Assembly (NCBI GenBank): GCA_020845935.1 | Contig: JADLEV010000023.1 | Coordinates: 1 to 42,904, forward strand | From: Gammaproteobacteria bacterium | Lineage (GTDB): Bacteria; Pseudomonadota; Gammaproteobacteria; Ga0077536 | Length of the DNA stretch: 42,904 nt | Direction: 5' to 3' | Part shown: positions 1-42,904 of the stretch, in pieces | Layout of the letters: every line of letters starts with the position of its first letter | Numbering within the stretch: the stretch's first letter is position 1 | Translations under genes and position numbers: made by a program | Notes under the pieces: model-generated | Database searches by the model: none | The model's input: only the letters and a program-made list of their open reading frames with translations | What the model was told of the DNA's origin: nothing

Positions 1-81
1 ATCCGCGGCAATACTGTCCCACAAGTCCTCGACCAGGCGGATACGCTCATCCAGCGGTAACTTGCGAAGGTTGGCGTTCAT
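1..81 (-). CDS. Addiction-module antitoxin, N-terminal part (cut by window edge)
   Basis: The first 27 codons of a gene that runs off the left edge. The translation starts MNANLRKLPLDERI and continues RLVEDLWDSIAAD. The pattern of a short N-terminus, then LxxDERIxLVEDLWDSIA, is typical of the small antitoxin family TIGR02574/PF09720 (addiction module component), whose members are about 70-80 residues and usually precede a ParE/RelE-type toxin. By that rule the toxin gene would lie just outside the window on the left. The ATG at 81 is the only ATG in frame. A GAGG lies upstream but too far away to be a convincing ribosome binding site. The family call rests on 27 residues, and the toxin partner is inferred. 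Confidence 0.7.
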   Translation of the reverse strand, partial: MNANLRKLPLDERIRLVEDLWDSIAAD

Positions 82-448
82 GAGTCGAGCTTACGCCTCA
101 GCGGTGTTTTGTCCAAGAGCACATAACAATGAATGGCCAGCAATGATCCATGTTTAACCACGGGAATCTCCCTCCTATCACGCGGCCGTTTTGAGTTGAA
201 GTTCAGTATAGCCAAGGCAGCGCAGCGTGGAAGGTGTCGGGGAAACAGCATCTTGGCGATGATGGTTGCCGGAGTACCTTGCGTGCTCGCCGTGTTTAAT
301 TACGGGAAGTTTCCGCCTAAAGCGCTGAGGGCGTTATTGCGGGATCCTGTCCTACAGGCTCGGTAGCATCCTGGGTCGAGGGCTCAATTGCCTTTGCGTA
401 GACTGCAACAGCATTCAGTCACGGAGACACCGGCCGAGGCGTCGCTCG
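82..448. other. Gene-free stretch between antitoxin and hemB 3' end
   Basis: This stretch lies upstream of the antitoxin gene and downstream of hemB. An open frame of 77 codons exists at 133-366 on the plus strand, but it has no recognisable family, no good ribosome binding site and a less GC-biased third position than neighbouring genes, so I do not call it. I see no convincing terminator for the hemB operon here. Confidence 0.5.
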
Positions 449-2244
<1,796 letters not shown>

Positions 2245-2248
2245 GAGG

Positions 2249-2767
2249 TCACGAGCACAGCAGCAAATTGATCGCCGCGGCCAGATCAGCCGGTGCGGGT
2301 CCGGCTTGTTCCAGAGCCGATCCCCCGCGCACGCCAGGCATGCTCTGCACGGTGATGCCGAGGGCACGTGCCGCATCGCGATCGGCGGCGCGGTTGGTAA
2401 TCAGCGCGACCTCCCCGGCACTCAACCGGGCGCGCTGCACGATCTGCTGGAGCAGTCCCTGCTCGCTGGAATCGCAGACGCAGGGTTGGCCGGCGTCGTG
2501 CGGGCAAAAGGCCAGCGCCTCGATGCGCCCGCCACGTTGCGTGATCGCCCGCAACATCCGTTGCTGGCCGTGGAGCAGCGCGTCGATATCGAACGCGCCG
2601 TCGCGGGATTGTGCGCGGTCGCCCAGCAGGACGCAGCGGACTCCGGCCAACGTCAATCGAGCGATCGCTTCGACCGCGCCGGGAATGGCCTCCCGGCCAC
2701 CGGACTCGCCGGCGACACCTCGTGGCGGTTCGATGAGGCCGCTGCTCCTGATGATGACCAGTTTCAT
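2249..2767 (-). CDS. Degenerate HAD-family protein in the gmhB position (likely catalytically inactive)
   Basis: A protein of 172 residues that aligns by eye with D-glycero-D-manno-heptose-1,7-bisphosphate 7-phosphatase (GmhB), usually encoded between glyS and plsC. The zinc-binding part is kept: C88-P-H90 and C96-V-C98. The catalytic DxDG motif is replaced by RSSG at 7-10, so both the nucleophile and the acid/base aspartate are gone. The RKP that normally follows the last zinc cysteine has become DSS, and the first Asp of the VGD motif is N125, with D129 kept. The reading frame is intact, with codon use like its neighbours and a good ribosome binding site (GGAGG, eight bases before the ATG). 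It therefore looks like a maintained pseudoenzyme rather than a decaying gene. A structural or regulatory role is inference. Confidence 0.75.
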   Translation of the reverse strand: MKLVIIRSSGLIEPPRGVAGESGGREAIPGAVEAIARLTLAGVRCVLLGDRAQSRDGAFDIDALLHGQQRMLRAITQRGGRIEALAFCPHDAGQPCVCDSSEQGLLQQIVQRARLSAGEVALITNRAADRDAARALGITVQSMPGVRGGSALEQAGPAPADLAAAINLLLCS

Positions 2768-2795
2768 CGAGCCGCCTCCGCCAGGTGAACGCCGA

Positions 2796-4904
2796 TCAAC
2801 TCGACAGATTGAGCCGCGAGATGTCGGCGATGCCGGTGAACAAATGACGCAGCCGCGCCACCAGCGCCAGGCGGTTGGCGCGTACCGCCGGGTCGTCGCA
2901 CCACACCAGCACGGCATCGAAGAACGCATCGACGCTGTCGCGCAGCGCGGCCAGGCGCAGCAACGCTGCGGCATAGTCGCCGGTCGCGAGCAGCGGCGCG
3001 ATTTCGCTGGCTGCGGTCGCGAGATCCCGCGTCAGCGCCTGCTCGGCGGGCAACGCCAGCAGCGCGGGATCCAGTTCGGCCGGCGGCGGGGTCTCGAGCT
3101 TGGCGAGAATGTTGGCGCTGCGCTTGTTGGCGGCGGCGAGGCTCGCGGCCTGTGGCAGCGCGCGAAATGCCGCGACCGCGCGCACCCGTCGATCGAAATC
3201 GAGCGGGCGTGCCGGCCGGCGCGCGCGTACCGCGTCAAACACGTCGAACGGCACCTCGCGATCGCTGTAATAGGCACGCAACCGATCCAGCAGGAAATCG
3301 TGGACGCGATCGATCAGCGTGCTACCGGCAATCGCACCGTCGCCGGCCATGGTGCCGGTCAACGCGCCGAGATTGCCGGCGGCGATCGTGATCAACTCGA
3401 CCAGATCGAGATCGAGCTCGCGTTCGATGCAGATCCGCAGCACGGCGAGCGCGTGACGGCGCAGTGCATACGGATCCTTGTCGCCGGTCGGTTCCTTGCC
3501 GATGGCGGTGATGCCGACCAGCGTGTCGAGCCGATCGGCGACGCCGATCGCCTGCGCGAACGGATTCGTCGGCAGGGCATCACCGGCAAACCGCGGCAGG
3601 TAGAACTCCTCGAGTGCGCGCGCGATCGCCGCCGCCTCGCCGGATGCGAGCGCATAGTGATGACCCATCACGCCTTGCAGCTCCGGAAACTCGCCCACCA
3701 TGCCGGTCACCAGGTCGCAGCGCGACAGCTGCGCCGCGCGGCGCACCGCCGCGAGGTCGAGATCGAGCGCACGGCCGATCGCCTCGGCCAGGATCAGCGT
3801 GCGCTCGGTCTTGTCGTGCAGCGAACCGAGCTGCTGCTCGAAGACGATGCCGGCCATGGCTGGCAAGCGCTCGGCGAGCGGAGTGCGGCGATCCTGCTCC
3901 CAGAAGAACTGGGCATCCTTCAGCCGCGGCTGAATGACGCGTTGATTGCCGGCGATGATGCGTTCGGGGTGCGGGCTGTCGATGTTGACGATGGTGATGA
4001 AGCGATCGAGCAACCGCCCGTCAGTGCCACGCAGCGGAAAGTAGCGCTGATGGTTCTGCATCGTCGCCAGCAGCACTTCCTCGGGCAGCGCCAGGAACTC
4101 GGGCGCGAAGGCTCCGGTGAGCGCGACGGGCCATTCGACCAGCGCGGTCACTTCATCGAGCAGATCCGGCGCGACCAGCGCGGTACCCTTGGCCGCCTTC
4201 GCCGCCTGCTCGATCGCCAGACGAATCATCTCGCGGCGCGCGGCGAAACCGGCTATGACCTTGCCTTGCTGGCGCAAGGTCGCGGCGTAATCTGCCGCGT
4301 GCGCCAGCATGATGGCCGCCGGCGCCAGAAAACGGTGGCCATAGGTGATGCGATCGGCGGCGACGCCGAGGATGTGCGCCGGCACGATCTGCTCGCCATG
4401 CAGCAACACCAGCCAATGTACCGGCCGCACGAACTCGGCATCGGAACTGCCCCAACGCATCCGTCGCGGCACCGGCAGTGCTTGCAGCGCGTCCACGATC
4501 AGCGCCGGCAGGATCTCCGTTGCCGCCGCACCCGGCTGCTTGATGACACAACTCAGCCAGCGGCCCTTCTCGGTGGTCGTGATCTGCAACTGCTCGAGCG
4601 TGACGCCGCAGGAACGCGCGAAGCCCAGCGTCGCCTGGGTCGGGGCGCCGGCCGCATCGTAAGCCGCCGCGAGCGCCGGGCCGCGGCGCTCGCTGACGCG
4701 ATCGGATTGCCGCAGCGCCAGGTCATGAATCAGCAAGGCCAGCCGTCGCGGCGACGCGAAGCTTTCGATGTCGCCAAAGGCCAAGGCGGCCCTGGTCAGG
4801 CGCTCGCGCACGCCTTCGACCAGCGCGGCGCCAAGGCCCGCCAGCGCCTTCGGCGGCAACTCCTCGGTGCCGAGTTCCAGCAGCAGCGGCGCGGCGGCGG
4901 TCAT
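2796..4904 (-). CDS. glyS: Glycine--tRNA ligase beta subunit
   Basis: Large subunit of the bacterial alpha2beta2 glycyl-tRNA synthetase, responsible for tRNA recognition. It has 702 residues, close to the usual 690-ish. The N-terminus [15 protein letters not shown] is the family hallmark. The HD-like region ([11 protein letters not shown]) and the C-terminal anticodon-binding part ([15 protein letters not shown]) are present. The ATG at 4904 overlaps the glyQ stop (ATGA), as expected for two subunits made in fixed ratio. A longer open frame to 4928 exists, but the overlap and the conserved N-terminus decide the start. It is followed by the HAD-like gene after 28 bases. Confidence 0.97.
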
Positions 4905-5809
4905 GACGGCCGCTCCATGGCAGCACACAACGGAAAGCCGAGCGCCTCACGGCCCTGATAATAGGCTTCGGCGATCGCCCGCGCCAGAGCGCGCACGCGC
5001 AGGATGTAGCTCTGCCGCTCGGTGATCGAGATCGCGCGCCGCGCATCGAGCAGATTGAAGGTGTGCGACGCGCGCACCATCATCTCGTAAGCCGGCAGCG
5101 GCAACCGCTGCGCGACCAGCCGGCGCGACTCCTCTTCACAGGCACGGAACGCCTCGAACAGGCGCTCGACGTTGGCCGCCTCGAAATTGAAGGTCGACAT
5201 TTCGACTTCATTCTGGTGATAGACATCGCCATAGGTCACGTCGCGATTTGGTCCTCGCGCCCAGATGAGGTCATAGACGTTGTCGACGTTCTGCAGGTAC
5301 ATCGCGATCCGCTCCAGGCCATAGGTGATCTCGCCCGAGACCGGTCGGCAATCGATACCACCGACCTGCTGAAAGTAGGTGAACTGCGAGATCTCCATGC
5401 CGTTGATCCAGACTTCCCAGCCGAGGCCCCAGGCACCGAGCGTCGGCGATTCCCAGTTGTCCTCGACGAAGCGCACATCATGTATCCGCGGATCGATGCC
5501 AAGTGCGGTGAGCGAGTCGAGGTACTGCTGCTGGATGTCGTCGGGTGAGGGTTTCAGCAACACCTGAAACTGGTAGAAGTGCTGCATCCGGTTCGGATTG
5601 TCGCCATAGCGACCGTCGGTCGGCCGGCGCGACGGCTGCACGTACGCGGTGCGCCAGGGCTCGGGGCCAATCGCACGCAGAAAGGTCGATGGATGAAACG
5701 TGCCCGCGCCCATTTCCATGTCGTACGGCTGCGCGATGACGCAGCCGCGTTCGGACCAGAAGGTCTGCAAGGCGAAAATCAACGCCAGAAAGGTGTCTGG
5801 AGAAGTCAT
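4901..5809 (-). CDS. glyQ: Glycine--tRNA ligase alpha subunit
   Basis: Catalytic small subunit of glycyl-tRNA synthetase, which forms glycyl-adenylate and charges tRNA-Gly together with GlyS. It is 302 residues, the normal size. Strongly conserved family segments are visible: [19 protein letters not shown] near residue 18, [20 protein letters not shown] near 48 and [17 protein letters not shown] near 73. It is the first gene of a minus-strand operon with glyS, the HAD-like gene, plsC and hemB. A sigma70-type promoter lies just upstream. Confidence 0.98.
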
Positions 5810-5834
5810 CGAGGGATCGCCGGTCGGGCGGCAA

Positions 5835-5863
5835 AGTATAGAGACAATCCCCTATTGATTGAA
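5835..5863 (-). promoter_or_regulatory. Sigma70-type promoter of the glyQ operon
   Basis: On the minus strand TTCAAT (5858-5863) and TATACT (5835-5840) are separated by 17 bases. The -10 matches the consensus at five of six positions and the -35 at three. It lies about 25 bases upstream of the glyQ ATG and is the only good candidate for the glyQ-glyS-HAD-plsC-hemB transcript. Confidence 0.55.
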
Positions 5864-5922
5864 CTGTGTCTCATTGCCGCGTCAAGCTTGCCCTTGCCGC
5901 GCCGCTAACCGGAACGAAGCTC

Positions 5923-6549
5923 ATGGCCTCCCTCTGCGCGGCACGCAGCCGGCCATTGGATTACCAAGTCGAAATGCGACCCGCGGAATACACCTCCATC
6001 ATGATCGCCTTGCACACCGAAGATACGCTGCCATGGCGAGCGCTGATCACCCGAGCCGAAGCCGAGATCGCGCTGGTGCTGCCGCAGCATGTCGAGGACT
6101 ATCTGTGTCGGACTCTGCTGCTGTACCTGGGCCGGCCAAACCGCCTTTCCGGTGCCAAGCGCGCGGCGGCGATCGATGCCCTGTTCGCGCAGGCGTCGCA
6201 GGACCCGCGCCTGATTGGTGATCGCTCGTTGCTGCTGGTTGGATTCTTCCCGGAACAGGTGACCCGCATGCAAGTGCCGGTGAACAGCCTGATCGAGTAC
6301 GGTCGGCTCGCATTGCGCACCAGCGCGCGCCGCGACGATGAACCGCTGCTGCTGGACGTCGAACGCGAATTCCTGCGGATCGTCGACGTGCTGCGGATGA
6401 TGCGACACCTGACCGAGGCAGCGAGGGCTCCCGATCTGCTGAACCTCTACCAATTCTGGTTGGATACCCGCAGCACGTACGCCTGGCAGCTGCTGCGCAC
6501 CGAGCTGGCGGGGTTGCCGGCGGCCACCGGGTCACGGCTGCGGCACTGA
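5923..6549 (+). CDS. Hypothetical protein, function unknown
   Basis: An intact reading frame with strong GC3 bias, which I do not recognise. The part from MIALHTEDTLPW (6001) onward looks like a compact, mostly helical soluble protein of about 180 residues: LPWRALITRAEAEIALVLP, then HVEDYLCRTLLLYLG, then DRSLLLVGFFPEQV and a C-terminal LLNLYQFWLDTRSTYAWQLL. There is no signal peptide, no membrane segment and no obvious metal or nucleotide motif. The start is uncertain. I give the ATG at 5923, which has a GGAA eight bases upstream. The ATG at 6001 is as likely, and an upstream ATG at 5866 would run into the glyQ promoter. It is divergent from glyQ and converges on the FHA-cyclase gene. Confidence 0.7.
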   Translation: MASLCAARSRPLDYQVEMRPAEYTSIMIALHTEDTLPWRALITRAEAEIALVLPQHVEDYLCRTLLLYLGRPNRLSGAKRAAAIDALFAQASQDPRLIGDRSLLLVGFFPEQVTRMQVPVNSLIEYGRLALRTSARRDDEPLLLDVEREFLRIVDVLRMMRHLTEAARAPDLLNLYQFWLDTRSTYAWQLLRTELAGLPAATGSRLRH

Positions 6550-6571
6550 CCGACCGCTGCCGAGCTCGGCC

Positions 6572-7561
6572 TTAGGGCAGGGCGTTCCTGACCGCGTCCT
6601 GATCCGAATAGCGCGTCGCGATCCAGTGGATCGCGACTGGCTCGTCGATCCCCTTCAGTGCGGCGGAACCACAGCCGATGAACTTGAAGCCGGCATCGTC
6701 GCCTCGTTCCCGCTGCAGCGCGGTGAGGAAATCGTCGGAACACAGAATCCGATCGCGGATCGGAAACTGCACCCGGCATTGGCGGAACGCCCGCTCCTGC
6801 ACGCCTTCGATGCGAAAGGTCACATTGACATCGTGGCCATGGATGTCCTCGCCACCGGCCGAGATTTCCCAGGTGTCGCCGTAATGCAGCGCCAGCCGAT
6901 AGTGGATCGGCGCGTTGTGCGTGCGTTTATTGCGCTGCTGGATCCGCTCCTCGAGTTCGGTGGCGGCGGTCAGGGCGCTGCCGCACGAATCGAAAGTCGC
7001 GAGGAAACCATCTCCGGTGCTCTTGAAGAACCGCCGGCGATGCTCGGCGAGCAGCGGCTCGGCAATCTGCGACAGCCGCAACTTGAGATGGTAGGCCATG
7101 TGATCATCCTTGCTGGCGATGATCGATGACTCGCAGAGATCGAATACCAGCACCGCCTCCTTGCGCTGCTTCAAGCGACCGGCAGGAATGATGACCGATT
7201 GATCCCATTGCATCTCTTCGGCCGCCGGCTGCGGTGGCGGCACGTGCCGCGATTGTTCAACCCAGTCGACCTCGACCGACCATTCCGGCAACAGCAGCCG
7301 AAAAGGCGGAACCACGGCGACTTCACCGGAGATGCGTTTGAACTCGCTGCCGAGTTGCAGCATCACGCCGTTGCGGCTCGAGTCCTTCACCAAGAACTGG
7401 TCGCCGTTGCGGATGAGGCTGCAATGCAGTCGGGAAATGCGCGGATGATTGACGATGATCTCGTTGCCCTGGTCGCGGCCGATACGGACCAGCGGACGAT
7501 CGAAGCTTTTCTCCGACTTCTGCGTGCCCGCACTATTGGTCAGTACTATTTTCCAAACCAT
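6572..7561 (-). CDS. FHA domain-class III adenylate/guanylate cyclase fusion
   Basis: A 329-residue two-domain signalling protein. Residues about 23-75 form a forkhead-associated domain, which binds phosphothreonine (RIGR at 26-29, HPRISRLHCSL at 39-49, SSRNGVML at 61-68). Residues about 135-315 form a class III cyclase domain: metal Asp D141 (VFDLCESS), FFKSTGDG at 178-185 with K180 and the second metal Asp D184, then GEDIHGHDVNVTFRI with D239, N246 and R250. All catalytic positions appear intact, and the Lys/Asp pair suggests ATP as substrate (family knowledge). There is no membrane segment. The FHA domain would link cyclic nucleotide production to Ser/Thr phosphorylation; a Hanks-type kinase lies 9 kb away. 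It is divergent from the response regulator at 7983. Confidence 0.9.
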   Translation of the reverse strand: MVWKIVLTNSAGTQKSEKSFDRPLVRIGRDQGNEIIVNHPRISRLHCSLIRNGDQFLVKDSSRNGVMLQLGSEFKRISGEVAVVPPFRLLLPEWSVEVDWVEQSRHVPPPQPAAEEMQWDQSVIIPAGRLKQRKEAVLVFDLCESSIIASKDDHMAYHLKLRLSQIAEPLLAEHRRRFFKSTGDGFLATFDSCGSALTAATELEERIQQRNKRTHNAPIHYRLALHYGDTWEISAGGEDIHGHDVNVTFRIEGVQERAFRQCRVQFPIRDRILCSDDFLTALQRERGDDAGFKFIGCGSAALKGIDEPVAIHWIATRYSDQDAVRNALP

Positions 7562-7982
7562 ACCTGGCCAGACCTGGCTGAACGGGGGCTCCTACAGGCC
7601 ACTCAACAGGCTGTTGAGCAACGGAGCCGCCGCGTGCTGTGAAAGAGGCGTTCGCGCAGCGAATCCCGCGAAGCCCGTTCACGGCGATCCGCAGCGTCTT
7701 ATTGTGCCGCGATGCAGCATCAAGGCACAAGGGCGCGCAACGGCGCGGCATCGATTCCGGCAGCCGTTGGGATTGCCTGTTCACCGCGAGGGACTCGAGA
7801 AAGTTTTCAATCGTCCACGACCCGAGAACAGATCCGGGGATGCCTCGATGATTGATAATCCGGTATAACGGCTGTGCCCCAACAGCCGGCCTGACTTGCC
7901 GCGCCAGGTTCCGGCAAACTACCAAGGCCAACAGCCTGTCGCCGTTTGGCATCAAGTGCTGCGGAGGTTGCGAAAGAAAAAC
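7562..7982. other. Long divergent intergenic region, no gene
   Basis: 421 bases between the FHA-cyclase gene and the response regulator. No supported gene: the open frames on both strands are short and family-less. The part from about 7600 to 7830 begins with a perfect palindrome (listed separately) and ends near a GAAAGTTTTCAA motif. It could be a small non-autonomous repeat, but with only one copy in view this cannot be tested. The promoters of both flanking genes should lie here. Confidence 0.4.
7602..7618. repeat. Perfect 8-bp inverted repeat (palindrome) in divergent intergenic region
   Basis: CTCAACAG-G-CTGTTGAG, two perfectly matching 8-base arms around one base. It sits 41 bases upstream of the FHA-cyclase start. 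The symmetry suits a dimeric regulator's operator, or it may be the end of a mobile repeat. There is no T-run on either side, so a terminator is unlikely. Confidence 0.55.
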
Positions 7983-9395
7983 ATGGCGGGAGAACAAATC
8001 CTCATCGTCGAAGATCAACGCACCGTTGCCGTGGCTTTGCGGACCCGGTTGCGCGGCCTTGGCTACAACGTCACCGGTGTTGCCAGTACCGGCGACGAGG
8101 CACTCTCCAAGGTCAGCGAGCTGCGACCCGACCTGGTGCTGATGGATATCAAGCTCGGCGACGGCATGGACGGGATCGAGGCCGCGCGGCAGATTCGCAC
8201 TGAGCACGATGTCCCGGTTGTTTATGTATCGGCCTATGCCGACCAGGAAATCATCGAACGGGCCCGGGAAACGTTCCCGGCCGGCTTCATCAACAAGCCC
8301 TTCACGAGCAAGGATCTGCTGACCACGATCGCTCTCGTGCTGCATACGACGCGTTATCGTGCACTGCCCCGCACGGCCGCTGCCCCGGGGCACGGTCCGT
8401 TGCCCGACGAGGTGGCGGAGCCAACCCCGGACGAAGCCAACGCTGGCGAGGCGCTGGTGACCAGCGATCTTGCCGGCAACATCACCTTCGTCAATCTGGC
8501 CGGCGAGCTGCGCATCGGCTGGAAACGCAAGCATCTGGTCGGGCATTCGCTGCTCGATCTCCTGGTCGGTCTATACAAACTCGGTGACAACCAGGCCCGC
8601 GCAATCCTCCGCAATGTGCGTGATTACGGAATCGAACAATCACTGCGCCAGCCCGGTGCCGGGCGTGAGCACCGCTTGCCGGACGACGTCTTGATGCCAC
8701 TGCGCGATACCCATGGTCAGCTCTTTGGCATGGCGTTGCGGATCGGTGCCGCCACCGCCCACCAACGCATTGCCGAAGCTTACGATGAATTGCACGCGTT
8801 GCGCACCGCCGTCGATCCGCTGCCGGTCGGCATGCTGCTGGTCAGCCGGCAGATGCGCGTGGTCTTCCGCAACCGGCGTGCCGCTGCGCTGCTGGCCGAG
8901 CACTCCGCACTGGTCCATGCCGACCACCGCTTGAACGCCCTGGATCGGGCCATCGACGATCAATTGCGCAAACTGGTCGGTAACGCCGCCGATTCCACGG
9001 GCAATTCTGACGCAACGCCGGCCATCGGCATGCTGTTGCTCGAAGAACCGATGACCACGCGCGCACTGGAGCTGATCATCATGCCGGCTGGTTCCGGCGG
9101 CGATCCCTTGTATGCGCCGGCCGCGGCCCTGTATCTGTTCGACACCGCCTGCGATGGCGATGTCTCCGCGTTCATCCTGCGCCCGCTGTATCACCTGACC
9201 GCGACCGAAGTCGAATTGATCAAGCTGCTGATGAAGGGCGCGACCCTGGACACCTGCGCCGAGGCGCTGGCGATCTCCGTGAACACGGTGCGCACACATC
9301 TGAAGCACATCTACCAGAAGATGGGCGTCACTCGCTATACCGAGCTGGTGCAACGCGTCGGCGCCGGCCCGGCGGCGATGCTGTTGCCAAACTGA
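7983..9395 (+). CDS. Response regulator: REC-PAS-LuxR-type DNA-binding protein
   Basis: A 470-residue two-component output protein. The receiver domain covers 1-120, with acidic pocket E10/D11, phospho-acceptor D55 (LVLMDIKLGDG), S83 and K105 (FINKPF). A PAS-like domain follows at about 150-255 (VTSDLAGNITFVNLAGE), then a second weaker PAS-like stretch at about 275-330 (PVGMLLVSRQMRVVFRNRRAA). The C-terminal LuxR helix-turn-helix is at about 405-468 (LTATEVELIKLL, then VNTVRTHLKHIYQKMGV). Sensor domains between REC and the HTH are unusual for a NarL-type regulator and suggest a second input. I chose the ATG at 7983 because the receiver domain begins directly after it. No cognate histidine kinase is in the window. 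Confidence 0.9.
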   Translation: MAGEQILIVEDQRTVAVALRTRLRGLGYNVTGVASTGDEALSKVSELRPDLVLMDIKLGDGMDGIEAARQIRTEHDVPVVYVSAYADQEIIERARETFPAGFINKPFTSKDLLTTIALVLHTTRYRALPRTAAAPGHGPLPDEVAEPTPDEANAGEALVTSDLAGNITFVNLAGELRIGWKRKHLVGHSLLDLLVGLYKLGDNQARAILRNVRDYGIEQSLRQPGAGREHRLPDDVLMPLRDTHGQLFGMALRIGAATAHQRIAEAYDELHALRTAVDPLPVGMLLVSRQMRVVFRNRRAAALLAEHSALVHADHRLNALDRAIDDQLRKLVGNAADSTGNSDATPAIGMLLLEEPMTTRALELIIMPAGSGGDPLYAPAAALYLFDTACDGDVSAFILRPLYHLTATEVELIKLLMKGATLDTCAEALAISVNTVRTHLKHIYQKMGVTRYTELVQRVGAGPAAMLLPN

Positions 9396-9519
9396 TCCGC
9401 GTCGCGGATCGTTCCCTTGCGGCGCTTGTCGGTGCCGGTGAATGCCGGCACAATGGCCAGCGCCGTCGCGCTGTTCACGGCGGCAGGTGATGGATCGACC
9501 AACTTGGAGGTACATGGAC

Positions 9520-10179
9520 ATGTACACACGTTCTTTCGCGCGCGCGCGCGCTCGTTGCACCCACTCCCTTCGCCAACTGCGCTTCACCGTGCCGCTCGTC
9601 GCCTTGTGCGCGTGCAGCCCGCTCGCGACCAATGCCGCGACGCTGGTGCTGTTCGATTTCGAGGACGCGAACGACGCATTCGAACTGACTCCGGACTTTC
9701 TCGCCGCCGGCGTCGCTGCCGGCGCCTGGAGCGATATCGATGGCACGTTGACCGGCAGCCTTGGCGATCCCGGCCGCGCCCTCTCGTCCAAATCCTGGGC
9801 CGACGGCAACGCGCTGCGCTTCACGCTGCTGCCGCAACCCGGACAGGCACTGATGCTCGACGGCTTCAGTTTCGATGAACAGGCTTCTGGGACCGGTCCG
9901 AAGGGGTGGCAGTTGCGCATCGATGGGGTTCCGGTAGCGATCGGTGACACGGCTTCGGCCTTCGCGACGCATGCGGGCGTGTTCAGCGCCGAACCGCTTA
10001 CCGGAGCCATCGAGATCTCGCTGCTCGGCCTGGATGCCTCGGCAAACGCCGGCACCTGGCGCATCGACAACTTCGCGCTGACGGGTGCCGTGGCACCGGT
10101 GCCGACCCCCGGGGGCCTGGTGTTACTGCTGAGCGGCATCGCCGGCCTGGTCGGCCTACGGATCGGCGCTCCGGCATGA
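9520..10179 (+). CDS. PEP-CTERM sorting-domain protein
   Basis: An exported protein of 219 residues. The N-terminus has a basic region and a hydrophobic stretch ending LATNAA, a typical signal peptide. The middle (TLVLFDFEDANDAFEL and onward) is a beta-rich domain of unknown function. The C-terminus has the PEP-CTERM layout: PVPTPGG, a hydrophobic segment (LVLLLSGIAGLVGL) and a short tail with one arginine, the signal processed by the exosortase/EpsH system. The motif is VPTPG rather than VPEP, as in variant sorting tags. The ATG at 9520 has GGAGG nine bases upstream; an ATG six bases earlier is too close to it. No exosortase gene is in the window. Confidence 0.8.
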   Translation: MYTRSFARARARCTHSLRQLRFTVPLVALCACSPLATNAATLVLFDFEDANDAFELTPDFLAAGVAAGAWSDIDGTLTGSLGDPGRALSSKSWADGNALRFTLLPQPGQALMLDGFSFDEQASGTGPKGWQLRIDGVPVAIGDTASAFATHAGVFSAEPLTGAIEISLLGLDASANAGTWRIDNFALTGAVAPVPTPGGLVLLLSGIAGLVGLRIGAPA

Positions 10180-10185
10180 CGGCAC

Positions 10186-10220
10186 GGCGCCCGGTCCGGC
10201 TGTCGACCGGACCGGGCGCC
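10186..10220. terminator. 14-bp perfect hairpin between convergent genes
   Basis: Arms 10186-10199 and 10207-10220 are perfectly complementary over 14 bases, with a seven-base loop. It lies between the PEP-CTERM stop and the stop of the convergent helicase gene. On the plus side it is followed by a short CTTTC, not a long T-run. The position and stability argue for a bidirectional terminator, but the weak T-tract leaves room for doubt. Confidence 0.7.
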
Positions 10221-10229
10221 ACCCGCCTT

Positions 10230-13200
10230 TCAGGAATCGGCACACCGCCACGGCCACTCACGCCAATTCAGCAACAGCGGGAAATAGAGCCCGACCCGGA
10301 TCGGGCCGGCGTACATGGCGCTCAACAACGTCGCGTAGCGATCGAGCTGCGGCCGATAGCGCTCGCACTCGGAATCGATGAACGCCTCGATCGCGCCACC
10401 GGCGTGGGTGCTGGTCTTGTAGTCGATGATCCAGCAGGTCTCGTCGGCGGCGATGAAACTGCGATCGATGATCGCCTGGGACACCCGCCCGTCGATCAGT
10501 CCCGTCACGCGCTGCTCCGCGGCGGCCTGCCGATGCGTGCCGCTGAGAATCCAGCGGCCGCGCGGATCGGCCAGTGCGCCGGTGAGCGCCGCCAGCGCCT
10601 GGGCGATGGCCTCGTCGCCGGCGGCGCCGACCAGACCCAAGCGCTGCGCCTGTCGTACGAGCCCTGGCCGCAACGCCGCGATCCGATCCGGTGACCAGTG
10701 TTCGACGCCGTCGGCGGCGATGCGCCGCAGGCATTCGTGGACGATGGTGCCGACCTGACGCGCGGCGATGCCGGCCCAGGCGTATTCGACCGGCGTCGCG
10801 GCCAGCGGCAACTCCGGCGGAGCCGGCGTGCTGCGCGGCAGCGGCGAGGACCAGTCCGCGGGCAGCCGCAGCAGGCGCGGCGCTTCGGGCAGGGACGGTG
10901 TCGCGGACGCCGCCGGCTCGGCGGCGTACGCGAAAGCCTCGGCTACCGCGGGCCACAACACATCGAGCAGCGTTCCCGACGTTGGCTCGGCAGCCGCGGC
11001 GAGCGTGCCGAACAGATGCAACTCGCGCCGCGCTCGGGTCAGCGCGACATAGAGCAATCGGCGCAGTTCGAGCAGCTGTTCGAGTTGTTCCCGCCGCCGG
11101 ATCAGACTGGTCCAGCTGCGTTCCCCGTTCGTCTCTTCGCCCGGTTCCGGGATCGGCGCAAACAGCAGGCTGGTGTCATTGTCCGGCCAGACGATTTCGG
11201 TCCACTCGAGCAGCCGGCGCTCATCGCCCGACACGCGCCTTTCGATCGCCGGCACGATCACGACATCGAACTCCAGTCCCTTGGCCTTGTGGATCGTCAG
11301 CAGCGCCACGCCCGGCGCCTCGCTCGCGGCACCCTGCGCGCGCAGCCGCGCGATGCCTCGCTCCAGTTGCGCGCGGGTCGGGGTGCGATACTCGGCAACC
11401 AGGCTCGCCAGCAGATCGAAGAACTGCTCGGCTTCGCCGCCGGCCTGCTCGCTGCAAAGACAGGCCGGACCACCCAGTGCCAGCCAGGTCGTTTCGACCT
11501 GCTCATGCAACAGCCCCGCGCCGGACGATACGCCATCGAGCGCCGCGCGTACGCGCCGTACCCGCTGCCGACCCTCGGCGGACAGCCGCGCCTGCAGCGC
11601 CTCATCGGCGAGCAGATCGCGCACCACCGCCCTTGGCGGCGTTTGCTCGGCTTCGGTCAGGATCGCCAGATCCGCCAGCGTCAGACCGCACCAGGGCGCC
11701 CGCAACAACGCGAGCCAGGCAATGCGATCGGCCGGATGCGCGAGGGCACAGGCGAGGGTCGCGAGATCGCGCACGACCGCGCTGTGCGCCGGACCAGCGA
11801 CATCGCCCGCGCGCACCGCGATGCCACGCTCGCGCAGTTGCTGGGCGAGGCCGGTGACATGCGCGCGACTGCGCGCGAGCACGGCGATGTTCTGTTGCGG
11901 ATCCTGCGCCAGCCGTTGCGCGATGAGTGCCGCGATTTCGGCGCCGGCGTCGTCCTGTCGGCGTGCATGAACGAAGACCCCGGCCGCGCCCGTGGGCGCG
12001 ACCTCGGCGGTCACCGGGGTGTAGCCGACGGTGCGCACCTGCAAGGCATCGACCGGCGCATTGAGCCGTGGAAACTGCGCGTTGAGCCAGTCGATCAGCG
12101 CCGGCTGCGAGCGGAAGTTGCCGCTCAGCGCCAGCACCTGCAACGGCACGGTGCCGAAGCGGCCGAGCCGCACCACCTGCTCGAACAATTGCACATTGGC
12201 TTCACGAAAGCGGTAGATCGATTGCAGCGGATCGCCGACCAGAAACAGCGTGCGGCCGTCGCCCGGTTGCCAGCCGGCGGTCAGCCGCAACAGCAGTTCG
12301 TACTGGGTAATCGAGGTGTCCTGGAATTCATCGACCAGCAGATGCGCGATGCGGTGATCGAGCGCCAGCGACAGATCGGTCGGCCGCTCCGGCTCACCGA
12401 GCGCCCGCTCGGCGGCGAGCGCGACACGGGTGAAGTCCGACACGCCCTGTTCGACGAACACGACTTCGAGATAGGCCGCCGCGGCCTGCAACAGCCGCAG
12501 CAGCGATCCGGTCAGGGCGGCGTGGTGCGGGTCGAGCGACGGCTCCGGCAACCGGCGCAGTCCGGCGAGCGCCGCGGCGAGCCCCGGAACCGCGGCCAGC
12601 TCCGCCAGCAGAGCCAGCAGTTCCCCCTTGCGGACCTCGGCATCGGCCGCCTGTCGGCGCGGGGGGAAGCCGTTGTCGAGGGTCAGCCTTTGCCGCCATC
12701 CGCCAGCCGCGGTCAACAGCAGATCGGCGAGCGCGATCCAGTCGGGCAGGGCCTCCAGTGCCGCAGGCGGCAGCGTGTCGAGGTCGGCGAGACGCGTGCC
12801 CAGGCTGTCGGGCCTGTGGCGGGCCAGATTGGCGCCAGCGTACCGCACCAGCGGCAGCAGCCGCCCCACCAGCACCGCCGGGAACAGGTCACGGGCCCGG
12901 ACCAGTTCGAGCACGATCAGCCGCGTGACCGTTGCCGTCAGCGCCGCGCCGTCGGTGTCGCCCCGCAGCAGCCGCAGCCATTGATCGCGCCGCGACAGCA
13001 TTCCGGCCAGCAGCTTCTCGAAGCGGCGCTGATCATTGTCGAGATGGGTCAGCACGGCGGTGAGTGCATCGCGCCAGGGCAGATCCTGCTCCAGATCGGC
13101 CAGCAACTGACGCACGGCGTCGCGATACAGCGGCGCCGCGTCTTCGAGAATGACGCCCGGACCGCTCAAGCCGGACGTCAACGGCAAGGCCGCGGCGATG

Positions 13201-13556
13201 CCACCGGCGAAGGCGTCTATCGTCTCGACGCGCAGCCGGGCCGGTTGTTGCAGCAGGTCCCAACCACGCGCCGCGTCGCGAGCCAGCGCCGCGCTCGCGA
13301 GCGGCGTGGCCTGCTCATCCCGCGCGGCGGCGCTGCGCAGCGCACCGACGATCCGCTGGCGCATTTCGGCGGCGGCCTTGCGGGTGAAGGTGATGGCGAC
13401 GATCTCCTCCGGCGCCTCGACCCGTGCCAGCAACGCCAGGAAGCGCTGGGTCAGCAACGTGGTTTTGCCGGAGCCGGCCGGCGCGCGAACGATCACCGAA
13501 TGCGTGACATCGAGCGCCTGCGTTCGGATCGCATGATCGGCGGGCAGGCGGCTCAT
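10230..13556 (-). CDS. AddA-like UvrD-family helicase/exonuclease
   Basis: A 1108-residue helicase-nuclease of the RecB/AddA type, expected to unwind and resect DNA ends in double-strand break repair. Helicase motifs in order: Walker A APAGSGKTTLL near residue 24, ITFTRKAAAEM near 55, Walker B LLVDEFQDTS near 408, GDPLQSIYRFREA near 440, LLTIHKAKGLEFDVV near 750 and LLYVALTRARRELHL near 835. The C-terminal 120 residues carry a PD-(D/E)XK nuclease core (CWIIDYKTST near 1040). Its ATG overlaps the stop of the partner nuclease gene (ATGA). The pair replaces or supplements RecBCD in many gammaproteobacteria. It is a homologue rather than a proven AddA, so I give no symbol. Confidence 0.93.
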   Translation of the reverse strand: MSRLPADHAIRTQALDVTHSVIVRAPAGSGKTTLLTQRFLALLARVEAPEEIVAITFTRKAAAEMRQRIVGALRSAAARDEQATPLASAALARDAARGWDLLQQPARLRVETIDAFAGGIAAALPLTSGLSGPGVILEDAAPLYRDAVRQLLADLEQDLPWRDALTAVLTHLDNDQRRFEKLLAGMLSRRDQWLRLLRGDTDGAALTATVTRLIVLELVRARDLFPAVLVGRLLPLVRYAGANLARHRPDSLGTRLADLDTLPPAALEALPDWIALADLLLTAAGGWRQRLTLDNGFPPRRQAADAEVRKGELLALLAELAAVPGLAAALAGLRRLPEPSLDPHHAALTGSLLRLLQAAAAYLEVVFVEQGVSDFTRVALAAERALGEPERPTDLSLALDHRIAHLLVDEFQDTSITQYELLLRLTAGWQPGDGRTLFLVGDPLQSIYRFREANVQLFEQVVRLGRFGTVPLQVLALSGNFRSQPALIDWLNAQFPRLNAPVDALQVRTVGYTPVTAEVAPTGAAGVFVHARRQDDAGAEIAALIAQRLAQDPQQNIAVLARSRAHVTGLAQQLRERGIAVRAGDVAGPAHSAVVRDLATLACALAHPADRIAWLALLRAPWCGLTLADLAILTEAEQTPPRAVVRDLLADEALQARLSAEGRQRVRRVRAALDGVSSGAGLLHEQVETTWLALGGPACLCSEQAGGEAEQFFDLLASLVAEYRTPTRAQLERGIARLRAQGAASEAPGVALLTIHKAKGLEFDVVIVPAIERRVSGDERRLLEWTEIVWPDNDTSLLFAPIPEPGEETNGERSWTSLIRRREQLEQLLELRRLLYVALTRARRELHLFGTLAAAAEPTSGTLLDVLWPAVAEAFAYAAEPAASATPSLPEAPRLLRLPADWSSPLPRSTPAPPELPLAATPVEYAWAGIAARQVGTIVHECLRRIAADGVEHWSPDRIAALRPGLVRQAQRLGLVGAAGDEAIAQALAALTGALADPRGRWILSGTHRQAAAEQRVTGLIDGRVSQAIIDRSFIAADETCWIIDYKTSTHAGGAIEAFIDSECERYRPQLDRYATLLSAMYAGPIRVGLYFPLLLNWREWPWRCADS

Positions 13557-16099
13557 CGCCTTGGCTCATCGATGCGGCACAGCGCATCGAGCGGACAGTA
13601 TTCGCACGCCCTGGCCTGCGGCGTCACGGTCGCGACCCCGGTGTGGACCTCTGCCGCCAGACGTTCCAGCGCGGCGCGCCAGGACGCCAGTTGCTCGTCC
13701 CAGCTGTTGCTGACGAGCAGGCCCGGTCCCGCGACACCGTCCGCGACCAGTCCCTTGAAACCAAAGGTGCGGCGCGAGACACAGGCATAGGCGATGCCAT
13801 GCACGTCCGGCGCGGTAATCGCGTACAGCGGCAATTGGCACGCCCGTGGGCGATCGCCCTGCCAGTCGGCGGTCTTCGGCTCGCCGCTCTTGTAATCGAT
13901 GATCAGCTGGCCGCCCGACGCCAGCGCATCGCAGCGATCGAAGCGCAGGCGCAGGACCAGCGCGCCGATGTGGGCGTGCGACGTCTGCTCCGTCGCGGCA
14001 ACGGTGAACGGTTCGCGTTGCGCTTCGAGGTCGAGCCAGCGTTCCAGCAGCAGGACCAGGCGGCCGCGTTCGAGCGCGAGAAAGCGCGGGCCGAAATCGA
14101 TCCGCCAGTCGTGCTGCGCGGCCGCGAGCGCGTCGTCGATTGCCTGCGTCACCAGCTCCCGTCGCGCCACGGCGTCGAGCGCGAGCAGCGCCTGTTGCGT
14201 ACCGAGCCGGTGCCAGCAGCGTTGCAGCGCCGCGTGCAGCAATTGGCCGCGACCGCGGGCATCGAGACCCGGGCCCGGCTCATCGAGCGGTTCGGCACGC
14301 AACCGATGGCGCGCGACCGCACGAAACGGACAGGCGGATTGATCATCGAGCAGCGCGGCGCCGCCGCGCGCCGGCGCCGCGCCGCGCAACGGGCCGGGCC
14401 CGGGGTCCGCAAACGATTCGAGTGGTGCGCCCGTCGCGACCCGATCCCAGAGTGGCGGCGGCCGGCGCGCGATGGGCGCCGCGAGCGCCGGCAGGCCGCT
14501 CAACGCCGCCGCCGGCCGCAGCTCGGCTTCGCCATCACGGCCCGGCCAACTGAGTACCGCACCGCGCGCACCGGCGAGCAGCGCCGCAAGCTGCGCCTGC
14601 GCCAACCGCCAGCGCGCCGCGGCATCACACTGCGGCATGCCGGCGCGACGCTGCAACGCATAGGGCAACCAGGGCTGTGGCCGCTGCGGTGGCGGCCAGC
14701 CCTGTTCGTGCAGGCCGCACACCCAGACATAGTCATGCCGCAAATCGATCGCATCGTCGGCGGACAACAACCGAACCGGCGCCGCGAGTGCCGCCGTGGC
14801 GGGCAGGCGCCGTTCCGCCTGCTCGCGCAGCAGGCGCAACGCCGCGGCCTTGGACTGCGGCGGCAGCACCAGATCGATGCTGACCAGTTCATCAAGCAGG
14901 GCCTCCCAGGCCGCGGCGAGCCGGCTGTCCGGCCCGGCCTGCCAGCGCCAGGCGCCGAGGATCCGGCTGAAGCAGCCGGCCCAGTCGCGCAGCGTCCGCC
15001 GATGCGGGCCACGCAACTCGGCGAGCTGCGTGGACAGACTCCGCTCAAGATCGGCCAGCGGCGCCTGCCGCCGCGCCTCGCGGGCCAACCAGACAAGCGA
15101 CACCGCGAGCAACGGTAGGCGCCGCAGCCCGGCATCGAACAATGCCCGCGCGCTCGCGCTGCCGGCGTCGAGCCACGGGTCCGTCAGCAGCGCGCTGATC
15201 CGCTCGATAGGATTTGCCTTGGCTTCGAGCTCCAGCAGCGCGAAGGCCCGGGCGAACGATTCGGTTCGGGCGAGCATTTCATCCTGGGCGGCCGCGAACA
15301 GCTCCGGGCCTGCCATCGCGAACTCGCGCCGCAACCGGTACGCGGCAGCGTCCATCTGGCGCGAATCGAGCAGCACGATGGCGATCCGCGCGTCGGGCTC
15401 GCGATCAAGCCGTGCCTGTGCCCAGCGTGCGGCGGCCGCAAGTTCGGTCGCGCTGTCGGCACATGGCTGCTGCCATAACGCACCGGGAGCTTCGGCTGCC
15501 GCTGGCGCCTGGCGGGTCGCACCGCAGGCCGCCAGCAGCGCCGTACGCGCCGGCACGTCGCCGGCAAAGCCACGCAGCAGGAGGGTTGCTTGCGGGGCGA
15601 GGCGCGGTTGCAGCCAAGCCGCGAGCCGCGCCGGGTCGAGCCAATTCGCCGCGGCACAAGCGCGTTCGAAATCACGCGCCCAGCCCGCGAAGATCACGGC
15701 TTCGGTTCCGTGCTCACCGCTTGGCAAGGCAGCGAGCGGGATCTGCCAATCATGCAGCTGCCGCCATGCCTCGTCGGCGCGCCGGACCAAGCCCGCGAGC
15801 TGCCCGCCGATGCCGTCGATACCGGAGCCGCCGATGATGCGGCGCCACAGGGCGCGGCGCTGCGCGCCGCCGAGCAGCAATGGCGCCGCATCGCGGTCCT
15901 GGTCGAGATAAGTCCGCTCCAGCCAAGCCGGATACGGCAACACGTCCGCGCTCGGCCAGGCGCGCAGCCCCGCGGCGAGGCAGGTGCGATCGAACTCATG
16001 CCGCAGCACGTCCGCCTGAAATCGCGTTGCGGTCAGCAGCGTCGCACCCTGGCGCAGTGCGTCATACGCGGACCGTGGGGCGGATCGTGGCATCGACAT
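13553..16099 (-). CDS. AddB-like PD-(D/E)XK nuclease, probable DNA repair protein (TIGR03623 type)
   Basis: An 848-residue partner of the downstream helicase. The N-terminal half resembles an inactive helicase fold, as in AddB, with no Walker A. The C-terminal third has a PD-(D/E)XK nuclease core (RFDRCDALASGGQLIIDYKSG near residue 735, with the D and DYK residues). Cysteines fit an AddB-type iron-sulfur cluster: one in QSACPFRA near 595, and three in the C-terminal CEYCPLDALC. It would process the complementary strand during end resection. Two in-frame ATGs (16099 and 16093) are equally possible. It is divergent from a DUF4124 gene and translationally coupled to the helicase. Confidence 0.9.
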   Translation of the reverse strand: MSMPRSAPRSAYDALRQGATLLTATRFQADVLRHEFDRTCLAAGLRAWPSADVLPYPAWLERTYLDQDRDAAPLLLGGAQRRALWRRIIGGSGIDGIGGQLAGLVRRADEAWRQLHDWQIPLAALPSGEHGTEAVIFAGWARDFERACAAANWLDPARLAAWLQPRLAPQATLLLRGFAGDVPARTALLAACGATRQAPAAAEAPGALWQQPCADSATELAAAARWAQARLDREPDARIAIVLLDSRQMDAAAYRLRREFAMAGPELFAAAQDEMLARTESFARAFALLELEAKANPIERISALLTDPWLDAGSASARALFDAGLRRLPLLAVSLVWLAREARRQAPLADLERSLSTQLAELRGPHRRTLRDWAGCFSRILGAWRWQAGPDSRLAAAWEALLDELVSIDLVLPPQSKAAALRLLREQAERRLPATAALAAPVRLLSADDAIDLRHDYVWVCGLHEQGWPPPQRPQPWLPYALQRRAGMPQCDAAARWRLAQAQLAALLAGARGAVLSWPGRDGEAELRPAAALSGLPALAAPIARRPPPLWDRVATGAPLESFADPGPGPLRGAAPARGGAALLDDQSACPFRAVARHRLRAEPLDEPGPGLDARGRGQLLHAALQRCWHRLGTQQALLALDAVARRELVTQAIDDALAAAQHDWRIDFGPRFLALERGRLVLLLERWLDLEAQREPFTVAATEQTSHAHIGALVLRLRFDRCDALASGGQLIIDYKSGEPKTADWQGDRPRACQLPLYAITAPDVHGIAYACVSRRTFGFKGLVADGVAGPGLLVSNSWDEQLASWRAALERLAAEVHTGVATVTPQARACEYCPLDALCRIDEPRR

Positions 16100-16108
16100 C
16101 GTGTTCGC

Positions 16109-16114
16109 TATACT
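16109..16114 (+). promoter_or_regulatory. -10 element immediately before the DUF4124 gene
   Basis: TATACT on the plus strand, only seven bases before the ATG at 16121, with a weak -35 region. The short distance and the lack of any ribosome binding site suggest a transcript with little or no leader. Confidence 0.4.
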
Positions 16115-16120
16115 CGGGTC

Positions 16121-16585
16121 ATGCGTCCTTACGTAGCAGGGTCACCGGCGTTGTCGTCCTCGTTCACGACGTTGCTCCGCGGCGTCGCGGCCCTGCTGTT
16201 GTTGTGGTGCGACGCGAGCGCCGCGCGGCTGTATCAGTGGAACGATCCGCGCACCGGGACGACGCACCTGTCCGGCCATCCGCCGGCATGGTATCGCAAG
16301 GCCGGAGTCGATCCGATGGCGCTGCCGCGCGTGCTGGTGTTCGACGACGGCACGTTGATCGATGACACCCATCGCCTGGTGCTGCGAGAGACGCCATCGG
16401 CGTTGCGTGCAAACGCGTCCACCGGCGCGCCGGCTGAGGCCACGGCAGACGACAGCGCGGTTGCAGCCGCCGAGACCGAAGCGGAGCTGGTCGAGCGGCT
16501 CAGAGGGATCCTCAGCGACTGGGATCAGCGCCAGACCGACCGGGCCAAGGCCATCCTGGAAGAGGCCGGAGCCCGAGGTGAGTGA
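16121..16585 (+). CDS. DUF4124 domain-containing exported protein
   Basis: A 154-residue protein with a signal peptide (hydrophobic run LLRGVAALLLLWC, cleavage likely after DASA). A DUF4124 domain follows directly, with the hallmark RLYQWNDPRTGTTHLSGHPPAW, whose family pattern is YxWxDxxGxxHySDxPP. The C-terminal 50 residues are charged and helical (EAELVERLRGILSDWDQRQ), possibly a coiled coil. The function of DUF4124 is unknown; it is common in gammaproteobacterial periplasmic proteins. The gene ends three bases from the stop of the convergent kinase gene. I chose the ATG at 16121 because the signal peptide starts there. Confidence 0.85.
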   Translation: MRPYVAGSPALSSSFTTLLRGVAALLLLWCDASAARLYQWNDPRTGTTHLSGHPPAWYRKAGVDPMALPRVLVFDDGTLIDDTHRLVLRETPSALRANASTGAPAEATADDSAVAAAETEAELVERLRGILSDWDQRQTDRAKAILEEAGARGE

Positions 16586-16588
16586 GGC

Positions 16589-17968
16589 CTAGCGCAACCA
16601 CTCGCGGACGATGGCGAGCAGATCGCGATCCCCGGAGTGCAGCAACGGTTGCAGTGCGCGCAGGGCGGCGTTGTTCGCATCGATTTGCAGGCCAAGCTCG
16701 AGGTAGGCCTGCGCACGGGCCCGGTCGCCGCGAGCAAGTGCCTGCTCGGCGAGATGGCTCAGCCGATTCGCGATTTCCTGAAAGCCCGCGAGCGCTTCGG
16801 CGGGGTCCGGCGTGAGCTGACGCAAGCGCGAATAGTAGTAGTAGGCATTGTCCCCCGGCGGTGCGGTCAACCGGTACTCATCGAGACTGCGCCGTGCGAG
16901 CCAACGCAGCGCCGTGACCACCTGTTCCCGATTCGGAGCATCGTCCGCGGACTCCGTCGGCGCGGGAGCGATTGCCTCAAGCCGCGACGCCTGTTCCGCG
17001 AGGATCGGCAACCGTGGCGCATTCAAGCGATCGATGTTCACGTCGAGCATCTTGTAGCCGAGGGCCAGCACCAGCAGGACCAGCGTCAGCATCGTGCGCC
17101 GCGCGAGGTGGTGCCCCCCGGCGACCCTGACCCGGGTCGAGCGCATGGTCAGCGCCTCGCCGGCACCGCGATCGTCGGCTGCGCGCAGCCGCCGCAGGTA
17201 ATGCAGCAGGCTGTCGGCATCTCGGAAGAGATCATCGGGTCGCTTCGCCAGCATCAGATCGAGCAACTCCTGATAACGGACGAGCGCTTCCGGCAGCCGT
17301 GGAATCGGTTCTCGCTTGTGTTTGAGGATGACATCGACGACCGAGTCGGCGAGATAGGGTTTCTCGCCGGTCAGCATTTCGTACAGCACGACTCCCAGCG
17401 AGTAGAGGTCGGAGCGGGCATCGATGGCGGCACCATCGGCCTGCTCCGGGGACATGTAGTTCGGGCTGCCGATGAATGTGCCCGCCGAAGTCAGATTGGC
17501 GTCCGAGGAAAGTTGCTTGGCGATGCCGAAGTCGGTCAGGACGACACTGCCATCGGTACGGAACAGCACGTTGCCTGGCTTCACATCGCGGTGAATGATG
17601 CCGCGCTGATGCGCCGCGGCAAGGCCCGCGGCAATCTGCTCGGTGATGGCGAGCGCCTCCGGTGCCGGGATCGTTCCTTGCTCGATCCGCGACTTGAGAT
17701 CGCCGCCAGCGACGTACTCCATCGCGATGTAGGCATGGCTGCCGGCGGTGCCGACATCGAAGATGGTGATGATGTGCGGGTGGCGCAGCCCGGCGACCAG
17801 CCGCCCTTCGTTGAGGAAACGTTCGGCGAATATTGGCTTCGCCACGGCATGCAGATCGAGCACCTTCAGCGCCACCTCACGCTGCAATGATTGTTGCGTC
17901 GCGAGAAAGGTGGTGGCCATTCCACCCTGTGCGATCGGCCCCTTGATGGCGTACCCGGGAATGTCCAT
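16589..17968 (-). CDS. Membrane-anchored Hanks-type serine/threonine protein kinase
   Basis: A 459-residue protein kinase of the bacterial PknB/Pkn type. Residues about 6-265 form the kinase domain: glycine loop AQGGMATTF, VAIK-like lysine in VALKVLDL, catalytic loop HRDVKPGN, DFGIAK and the activation segment GTFIGSPNYMSPEQ. All catalytic residues are present. A single membrane segment (TMLTLVLLVLALGYKML, about 300-316) is followed by a helical region with tetratricopeptide-like repeats (HLAEQALARGDRARAQAYLELGL), probably periplasmic. No PASTA domains are present. It is divergent from the Rsd homologue. The nearby FHA-cyclase is a plausible reader of its phosphothreonines, but that is inference. 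Confidence 0.93.
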   Translation of the reverse strand: MDIPGYAIKGPIAQGGMATTFLATQQSLQREVALKVLDLHAVAKPIFAERFLNEGRLVAGLRHPHIITIFDVGTAGSHAYIAMEYVAGGDLKSRIEQGTIPAPEALAITEQIAAGLAAAHQRGIIHRDVKPGNVLFRTDGSVVLTDFGIAKQLSSDANLTSAGTFIGSPNYMSPEQADGAAIDARSDLYSLGVVLYEMLTGEKPYLADSVVDVILKHKREPIPRLPEALVRYQELLDLMLAKRPDDLFRDADSLLHYLRRLRAADDRGAGEALTMRSTRVRVAGGHHLARRTMLTLVLLVLALGYKMLDVNIDRLNAPRLPILAEQASRLEAIAPAPTESADDAPNREQVVTALRWLARRSLDEYRLTAPPGDNAYYYYSRLRQLTPDPAEALAGFQEIANRLSHLAEQALARGDRARAQAYLELGLQIDANNAALRALQPLLHSGDRDLLAIVREWLR

Positions 17969-18092
17969 ATCGGAAATTATAGCGGCGGTGGTGGAAAGGC
18001 CTTTGACACGTGCTTCCCGGCGTGTAAGTCGCTAAAGTATCGGCGCCAAGGGGGAATGAGGCGGCGATCGCCTCGTGGGGAGACCAACAACC

Positions 18093-18569
18093 ATGAACGA
18101 CAAGTCCCGCAGCCAACGTCCGCGCACGGCTCATCTGATTGAGGCGTTGCTGGAGGAACGCAAGGAGATGCTGGTGCTGTTATGGGAAATGACCCGGCTC
18201 GAACCATTCCGCCTGAACGAAACCTTGCGGGAAACGCTGGATCGCTTCCTCGGCGTGGTCGTTGATTACATCGCCGCAGGACATTTCGGTTTGTACCAGC
18301 GGATTGCGGAAGGCACCGAGCGACGGCATGCGATAGTGGCGCTGGCGCGCGAAAGCTATCCGCGCATTTCAGCGACCACCGACATCGTGATCGAGTTCAG
18401 CGAAAAGTACGAGGCGGCCGACGGCGCCACGATCGAGGCTTCGCTGGAGCAGGATCTGTCGACGCTGGCCGAGGAGATGGCGGCCCGGATCGAACTCGAG
18501 GATCGTCTGATCCTGGCGATGCTCGGCAAGGATTTCCCCATCCCGGTCGCGGCCGTCGGCGCGCGGTAA
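18093..18569 (+). CDS. rsd: Rsd/AlgQ family anti-sigma70 regulator
   Basis: A 158-residue all-helical protein with the Rsd/AlgQ pattern: LLEERKEMLVLLWEM near residue 19, VVDYIAAGHFGLYQRI near 60, SYPRISATTDIVIEF near 90 and the C-terminal IELEDRLILAML. Rsd binds sigma70 region 4 and shifts RNA polymerase toward alternative sigma factors in stationary phase; AlgQ also affects alginate and virulence genes in Pseudomonas. The ATG at 18093 has GGGGAG about nine bases upstream. A perfect TTGACA -35 box at 18003-18008 lies in the divergent region, but I see no good -10 at normal spacing. It is followed by rsmE after 32 bases. Confidence 0.85.
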   Translation: MNDKSRSQRPRTAHLIEALLEERKEMLVLLWEMTRLEPFRLNETLRETLDRFLGVVVDYIAAGHFGLYQRIAEGTERRHAIVALARESYPRISATTDIVIEFSEKYEAADGATIEASLEQDLSTLAEEMAARIELEDRLILAMLGKDFPIPVAAVGAR

Positions 18570-18601
18570 CTCCCGCCGCACGCTGGTGCACCGGGCAACC
18601 C

Positions 18602-19360
18602 ATGCGGCTGACCCGTCTCTACGTCGAAGCGGAGCTTGCCCCCGGACTGACGCTGCAGCTGGATGCGCGTGCCGCGCACCATGCCGGCACGGTATTGCGG
18701 GTGCAGGTCGGCGCACCGCTGATGCTGTTCAATGGCCGCGGTGGTGAGTACGAGGCGATCGTCACGCAGGCGCATCGCGGCCTGGTGACGGTCGAGCTCG
18801 GCGCCTGCCATGCCGCCGAACGCGAATCGCCATTGCGAACGACGCTGGTGCAGGCCGTGTCGCGTGCCGAGCGCATGGATTTCACGATTCAGAAGGCCGT
18901 CGAGTTGGGCGTCACGGCCATCGTCACGGTGCTCAGCCGGCGCAGCGTGCCGCGGTTTGCCGGGGATCGTGCCGAGCGCAAGGTCGAGCATTGGCAGGCC
19001 ATCGCCATCGGTGCCGCGGAGCAAAGCGGCCGCACGCGGGTGCCCACGGTGACGCCGCCGCGACCGTTGCTTGATTGGCTGGAACAGCCGCCGCTCGCCG
19101 ACGGCATCATTCTCGCCGCGGGGGCACCCGTCGCGCTTGCCGATGGGCTGCCTGCGGCGAAGTCGGCGACGCTGGTGATCGGTCCCGAGGGGGGCTTCGA
19201 GGCCGGGGAACAGCACGCGCTGCTTGCCGCCGGCTGCCGCGCGATGGCGCTCGGCCCGCGCATCCTGCGCACTGAAACTGCGGCGCTGGTCGCGCTCGCG
19301 ATTCTGCAAAGCCGTTGCGGCGATCTCGCCGCGACCACCGGCCCGATCGAATCCTCATGA
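18602..19360 (+). CDS. rsmE: 16S rRNA (uracil1498-N3)-methyltransferase
   Basis: RsmE methylates N3 of U1498 in helix 44 of 16S rRNA, using S-adenosylmethionine, after 30S assembly. It is 252 residues, as usual. The N-terminal PUA-like part (RLYVEAEL, HHAGTVLRVQVG) is followed by a SPOUT domain with the trefoil-knot motifs KAVELGVTAI, VIGPEGGFEAGE and LGPRILRTETAALVAL. The start at 18602 fits the conserved N-terminus. It probably shares a transcript with rsd. Confidence 0.96.
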   Translation: MRLTRLYVEAELAPGLTLQLDARAAHHAGTVLRVQVGAPLMLFNGRGGEYEAIVTQAHRGLVTVELGACHAAERESPLRTTLVQAVSRAERMDFTIQKAVELGVTAIVTVLSRRSVPRFAGDRAERKVEHWQAIAIGAAEQSGRTRVPTVTPPRPLLDWLEQPPLADGIILAAGAPVALADGLPAAKSATLVIGPEGGFEAGEQHALLAAGCRAMALGPRILRTETAALVALAILQSRCGDLAATTGPIESS

Positions 19361-19427
19361 CCGAGGGCAGAGTGACGAGCGGCACGCCGTGCACCACGCA
19401 GACCCCGATTGGCAAAGAGATGCGACG

Positions 19428-19835
19428 ATGACTCCAGCGACCTACAACGACTATGTGGCGGCGTTCAACCGCCGCGATTACGACGCGATCTGTTCCTTCT
19501 TCGCGCCGGAAGTCGCGCTCCATTCGCTCGGCCACACGATCCGCCGACCGGACGGCATCCGCGCGTTCTACCGGTTCTTTCATCAGTATGTCGTCGAGAA
19601 CATCACCGTGACCGCGGCGGTCGGCGATGATCGCCACCTCTTCGCCGAAGGCGTGATGCGCCTGACCGGGTTGCAGGATTTGACGCAGGAGGTGTTGAGC
19701 GCACAGGGCTTTCCCCGCTTTACGCCGGTGCCGAAAGGGCTGTCGGTCGAGATCCCGCTGTTCCTGCATTACGACCTGAAGGACGGACTCGTCACGGAGA
19801 TCCGTTGCGCGGGCTACCTTCCTCCGGCACCGTGA
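19428..19835 (+). CDS. NTF2-like (SnoaL/ketosteroid isomerase-type) fold protein
   Basis: A small soluble protein of 135 residues with the cone-shaped NTF2-like fold: YVAAFNRRDYDAICSFFAPEV, then IRAFYRFFHQYV, then a strand-rich half ending LKDGLVTEIRCAGYL. Such proteins include isomerases, hydrolases and binding proteins, so no reaction can be named. An Asp/His pair expected for some enzymes is not clear. The ATG at 19428 was chosen by the domain start and a GAGA upstream. It is separated from the convergent selenoprotein gene by a 9-bp hairpin. Confidence 0.75.
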   Translation: MTPATYNDYVAAFNRRDYDAICSFFAPEVALHSLGHTIRRPDGIRAFYRFFHQYVVENITVTAAVGDDRHLFAEGVMRLTGLQDLTQEVLSAQGFPRFTPVPKGLSVEIPLFLHYDLKDGLVTEIRCAGYLPPAP

Positions 19836-19844
19836 GGCCGGGCA

Positions 19845-19868
19845 GGGGCAGACCTCCGTGTCTGCCCC
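19845..19868. terminator. 9-bp hairpin between convergent genes
   Basis: GGGGCAGAC and GTCTGCCCC pair perfectly around a six-base loop, between the stops of the NTF2-like gene (19835) and the selenoprotein gene (19881). No T-run follows on the plus strand (AAACC), so termination, if any, is not of the classic kind. Confidence 0.5.
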
Positions 19869-19880
19869 AAACCAGCCAAG

Positions 19881-21626
19881 CTACCGCCAATCATCGACCA
19901 GCACGCCGCGACCCAGGCGGAAATCGGTCGCGAACCACGTCGTCTGTACCGCGCCGCCGACGACGACGACCTGAATCGCGCCAGGATTGTTGAAGGGCTT
20001 GATCAACGCGTCGCCCGGCAGCTTGCGCCAGGTGGCATAGGGTTCGAGACCCTGCAGCGCCATCGCGATATTGGAGGTCGTAATGACGCCGTTGCCCCAG
20101 TAGGACGCGACCGTCTTGTCGACATTCTCCGACAGCCACTGGCTGAGTTGCTGCTTGGTCTTGAAGCCGTTGACGTCCTTCAGCAACTGCGCCACGGTCG
20201 GATCGACGAAGATGGTGGCACCGGAGCCGCTGCCCGACAGCGCCCGCATGTAATCGCGGATCAGCTGGTGCGCCGGATAGCTCGGCTGCACCTCACCGAG
20301 GCTCGAGATGTAGCTCCAGCCGGTGCCGGTGGTCACCACGCTGTCGGTCGGCTTGAAACCCATCTGCACGTGCAGCGGTTGCCAGCCTTCCGGCAACAGA
20401 TCCTCGTTCTCGGCTATGGTCAGGCTGTTGTATTGCAGGTTGTTGCCGAGGGACTCCCAGGCGGTGACGTTGTTGCGCATGTCACCTGCGGTCTTCGAGA
20501 TCAGCGTGAAGAAGCGGCCGATCACCGAGTTCGCCTCGTTGTATGGCCCCATCGCATTGGTACCGGCGTTCATGCCGAGCTCCTTCGCAATCGGACCATT
20601 GACGACGATCGTGTTCGCCATCGACGAGGTCGAGGTCGCGAACGGCGCGCGCGTCGAGAGTGCCAGCAGCAGCGGCATGTACTTCGGTTTAGCGCCCGCC
20701 ATCACCGCGTGGATCGCGACCTTCTCGACCGTCAGATCGCGCGCACCACCGGGAAAGGTCACGGTCCGGATCAATTCATCCGCTTTGTGACTGGTGCCGG
20801 TCAGCATCCTTTTGACGCGTTCTTCCGTCGGCAGAATGATCGGGTTGTAGTCGGTCCACTCGCGATCCTTGAAGAGTTGCTGCAGGTTCTCCTCGGTGTC
20901 GGCCGGCAGCAACCGTGGCTCAATCGATGCCATGTCACCGGCGGTCGTCACCACCCGCTCCTCGGCGGTCAGTGGCTTGGTCAACGCGATCTCGATCGCT
21001 TCCATCATCGGCTTGCCGGACAGCGGCTCCGGACCGCGGACATACGCCTTGTGCACCGCCTTCGGCTGGCCGGTGATTGGGAAGGGGACCGCGACATAGC
21101 GGACCGGCATGCCATTGGTGTACTTGAAGTCGTAACCGATGGCGTAGCTGACGATGTTGGAGCCCGACAGGGCGACGGTGGGGACTTTAAGCAACTCCAG
21201 GCTGCGGGCGTGTCGGCTCACGGCCGACGCACAGCCGTTTCATTGCGCAATGCCGACGATGGCGGCATCTCCCTTCTCGTCGATCTCCTTCCACAATGCC
21301 GGATCGTCGCTGAACATGTTGTCCTTGGTGCGGCGCAGCTCGGTCTTCACGCTCGGCATGTTCTCCTTGAACCAGGCCTGCATTTCCTCGAGCACGCTGT
21401 AGCCGCCTTCCGGCCCGCCCCATTGAATGTCGACCAGGTAGATGGTCTTGCCTTCCAGCGTATCGAGCCGCTCGCTGAGCGCTTGCCGCTTCGCGAGCTT
21501 GCTCGGCATGGCCGGGTTCATCACGGTAATCTTTGGTTCGGCGGTGATGCCGTCGGGTGCATACGCGGTGAACGCGGATGCCGCAAACGCGATCAGCAGC
21601 GCCGAGGATCGGTAGCTACGTTTCAT
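19881..21626 (-). CDS. Exported UGSC-family selenoprotein with in-frame TGA (Sec129)
   Basis: One frame of 582 codons interrupted only by TGA at 21240-21242, codon 129. Read as selenocysteine, the protein has 581 residues. Residues 1-23 are a signal peptide (MKRSYRSSALLIAFAASAFT). The first domain ends with DAAIVGIAQ-U-NGC, giving a UxxC redox motif (Sec129, Cys132) at the place where UGSC-type proteins carry U/C-G-S-C. It continues VPTVALSGSN and YTNGMPVRYV. The C-terminal half (AIHAVMAGAKPKYMPLLLA, then IVVNGPIAKELGMNAGTNAMG) matches the second part of longer family members as I remember them. The ATG at 21626 has GGAGGG five bases upstream. The role is unknown; a thiol/selenol redox activity in the periplasm is likely from the motif. 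Conventional gene calling would give two genes, the second falsely starting at a GTG (21221) inside the hairpin. A nonsense mutation is the alternative. Confidence 0.8.
21208..21232 (-). promoter_or_regulatory. Candidate bacterial SECIS element
   Basis: Directly 3' of the TGA, GUCGGC (21223-21228) pairs with GCCGAC (21212-21217) around the loop CGUGA. Below a single C/A mismatch, GUG pairs with CGC for three more pairs. The apical loop begins 17 bases after the UGA and has a G within its first two bases, with a GU inside. These agree with the known bacterial SECIS rules (loop 16-37 bases from UGA, G in the first two loop positions). SelB binding is inferred. Confidence 0.7.
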
Positions 21627-21828
21627 GTTGCCCTCCAGTTGACGAGTCGAATGCCGGCTGGGCACTCGCAGCCTGTCGGACCGGGCGCCAGCGGCGCCGC
21701 TTGGGCCTGCGATTCGCAGCCGGCACCAAGCTCGCGACGCTGGAACCGGCGCGGCGAGCTGCCGGGCACCAGGGGCCCTTATGCTACGCTACCTCTGGAC
21801 TTTGCGGTTACGACCTCACGAACGCCCG

Positions 21829-22701
21829 ATGGCGAAGCAGGCACATCATTATTTCTGGCTGTCGACTGCGGCTGCTCTCGCCACCATCACGCTGAAGATG
21901 CTGGCCTGGCGCCTGACCGGGTCGATCAGTCTTGCCTCGGATGCGATGGAGTCGCTGGTCAATCTCGCGGCGGCCCTGTTTGCGCTGTGGATGATCCTCG
22001 TCGCCAAGGTCCCACCCGACGACGACCACCCGCTCGGGCACAGCAAGGCCGAGTATTTCTCGAGCGGCTTCGAAGGGGTCCTGATCCTGCTGGCGGCCTG
22101 CGCGATCCTGTGGGCCGCGGTTGGCCGCCTGTTGGCACCGGCGCCGCTCACCGCGCTGGATTTGGGACTCGCGCTTTCGGTCGTGAGCAGCGGCATCAAT
22201 CTAATGGTCGCTCTCATCATGCGCCGCGCCGCGGTCCGCTACCGATCGATCGCGATCGAAGCCGGTTCGAAGCATCTGCTGACCGATGTCTGGACTTCGG
22301 CCGGCGTCATCGTCGGCGTCGCACTGGTGCAGTTCACCGGCTGGCTGTGGCTTGATCCAGCGGTCGCGATCCTGGTCGCCTGCCACATCCTGCGCGACGG
22401 CGTGAATCTCGTGCGGGCGAGCGTGCTTGGCCTGATGGATGCCGCACTGAGTCCAACCGATCTGCAGGTGGTGCAGGCGGTGCTCGATCGGCTGGGCAGC
22501 GACGAGGTCTCGTTTGCCAATCTGCGCACGCGCCGCGCCGGTTACCGCAACTTCGTCTATGTCGACGTGCTCGTACCCGGAGACTGGTCCGTCCGCCGTA
22601 CCCACGTTCTGCTCGATCGGATCGAAGCGGAAATCACCGCGGGATTGCCGGACACCATCGTCATGACCCACGCCGAACCCGCCCCGGGCACTTGGCAATG
22701 A
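21829..22701 (+). CDS. Cation diffusion facilitator family transporter
   Basis: A metal-ion/proton antiporter of the inner membrane, about 290 residues, with six predicted membrane helices and a cytosolic C-terminal domain. Family features: SISLASDAMESLVNLAAA in helix 2, DDDHPLGHSKAEYFSSGFEG after helix 2, and SKHLLTDVWTSAGVIVGV in helix 5 with the HxxxD metal pair. The helix 2 site reads ESLVN where FieF/YiiP has DSLVD, so metal choice cannot be transferred from YiiP. The ATG at 21829 starts the conserved part. An ATG at 21781 is in frame, but TATGCT there may be a -10 box. It is divergent from the selenoprotein gene. Confidence 0.9.
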   Translation: MAKQAHHYFWLSTAAALATITLKMLAWRLTGSISLASDAMESLVNLAAALFALWMILVAKVPPDDDHPLGHSKAEYFSSGFEGVLILLAACAILWAAVGRLLAPAPLTALDLGLALSVVSSGINLMVALIMRRAAVRYRSIAIEAGSKHLLTDVWTSAGVIVGVALVQFTGWLWLDPAVAILVACHILRDGVNLVRASVLGLMDAALSPTDLQVVQAVLDRLGSDEVSFANLRTRRAGYRNFVYVDVLVPGDWSVRRTHVLLDRIEAEITAGLPDTIVMTHAEPAPGTWQ

Positions 22702-22871
22702 CCAAAGCACCGGAGCGCCGACTGCGGCCCGCGAAAAGAGAACTTCAGCGGGATTCCGGGCGGCGCAGGGCCGTGGCCAAAGGGAAGTGGCAACTCAACC
22801 CGCGCCAGTTCCAGGATCGACAAAACTGAAGACCCTGCTTATCCTTCCTTACGTTCGCTTCAGGTGACCCC

Positions 22872-23945
22872 TTGAAAGACTCGACGATATCGTCACACGG
22901 ACTCGCCTCCTTCGCCCTCGCGCTCGTCTTGGCAACGTCCTTCTCGCTGCCGGCCCAATCGGCCGAGCGCCCCGCCGATGTGCTGGGGTTTGCCTTCATC
23001 GGCCACCATGTTTCCGACCTGGAGAAGTCCATCGCCTTCTTCGAGGCCATCGACTTCAAGGTGATCGAAGGGCCGACTTCCTGGGTCGTCGACGAGGCGC
23101 TGAATCGGCTCGGCAACACTCCGGGAGCGGAAACGCGCACCGCCGTCATGCAGGTGCAAAGCTCCGTCTCCGACGTCCCCTTCAACCTCGTGCTGCGTCA
23201 ATACCGCGGCATCGAGCGCCAGGATTGGAGCACGCTCCATTCCTGGGATCTGCTCTCGAGCCATATCGACCTGACCATCGAGGGCAGCGTCAGCCCGCTG
23301 CTGGACAAGCTCGAAGCGATGAACATGCTGGTGATGCCGGAAGTCCAGGGACTTCCCAACGAACGAACCGTGCCCGGCGATTTCCGCCGCTTCGCCTTCA
23401 TCCAGGATCCCGACGGGCTCCTCATCGAGTACTTCGGGAAGGCGTCGGATCCGCCCGCGCAGCCGCTGGTCTCCAATTCCACGGCCACCAACGCCAACGT
23501 CGACCGCTGGGGCAAGCAGGCCGGCTTCAATCACTACGCCACCAACGTCATCGATCCGGAGACGGCCCAGGATTTCTACGTGAAGGTCTTCGGCGGCGAC
23601 TATCCGGAACTGGAAGGCCGTCGCGGTGAGAGCGCCCAGATCATGATGCACGGCTGGTTTCCGCAGGCCACCACCGAGGAGAACCTCCGCCTCGAGCTGA
23701 TCTATTTCGCGCGGAACGAAGGCAAGAGCGCTCCACCGATCAAATTCCAGGACATCAACGCCAATTTCGCCGGCTTCCAGGTCAGCAACATCGAAACCGC
23801 CTATGCGCGAGCCAAGGAGCACGGCGCCATCACCGTCACCCAAGGCGGCATCATTGACTTCCATGGGGATAGGGCCGTGTTGATTCGTGATCCTGACGTG
23901 GGCGGCTACCTCATGCTGGGGCAGCCCGCCCGTCGGACGCAGTGA
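22872..23945 (+). CDS. Exported two-domain VOC (glyoxalase/dioxygenase-like) protein
   Basis: A 357-residue protein with a signal peptide (LASFALALVLATSFSLPAQSA) and two vicinal oxygen chelate domains, about 38-190 and 218-352. Domain 1 has GHHVSDLEKSIAFFEA, SHIDLTIEG and FIQDPDGLLIEYFG; domain 2 has NHYATNVIDPETAQDFY, FAGFQVSNIETAYARA and LIRDPDVGGYLMLG. Metal-ligand candidates (H in GHHV, E in IEYF) are kept in domain 1, less clearly in domain 2. VOC proteins include glyoxalases, extradiol dioxygenases and resistance proteins; export is unusual, and the substrate cannot be told. The start is TTG (22872), with AGGTGA just upstream and no ATG before the signal peptide. Confidence 0.85.
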   Translation: MKDSTISSHGLASFALALVLATSFSLPAQSAERPADVLGFAFIGHHVSDLEKSIAFFEAIDFKVIEGPTSWVVDEALNRLGNTPGAETRTAVMQVQSSVSDVPFNLVLRQYRGIERQDWSTLHSWDLLSSHIDLTIEGSVSPLLDKLEAMNMLVMPEVQGLPNERTVPGDFRRFAFIQDPDGLLIEYFGKASDPPAQPLVSNSTATNANVDRWGKQAGFNHYATNVIDPETAQDFYVKVFGGDYPELEGRRGESAQIMMHGWFPQATTEENLRLELIYFARNEGKSAPPIKFQDINANFAGFQVSNIETAYARAKEHGAITVTQGGIIDFHGDRAVLIRDPDVGGYLMLGQPARRTQ

Positions 23946-23983
23946 CCGGCACGCCGTATTCAACGGGGTCAGCCTGAGGAGTC

Positions 23984-24295
23984 TTGTCCTCGCTTCCCCC
24001 GTCGCCCTCGCCGCGATTGCCCGAGGCCGACAGGCTGGCAGCCGGGACGATTCATGTGGTGGTGGCGGTGGCCACCTCGACGGCCTTCACGAACGGCATG
24101 CCCGGCTTACGCATCGTGTTTGCGCCGCATCCCGTCACCGGGTGCACCACCGCGGAATCCACCGCGTATCTCCAGGGCAACGATCCGGTCAGCGGCGATC
24201 CGATGCTGGCGGGGGTCCTCACCGGGTTGACGGGCAAACTGGCCAGGCAGGACAGACAGTCCGGCATCCTCGGGTGCGGGGAATGGCGACGATGA
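23984..24295 (+). pseudogene. Fragment of a second UGSC-family gene
   Basis: The frame contains VVVAVATSTAFTNGMP, then RIVFAPHPVTGCTTAES and LQGNDPVSGDPM. This matches by eye the stretch after the Sec motif in the protein encoded at 19881-21626 (YTNGMPVRYVAVPFPITG, then VRGPEPLSGKPMMEAI). The N-terminal domain with the U/CxxC motif and the whole C-terminal half are missing, and the first 20 residues look unrelated. About 50 residues align, so I read it as the remnant of a paralogue. A small functional protein is possible but unlikely. Confidence 0.5.
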
Positions 24296-24372
24296 GGTTC
24301 GGCTCGTCGGCCGCGAAGCCGTGAAGCAGCTGCGCCCGCGATCGGCATTTCCCGGAATAAAAGATGCACGCG

Positions 24373-24390
24373 CGCCGCCGGGAGGCGGCG
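24373..24390 (-). terminator. Possible terminator of the lipase gene
   Basis: CGCCGCC and GGCGGCG form a 7-bp stem with a four-base loop just past the lipase stop. On the minus strand a TTTTATT lies ten bases further on, too far for a classic intrinsic terminator. Confidence 0.35.
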
Positions 24391-24394
24391 GGTT

Positions 24395-25312
24395 TCAGGC
24401 GTTGCTCAGCAGTTCGAGCTGTTCCAGCAGCGTCCGGCGGAGCGGCGGGGAAAAGGCCATTTCGAGATGGCCGATGCCGGTGAGCGCGACGGTCCGGGCG
24501 CCCTCGAACCGGGCGCTGTCCTGCGGCATCACGAAGTTGTCGTGGCAGCTGTAGATGGCCACGCACGGCGGGGCATCACCCGGCTGCGTGATGGTCGCGA
24601 GCCAGGGACTGCCCGGCAGCATCTGCCGGGCGTTCGGACCGACGCCCAGCACCGCGAGCCGGCTGCCGTGATGCGGCGAGCCGAGCGTGATCAGCGCGGC
24701 GACGCCGGCGCCGCCATACCGCTGCAGGCAGGCGCGTGCGACCAGCCCACCCATGCTGTGGCCGATCACGATGACCCGCGCGCTGCCCGTCCGCGCGCGG
24801 ATCTCGTCGATCCGCTGCATGACCTGCGGCACGTTACCGTCCACGGCGCCGAACGCCGGACGCAGGCTGATCGTCGCGACCTGCCAGCCGGCACGTTCGA
24901 GATGGGAACGCAGCCGCCACCAATACCCACGGTTGCACAGGTACCCGTGAATCAACAGCAGCGGCGGGCGCCCACCGCCGCGGGGCGTGAGCCGGTCGGG
25001 GCGCATCAGGCAGCGCTCGAACGGCATCACGATCGAAAACAGCACGAACAGCGCGCCGAGTTCGCGCAGGAACATCATGATCGACTGCCGTGACGAGATC
25101 GTGCACGCCCGGGCCAGCGGCGCGCGAAAGATCCAGGCGAACACGAACGTCACGCCGACGATGGCGGCGCGCACGCCGCAGGCGAGCAACAGCAGCAACG
25201 CACCGATGCGTCCCCAGTTCCAGTCCGGCAGCTGCATCAGCACGCCGGCGACAACGAGATAGACGCCCGTCTCGCCAAGCAGGATCCAGCGCAGCAGCGT
25301 CGTGGTGGTCAC
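24395..25312 (-). CDS. Membrane-anchored alpha/beta-hydrolase (lipase/esterase-like)
   Basis: A 305-residue protein. Residues 1-100 contain three or four hydrophobic segments (LLGETGVYLVVAGVLM, IGALLLLLACGVRAAIVGVTFVF, LGALFVLFSIVM). The rest is an alpha/beta-hydrolase with LLIHGYLCNRGYWW (oxyanion region, 120-132), nucleophile S186 in GHSMGG, likely acid D258 (SCHDNF) and H282 (GIGHLEM), a full triad. LGSPHHGSRLA after the nucleophile is typical of triacylglycerol lipases and lipid esterases. The start is GTG at 25312 and overlaps the stop of a 26-codon frame (GTGA). The substrate is not known; a membrane-facing lipid ester is plausible. Confidence 0.85.
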   Translation of the reverse strand: MTTTTLLRWILLGETGVYLVVAGVLMQLPDWNWGRIGALLLLLACGVRAAIVGVTFVFAWIFRAPLARACTISSRQSIMMFLRELGALFVLFSIVMPFERCLMRPDRLTPRGGGRPPLLLIHGYLCNRGYWWRLRSHLERAGWQVATISLRPAFGAVDGNVPQVMQRIDEIRARTGSARVIVIGHSMGGLVARACLQRYGGAGVAALITLGSPHHGSRLAVLGVGPNARQMLPGSPWLATITQPGDAPPCVAIYSCHDNFVMPQDSARFEGARTVALTGIGHLEMAFSPPLRRTLLEQLELLSNA

Positions 25313-25389
25313 CGCGGCAACCGCTCGAGGTCGGCCGGCCGCGGGTCAGGACGCAGCCGCGCTTTGCCGCGGATACGTTGTGTCGTCAT
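25309..25389 (-). CDS. 26-residue upstream reading frame, possibly coupled to the lipase gene
   Basis: ATG at 25389, stop at 25309-25311, encoding a basic, proline-rich peptide (MTTQRIRGKARLRPDP and ten more). It has the better ribosome binding site of the pair: GAGGAG seven bases before the ATG. The lipase GTG has no clear site of its own and overlaps this stop as GTGA. It may serve as a leader whose translation feeds ribosomes into the lipase gene. The peptide itself resembles nothing I know. Confidence 0.45.
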   Translation of the reverse strand: MTTQRIRGKARLRPDPRPADLERLPR

Positions 25390-25441
25390 CGTCAGTCTCC
25401 TCTCCCGATGGGCGCGTCAAGAATCCTTACACGCGCAGAAC

Positions 25442-25792
25442 GATCTGCTGGGCCTGTCGTTCAACGTTGGCAGCCACGATCTTCTCATCGTGCAGCTGGA
25501 CATCTCGTCCATCGACCTGAATTTCTGGGGTGGTCCGTTCGTGGTCCGCATCGAGGAACACGTTCACCTGGACCAACCACATCGTCGGCCTCGACGCGAC
25601 CGGCAATAGCAACACGTGACACTGCAGATCGACGAGCTGGTCGGCGGCTATGCCGCGCTCGACAATTTCCGTATCGCTGCTTCCGACACGTCCGGCGACG
25701 TCGGCAATCCCGTACCGGAACCGGTGTCCTGCGGCTTGCTGGGTCTCGGACTGGCGGCCTGCGCCGCGGCACGCCGCCGGCGTTCGCGCTGA
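25442..25792 (+). pseudogene. Decayed PEP-CTERM protein gene
   Basis: Three pieces of one protein lie in order but in different plus-strand frames. First is LLGLSFNVGSHDLLIVQL with DISSIDLNFWGGPF, then NTFTWTNHIVGLDATGNSN, then TLQIDELVGGYAALDNFRIA ending VPEPVSCGLLGLGLAACAAARRRR and TGA at 25792. The last piece is a full PEP-CTERM tag (VPEP, hydrophobic stretch, arginine cluster). The frame shifts near 25545-25565 and again near 25613, and the first junction seems to lack perhaps 50 codons compared with relatives as I remember them. No signal peptide is found upstream. Convergent with the lipase leader region. Confidence 0.65.
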
Positions 25793-25858
25793 GGGTCCAC
25801 CACGCAGCAGGGGCATGATGCGGCGCGCTGGCCGCAGCACGCGTCCCCACCGCCGGTG

Positions 25859-27148
25859 TCAGCGTTTCCGCTCGCGCGCGATTGCGCGATGACCTATGTC
25901 CGTGCGATGGAATTCGTCCGGCCAGTGAATCTGGCGGATGCGCCGATAGGCACGCTCCTGCGCGATGCCGACGCTTTCGCCGAGCGCGCAGACGCAAAGG
26001 ACGCGGCCGCCGCTGGTGCGGACTGCGCCGGCGTCGAGCACGGTCCCGGCGTGGAAGACCTTGCAGTCGGCGCCATTGCCGTGTTCCAGTCCCTCGATCG
26101 CGTCGCCGGTGCGGTATGACCCGGGATAACCGCCCGCGGCGAGCACCACACCGAGCGCGGCGCGCGGATCCCAATCGAGACGCTGTCCGCCCAGCGTGCC
26201 GTCGCAGGCGGCGAGACACAGCACCGCGAAGTCGCTGCGCAGCCGCATCAGGATCGGTTGCGTTTCCGGATCGCCGAAGCGGCAGTTGAACTCGAGCACG
26301 CGTGGCGTACCGTCTTCGCCGATCATCAGCCCCGCGTAGAGGAAGCCGCGATAGCGGATGCCGTCCGCCGCGAGGCCGCGCAGCGTTGGCCGGATCACCT
26401 CGTCCATGATGCGCGCGTGCATCGCATCATCCACCACCGGCGCCGGAGAATAGGCGCCCATACCGCCGGTGTTCGGACCACGGTCGCCGTCGTCGCGCGC
26501 CTTGTGGTCCTGCGCACTGGCAAACGCCACGACATCCTGCCCATCGACCAGACAGATGAAGCTCGCCTCCTCACCGCGCAGAAACTCCTCGATCACGATG
26601 CGCTGGCCGGCGGCGCCGAACGCGGCGTCGGCCAGCATCGCGGCAATCGCGTCATCACCCTCGGTGCGCGTTTCGGCGATCACGACGCCCTTGCCGGCGG
26701 CGAGCCCATCGGCCTTGATCACGATCGGCAGCGCCCGGCCGCGGAGATAGGCGCGTGCTTCCTCCGGGTCGGTGAAGGTCGCAAATGCCGCGGTCGGAAT
26801 GTGGTGGCGTGCGAGGAACGCCTTGGCGAAGCTCTTCGAGCCTTCGAGCTGCGCCGCTGCACGCGTCGGCCCGAGGCACTTCAGTCCGGACGCGACGAAC
26901 GCATCGACGATTCCGGCGACCAGTGGCACTTCCGGCCCGATCACGGTCAGGTCAACGCGCTCTGCCTGCGCGCAGGCGATGAGTGCGGCGATGTCACCGA
27001 CGTCGATCGCGCGATTCTCGACCTTGGGCTCGGTCGCGGTACCGGCATTGCCCGGCGCGACGAAGACCCGCGTGACCCGCGGCGATTGCGCGAGCTTCCA
27101 GGCCAGCGCATGTTCGCGGCCACCGCCGCCCACGACCAGGACGCGCAT
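25859..27148 (-). CDS. purD: Phosphoribosylamine--glycine ligase (GAR synthetase)
   Basis: PurD joins glycine to phosphoribosylamine with ATP, the second step of purine synthesis. It is 429 residues, as expected. ATP-grasp features: N-terminal [47 protein letters not shown] near residue 150, [23 protein letters not shown] near 215 and [13 protein letters not shown] near 290. The ATG at 27148 shares one base with the purH stop (TGATG). A much longer open frame upstream in the same phase is a shadow of purH. Confidence 0.98.
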
Positions 27149-28716
27149 CAGTGCCGGAAGTGTCGCGTGCCGGTGAACAGCATGGCGATGCCGTGCTCGT
27201 CGGCCGCCGCGATCACTTCCTCGTCGCGCACCGACCCGCCCGGCTGGATCACCGCCGTGATTCCGGCCTGGGCCGCCGCGTCGATCGAATCGCGAAATGG
27301 AAAGAACGCATCCGAGGCCATCACCGAGCCGGCGACCGTGAGCCCCTCGTCGGCCGCCTTCAGCGCCGCGATGCGCGCGCTGATGACGCGGCTCATCTGC
27401 CCCGCGCCGATGCCGATGGTCATGCGCTCGCGGGCATAGACGATCGCGTTTGACTTGACCGCGGTGACGACGCGCCAGGCGAATTCGAGGTCGCCGTGCT
27501 GTGCCGCGGTCGGCGTGCACCGGGTCACGCAGCGCAGGGTCGCGGGATCGAGCGGGGCGCGCGTCAGATCGCGATCCTGCACCAGCAGGCCGCCGGTAAC
27601 GCGGCGGTAATCGCGCTGCGTGGCCGGCTGATCTTCCCAACGGCCGGTTTCGAGCACGCGAATCTGCGGCTTGTCCTGCAGTATCTCGAGCGCTTGCTGC
27701 GCGATCTCCGGCGCGATGATCACCTCGACGAATTGCCGCGCGAGGATTGCCCGCACGGTCGCCGCATCGAGCGTCCGGTTGAAGGCGATGATGCCGCCAT
27801 AGGCCGAGGTGGGATCGGTCAGATAGGCGCGTTGATAGGCCTGCGTGATGTCGTCTGATTCGGCGACGCCGCAGGGATTCGCATGCTTGACGATGACGCA
27901 GGCCGGCGCGGCAAAGGCGGCGACGCAATCGAGTGCGGCATCGGCGTCGGCGATGTTGTTGAACGACAGTTCCTTGCCCTGTTTCTGCCTTGCGGTCGCG
28001 ATGCTGCCGGCGGGTGGCGTCGGATCGATGTAGAACGCCGCGTGCTGATGCGGATTCTCGCCGTATCGCAGTGCCTGTGCCTTGTCGAAATGCAGCGCGA
28101 GGCGCTCCGGGAAATCGGTTTGCGTGCCATCAAAAGCGCGCGCCGACAGATAATTGGCAATCGTGCTGTCGTAACGCGCGGTATGGGTGAAGGCCTTGAC
28201 CGCGAGCGCGTAGCGGCGCTCGGCGGAGAGGGCGCCGGTCGCGCGCAACTCGGCGATCACGTCGGCATAATCCGCGGGATCGACGACGATGGCGACATCA
28301 CGATGATTCTTCGCCGCGGCACGCACCATCGTCGGACCACCAATGTCAATGTTCTCGATCGCTTCGGCAAAAGAACAATCAGCCCGGGCGATGGTCTGTT
28401 CGAACGGATAGAGATTGACAACGACCAGGTCGATGGGTGAGATGCCATGAGCCTGCATCGTGGCCTCGTCTCGATCGCGCCGACCAAGGATGCCGCCATG
28501 GATCACCGGATGCAGCGTTTTCAGCCGGCCGGCCATCAGTTCGGGAAAACCCGTGTGTTGCGAGACGTCGATGACCGCGATGCCCTCATCGCGCAGCAAT
28601 TGCGCGGTACCTCCGGTGGACAGGATCTCGACGCCGAGACGTTGCAGCTCGGCCGCGAGGTCACGCAGGCCGGTCTTGTCCGAAACGCTTACCAGCGCGC
28701 GGGCGATGCGGTTCAT
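27148..28716 (-). CDS. purH: Bifunctional AICAR transformylase/IMP cyclohydrolase
   Basis: PurH catalyses the last two steps of IMP synthesis. The 522 residues comprise an MGS-like cyclohydrolase domain (1-150: [52 protein letters not shown]) and an AICARFT domain. The latter has the catalytic KHANPCGVA motif near residue 265 and a conserved C-terminal segment ([28 protein letters not shown]). It lies in the conserved fis-purH-purD order. Confidence 0.98.
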
Positions 28717-28777
28717 GGGATTGATCCGTCTTCAGGCGGAAGGCGGCACGGCACCCAGCACTGGTGCTGCCGGCACC

Positions 28778-29059
28778 TCAGCCCGCCAGGCCATATTTCT
28801 GCAGCTTCTTGCGCAGCGTGGCGCGATTGAGACCAAGATAGTCGGCGGCACGCGAAATGTTGCCCCGCGTCGCGCGCAGCGTCACTTCGAGCAGCGGCCG
28901 CTCGACCTGCGACAACACGAGTTCATAAAGCTCGGACGGCTTTTCGCCATTGAGCCGATTGAAATAACCTTCCACCGATCGTTCCACCAGCGCGCACAGC
29001 GGCGCCGATTCGCCGTCACTGCGCGTCGTTTCGATAGCCTTGCGTGGCGACGCATTCAT
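28778..29059 (-). CDS. fis: DNA-binding protein Fis
   Basis: Fis is a nucleoid-associated protein that bends DNA, stimulates rRNA promoters and site-specific recombination, and peaks in early exponential growth. The 93-residue protein has the usual N-terminal variable arm, the dimer helices (LYELVLSQVERPLLEVTL) and the C-terminal helix-turn-helix (RGNISRAADYLGLNRATLRKKLQKYGL). The ATG at 29059 is preferred over a TTG seven codons upstream. In many gammaproteobacteria dusB precedes fis; here the upstream gene is the DUF3426 protein and no dusB is present. Confidence 0.95.
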   Translation of the reverse strand: MNASPRKAIETTRSDGESAPLCALVERSVEGYFNRLNGEKPSELYELVLSQVERPLLEVTLRATRGNISRAADYLGLNRATLRKKLQKYGLAG

Positions 29060-29265
29060 GCCTGGATTCCGTGCGTTCAACGACTGCGGCGCAAGTCGTG
29101 CGCCGAGCGACTTCCGGTGTACGCAAGGAAAAGAAATTCATGCCGATCGAGCAATCGCATAAACGCATCCGCTGGGTGTTCGTTGTTGTTGGCTTCCGCG
29201 AGGACGCGTCGCGTTGCCCGGATTGCAGCAAGCGCCTCGATGGCCACGGTGGAACAGCGGTGACG

Positions 29266-29271
29266 ATGATA
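29266..29271 (-). promoter_or_regulatory. Candidate -10 box upstream of fis-purH-purD
   Basis: TATCAT on the minus strand, preceded by TGGC, with only a weak -35 (TTCCGC at 17 bases). It lies about 200 bases before the fis ATG in the 317-base gap between fis and the DUF3426 gene, which holds no supported gene. The long leader would suit a growth-regulated operon, but this is a weak call. Confidence 0.3.
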
Positions 29272-29376
29272 GCCACATTTTCCTGGTGGCGGAAGTGCCG
29301 TTCACGCCACGGTCTCGGCAATCCCTGACTTCGTCACGAACGACGTCGCGCTGCAGACGTGAGGCGTGATGAGCGG

Positions 29377-30369
29377 TCAGCGAAACGCGAATTCGAACCC
29401 CACAGCGTCACGGTGCATTCCGGCAAGTTCGAGCACGACAAACACCGGGCGCGAAGGTTGCATGCCCGCGTCAACATCGATCGACGGATCGAGATACTCG
29501 TCCGGAGCAAACCTTCGCCTGCCGATGGTTCGGCCGGTGCGATCGAACAGGCTCATCTCGATCGTTGGATAGCGCTGCACGGACTGCGCTCGGCTGATCA
29601 TCGTGACGTTGGCAAGCAAGGCATCGGGGAAACGCGGGTGATCGCGCACATCGCGAGCGAGCAGTTCGATTTCCGGCGCGTTCGCTTCCGCATCGAGCCG
29701 GCAACCAAGCGTGGCGCACCAGCGCTCGACCGGCGTGCGCCAGTCGGGGAAGCGCGTCAACAACGCTTCGCGCAGCTGCCAGGCGATCTGGCCGGCGAGG
29801 ATCAACAGCAACAGTAACGCACTCGTCACCCAGAACCAGCGCCAGCTCCGTCGCGCATGTTGCACGCTGCGCAGTGCCGCAAGGTCCTGTTGCAGCACCT
29901 CTGGTGCATCCGCGTCCGTTTCTTCGGTATGGGCGCTCACCGATAAAGCGTCACGCGTCACCGGCGTCTCGTCCTGCGCGACCTCCAGCTCGTACGCGTC
30001 TTCAAGATCCGCGGTGTCCCGCCGCAACGGCGGCAGGTCCGTGGCCTGAAGCATGATCGGCGCCGCCACGGGCGGCGGCGGGCTGGGTTGCGCCGGCTCG
30101 GTGACGGTCTCCGCCGACACGACTTCGCCGTCCGGGAAGGACGGCCGCGGCGGCGCCGCTGGTGCTGCGATACCGTGTGCCCTGAGCGCCGGAGTGTCGT
30201 CTGGCTTCAAAGCTTCCGGTTCGACGGCGGCCGTCCGTTCTTCGAGCAGGCGATCGACCGCATAGAAGACCTGTTGGCACGCGCCGCAACGGACGAAACC
30301 TTGCGCCTGCCGCAACTGCGCCGGATGGATCCGGAATACGGCCGCGCAACGATCACACTGCGTCAGCAT
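29377..30369 (-). CDS. Zinc-ribbon and DUF3426 domain membrane protein
   Basis: A 330-residue protein of unknown function, conserved next to prmA in proteobacteria. The N-terminus is an MJ0042-type zinc ribbon, CDRCAAVF and VRCGACQQVF (residues 5-36). A low-complexity, proline- and acid-rich linker covers about 45-165. One membrane helix (FWVTSALLLLLILAGQIAW) lies near 185. The rest is a periplasmic DUF3426 domain (NVTMISRAQSVQRYPTIEMSLFD, RRFAPDEYL). The arrangement suggests a cytoplasmic metal-binding head with a periplasmic sensor or adaptor; no function is proven. Confidence 0.9.
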   Translation of the reverse strand: MLTQCDRCAAVFRIHPAQLRQAQGFVRCGACQQVFYAVDRLLEERTAAVEPEALKPDDTPALRAHGIAAPAAPPRPSFPDGEVVSAETVTEPAQPSPPPPVAAPIMLQATDLPPLRRDTADLEDAYELEVAQDETPVTRDALSVSAHTEETDADAPEVLQQDLAALRSVQHARRSWRWFWVTSALLLLLILAGQIAWQLREALLTRFPDWRTPVERWCATLGCRLDAEANAPEIELLARDVRDHPRFPDALLANVTMISRAQSVQRYPTIEMSLFDRTGRTIGRRRFAPDEYLDPSIDVDAGMQPSRPVFVVLELAGMHRDAVGFEFAFR

Positions 30370-30502
30370 GGTACCCGTACCTGTCAGAAACGACCTTCGC
30401 AGCTTGTTGCATGACTACGCCGCTCGGCATGATTTCATGGCGCGCAGCCTCGCCACGCGAATCGATTCGGGCCCTCTCACGGGCATTGCTTGTTTCGATC
30501 GC

Positions 30503-31390
30503 TCACGCCGCGTCACCCTCTCGTCGCGTCCCAATCAACAGCGCCCAGTCGCCATCGATCCGCGGTGGCAGCATAGCAAACATCGACCGATAGGCCGTGA
30601 GGCATTCCTCGGTCTGGTCCTGCAACAAACCGGACAGGATGATGGTGCCGCCCGGTCGCAGCAACATGGCGAACCGTGGCGCGAGCTCCAGCAGCGGCTG
30701 CAACAGGATATTGCCGACCAACAGGTCCGCAGAGCCGTCGCGTAATTCATCCGGCGTCGATACCTCGATTCCGGCGGCGACTTCGTTACGCTCTATGTTG
30801 TCGCGTGCCACTTCGAGCGCCGTCGCATCGATGTCGACCGCGCGGATCGTCGGTACGCCGAGTTTGGCCGCAGCGATCGCGAGAATACCCGAACCGCAGC
30901 CGTAATCGATCAGAATCCGGGTCGCCGGTTTGATCGTCCGGCACAGCTCGGTAAGACACAGTGCCGTGGTTTCGTGGCGGCCCGTACCGAACGCCGCGCC
31001 AGGATCGAGTCGCACGACCGGCAAGCCGCCCGGGTCGAGCGGCGTATCGATCGGGCAGACCCAAAGGCGATCGGCGAAGCAGCGTGGCACGAAGTGCTCC
31101 CGCCAGACTTCAGTCCAGTCGCGATCGGCGAGACACGAACAACGGTGGGGCGGCAGATCCGGGTACGCCGTACGCAGCCGGGTGATGAGTTGCCGCGGCT
31201 CGGCATCGAACAAGGCGCAGAGATCGCTCGTGCCGCCTTGCGCTGGCATCACGCCCGGTTCATCGAACCGGGCATCGCGCGGCAGCAGGGTCACCGCCAT
31301 CGCGCCGGCGGCTTCCAGCCTCCCGGTCCAGCGCTCCGCCGCCTGTTCGCCGAGGTCGGGGATGACGAGTTGAATCCACTGAGCGGTCAT
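30503..31390 (-). CDS. prmA: Ribosomal protein L11 methyltransferase
   Basis: PrmA trimethylates amino groups of ribosomal protein L11 using S-adenosylmethionine. The 295-residue protein has the N-terminal L11-recognition domain (WIQLVIPDLGEQAAERW), the linker with RDWTEVWREHFVP, and the Rossmann methyltransferase domain with the signature LDPGAAFGTGRHETT, SAM motif I DYGCGSGILAIAA and VGNILLQPLLEL (the NxxxxP-like region is altered to NILLQP). The ATG at 31390 fits the conserved N-terminus; the frame is open further upstream but overlaps accC. It lies 52 bases after accC. Confidence 0.96.
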   Translation of the reverse strand: MTAQWIQLVIPDLGEQAAERWTGRLEAAGAMAVTLLPRDARFDEPGVMPAQGGTSDLCALFDAEPRQLITRLRTAYPDLPPHRCSCLADRDWTEVWREHFVPRCFADRLWVCPIDTPLDPGGLPVVRLDPGAAFGTGRHETTALCLTELCRTIKPATRILIDYGCGSGILAIAAAKLGVPTIRAVDIDATALEVARDNIERNEVAAGIEVSTPDELRDGSADLLVGNILLQPLLELAPRFAMLLRPGGTIILSGLLQDQTEECLTAYRSMFAMLPPRIDGDWALLIGTRREGDAA

Positions 31391-31442
31391 GCTGGCCGGC
31401 TGCACGTGGCTGGTAATGATCCCCGAGCTGAGGCGAGGCGCC

Positions 31443-32786
31443 TCAGTCGATGCCGATCTTGCGTTCCAGATAGTGGATGTCGACGCCGCCTCGATGAAAG
31501 TCGCCATCACCAAGGAGATCGAGGTGCAGCGCCTGATTGGTCGTGATGCCTTCGACGACCATCTCGGACAAGGCGTTTTCGAGCCGCCGCAGTGCGCGAA
31601 CGCGCGTCGCACCGGAGACGATCAGCTTGGCGATCATCGAGTCGTAATAAGGCGGTACCGTGTAACCGCTGTAAACGTGGGTATCGATCCGCACGCCCGG
31701 CCCGCCGGGAAGATGGAACATCTTTATGCGGCCAGGCGAGGGCAGAAACGTCCGGGGATGCTCGGCATTGATCCGGCACTCGATGGCGTGCCCCTTGATC
31801 GTGACTTCGTCCTGGCGGTAAGCGAGCGGTTCGCCAGCGGCGATTGCCAATTGCTGCGCGACGATATCGACGCCGGTGATCATCTCGGTGACCGGATGCT
31901 CGACCTGGATCCGGGTGTTGACCTCGATGAAATAGAACTGGCCGTCCTGATACAGGAACTCGAACGTGCCGGCACCGCGGTAGCCGATGTCCTGACAGGC
32001 CTTGACGCACATGCCGCCGAGCCGGGCGCGTGTTTCGGCATCGATGCCGGGCGCCGGCGCCTCCTCGATGACCTTCTGGTGACGGCGTTGTACCGAGCAG
32101 TCGCGTTCGCCGAGATGAATCACATTGCCGTGGTTGTCGGCGAGTACCTGGACCTCGATATGGCGCGGCCGCTCGAGATACTTTTCCAGATAGAGCGAAC
32201 CGTCGCCGAAGGCCGCTTCCGCCTCGGCGCGCGTGATCGCGACGGCGCTGTGCAGGGAGGCCTCGGTATTGACGACGCGCATGCCGCGCCCGCCGCCGCC
32301 CGCCGCCGCCTTGATGATGACCGGGTAGCCGATGGTGCGAGCGAGTTTCGCAATGGTGTCGAAGTCCTCGCCGATCGCGCCTTCCGAGCCGGGCACGCAG
32401 GGAACGCCACAACGGCGCATTGCAGCCTTTGCCGCGACCTTGTCACCAAGCAAACGAACGGTTTCCGGTTTCGGGCCGATGAAGATGAAACCGCTGCGCT
32501 CGACCTGCTCGGCGAAATCGGCGTTCTCGGACAGGAAACCGTAGCCGGGATGGATCGCGACCGCGTTGGTGACCTCGGCGGCACTGATGATGGCCGGAAT
32601 GTTGAGGTAACTGTCGCGGGCCTGTGGCGGGCCGATGCAGACCGATTCGTCGGCGAGCCGGACATGCATCAGCTCGCGATCGGCGGTTGAATGCACCGCC
32701 ACCGTCTTGATGCCGAACTCGCGGCAGGCGCGCAGGATGCGCAATGCGATCTCGCCGCGATTCGCGATGACGACTTTATCGAGCAT
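31443..32786 (-). CDS. accC: Acetyl-CoA carboxylase, biotin carboxylase subunit
   Basis: AccC carboxylates biotin on AccB with ATP and bicarbonate, the first half-reaction of malonyl-CoA formation. It has 447 residues, the normal size. Visible landmarks: [17 protein letters not shown] at the N-terminus, ATP-grasp loop [14 protein letters not shown] near 160, [18 protein letters not shown] near 225, [15 protein letters not shown] near 287 and [13 protein letters not shown] near 330. It is 21 bases downstream of accB, the universal arrangement. Confidence 0.98.
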
Positions 32787-32807
32787 GGGGAAACCCCGGT
32801 GTCGGCG

Positions 32808-33251
32808 CTACTTGATGATGAACAGGGGTTGGCCGAATTCGACCGGCTGACCGTTCTCGACCAGGATCCCGGCGACGATACCGCTGATGTCCGCTTCGAT
32901 CTGGTTCATGATCTTCATCGCTTCCAGGATGCACAGCGTCTGCCCTTGCACTACCGCCTGACCGACCTCGACGAAGTTCGGCGTCTGCGGTGACGCCGCT
33001 CGATAGAAAGTACCGACCATCGGCGCCCTGACGATATGCCCTTCCGGCACGGCTTCGCGTTCCGGTTCTTCGGGCAACACCCTGGGTGACGGTGCCGCGG
33101 TCGCCAGCGGGGGCGCCAGCCGTGTTGCTGCCACCGTGGCATTCGAATAACGGCTGATGCGAACCGATTCCTCGCCTTCGCGGATTTCGAGTTCCGCGAC
33201 GTCCGTCTGCTCGAGCAGATCTATCAGCTTCTTGACCTTTCGTATGTCCAT
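32808..33251 (-). CDS. accB: Acetyl-CoA carboxylase biotin carboxyl carrier protein
   Basis: AccB carries carboxybiotin between AccC and the carboxyltransferase AccAD. It has 147 residues: an N-terminal helical domain ([15 protein letters not shown]), a proline/alanine-rich linker (about 45-68) and a C-terminal biotinyl domain with the biotin lysine K113 in EAMKIMN and the family thumb region ([12 protein letters not shown]). The ATG at 33251 starts the conserved sequence. It is 13 bases after aroQ. Confidence 0.98.
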
Positions 33252-33264
33252 CTTCCAGCCCCGG

Positions 33265-33714
33265 TTATGGCGACGCGCGATCGGCCTCGGCCATCGCCGC
33301 GCGTAAAGCGAATTCGTAGCCCAGCGGGCCAAATCCACAGATCACTCCCACCGCCCGATCAGCAAGCAAACTGCGATGCCGGAATTCCTCGCGCGCATGG
33401 ATGTTCGACAGGTGTACTTCGACGAATGGGATGGCGACACCCAGGAGCGCATCACGCAACGCGATGCTCGTGTGGGTCCAGGCGCCGGCGTTGATGATGA
33501 TGCAGCGAACCTGATCCCGCGGTGCGGCATGGATCCGCTCGAGCAGCACATGCTCGGCGTTGCTCTGCGCACAAACTAGCTCATGGCCTCCAGCTTTTGC
33601 CTGTGCCACGAGCCGGGTTTCAATCGCTACCAGCGTTTCCCGGCCATAGAGCGTCGGTTCTCGCTGCCCGAGCAGATTCAGGTTCGGCCCATTGAGCATC
33701 AACAGCTTTGCCAA
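33265..33714 (-). CDS. aroQ: Type II 3-dehydroquinate dehydratase
   Basis: AroQ catalyses the trans-dehydration of 3-dehydroquinate in the shikimate pathway. The 149 residues include [21 protein letters not shown] at the N-terminus (with the active-site loop arginine and Tyr), [37 protein letters not shown] and [17 protein letters not shown] chose the TTG at 33714: it gives the usual MAKLL- start and has AAGGGGAG seven bases upstream, whereas the ATG at 33699 has no ribosome binding site. It heads the aroQ-accB-accC group. Confidence 0.95.
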
Positions 33715-33755
33715 CGCCGTGCTCCCCTTCGATCGGTCGTTGTCGGTGGCCGCGG

Positions 33756-33764
33756 AGTCTAGCA
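33756..33764 (-). promoter_or_regulatory. Extended -10 promoter of aroQ-accB-accC
   Basis: TGCTAGACT on the minus strand: a TGn extension followed by TAGACT, which matches the -10 consensus at four of six positions. The -35 region is weak, as is common for extended -10 promoters. It is about 40 bases upstream of the aroQ start and after the stop of the TlpA-like gene. Confidence 0.45.
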
Positions 33765-33810
33765 GAAGATCGGCGACGATCCTCACAGGATCGCGTATTT
33801 TACTCGCGAG

Positions 33811-34368
33811 TTAACGCTGGATTCCGGAGCCAAGACCCAACAAGAAGCGCTCCGCGTCGGCTTCATGCCATTCCCCCAGTTGCCGGTGGATCACGTCGCG
33901 GTTCTCATCCAGGACGACGGTGAACGGCAGTGCCCCATGATCGTTGCCAAGCTGGCGATTCAACTGCAAGGCCTGCTGTTCTCCCAGCAGCACCGGATAA
34001 TTGATCGCGACCGTGGTGAGGTATTTCTGTACTGCCTCCCGGTCATCGATCGCGACGCCGAGAAACTGCACACCCCGATCCTGCAGCCGTTCCTGCAAAC
34101 GGATAAATACCGGAACCTCACGCATGCATGGCGCACACCAGGTACCCCAGAAGTTGACGACGAGGTAATTCGCCGTCCAGTCGGTGATGGCGCGCCGATC
34201 ACCGGCGAGCGTGTCGAACTGGAGCGTTGCCGGATCGACCGCCGGTTCGCTCGCGTCGGACACCAGCGGGTTTGGCTTCGGCGAGACCAGGTCAAAGGCG
34301 CGATAACCGGCCCACGCCGCCGCCAGACCGGCGGCAACACCGATCAAAGCGAGGCGGAGCGGCCTCAA
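33811..34368 (-). CDS. TlpA-family periplasmic thiol:disulfide oxidoreductase
   Basis: A 185-residue thioredoxin-fold protein anchored by an N-terminal hydrophobic segment (LALIGVAAGLAAAWAGY). The redox motif is WGTWCAPC with C78 and C81, followed by VPVFIRLQERL and the cis-proline region ALPFTVVLDENRDVI. Such proteins reduce periplasmic disulfides, often with electrons from DsbD, which is encoded directly upstream. The start is a TTG at 34368 overlapping the dsbD stop (TTGA), so the two are probably translated together. The client protein is unknown. Confidence 0.92.
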   Translation of the reverse strand: MRPLRLALIGVAAGLAAAWAGYRAFDLVSPKPNPLVSDASEPAVDPATLQFDTLAGDRRAITDWTANYLVVNFWGTWCAPCMREVPVFIRLQERLQDRGVQFLGVAIDDREAVQKYLTTVAINYPVLLGEQQALQLNRQLGNDHGALPFTVVLDENRDVIHRQLGEWHEADAERFLLGLGSGIQR

Positions 34369-36287
34369 GGGGCTTGCAGCTTGGTCAGCCGCGCGAGGAA
34401 CTTCTGCTCATCGGCGAAGCCGACGACACGCAGTTCGCGGCGCTCCTTGCCACTGATGTCATAGAACAGGATCGCGGGGGGGCCGATCAGTTCGTACTTC
34501 TTGAGCAGCGCCTGATCGGCGTCGTCGTTCTTGGTCACGTCCGCCTGCAGCACGACCATCTTGTCGAACTCGGCGAGCACGGCCGGCTTGCTGAACGTCT
34601 TGTGCTCCATCTCCTTGCACTCGACACACCAGTCGGCATAAAAGTCGAGCATCGCCGTCTTGCCAGCAGCCTTCGCGGAGGCAAGCTGACCGTCCAGCTC
34701 CGCAACGGTGGCTACACGGATGAACGTCGGCTTCGCTGCGGCGGTCGCGGCGCCGCCGACGCCGCCTCCGGCAAAGGACTTGAGCGGCTGCAGGACACTC
34801 TCGCCACCTGCCGCGGCGCCAATGATCAGCACCGTGCCATAGCACGCCATCGCAAGCCCAAGGCCCTTGAGCAGCCTTACCCAGCCGGAGGCTTCTGCCG
34901 CCAGCGAATCGAAAGCGCCAAGGTAAATCGAGGTGCCGAGAAGCAGCAGACCCCAGAGCGCCAGTGTTGCCGCCGGCGGGATGATGCGCGACAGGAACCA
35001 GACTGCGACTCCGAGCATCATCACGCCAAAGACATACTGAACCTTGACCATCCACATCCCGGCGCGCGGCAGCAGCGAGCCGGCCGAAGTACCGACCGCA
35101 AGCAGGGGCGTCCCCATGCCCATGCCCAGCATGAACAGCGCGCCGCCACCGAGCAGCGGATCGCCTTCCTTGCCGATGTACATCAATGCGCCCGCAAGCG
35201 GCGGCGCGACGCAGGGGCCGACGATGATCGCCGAGATGAAGCCCATGATCGCCACACCAAACGCCGACCCGCCCTGACGTCCTCGACTCACCGATTCCAG
35301 CCGGTTGGTGATCGCGGCGGGCAGTTGCAGCTTGTACAAACCAAACATCGACAGCGCGAGGGCGACGAACACGGCGGAGAAAGTGATCAACGCCACCGGA
35401 TGCTGGAAACTGGCCTGCAGATTGTGACCAAACAGCCCGGCGATGACTCCGGCTATCGCATAGGCAACGGCCATCGAAACGACATAAACCGCGGACAGGA
35501 AAAGAGCGCCGCTGGTGCTCAGCTTTGTGCCCTGGCCGGCGATGATGCCCGACAGGATCGGGATCATCGGGAAGACGCAAGGCGTCAGCGACAGTAACAG
35601 GCCAAAACCGTAGAAGGTGAGCAATGCCTGCCAGGCACTATTTCCTTTGAGCATCCCGGCGATCTTGTCTGCTTCGTTAAGCTCAACCTCCTCATCCGCT
35701 GCGGCCGGGGCCGCAATGGCATTGTTAGCTACCGCCGTTGCTGCTGCTGCGGCCGCCGCCGGACTCAATTTGCCGAAATCGAACGGCACCTTTTTCCGCA
35801 TCGGCGGATAGCAGATACCCCCATCGGCGCACCCCTGGTAGGTCACGGTCACTTCGACCGCATCGGGCACATCGGCACCGGTCCGCGCCACCGGCACGTC
35901 GATTTCCAGCTGATGCTTGAAGATGGCCATCTCGCCGAAATACTCGTCGTGCTTCATGACGGCTTCCGGGAAGTCGACAGCGCCGAAACCGACCCCTTCG
36001 ACCGAGCTGCGGAACTCGATCTTGGCGCGGTACATGTAGTAGCCGTCCGCAATCTCCCAGGAGAGTTGCAACCGACCTTCGGCGTCTTGAGTGCCGCGCA
36101 TGACGAAGGCCTGGTCAGGTAGCAGGAACTCCTTCTCGCCTTCGGCTAGAACGGATTCCGTCGCCGAAGCTTCGCCCTCATCGATGGTTTGTCCCAGTTG
36201 CGCCGTGGCGGCGAGCGGCCACGCCAGCAGCCCCCACAGCAGCGCCAACAGCCCAAGATTCACGGATGGGTGTTTTCTGTTATCCAC
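34365..36287 (-). CDS. dsbD: Thiol:disulfide interchange protein DsbD
   Basis: DsbD moves electrons from cytoplasmic thioredoxin across the inner membrane to periplasmic partners. The 640-residue protein has a signal peptide (LLALLWGLLAWPLAATAQ), the periplasmic alpha domain with the cysteine pair in YQGCADGGICYPP near 155, and an eight-helix membrane domain with TPCVFPMIPILSG and GPCVAPPLAG. A C-terminal thioredoxin domain carries YADWCVECKEME near 555. All six cysteines are present. The GTG at 36287 has GGAG eight bases upstream and lies within the 3' end of cutA (28-base overlap). Confidence 0.96.
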   Translation of the reverse strand: MDNRKHPSVNLGLLALLWGLLAWPLAATAQLGQTIDEGEASATESVLAEGEKEFLLPDQAFVMRGTQDAEGRLQLSWEIADGYYMYRAKIEFRSSVEGVGFGAVDFPEAVMKHDEYFGEMAIFKHQLEIDVPVARTGADVPDAVEVTVTYQGCADGGICYPPMRKKVPFDFGKLSPAAAAAAATAVANNAIAAPAAADEEVELNEADKIAGMLKGNSAWQALLTFYGFGLLLSLTPCVFPMIPILSGIIAGQGTKLSTSGALFLSAVYVVSMAVAYAIAGVIAGLFGHNLQASFQHPVALITFSAVFVALALSMFGLYKLQLPAAITNRLESVSRGRQGGSAFGVAIMGFISAIIVGPCVAPPLAGALMYIGKEGDPLLGGGALFMLGMGMGTPLLAVGTSAGSLLPRAGMWMVKVQYVFGVMMLGVAVWFLSRIIPPAATLALWGLLLLGTSIYLGAFDSLAAEASGWVRLLKGLGLAMACYGTVLIIGAAAGGESVLQPLKSFAGGGVGGAATAAAKPTFIRVATVAELDGQLASAKAAGKTAMLDFYADWCVECKEMEHKTFSKPAVLAEFDKMVVLQADVTKNDDADQALLKKYELIGPPAILFYDISGKERRELRVVGFADEQKFLARLTKLQAP

Positions 36288-36589
36288 GATAAATACTCCG
36301 GCAAGCCGTTATCCACACGGACAGCGATGATTTCAGGGAGTTCATAAGGATGGCCCGCCTTGATTGCAGCGGCGAGCGCGTCGAAACAGATCTGCGTAGA
36401 TTTGATTAATAATACTACCTCATCTGCCTTTTCGAGCCTACCCTGCCAGCGGTAGATCGAGCGTGCTCCAGCAAGCTGCGTGACACAGGCTGCCAGCTTC
36501 CGCGTTACCAGATCCCCTGCGAGCCGCTCGGCGCTCACGCTGTCGGGACAGGTGGTCAGTACCAGTATCGCGGTCTGCCCTGCCGTCAC
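36260..36589 (-). CDS. cutA: Divalent-cation tolerance protein CutA
   Basis: A 109-residue trimeric protein of the CutA1 family: LVLTTCPDSVSAERLAGDLV, LAACVTQLAGARSIYRWQGRL, EVVLLIKST and HPYELPEIIAVRV. CutA was linked to copper tolerance in E. coli, but its molecular role is still unclear. The GTG at 36589 has GAGG seven bases upstream. It heads the cutA-dsbD-tlpA group and is divergent from glnE. Confidence 0.95.
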   Translation of the reverse strand: MTAGQTAILVLTTCPDSVSAERLAGDLVTRKLAACVTQLAGARSIYRWQGRLEKADEVVLLIKSTQICFDALAAAIKAGHPYELPEIIAVRVDNGLPEYLSWITENTHP

Positions 36590-36799
36590 CGCCGAGCCTC
36601 GCTGATTGGTCCTTGCCCGGTTATCATTTTAAATCCTGCCATGCAAAGCCCTATGCTCCGATGCGCATCTTGAGCGCTGATTTTACCGTTTGCCACGGCG
36701 GCAGCGGCATCAATGGCAGCACGGGTCGGCCTTTCGCCGGCCTGGGCGGCGTTCAAGGCGACCCGCCGCCAAAAGCTGGTTGCTTTCGAAACCCGTGTG

Positions 36800-39664
36800 A
36801 TGCTCCCACAAAGCCTTCCCGGCGCTGATCTCCCACCGGCCCTGGCCGAATCGGTCGCCATCGCCTGGCAGCGTTTTCGTTCTGCCTGCGGCACGACCTC
36901 GGCGTCATTGCCGCCAGCGACGCTGACCGAACTGGCCCGGGTATTCGCGATGAGCCCGTTCGTCGCCGAATATGCGATTACGCGTCCGGACTCATTTCTG
37001 GATTTGCTCACCTCCGGCGACCTGGACCGCGGTGCCGACCCCACAGCCATCGCCGACCAAATCGCCGCTGCCGCACTGCCAGGCAGTCCGCTGGAACACG
37101 CTGCCGCGGCACTACGCCGGCTCCGTTATCGGGAACTGGTGCGGATCGCGTGGCGTGATTTGACCCGGCGGGCAACGTTGCGGGATACGGTGACGGATCT
37201 CTCCACATTTGCCGATGCCTGCATCCGCCAAGCGTCGGTCTGGGCCGAACGCGATCTCCACACCCGGTTCGGCACCCCACGGGATGCGTCCGGTGGCGAG
37301 CAGCACCTGATCGTGTTGGCCATGGGCAAGCTGGGGGGGCGCGAACTCAACTTCTCGTCGGACGTCGATCTGATCTTCCTCTACCACTCGTCCGGCATGA
37401 CCGACGGACGCAAAGAGATCTCCAACCAGGAGTTCTTCGACCGGTGCAGCCGCCGGGTCATTGCGCTGCTCAACGACGTCACCGAGGACGGTTTCGTCTT
37501 TCGCGTCGATACACGCCTGCGGCCCTTTGGCGACAGCGGGGCCCCGAGCGTCAGCTTCAGCGCGCTGGAGCAATATCTCGTCGTGCACGGCCGCGACTGG
37601 GAACGTTATGCGCTGATCAAGGGCCGCGCGCTGACCGGCTCGGACCACGACACCGCGGCGTTACGGGCGTTGTGTCGGCCCTTCGTCTATCGCCGCTACC
37701 TCGACTTCGGCGCTTTTGCCGCGGTGCGCGACATGAAGTCGTTGATCGATCGCGAAGTTCGCCAGCAAGATCTCGCCGCAGACATCAAACGCGGCCCCGG
37801 GGGCATCCGCGAGATTGAATTCATCGCCCAGACCTTTCAGCTCATCCGCGGCGGGCGCGAACCGCGTTTGCGGGTACGCCCTCTGCTCGCCACGCTGAAC
37901 CGGCTGACCGAAGCTCGGGTGCTGCAGGCGGCGGAAAGCGACCGGTTAAGCGACGCCTATAAATTTCTGCGTGATACCGAACATCGGCTTCAGGAAATGT
38001 ACGACCGACAGACGCAGCGCCTGCCGGACTCGGCTTTGGACCAGACGCGCCTGGCCTTCGCGATGGGGTTTCCGGACTGGCCGGCATTCCTCGATACGCT
38101 CGATCACCATCGCGACGCCGTGCAGCGGCTGTTTGATTCGCTGCTGCACGGCACCACGGGTTCCGACGCGCCCGAGCAACCGTTGGCGGGTGTTTGGAGC
38201 GATCCAGCCGCGGCCGAAGCGGTGGATCGGTTGCGCGCGCACGGCTACCAGGATCCAGCACCCGTCATCGCGTTGTTGCTGCAATTGCGCGCCGCACCGG
38301 TGCTGTCCCGGTTGAGCCGAGACGGGCTCGGCCGACTCGATGCGTTGATGCCGGTGTTGCTGCGCGAGCTCGGGATGTGTACCACGCCGGCCGCAACGCT
38401 GGTGCGCATCAACACGCTGCTGCTGGCGATCGCACAGCGCAGCGTCTCCCTGGCGTTGCTCGCGGAACATCCGCAGGCGCTCCACCGGCTGGTCGAACTG
38501 TTCACCGCCAGCCCGTGGATCGCGAATCAGATCGCACGTCATCCGCTGTTGCTGGACGAGCTGCTCGACGCGCGCACGTTGTATTCGCCGCTGACCGAGC
38601 AGGAGCTGCCCGTCGAGCTTGATCGCCTGCTGGCCCGACACAGCGCCGACGATCTCGAGGAAAACATGGACACGCTGCGCAACTTCCGCCAGCAACAGAT
38701 GCTGCGGGTCGCCGCGAGCGACATCCTTGATCGCTTTCCGATCGCCGAGGTAAGCAACCGTCTGACCTACATTGCTGAAACCAGCATTCGCGCCGCATTG
38801 CGGCTGGCGTTGCACGATCTCACCGCGCGGCACGGCGAACCGCAATGCGTCGATCAGGGAATGAAACGCACGGCACATTTCGCCATCCTCGGCTATGGCA
38901 AGCTTGGCGGGCTCGAGCTCAGTTACAGCTCGGATCTCGACCTGGTTTTCATTCACGACAGCCGCGGTGAACAACAACAGACCTCCGGACCGAAGGTGTT
39001 GGACAACGCCGTATTCTTCCGGCGTCTTGCGCAACGCCTCATCCACCTGCTGGCGACGCCGACATCGGCCGGCGTCGCCTACGTCGTCGATCTGCGCCTG
39101 CGACCCGACGGCGACTCCGGCCTCGTGGCGCCGAGCGTCGAGGCGTTCGCCGAGTATCAGCGCCATGCCGCCTGGACCTGGGAACACCAGGCGCTGATCC
39201 GGGCGCGGTGCATTGCCGGAGAGGCGGAACTCTGCCGGACATTCGAAAGGGTCCGTGCCGAAACGCTGTGCCTGCAACGCGATCCAGTCGACCTCGCCGC
39301 ACAAATCGTATCGATGCGTGATCGGATGCGCGCCGAGCTCGATGACTCTGGCATGTTCGATCTTAAGCAAGGGCTGGGCGGTATTACCGATATCGAATTT
39401 ATGGTGCAATACGGCATCCTGCGTTGGGCCCACGTGCAGCCCCGGCTGGTCGAGTACACAGACAATCTCCGGCTGCTGGAGCTGCTGGAACGCCACGGGT
39501 TGTGGCCAGTTCCAATGTGCCGGCAACTGCATGACGCGTATTTCGCGTATCGTGCCGAAGTACACCGCCTGGCGCTCCTTGAACAGCCGGCCGTGGTATC
39601 CAGCGACAGTTACCCTGAACACCGACGGCAGGTGAAGACCTGGTGGCGCCAGTTGTTCAGCTAA
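36800..39664 (+). CDS. glnE: Bifunctional glutamine synthetase adenylyltransferase/adenylyl-removing enzyme
   Basis: GlnE adenylylates glutamine synthetase when nitrogen is plentiful and removes the AMP when it is scarce, under control of PII proteins. From the ATG at 36800 it has 954 residues, close to E. coli. Two nucleotidyltransferase domains are visible: AMGKLGGRELNFSSDVDLIF near 175 (adenylyl-removing) and LGYGKLGGLELSYSSDLDLVF near 700 (adenylylating), each followed by an RLRP segment and a GGIREIEF/GGITDIEF segment. The start is uncertain, since the frame is open to 36713 and neither start has a strong ribosome binding site. Confidence 0.96.
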   Translation: MLPQSLPGADLPPALAESVAIAWQRFRSACGTTSASLPPATLTELARVFAMSPFVAEYAITRPDSFLDLLTSGDLDRGADPTAIADQIAAAALPGSPLEHAAAALRRLRYRELVRIAWRDLTRRATLRDTVTDLSTFADACIRQASVWAERDLHTRFGTPRDASGGEQHLIVLAMGKLGGRELNFSSDVDLIFLYHSSGMTDGRKEISNQEFFDRCSRRVIALLNDVTEDGFVFRVDTRLRPFGDSGAPSVSFSALEQYLVVHGRDWERYALIKGRALTGSDHDTAALRALCRPFVYRRYLDFGAFAAVRDMKSLIDREVRQQDLAADIKRGPGGIREIEFIAQTFQLIRGGREPRLRVRPLLATLNRLTEARVLQAAESDRLSDAYKFLRDTEHRLQEMYDRQTQRLPDSALDQTRLAFAMGFPDWPAFLDTLDHHRDAVQRLFDSLLHGTTGSDAPEQPLAGVWSDPAAAEAVDRLRAHGYQDPAPVIALLLQLRAAPVLSRLSRDGLGRLDALMPVLLRELGMCTTPAATLVRINTLLLAIAQRSVSLALLAEHPQALHRLVELFTASPWIANQIARHPLLLDELLDARTLYSPLTEQELPVELDRLLARHSADDLEENMDTLRNFRQQQMLRVAASDILDRFPIAEVSNRLTYIAETSIRAALRLALHDLTARHGEPQCVDQGMKRTAHFAILGYGKLGGLELSYSSDLDLVFIHDSRGEQQQTSGPKVLDNAVFFRRLAQRLIHLLATPTSAGVAYVVDLRLRPDGDSGLVAPSVEAFAEYQRHAAWTWEHQALIRARCIAGEAELCRTFERVRAETLCLQRDPVDLAAQIVSMRDRMRAELDDSGMFDLKQGLGGITDIEFMVQYGILRWAHVQPRLVEYTDNLRLLELLERHGLWPVPMCRQLHDAYFAYRAEVHRLALLEQPAVVSSDSYPEHRRQVKTWWRQLFS

Positions 39665-39832
39665 ACAGGCTGGGCCATCGCGGACCCGTTCGGCATGGCT
39701 GGTCCGGGAAAGGTCCATACCAGCCTCCGCGCGTCCAGCACGCACGTGTCTGAGGCGTGAGCACACCCTGCCCGGTGCGGGAGCCCTGCCTGTTGCGGTG
39801 CTTCCCTAAGCAGCATGAGAAGGAATGAGATG

Positions 39833-40753
39833 ATGAGCTTTTCGGATCGAGACGGTTACATCTGGTTTGATGGGGCGTTCGTGCCGTGGCGCGGCGCCAC
39901 AGTGCACGTGCTGACGCACTCGTTGCACTACGGCGTCGGTGTCTTCGAAGGGATCCGTGCCTACAAAACCGACCAGGGCCCGGCGATCTTCCGGCTCGAC
40001 GAACACATCGAGCGGCTGTTCCGCTCGGCGCATATCCTGCAGATGGACCTGCCTTACGACCGTGTCACGTTGGGCGAGGCCTGCCGTGAGGCCGTGCGCA
40101 AGAACAATCTTGACAGCGCCTATCTGCGGCCGATCGCATTCTTTGGCTCGGAGGGTATGGGGCTGCATGCGACCGGGCTGTCCGTGCACGTCGCGGTGGC
40201 CGCGTGGTTCTGGGGCGCCTACCTTGGTGCCGATGGGTTGAACAACGGCATCCGCGTGAAGACATCTTCGTTCGGTCGCCATCATGTCAACAGCAATATG
40301 TGCAAGGCCAAGGTGTGCGGCGCCTACATCAACTCGATTCTCGCGTTGCACGAAGCAAGCCGCCAGGGGTATGACGAAGCCTTGCTGCTCGATGTGCACG
40401 GCCTGGTCGCCGAAGGCAGTGGCGAGAACTTTTTTCTCGTGCGCAACGGCAAGCTCGCCACGCCGGCGACCACCTCGATCCTCGAAGGAATTACTCGCGA
40501 GACGATCCTTACGCTGGCCCGCGAAGCCGGCATCGAAGTCACAGAACGTCCGATTACGCGCGACGAGGTCTACATCGCGGATGAAGCCTTCTTTACCGGA
40601 ACCGCCGCCGAGGTGACTCCGATCCGCGAGCTCGACGGCCGCACCATCGGCAGCGGCAAGCCTGGGCCGGTGACGCAGCGTTTGCAGAAGATGTATCTCG
40701 ATCAGGTTCATGGTCGCCGCAAAGAGCATTCGGAGTGGCTGACAGCCGTTTGA
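39833..40753 (+). CDS. ilvE: Branched-chain amino acid aminotransferase
   Basis: IlvE transfers amino groups between glutamate and the keto acids of valine, leucine and isoleucine, with PLP. It has 306 residues. Family landmarks: YIWFDGAFVPWRGATVHVL, HYGVGVFEGIRAY, the lysine region NMCKAKVCGAYINSILA (PLP Schiff base), DEALLLDVHGLVAEGSGENFF and FFTGTAAEVTPIRELDGR. Of two adjacent ATGs I chose 39833, eight bases after AAGGA; 39830 is also possible. The next gene starts within its last codons. It lies 168 bases after glnE. Confidence 0.96.
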   Translation: MSFSDRDGYIWFDGAFVPWRGATVHVLTHSLHYGVGVFEGIRAYKTDQGPAIFRLDEHIERLFRSAHILQMDLPYDRVTLGEACREAVRKNNLDSAYLRPIAFFGSEGMGLHATGLSVHVAVAAWFWGAYLGADGLNNGIRVKTSSFGRHHVNSNMCKAKVCGAYINSILALHEASRQGYDEALLLDVHGLVAEGSGENFFLVRNGKLATPATTSILEGITRETILTLAREAGIEVTERPITRDEVYIADEAFFTGTAAEVTPIRELDGRTIGSGKPGPVTQRLQKMYLDQVHGRRKEHSEWLTAV

Positions 40754-41694
40754 CGGTCTGGCATTTCCCGGACGGCACGGCCGGACACGAACGGCAGGTG
40801 TCCGCGCTGATCGATGCCTTGGCGCTCGTGCGCCCTCTCGATCCTCATGCAGTCCCGCTCCTTGGACCATGGCAGGTCTTGCGGCAATTCGCCGGCGCGC
40901 GCACGGCACCATTTGCTGCCTTGCCGACGCCGGATTTGCTGATCGTCGCGGGGCGTCGTACGCATTGGTCCGGCCTCGCCGCGCGGCGCGCGCGCGGCGG
41001 TCGTCTGGTCGTGTTGATGCGCCCGGGGCTGCCGTTGACTTGGTTTGATCTGTGCCTCGTGCCGCGACACGATAACGTGCCACCGTCACAGCATGTGATG
41101 GTTACGACCGGCGCGCTGGCCCGCCCAAGGCCGGCCAGCGCGATTCCGCGCGAAAACGCTGGCCTGATACTCGTCGGTGGCCCTTCTCGTCATTTCTCTT
41201 GGGATGAAACGGCGCTGCTGCACCAAGTCCATGCCATCCTGGAAGACGATCAAAAGCGAGCGTTCACTATCGCCGATTCACGCCGCACGCCTGACAGCAC
41301 CTCTCGGGCCTTGGAACGGTTGGCCCGTGCCCATGCCACGTTCGTTTCTCATCGCGGTTCGGCGCCGGGCTGGCTCGACCAGCAGTACGACCGGTGCGAT
41401 GCGGTCTGGGTGACGCGTGACAGCGTGTCGATGGTGTTCGAGGCCTTGAGTTCCGGGGCCGCCGTCGGCTTGCTTGACGTGCCAGGAAGGCGGCCGGCTG
41501 GACGCATGCTCCGCGCCACAGAAGAGTTGGTCGCCACTGGATCGATGGTGACCTTTGCGGCATGGCGATCCGGGAGCCCCCTGCGCCCTCCGCCACACCC
41601 GTTGCGCGAAGCGGAACGATGCGCAACGGAGATAATCAGTCGCTGGTTTCCAAGTGATACCGCCGCATATTTCAAGCCAAGGGTAGCGTCATGA
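40735..41694 (+). CDS. ELM1/GtrOC1-family protein (mitochondrial fission ELM1-like)
   Basis: A 319-residue protein of the family named after plant ELM1, which is common in proteobacteria and has a GT-B-like glycosyltransferase look. Visible parts: TVWHFPDGTAGHERQVSALIDAL at the start, LLIVAGRRTHWSGLAARRARGG near 70, ILVGGPSRHFSWDE near 145, FVSHRGSAPGWL near 205 and WVTRDSVSMVFEALSSGAAVGLL near 225, a region resembling the donor-sugar site of such enzymes. The GTG start overlaps ilvE by 19 bases. The bacterial function is not established; a role in envelope sugar transfer is a guess. Confidence 0.85.
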   Translation: MADSRLTVWHFPDGTAGHERQVSALIDALALVRPLDPHAVPLLGPWQVLRQFAGARTAPFAALPTPDLLIVAGRRTHWSGLAARRARGGRLVVLMRPGLPLTWFDLCLVPRHDNVPPSQHVMVTTGALARPRPASAIPRENAGLILVGGPSRHFSWDETALLHQVHAILEDDQKRAFTIADSRRTPDSTSRALERLARAHATFVSHRGSAPGWLDQQYDRCDAVWVTRDSVSMVFEALSSGAAVGLLDVPGRRPAGRMLRATEELVATGSMVTFAAWRSGSPLRPPPHPLREAERCATEIISRWFPSDTAAYFKPRVAS

Positions 41695-42320
41695 ATATCG
41701 CCGTTCTCGCGTCGCATGAAGGCACCACGCTGCAGGCGATCATCGATGCCTGTGCCGACGGCCACCTTGACGCGCAAGTCGTCATGGTCATCTGCAATAA
41801 CCGTGATGCCGGAGCGTTGCGCCGCGCTGCGCTTGCCGGGATCCCATCGAGCCATCTGTCCGGCTCCACGCATCCCGATCCTGCTGCGCTTGATTTGGCG
41901 ATATCGAAAACCCTGATCGACGCCGGGGCGGAGCTGGTGTTTCTGGCAGGTTATCTGAAACGCCTGGGGCCCATTACGCTGGCAACCTTCGCCGGCGCAC
42001 TGCTGAATACGCATCCTTCGTTACTGCCGAAACACGGCGGGCTGGGTTTCCATGGCAAGAACGTGCATGCAGCCGTGCTTGCCGCCGCCGAGCATGAAAC
42101 CGGGGCGACGGTGCATTTCGTCAGCGGCGACTACGATACCGGCGCCGTGATAAAGCAATGCCGTGTGCCGGTCCTGCCAGGCGACACGGTCGACTCGCTC
42201 GCAACGCGGGTGCAACAGGCCGAACGTGTACTCGTCGTCGAAACGCTTGCAGCCATCGCCTGTGGCCAACTGCGCCCGCCGGGTCTCAGGCTTGGTCGTC
42301 GTGCGGTGGTGGTGTCTTAA
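41691..42320 (+). CDS. purN: PurN-like phosphoribosylglycinamide formyltransferase, divergent subtype
   Basis: A 209-residue formyltransferase. The catalytic set of PurN is kept: N106 and H108 in NTHPSLLPK and D149 in GDYDTG, and it would add formyl from 10-formyltetrahydrofolate to GAR in purine synthesis. Two parts differ from classic PurN. The phosphate loop SGxGSNLQA reads SHEGTTLQA, and the loop after HPSLLPK reads HGGLGFHGKNVHAAVLAA, as in a less studied subgroup. The ATG overlaps the ELM1 stop (ATGA). There is no purM neighbour, so another purN may exist elsewhere and the substrate could differ. Confidence 0.8.
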   Translation: MNIAVLASHEGTTLQAIIDACADGHLDAQVVMVICNNRDAGALRRAALAGIPSSHLSGSTHPDPAALDLAISKTLIDAGAELVFLAGYLKRLGPITLATFAGALLNTHPSLLPKHGGLGFHGKNVHAAVLAAAEHETGATVHFVSGDYDTGAVIKQCRVPVLPGDTVDSLATRVQQAERVLVVETLAAIACGQLRPPGLRLGRRAVVVS

Positions 42321-42383
42321 AATCTGGCAACAGCTGCGCGCCGACGGCTCCCCGTACAGGCGCGATCGAGCCCGATGCAGAAG

Positions 42384-42904
42384 CTAGTGACTCGGCGCGA
42401 AGCCGCGCCGTTGCTTGATTGGCGAAAAGCCGGTGCCGGACATGGGCACAATCTTGGGCACACTTTTTGAAGTCATGCCGCCTTGCGCTCCGTTTGGATC
42501 GGTTTGCAGGAACCTTCCGAGCCTCGGGTGATAGATGCGGGCTTTGTAGTGATAGAGCCCGACTTCGGGGAGCCACAGTTGGCCGGTGTACTGGAAGCGG
42601 CCCTGGTTGCCGGGGTTCGGGACGCCGTAGGCGTCGTATTTGTTGACCTGGGTAACGGTGCCGCTGCCGTCGGTGACGCCGATGATGGAGCCGCGCTCGT
42701 CGCTCAAGAGATAGCGCCGGTCCCCGGTGCCCGAGCCTTCGTACCAGACGAGCGGTTCATCGGTGCCGGGGCCGTGTACGTAGCGTCGTTGCACGATGCC
42801 GGCGGCGTTGTATTCCGCGATCACGTCGTTGCCATCGTAGAGGAACCTGGTCGTCGCGCCGGCGGCGCTGACTTCATGCAGCCGGCCCGCCGGATCGTAA
42901 CCGA
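42384..42904 (-). CDS. RHS-repeat protein, C-terminal part (cut by window edge)
   Basis: The frame is open from the right edge to TAG at 42384. It contains YD-type repeats (GYDPAGRLHEVSAAGATTRFLYDGNDVIAEYNAAGIV, given here only as landmarks G-Y-D-P and F-L-Y-D-G) and the conserved RHS core end: QVNKYDAYGVPNPGN, FQYTGQLWLPEVGLYHYKAR and YHPRLGRFLQTDP. RHS proteins form cocoon-like shells around a toxin tail. Here the tail after TDP is only about 30 residues (NGAQGGMTSKSVPK and onward), without the usual LNLYAYVGNDP segment, so the toxin part seems lost or replaced. It converges on the purN-like gene. Confidence 0.85.
   Translation of the reverse strand, partial: GYDPAGRLHEVSAAGATTRFLYDGNDVIAEYNAAGIVQRRYVHGPGTDEPLVWYEGSGTGDRRYLLSDERGSIIGVTDGSGTVTQVNKYDAYGVPNPGNQGRFQYTGQLWLPEVGLYHYKARIYHPRLGRFLQTDPNGAQGGMTSKSVPKIVPMSGTGFSPIKQRRGFAPSH

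Follow-up and report, generated by a model that had tools for sequence, protein, structure and literature searches.

A predicted catalytically dead GmhB relative in the glyS-plsC slot of a gammaproteobacterium, with counterparts elsewhere in the class

Pseudoenzymes are well known as a class. HAD phosphatase chemistry requires the aspartate of motif I, and Tim50 is an example of a HAD-fold pseudophosphatase, in which the fold has been kept and the catalytic aspartate lost. In the phosphatase GmhB, the lysine of the RKP motif is also catalytic. The papers listed by our literature searches included no pseudoenzyme among GmhBs or bacterial HAD proteins. Motif I is quoted as DxDx(T/V) in PMC8204981, and PMC9302095 describes the GmhB of E. 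coli as partly redundant.

Here we describe a degenerate relative of GmhB encoded in a 42,904-nucleotide stretch of gammaproteobacterial DNA (contig JADLEV010000023.1), which we call the window. The 172-residue frame, read from 2767 to 2249 on the minus strand, is intact, starts with ATG and has a GGAGG 7 nt upstream. Among profiles it is best matched by PRK08942, the GmhB model of NCBIfam, with E 4.1e-19 and 68.8 bits (cut-off 178); TIGR01656 follows at E 5.7e-10, and both scores lie below the curated cut-offs. The protein also matches the solved GmhBs 4PNH (8.3e-17) and 3L8H (1.4e-13); a Pfam search was too weak for it, and an Rfam search returned no matches. An error of assembly or frame was rejected: about 70% of the residues differ from relatives, all of them in frame and without a stop. 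The ORF is a descendant of the GmhB that is normally placed between glyS and plsC. An AlphaFold model from 12 sequences (mean pLDDT 70, pTM 0.73; residues 14-24 and 145-160 poor) gave 3L8H as its first Foldseek match (TM 0.79, E 2.3e-9), with 2GMW and 4PNH among the top PDB matches; the model is informed by homologues and so is not independent proof that the window protein folds. The predicted fold is GmhB-like, and the zinc loop is retained.

Table 1. Features of the locus in window coordinates.
Feature	Position	Strand	Basis
glyS, glycyl-tRNA synthetase beta subunit, upstream neighbour of gmhB	2796-4904	-	sequence and gene order
GGAGG, likely ribosome-binding site, 7 nt before ATG	2775-2779	-	read directly from sequence
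Degenerate GmhB, 172 aa, predicted catalytically dead HAD-IIIA protein	2249-2767	-	profile, alignment, structure matches
Motif I position: RSSG for DRDG, residues 7-10, both catalytic Asp lost	2738-2749	-	family alignment
Motif II position: GDRAQ for SNQSG, residues 49-53	2609-2623	-	family alignment
Retained zinc loop CPHDAGQPCVC, residues 88-98	2474-2506	-	family alignment
Motif III position: DSS for RKP, residues 99-101, catalytic Lys lost	2465-2473	-	family alignment
Motif IV position: TN for GD, residues 124-125; D129 kept	2393-2398	-	family alignment
plsC-like acyltransferase, GTG start 4 nt past gmhB stop, no evident Shine-Dalgarno	1471-2244	-	read from sequence

Elsewhere in the window, two adjacent large genes at 10230-16099 (minus strand) carry UvrD-type helicase and PD-(D/E)XK nuclease domains and resemble an AddAB-type recombination pair. 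Two further sizeable ORFs, at 5866-6549 (plus strand) and 19881-21221 (minus strand), had no Pfam match at E 0.001.

The gene at 2796-4904 is presumably glyS, judging by sequence and gene order, and the likely glyQ and hemB flank the glyS-gmhB-plsC group. Because the GTG of plsC lies just past the gmhB stop and lacks an evident Shine-Dalgarno sequence, plsC is likely to be translationally coupled to gmhB. We surveyed the slot in the 29 other genomes of the family in which the plsC locus was read. A canonical GmhB stands directly before plsC in 25 of them, with stop and start often overlapping or touching. In the other four, all of genus g2 (L093, L096, L099 and L101), glyS runs directly into plsC across a gap of 36-58 nt, so that GmhB is dispensable at least there. 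Overlapping or near-touching junctions also occur in G342 and G336, two genomes with degenerate GmhBs of their own that are described below; the G342 junction has a plsC GTG, in frame, that overlaps the stop of gmhB, and coupling may act there as well. Such junctions, together with the drifted catalytic residues, are what one would see if the frame were kept open only as a translated spacer for the plsC start, its amino acids no longer mattering. We consider this rather unlikely: all four g2 genomes do without a spacer, which is thus not needed in general, and both the pattern of retained residues and the selection described below speak against it.

To define what has changed, we aligned the window protein with the 25 canonical family members from the same slot, taking as conserved the 49 columns that reach at least 92%; it retains 19 of them. 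All four catalytic motifs are replaced. In motif I, D7, R8 and D9 have become R, S and S, so that the protein reads RSSGL in place of DxDx(T/V). The motif II stretch S49-N50-Q51-S52-G53, with its Ser/Thr, has become G-D-R-A-Q; R99-K100-P101 has become D-S-S, without the RKP lysine; and of the motif IV pattern (G/S)D...D, G124-D125 has become T-N while D129 is retained. The C-x-H/C-x-C zinc loop is present, with C88, H90, C96 and C98 kept, as is P89. Chance is not an issue for the motif loss, because not one of the 56 other homologues read (L002-L057; L058 and L059 were dropped from the count, their matches not being GmhB frames) has lost any of the four catalytic patterns or the zinc loop. The nucleophile aspartate, the acid/base aspartate, motif II, the lysine and the Mg-binding aspartate, all needed for HAD phosphatase chemistry, are thus lost from the aligned sequence, and the protein is predicted to be catalytically dead. 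Retention is uneven: 2 of 17 conserved columns survive in the four catalytic motif windows and 17 of 32 elsewhere (Fisher p 0.006). A 14-residue active-site list, hand-picked after seeing the data, gave 0 of 14 against 19 of 35 (p 2.5e-4), and with the published motif residues alone the difference did not reach significance (1 of 7 and 18 of 42; p 0.22). The survival of every zinc residue and of so many non-motif columns argues against a mere spacer.

These results confirm what the original prediction observed and support its reading in part. It had described an intact frame with a good ribosome-binding site, in the usual gmhB place between glyS and plsC, an order now found in 25 of the 29 other family loci read. 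It had also reported RSSG for DxDG, DSS for RKP, asparagine (N125) for the VGD aspartate and the keeping of the zinc cysteines and histidine, all of which the alignment with 25 family members reproduces. The loss of the NQSG motif was absent from it. The new structural or regulatory role that it suggested, perhaps tied to the glycyl-tRNA synthetase or the acyltransferase, is a hypothesis.

A search of the class, in which the places of the best matches were listed, covered 369 genomes; 316 matched at E 1e-8 and 53 did not. Among those that matched, we read the sequences of 23 of the lowest-scoring genomes and of the window's genome (G000). On this basis at least four of the 369 genomes carry a degenerate GmhB. 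The three further cases among the 23 low scorers, G342, G336 and G130, come from three families other than the window's, and all lie between glyS and plsC. G342 reads EREG at motif I, has NQSG replaced and has lost the lysine, and keeps the zinc site and GD. G336 keeps DRDG but reads NEPA, RWP and GG at the other motifs, and its zinc site is lost. G130 reads SREG, SDAG, AQP and VAD, with a zinc loop that, as read from sequence, is C-x-C/C-x-C. By eye, the remaining low scorers are HisB, other HADs, fusion proteins, canonical GmhBs or fragments at contig edges. The zinc loop of the G130 protein (L143) runs C-G-C ... C-P-C, so its zinc may be bound by four cysteines in place of the Cys3His set.

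Across 35 canonical rows 36 columns are conserved; G342 keeps 26 of these, G336 24, G130 19 and G000 17. None of the four degenerate lineages retains Q51, S52 or K100 (the alignment near residues 49-56 is uncertain for G342), and every one of them retains G10, G30, A34, G42, L64, R112, A133, G137 and L162. Retained features otherwise differ from case to case: G336 has lost the zinc site and kept DRDG, unlike the window protein. Might the old active site have acquired a new catalytic activity from different residues? The replacements in the window protein are non-conservative and bring new charged residues (R7, D50, R51 and D99) to the former active site, and the purifying selection seen in a sister case would fit this too. 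Yet the four lineages have no new active-site signature in common, and the motif I aspartate that HAD phosphatase chemistry requires is gone from the window protein; we regard a new activity as very unlikely.

The sister cases suggest how the phosphatase might have become free to change. TIGR02199, the profile of HldE domain II, matched nothing in G342, G130 and G336, all 98-99% complete, and nothing in G115, a genome that also gave no GmhB match. In G103 and G233, which belong to the family of G336 and, judged by match score (E 2e-64 and 1e-63), have good GmhBs, it exceeded its cut-off. This suggests that in G342, G130 and G336 the loss of heptose synthesis freed the phosphatase while the protein stayed.

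Selection could be measured in the order of G342, which is represented by 20 genomes: its congener G401 carries the same pseudo-GmhB, 95% identical. In this order 17 of the 20 genomes have no GmhB match, and what matched in G404 lies outside the slot, a separate gmhB of canonical type with a gmhA-like gene nearby. Between G342 and G401 the Nei-Gojobori dN/dS of the pseudo-gmhB is 0.14 (bootstrap 0.056-0.308; 182 codons, with 23 synonymous and 10 nonsynonymous differences), like that of the neighbouring glyS (0.156, 199 codons) and plsC (0.129, 235 codons). In a neutral simulation that avoided stops, 10 or fewer nonsynonymous among 33 changes arose in 0.02% of runs (P = 0.0002). At least one such pseudoenzyme is therefore selected as a protein, and in this single measurable case selection is of the same strength as on the neighbouring genes. 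Such a result is not expected of a spacer that serves coupling alone. The window's own copy is presumably under the same purifying selection. The proposal that the window holds a maintained pseudoenzyme is thus supported mainly through the sister genus and the recurrence in the slot, and for the window copy itself selection is inferred. In G401 (L154, about 600-1495), some 900 bp of repeated REP-like sequence lies between glyS and the pseudo-gmhB, and is not in G342.

Trees bear on whether the degenerate genes stem from one loss or several. In the gmhB tree the degenerate sequences come together, but long branches meet there, and the tree is compatible both with a single ancient pseudo-GmhB clade (p-AU 0.51) and with a grouping of the G000 protein among those of its own family (p-AU 0.42). 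By glyS and by plsC, G000 falls next to its family members, at support values of 89.9 and 86.8 respectively (not starred). We favour separate losses in G000 and G336, because the replacements differ and kin in two families have high-scoring GmhBs. The GmhBs of G336 and G342 group together (91/93) and may share one origin.

The assembly of the window's genome totals 2.16 Mb in 94 contigs, with a completeness of 62.5%; it is the single genome of its genus in the comparison set. A second gmhB, which the original prediction had proposed looking for, was not found in this 62.5%-complete assembly; only the copy in the slot matched. A replacement GmhB elsewhere in this incomplete genome was rejected, the HAD matches outside the window being weak and, by eye, of phosphoglycolate-phosphatase type. 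Neither gmhA, which 32 of 35 relatives match, nor Glyco_transf_9, present in 35 of 35, was found at this completeness; these absences are weak, because about 37% of the genome is missing. The sole GmhA candidate, on contig C54, was rejected because by eye its ORF resembles KdsD. The C-terminus of HldE is present, as 51 residues cut by a contig start and with their own stop (TIGR02199, 51.8 bits, E 7.1e-14), so the ADP-heptose route may persist. On the same contig (G000:C35; L103 1-154), the HldE C-terminus is followed by an ORF that resembles an O-antigen ligase by eye. By analogy, partial redundancy of GmhB of the kind described for E. coli in PMC9302095 could explain why catalysis is dispensable in this genome.

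The missing heptose genes, that redundancy and the intact GmhBs of the family members read would also fit a gene in simple decay, whose frame has not yet broken after the heptose pathway, or GmhB's share in it, became dispensable. In trees of the same 26 genomes, the terminal branch leading to the window's gmhB measures 2.89 substitutions per site, compared with 1.44 for plsC and 0.82 for glyS. Synonymous codon preference is strongest in the true frame, at 0.229 per codon; the two remaining frames of that strand give -0.021 and -0.196, and the antisense frame gives 0.14. The preference is weaker than in the neighbouring genes (0.33-0.45). This argues against recent decay, since so long a branch carries no stop or frameshift and codon bias has been kept, and a gene long broken should show stops. 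The weakness of the absences, the retained HldE C-terminus and the purifying selection in the G342/G401 pair add to the case, and we judge decay to be quite improbable. The original prediction had taken active relatives beside one degenerate strain as the sign of recent decay. That is literally the pattern within the family, all 25 of whose slot GmhBs are of canonical type; the recent decay expected from it is not borne out by the branch length, the open frame, the codon preference and the uneven retention.

Overall, we think it somewhat probable that the window protein has been kept as a folded, non-catalytic protein after its phosphatase activity became dispensable, helped by the coupling to plsC. 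The likely trigger in G342, G130 and G336 would be loss of the ADP-heptose pathway, a trigger that may not apply to the window's genome, given its HldE fragment. GmhB would still be made, folded and kept for a role that depends on binding and not on chemistry; its most plausible partner would come from the operon or the envelope, PlsC being an example, and translational coupling would be a probable second reason for the open frame. More tentatively, it is possible, though we would not call it probable, that besides its catalysis the GmhB of this slot serves a second function that needs no chemistry, perhaps exercised together with PlsC or with envelope lipid synthesis. This function would outlive the phosphatase and be exposed whenever that activity is unneeded, and pseudo-GmhBs would be kept for it in several lineages of the class. 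A pseudoenzyme that keeps arising from one enzyme in one slot, and that is under selection comparable to its neighbours' in the single measurable case, would point to a hidden second role of a textbook LPS enzyme. For annotation pipelines, a gene in the gmhB position is by itself no basis for inferring ADP-heptose synthesis.

Among described systems, Tim50 differs from the window protein in family, organism and context, and we claim no close relationship. The N-terminal histidinol phosphatase of HisB (TIGR01261; PDB 2FPR) belongs to the same HAD-IIIA branch with a zinc loop, and matches weakly in profile and fold, but the window protein has no IGP dehydratase fusion, no neighbouring histidine genes and no catalytic residues. 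The nearest relative is GmhB itself (PDB 3L8H, 4PNH and 2GMW). The window protein differs from it in the replacement of motifs I, II and III and of the motif IV Gly-Asp, and in its profile score (68.8 against a cut-off of 178 bits), and it shares with GmhB the sequence family, the predicted fold, the C-x-H/C-x-C zinc loop and the slot between glyS and plsC.

Follow-up and report, generated by a model that had tools for sequence, protein, structure and literature searches.

UGSC-containing selenoproteins (PF24696; NCBIfam NF041046; for example ABI76733.1) have in common a family domain and a UxxC motif whose first position is either selenocysteine (Sec) or cysteine. The family was described in 2008 from ocean metagenomes, in the Global Ocean Sampling selenoproteome, together with a fusion of a UGSC selenoprotein to an uncharacterised conserved domain (UGSC/Unknown_1); a thioredoxin-like fold was suggested and no function was assigned (PMC2398784). 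A survey from 2016 that covered about 5200 bacteria gives the figures 26 and 33 for UGSC, which we read as organisms and genes, or about one gene per organism (PMC5029168). According to a 2026 review the function of UGSC is still unknown, and the largest bacterial sets comprise 57 and 63 selenoproteins (PMC13188914). We found no description in the open-licence literature of a single genome with many UGSC copies.

The UxxC motif is shared with other selenoproteins. It is the common redox motif of the thioredoxin-fold selenoproteins (Trx-like, Prx-like), and some UGSC copies lie beside the gene of a thioredoxin-reductase-like flavoprotein. PrdB and GrdB (GRDB, PF07355) are likewise selenoproteins with UxxC in an alpha/beta domain and could serve as a model for attack by Sec on a substrate. 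No sequence relation to GrdB and PrdB was detected, with hhalign against one GrdB-family protein giving a probability of 2% at an unrelated place and no PF07355 match among the paralogues described below.

The gene analysed here lies on the minus strand of a 42,904-nucleotide stretch of bacterial DNA, referred to below as the window, and has both the UxxC motif and the family domain. NF041046 describes a standalone protein of 147 positions, whereas the window gene also encodes a signal sequence and a further domain and has N-G in place of G-S. By description its architecture is the same as that of the UGSC/Unknown_1 fusion (PMC2398784). A single gene of this kind is ordinary for the UGSC family, which is already known; the apparent novelty is that one genome has so many paralogues and that these are split into exported and cytosolic copies, some of the latter beside a thioredoxin-reductase-like gene. 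With sets of at least 13 copies, UGSC ranks among the selenoprotein families that have multiplied most within one bacterium, and such sets point to selenium-dependent chemistry largely outside the cytoplasm.

The window gene and its in-frame UGA codon

Translation of positions 21626-19881 on the minus strand gives 581 sense codons in one frame with a single internal TGA, at codon 129, and a cysteine at codon 132 (Table 1), just as the preliminary description had proposed when it joined two same-phase frames across one TGA. A standard ORF call reproduces the break that was anticipated there for automatic annotation, splitting the gene into a piece from 21665 to 21240 (GTG start, 141 residues; 128 residues from the ATG) and a second, GTG-started piece from 21221 to 19881 (446 residues). 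Since standard gene callers cut every such gene at the UGA, the whole set goes unseen in annotated genomes. The codons that follow the UGA give Asn-Gly-Cys (U129-N-G-C132). UNGC had been put forward as a distinguishing mark of this protein, a suggestion that has to be dropped, as the middle two residues vary freely among the copies (NG, HG, ST, SS, SI, SL, GS, GV, DG, PG and others) and only UxxC is fixed. The proposal of Sec at position 129 is itself strongly backed by the paralogues, by the homologues, by a single exchange of Sec for Cys and by the Sec machinery of other carriers, all of which are presented below, and we are highly confident that the gene encodes a selenoprotein in which UGA129 would be read as Sec.

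Table 1. Positions of the window gene, its parts and its surroundings
Feature	Position	Strand	Basis or remark
Selenoprotein gene	19881..21626	-	UGA129 read as Sec (predicted); TAG stop 19883-19881; full-length homology to paralogues and to loci in other phyla
UGA codon 129 (putative Sec)	21240..21242	-	column is TGA in 13/13 paralogues and 83/101 aligned homologues
Cys132, UxxC partner of Sec129	21231..21233	-	Cys in 13/13 paralogues and in 101/101 homologues whose residue 129 is U, C or L
Ribosome-binding motif GGAGGG	21631..21636	-	sequence; upstream of ATG 21626
Predicted bacterial SECIS stem-loop GUCGGC-CGUGA-GCCGAC	21212..21228	-	15-31 nt from U of UGA; GU in apical loop
Putative N-terminal signal sequence, about residues 1-30 (MKRSYRSSALLIAFAASAFTAYAPDGITAE)	21537..21626	-	sequence; hydropathy screen over homologues
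UGSC domain, residues 35-194	21045..21524	-	PF24696 E=2.1e-12; predicted Rossmann/flavodoxin-like alpha/beta, Sec129 at start of helix 130-145
C-terminal domain, residues 235-581	19884..20924	-	AlphaFold2 model; probably Unknown_1 of PMC2398784
SnoaL-like gene	19224-19835	+	flanks window gene
Cation efflux gene	21781-22701	+	flanks window gene
Decayed paralogue fragment, without Sec site	24041..24259	+	aligns to residues 154-225; closest to the copy on contig C38

The proposed membership of the UGSC family stands, with residues 35-194 scoring 47.9 bits against PF24696 where the Pfam cut-off is 25. The active site of this family is UxxC or CxxC; here it is U129-N-G-C132, and U or C at 129 and C at 132 are invariant in the paralogue alignment. 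On profile scores the window protein is related to the NF041046 equivalog (UGSC_fam) and yet lies outside it, at 33.8 bits (E=2.9e-8) against an equivalog cut-off of 125 bits. The UGSC domain makes up only the first third of the protein. It is followed by a second domain of about 345 residues, for which no Pfam family match was found (residues 235-581). This C-terminal domain is likely to be Unknown_1 of PMC2398784, the two having been compared by description only.

The AlphaFold2 model of the protein has a mean pLDDT of 81 and places Sec129 at the junction between a strand and helix 130-145; that of the C-terminal domain has a mean pLDDT of 94.9 and a pTM of 0.93. In the model the fold of the UGSC domain looks Rossmann/flavodoxin-like, as do the Foldseek matches, which are of weak significance, whereas a thioredoxin-like fold was suggested in PMC2398784. 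A sequence search of solved structures gave no significant match for either the whole protein or the C-terminal domain. Two sets of Foldseek candidates were set aside as unusable: a lumazine synthase or periplasmic-binding-protein-like fold for the N-terminal half, matched in part only (best E 2.6e-3), with the first-ranked alignment covering 300 columns at 14 Å rmsd, and a fumarate hydratase or Toblerone-fold hydrolase for the C-terminal domain, matched weakly (E 3e-3, TM about 0.2).

The C-terminal domain also occurs as a separate protein adjoining a standalone UGSC gene, at locus L013 of a genome of the same family as that of the window (G012). There a gene at 1108-3095 encodes a thioredoxin-like N-terminus (CPTC) fused to the C-terminal domain, and its end is overlapped by a separate short UGSC gene with an in-frame UGA of its own (UGSC); this arrangement is a split form of the UGSC fusion. 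Fusions of a thioredoxin-like (CPTC) part to the C-terminal domain similar to that of L013 were also seen in same-family genomes at L014, L016, L020, L023, L026 and L031.

The stem-loop predicted just downstream of the UGA can be extended by outer pairs to about 21236-21200. Its distance from the UGA and the GU in its loop are as expected of a bacterial SECIS, such as the E. coli fdhF element. Taken alone, the hairpin of the window gene is not stronger than in synonymous shuffles of the same peptide (z about 0). When the folding of nucleotides 12-42 was compared with synonymous shuffles over all TGA copies (n=96), the mean z was -0.91 with 86% of the values below zero, as opposed to a mean z of +0.37 for the Cys copies under the same control (n=16); the Mann-Whitney p of 1.3e-6 for this difference is optimistic because the copies are related. 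As a group the TGA copies have a post-UGA hairpin that exceeds what codon choice explains, and the Cys copies do not. Simple column-wise covariation of the hairpin over the 13 paralogues was not above controls, a comparison blunted by hairpins that are shifted by one base and differ in loop length.

Paralogues in the window genome and homologues elsewhere

The assembly that contains the window (2.16 Mb in 94 contigs, 62.5% complete, reported contamination 0.9%) was searched with the full-length protein, which identified 15 places. When TGA is translated as a residue, thirteen are UGSC genes, either complete or cut by a contig end. The remaining two are the other end of the copy on contig C38, found on contig C28 and overlapping it in sequence, and a decayed fragment, which is separated by 2.4 kb from the intact gene and has the opposite orientation. 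PF24696 matches all 13 paralogues. An in-frame TGA occurs once and only once in each of them, always in one and the same column of the alignment, and the third codon after it always encodes Cys; the motifs are UNGC, UHGC, USTC, USSC, USIC, USLC, UGSC and UGVC. With one TGA per gene at one column in 13 paralogues, and Cys three codons on, TGA129 is not there by chance.

This regularity argues against a nonsense mutation at codon 129 that would make the window gene a pseudogene. The decayed fragment nearby means that copies do get lost here, and the assembly search for selA, selB and selC found none of them; a pseudogene is nevertheless highly improbable, as the frame is open and conserved on both sides of the TGA, and TGA is found at this site across seven phyla with Cys as the only substantial alternative. 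A frame that stays open whatever residue the UGA gives would also be seen if UGA were generally a sense codon (such as the Trp codon that it is in code 4) or were read through without Sec. That reading can practically be dismissed: the single internal TGA of each paralogue falls at UxxC, and the alternative found at the site is Cys, not Trp. TGA also serves as the normal stop of several paralogues (among them those on C12, C49 and C94) and is therefore no general sense codon in this genome.

The copies of the window genome are scattered over the tree, 12 of them being placeable and requiring 11 changes, at least 8 of which are forced by well-supported branches; the paralogues are therefore old subfamilies and not the product of a recent burst. 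The tree is a quick one in which the longest branches (two C74 copies and one C41 copy) are placed unsurely. No other genome among 398 sampled from the window's phylum gave a match at E<=1e-40, and the nearest homologues are found in other lineages, a pattern that would fit a set assembled artificially by mixed binning. We judge such a binning error unlikely, since the paralogues occupy at least 10 contigs of 63-67% G+C whose tetranucleotide composition correlates at 0.96-0.99 with that of the window and of the contig that carries selD (other carriers are lower), since the reported contamination is 0.9% and since similar sets are present in other genomes; even a mixed bin would leave the reading of UGA129 as Sec untouched. 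The set may have been acquired by transfer from a different lineage. More distant relatives are present in same-family genomes.

A genome collection was scanned with nine closer copies as the query, the first family alignment having been too diverse, and this brought up 550 or more related stretches. Analysis was confined to the best 80 loci, and the ratios that follow describe the nearer relatives. By the names in their records, the loci come from Acidobacteriota, Pseudomonadota, Myxococcota, Chloroflexota, Rokuibacteriota, Bacillota and Actinomycetota. Actinomadura chibensis, Ramlibacter aurantiacus and Pararhodobacter are among the carriers of relatives. Among 101 homologues aligned from the best 80 of at least 550 loci, 83 have TGA at position 129, 16 have a Cys codon there and 2 a Leu codon, and Cys132 is kept in all 101. 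The in-frame UGA of the window gene falls at a site where relatives have Sec or Cys. The tree, built from 113 sequences, places all Cys copies in a single group that lies within the Sec copies, with one change of state, and Sec is thus the older, normal state. One homologue shares 70% identity with the window protein; its genome, G037, is one of the carriers from other lineages and has both SelB and tRNA-Sec. The number of places per carrier genome ranges from 1 to 30 over 22 genomes, with 30 in an Acidobacteriota bin (G040) and 21, 20, 18, 17, 17 and 16 in others; these are upper figures, as they include fragments and some copies without TGA.

In the two Leu copies (L091 5631-7397 and L096 6001-7764) Sec is replaced by Leu (CTG and TTA, respectively) and Cys132 is kept, and each lies beside a divergent second copy in which no residue is aligned at the site; the Leu copies have possibly lost Sec chemistry. 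A UGA-containing UGSC fusion gene was also found in a record titled as a Klebsiella pneumoniae MAG (L128), where it groups with Alphaproteobacteria-type copies, and that name is probably wrong.

Selenocysteine machinery

The preliminary description had proposed a search for selA, selB, selC and selD in the same genome. The window genome has a stand-alone selD of the Cys type (435 bits, HGAGCGCK motif), and selA, selB and selC (tRNA-Sec) were not found in the 2.16 Mb assembly, which is 62.5% complete; a gap in the assembly could account for the missing three. Nor was selU/MnmH found in it, which would have been a possible explanation of a lone selD.

The same result would be obtained if the genes were genuine selenoprotein genes whose Sec machinery has since been lost, leaving truncated products today, and one genome of the same family (G008) is also without selA and SelB. 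We regard such a loss as very unlikely. Because selA, selB and selC are clustered in genomes of the same family, one gap in an incomplete assembly would remove all three (about 0.37, an estimate from completeness alone); selD is intact with selU not found; and the twelve other paralogues keep conserved frames beyond the TGA, where decay would be expected under loss of Sec. A functional Sec site is further consistent with the carriers at large. Among genomes of the same family, SelB exceeds the cut-off in 16 of 18 and a strong tRNA-Sec match is present in 17 of 18, with selA and tRNA-Sec close to SelB where examined; the corresponding figures for carriers of the fusion gene in other lineages are 17 of 18 for SelB and 16 of 18 for tRNA-Sec.

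Genes encoding the C-terminal domain were observed close to selA and selB, at a distance of a few kb or less, in three same-family genomes (G005 C17 at about 488-491 kb, G009 C161 at about 7-13 kb and G016 C47 at about 429-435 kb).

Probable export, possible mechanism and neighbouring genes

The window protein and most of its 13 paralogues begin with a typical N-terminal signal sequence and are apparently exported, which supports the periplasmic location first suggested for the Sec residue; signal sequences were called by a hydropathy rule and not by a trained predictor. If so, the following course of events can be proposed. SelB and Sec-tRNA(Sec) would recognise the hairpin just past UGA129, so that selenocysteine is inserted and translation does not stop. 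The UGSC domain, Rossmann/flavodoxin-like in the model, would hold Sec129 at the start of a helix and next to Cys132, binding of the substrate would fall to the conserved C-terminal domain, and the signal sequence would put this copy outside the cytoplasm. Sec129 would then act as the nucleophile that attacks or reduces the substrate, to be resolved by Cys132 via a selenenyl-sulfide; we give this redox mechanism roughly even chances. Export, redox cycle, domain roles and the variety of substrates are inferred. The presence of 13 old, diverged and mostly exported paralogues suggests that the copies differ in substrate. The wider picture, in which UGSC fusions are selenoenzymes of two domains that make up a large and for the most part exported family, numbering 13 in the window genome and perhaps over 20 in some Acidobacteriota of soil and sediment, each copy specialised for its own substrate, and with separate electron supplies for cytosolic and exported members, is tentative and somewhat doubtful as a whole.

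No convincing operon partners were found for the window gene, both flanking genes being in the opposite direction. Among 76 same-direction genes next to UGSC genes, the commonest kind is that of a thioredoxin-reductase-like flavoprotein (16). By the hydropathy rule, such a gene adjoins 15 of the 72 copies that lack a signal sequence and none of the 43 that have one (Fisher p=0.0009). In the window genome this pair is found on contig C41 (L056), with the thioredoxin-reductase-like gene at 9575-10501 and the UGSC copy at 10501-12132. The distribution suggests that cytosolic copies receive NAD(P)H electrons and that exported ones, the window protein included, use a different donor. PQQ-type dehydrogenases adjoin some of the exported copies.

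Many exported copies (L102, L104, L111, L119, L123, L156 and others) start with MNRRK(M/L/I)LSLLG, which contains a twin arginine. Export of these copies may proceed by the Tat pathway, in which case the selenoprotein would leave in folded form. Directly 3' of some exported copies we also observed a gene for an exported-looking protein of about 200 residues (L056 4037-4708 on the minus strand; L088 7637-8218, L099 2499-3071 and L101 7676-8341 on the plus strand), which has a weak match to DUF4352 and is a possible partner.

Follow-up and report, generated by a model that had tools for sequence, protein, structure and literature searches.

A hairpin with the features of a bacterial SECIS element downstream of an in-frame UGA in a fused two-domain gene of the UGSC family

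The UGSC-containing family consists mostly of selenoproteins, with 255 selenocysteine (Sec) and 21 Cys forms counted; its fusion with an unnamed domain has already been noted, and a thioredoxin-like fold has been proposed for it (PMC2398784). For bacterial SECIS (bSECIS) elements, the published model describes an apical loop of 3–9 nt on an upper stem of 4–16 bp, a G within the first two loop positions that is often followed by G or U, a distance of 16–37 nt from the UGA to the apical loop, and a free energy of −7.5 kcal/mol or lower; the structure is kept in genes with UGA and relaxed in those with a Cys codon (PMC13188914). Selenoprotein-rich bacteria have also been described, including Olavius algarvensis Delta 1 with 57 selenoprotein genes and a Methylomirabilota MAG with 63 (PMC13188914). 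Here we analysed a 42,904-nt stretch of gammaproteobacterial DNA (hereafter the window), in which a gene of the UGSC family on the minus strand is interrupted by an in-frame UGA at 21240-21242 and a hairpin follows directly downstream. The combined evidence makes it very probable that this hairpin is a bacterial SECIS element, that Sec is inserted at the UGA and that a 581-amino acid protein is made.

A two-domain UGSC-family gene and its paralogues

Translated with TGA as Sec (U), the gene at 19881-21626 (minus strand) encodes a putative two-domain selenoprotein of 581 amino acids with Sec at residue 129; the read-through frame, intact over 581 codons, runs from an ATG at 21626, preceded by a Shine-Dalgarno-like GGAGGG (21631-21636, minus strand), to a TAG stop. 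The product matched the Pfam UGSC family PF24696 with 47.9 bits (gathering cut-off 25), whereas against the NCBIfam UGSC (seleno)protein equivalog NF041046 it scored 33.8 bits, below the cut-off of 125; from its sequence it would belong to the same superfamily as NF041046, outside that equivalog. TGA stands at the same column in homologues and is the predicted Sec codon of a UxxC redox motif, here U129-N-G-C132, whose partner cysteine is encoded by TGT at 21231-21233 (minus strand). Both columns are invariant in an alignment of 47 proteins, and the nearest homologues are 63–74% identical, with the alignment running across the UGA. The Sec/Cys pair of this motif may act in redox chemistry. A probable N-terminal signal (MKRSYRSSALLIAFAASAFTAYA; 21558-21626, minus strand) was recognised in the sequence and would direct the protein to export.

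An AlphaFold2 model built with 47 homologues reached a pLDDT of 92.5, residues 1-19, at the putative signal, being of low confidence. In this model, residues 56-223 form an open alternating beta/alpha domain of Rossmann/flavodoxin type, in which U129 lies between beta-3 and alpha-3, and alpha-3 begins at C132; such an arrangement, as modelled, is a common one and points to no function. Structure comparison of the same residues gave 8s7v chain H as the best match (Z 11.2 over 140 residues, rmsd 5.0); there was no thioredoxin fold among the structure matches listed, which excludes nothing. A PDB sequence search returned no convincing relative (best E 0.04). The C-terminal ~350 residues form a second domain, for which a Pfam search yielded no name; in relatives it is a separate neighbouring gene, sometimes fused to a thioredoxin-like domain. 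At loci L142-L149 and in genomes of the same bacterial family, a small gene of its own encodes the UGSC domain next to the gene for the C-terminal domain; in the genome studied here, the two are fused.

The genome to which the window belongs (2.16 Mb, 62.5% complete) contains 13 PF24696 genes, each with exactly one in-frame TGA; the 12 further paralogues are located on contigs C8, C12, C38, C41, C49, C65, C74, C89 and C94 of this assembly (G000). In 30 more genomes from its bacterial family, PF24696 was matched 52 times, always with one TGA. Four genomes besides these (two gammaproteobacterial MAGs, one Acidiferrales and one deltaproteobacterial) had 9–25 hits apiece; where a hit covered the motif, it nearly always had one TGA. 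The window also holds an orphan fragment on the plus strand (24041-24259) that resembles residues 154-225, without the Sec motif or the C-terminal domain, and is probably the remnant of a duplicate. Elsewhere in the family, one gene (L135, G061:C128) has a pair of adjacent UGA codons in the motif (U-U-G-C) and possibly encodes a double-Sec protein. The conjugative IncP plasmid p2-T1 of Acidovorax sp. T1 (L189) carries a UGSC gene in which an in-frame UGA is followed by a good SECIS hairpin; this gene would rely on the Sec machinery of its host.

Anatomy of the UGA and the hairpin (21208-21242)

All elements described below lie on the minus strand. After the TGA and an 11-nt spacer (AACGGCTGTGC), the 5' arm GTCGGC (21223-21228) faces the 3' arm GCCGAC (21212-21217) across the apical loop CGTGA (21218-21222; CGUGA in the RNA), giving a predicted bacterial SECIS hairpin at 21212-21228 with the 6-bp stem GUCGGC/GCCGAC. 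The minimum free energy structure from RNAfold contains this hairpin. Compared with the published model, the loop measures 5 nt and has G as its second base followed by U, the upper stem comprises 6 contiguous bp, the distance from UGA to loop is 17 nt, the hairpin itself beginning 11 nt after the UGA, and the stem alone has a free energy of −14.1 kcal/mol. The initial annotation had described this GC-rich 6-bp stem, placed a CGUGA loop with G second and GU inside 17 bases past the UGA, and concluded that the hairpin obeys the bacterial SECIS rules; the minus-strand sequence bears out each of these points exactly, for all the sequence and structure rules of the model (PMC13188914). The same annotation had regarded a GTG in the loop (21219-21221), mechanically called as the start of a 446-amino acid downstream open reading frame, as a false start, and this codon indeed falls inside the SECIS loop. 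Its three additional lower pairs fared less well: 21230-21232 can pair with 21208-21210 over a 1x1 C-A mismatch, which would extend the modelled hairpin to 21208-21232, but the pairs form in only 6–8 of 12 homologues, and no covariation was found for them in that set. An Rfam scan of 19000-23000 returned nothing relevant at E ≤ 10.

We infer that SelB binding and Sec insertion take place here: with the ribosome at the UGA, SelB carrying Sec-tRNA(Sec) would bind the hairpin 11 nt downstream, recognising the loop G-U; Sec would be delivered and termination by release factor 2 avoided. Translation would then go on to the TAG at 19881, giving an exported 581-amino acid protein with the U-N-G-C redox motif.

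Judged from this sequence alone, whether the hairpin exceeds chance expectation has a mixed answer. With the hairpin scored by stem-only energy (pairs outside it excluded), an equally good bSECIS-type hairpin followed only 3 of the 249 other codons in a same-gene control. Dinucleotide shuffles of the 71-nt region gave z = −1.6, 18 of 200 being as good, and when the 20 codons downstream were recoded synonymously, 919 of 5,000 variants (18%) folded equally well, so that significance against synonymous recoding is not reached for the hairpin of this gene alone. The GC-rich peptide A-S-A-V-S-R in itself favours such a stem.

Conservation of the hairpin with UGA

We extracted 125 distinct homologues, with TGA (112), TGC (7), TGT (1) or other codons (5) at the Sec column, and added seven plasmid loci, among them three Neorhizobium TGC genes and one Acidovorax TGA gene; conformity with the bSECIS rules was scored with the spacing limited to 16–22 nt and stem-only energy. 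A conforming hairpin at the same alignment column was present in 94 of 113 UGA homologues, 2 of 13 with a Cys codon and 0 of 6 with another codon, the UGA and Cys counts being not fully independent as the Cys forms come from few lineages. When homologues were grouped at 70% local identity, the majority of members passed in 38 of 47 UGA groups versus 2 of 9 Cys groups (Fisher P = 0.001). Relative to their own synonymous recodings, the median was 1.8 SD below for UGA genes and 0.3 above for Cys genes. The Neorhizobium plasmid homologues with TGC match nearly the whole fused protein (~39% identical), and no bSECIS hairpin was found in them. The comparison of UGA and Cys homologues that the initial annotation had proposed thus showed a hairpin neither equally conserved in the Cys forms nor lost in the UGA forms, with covariation kept, which is the pattern of the published model.

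Covariation was evaluated in the 12 nearest homologues with loop CGUGA, aligned without gaps. Both this class and a second one with loop GGUC were selected by their loops, so the invariance of the bases CGUGA among the 12 is not evidence, whereas covariation of the stem still counts. The basal pair occurs as GC (five), CG (three), UA (two) and AU (one), and the second pair as UA (seven), GC (four) and UG (one). The covariation score of the CGUGA class was 0.412 versus 0.109 for shuffled alignments, none of 500 reaching 0.412, and at most 0.068 with the pairing partner slid; RNAalifold recovered the same six pairs unaided. For the 26 sequences of the GGUC class, the score was 0.252 versus 0.128.

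Codon choice after the UGA was examined as well. In UGSC-type genes, Ser at +7 is encoded by AGU in 40 of 40 UGA genes; only two Cys genes have a Ser at this position, and they use UCC or UCG. The amino acid is the same while the codons differ (AGU versus UCN), and AGU supplies the GU of the loop, a sign of constraint on the RNA. The Val-Ser following the UGA in the 12 CGUGA homologues uses GTG for Val (12/12) and AGC or AGT for Ser (12/12), whereas across the same genes GTG makes up 35% of Val codons and AGC 25% of Ser codons, a bias that is only partly independent because the genes were chosen for the loop CGTGA. The many Sec paralogues together with the few Cys homologues offer a rare natural experiment separating RNA from protein constraint, as in the AGU versus UCN serine. 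The statement in the initial annotation that the hairpin is unlikely by chance holds only in part for the single sequence, given the fraction of recodings that fold as well, and holds for the family through the UGA/Cys contrast, the covariation and the AGU codons; this family evidence removes the doubt left by the single-sequence tests.

These data also bear on the reading that annotation pipelines would adopt, in which the UGA is a true stop, the hairpin is incidental to GC-rich coding sequence and a separate downstream gene starts from the GTG at 21221. The 18% of equally good recodings and an assembly without selA, selB and selC speak for it, but 47 proteins show unbroken homology over the UGA, their U129 and C132 being invariant, a TGA occurs once in each of 65 UGSC genes from the bacterial family, Cys codons take the place of UGA elsewhere, the GTG has no Shine-Dalgarno sequence and sits in a stem-loop, and the stem covaries; we regard a true stop as highly improbable.

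Two further groups of genes were noted in this survey. In the UGSCTK[YF]L subgroup (L125, L126, L129; L131:4765-6321), UGA lies within the motif, and a hairpin obeying the bSECIS rules was sought and not found, a point against the SECIS reading. In three members, a long stem (~11 bp in L126) could close a loop of some 18 nt, and the member in the relative G058 is located between selB and selA. At L119, L133 and L134 (G061), family members have a codon for Leu (TTA), Asn, Ser or Ala where the others have UGA, and lack a SECIS hairpin that fits the rules at 16–22 nt; the TTA copy keeps the Cys of UxxC.

Sec machinery and comparison with known systems

SelA was above its cut-off in four of four relatives, SelB in two (G058 and G059), and tRNA-Sec with anticodon UCA was present in three; G058 and G059 have all three components, and in G058 selB, selA, tRNA-Sec and two UGSC genes lie inside about 10 kb. 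A search of the 62.5% complete assembly studied here did not find selA, selB or selC (tRNA-Sec). Its SelB-like matches were below the curated cut-off, and its hits to the tRNA-Sec model were below the family cut-off, those checked by ARAGORN being ordinary tRNAs (Ser, Gly, Tyr, Leu). Because 38% of the genome is missing, the absence of one sel cluster is weak evidence. The genome does contain selD (G000:C46:3121-4035, L179; 435 bits, cut-off 125), in a Cys form (GAGCGCK), whereas the SelD matches in the four relatives have an in-frame TGA.

The open downstream frame would also suit decoding of the UGA by a near-cognate or suppressor tRNA (Trp or other), with the hairpin as a generic stimulator of read-through; stable structure past a stop codon can help read-through. 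We consider this extremely improbable: the codons replacing TGA at the column are mainly Cys and never Trp, relatives possess tRNA-Sec(UCA), SelA and SelB, and spacing and loop fit the SECIS rules. Furthermore, UGA is the ordinary stop of 4 of the 7 window open reading frames checked and of selD, indicating that the code is not reassigned.

A decaying paralogue was considered as well, in which the SECIS element would be real by descent and no longer read through, in an organism that may have lost Sec decoding. The negative search for sel genes in an incomplete assembly, the Cys form of SelD and the one decayed family fragment at 24041-24259 are in keeping with such a loss. It is nevertheless very unlikely, as the 581-codon frame is undamaged and the stem perfect, all 13 paralogues keep a UGA in an open frame, 38% of the genome is missing, and a single 10-kb sel cluster such as that of G058 could easily be lost in binning. 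With Sec insertion as the preferred reading, correct annotation adds a 581-amino acid selenoprotein where uncorrected annotation would give two truncated proteins; with the paralogues, at least 13 selenoproteins are added to one genome.

Taken together, the evidence supports a typical bacterial SECIS element, whose mechanism is known, in a gene that is new to the known UGSC family of selenoproteins. The E. coli fdhF SECIS stem has a bulged U, which is absent from the stem here, and the loop is CGUGA, not GGUC, although paralogues do use GGUC. The gene resembles the UGSC family (PF24696, NF041046; PMC2398784) in its UxxC motif with UGA, its PF24696 match above the cut-off and the predominance of Sec forms; in contrast, its motif is U-N-G-C, not UGSC, it is fused to the ~350-amino acid C-terminal domain, a single genome carries 13 or more paralogues, and its modelled fold is an open alpha/beta one of Rossmann/flavodoxin type where a thioredoxin-like fold had been proposed. 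What is unusual is the expansion of these fused two-domain UGSC selenoproteins into many paralogues. Tentatively, and at somewhat less than even chance, this expansion (9–25 hits per genome, with nearly all motif-covering ones having one Sec codon) might extend over several lineages, be physically linked to sel genes in at least one and let a poorly known enzyme family make up a large share of the selenoproteome, with the UGSCTK[YF]L proteins inserting Sec by way of a non-standard hairpin. Such genomes are like Olavius algarvensis Delta 1 and the Methylomirabilota MAG in their many selenoprotein genes, and differ from them in that one family alone accounts for 9–25 hits per genome.
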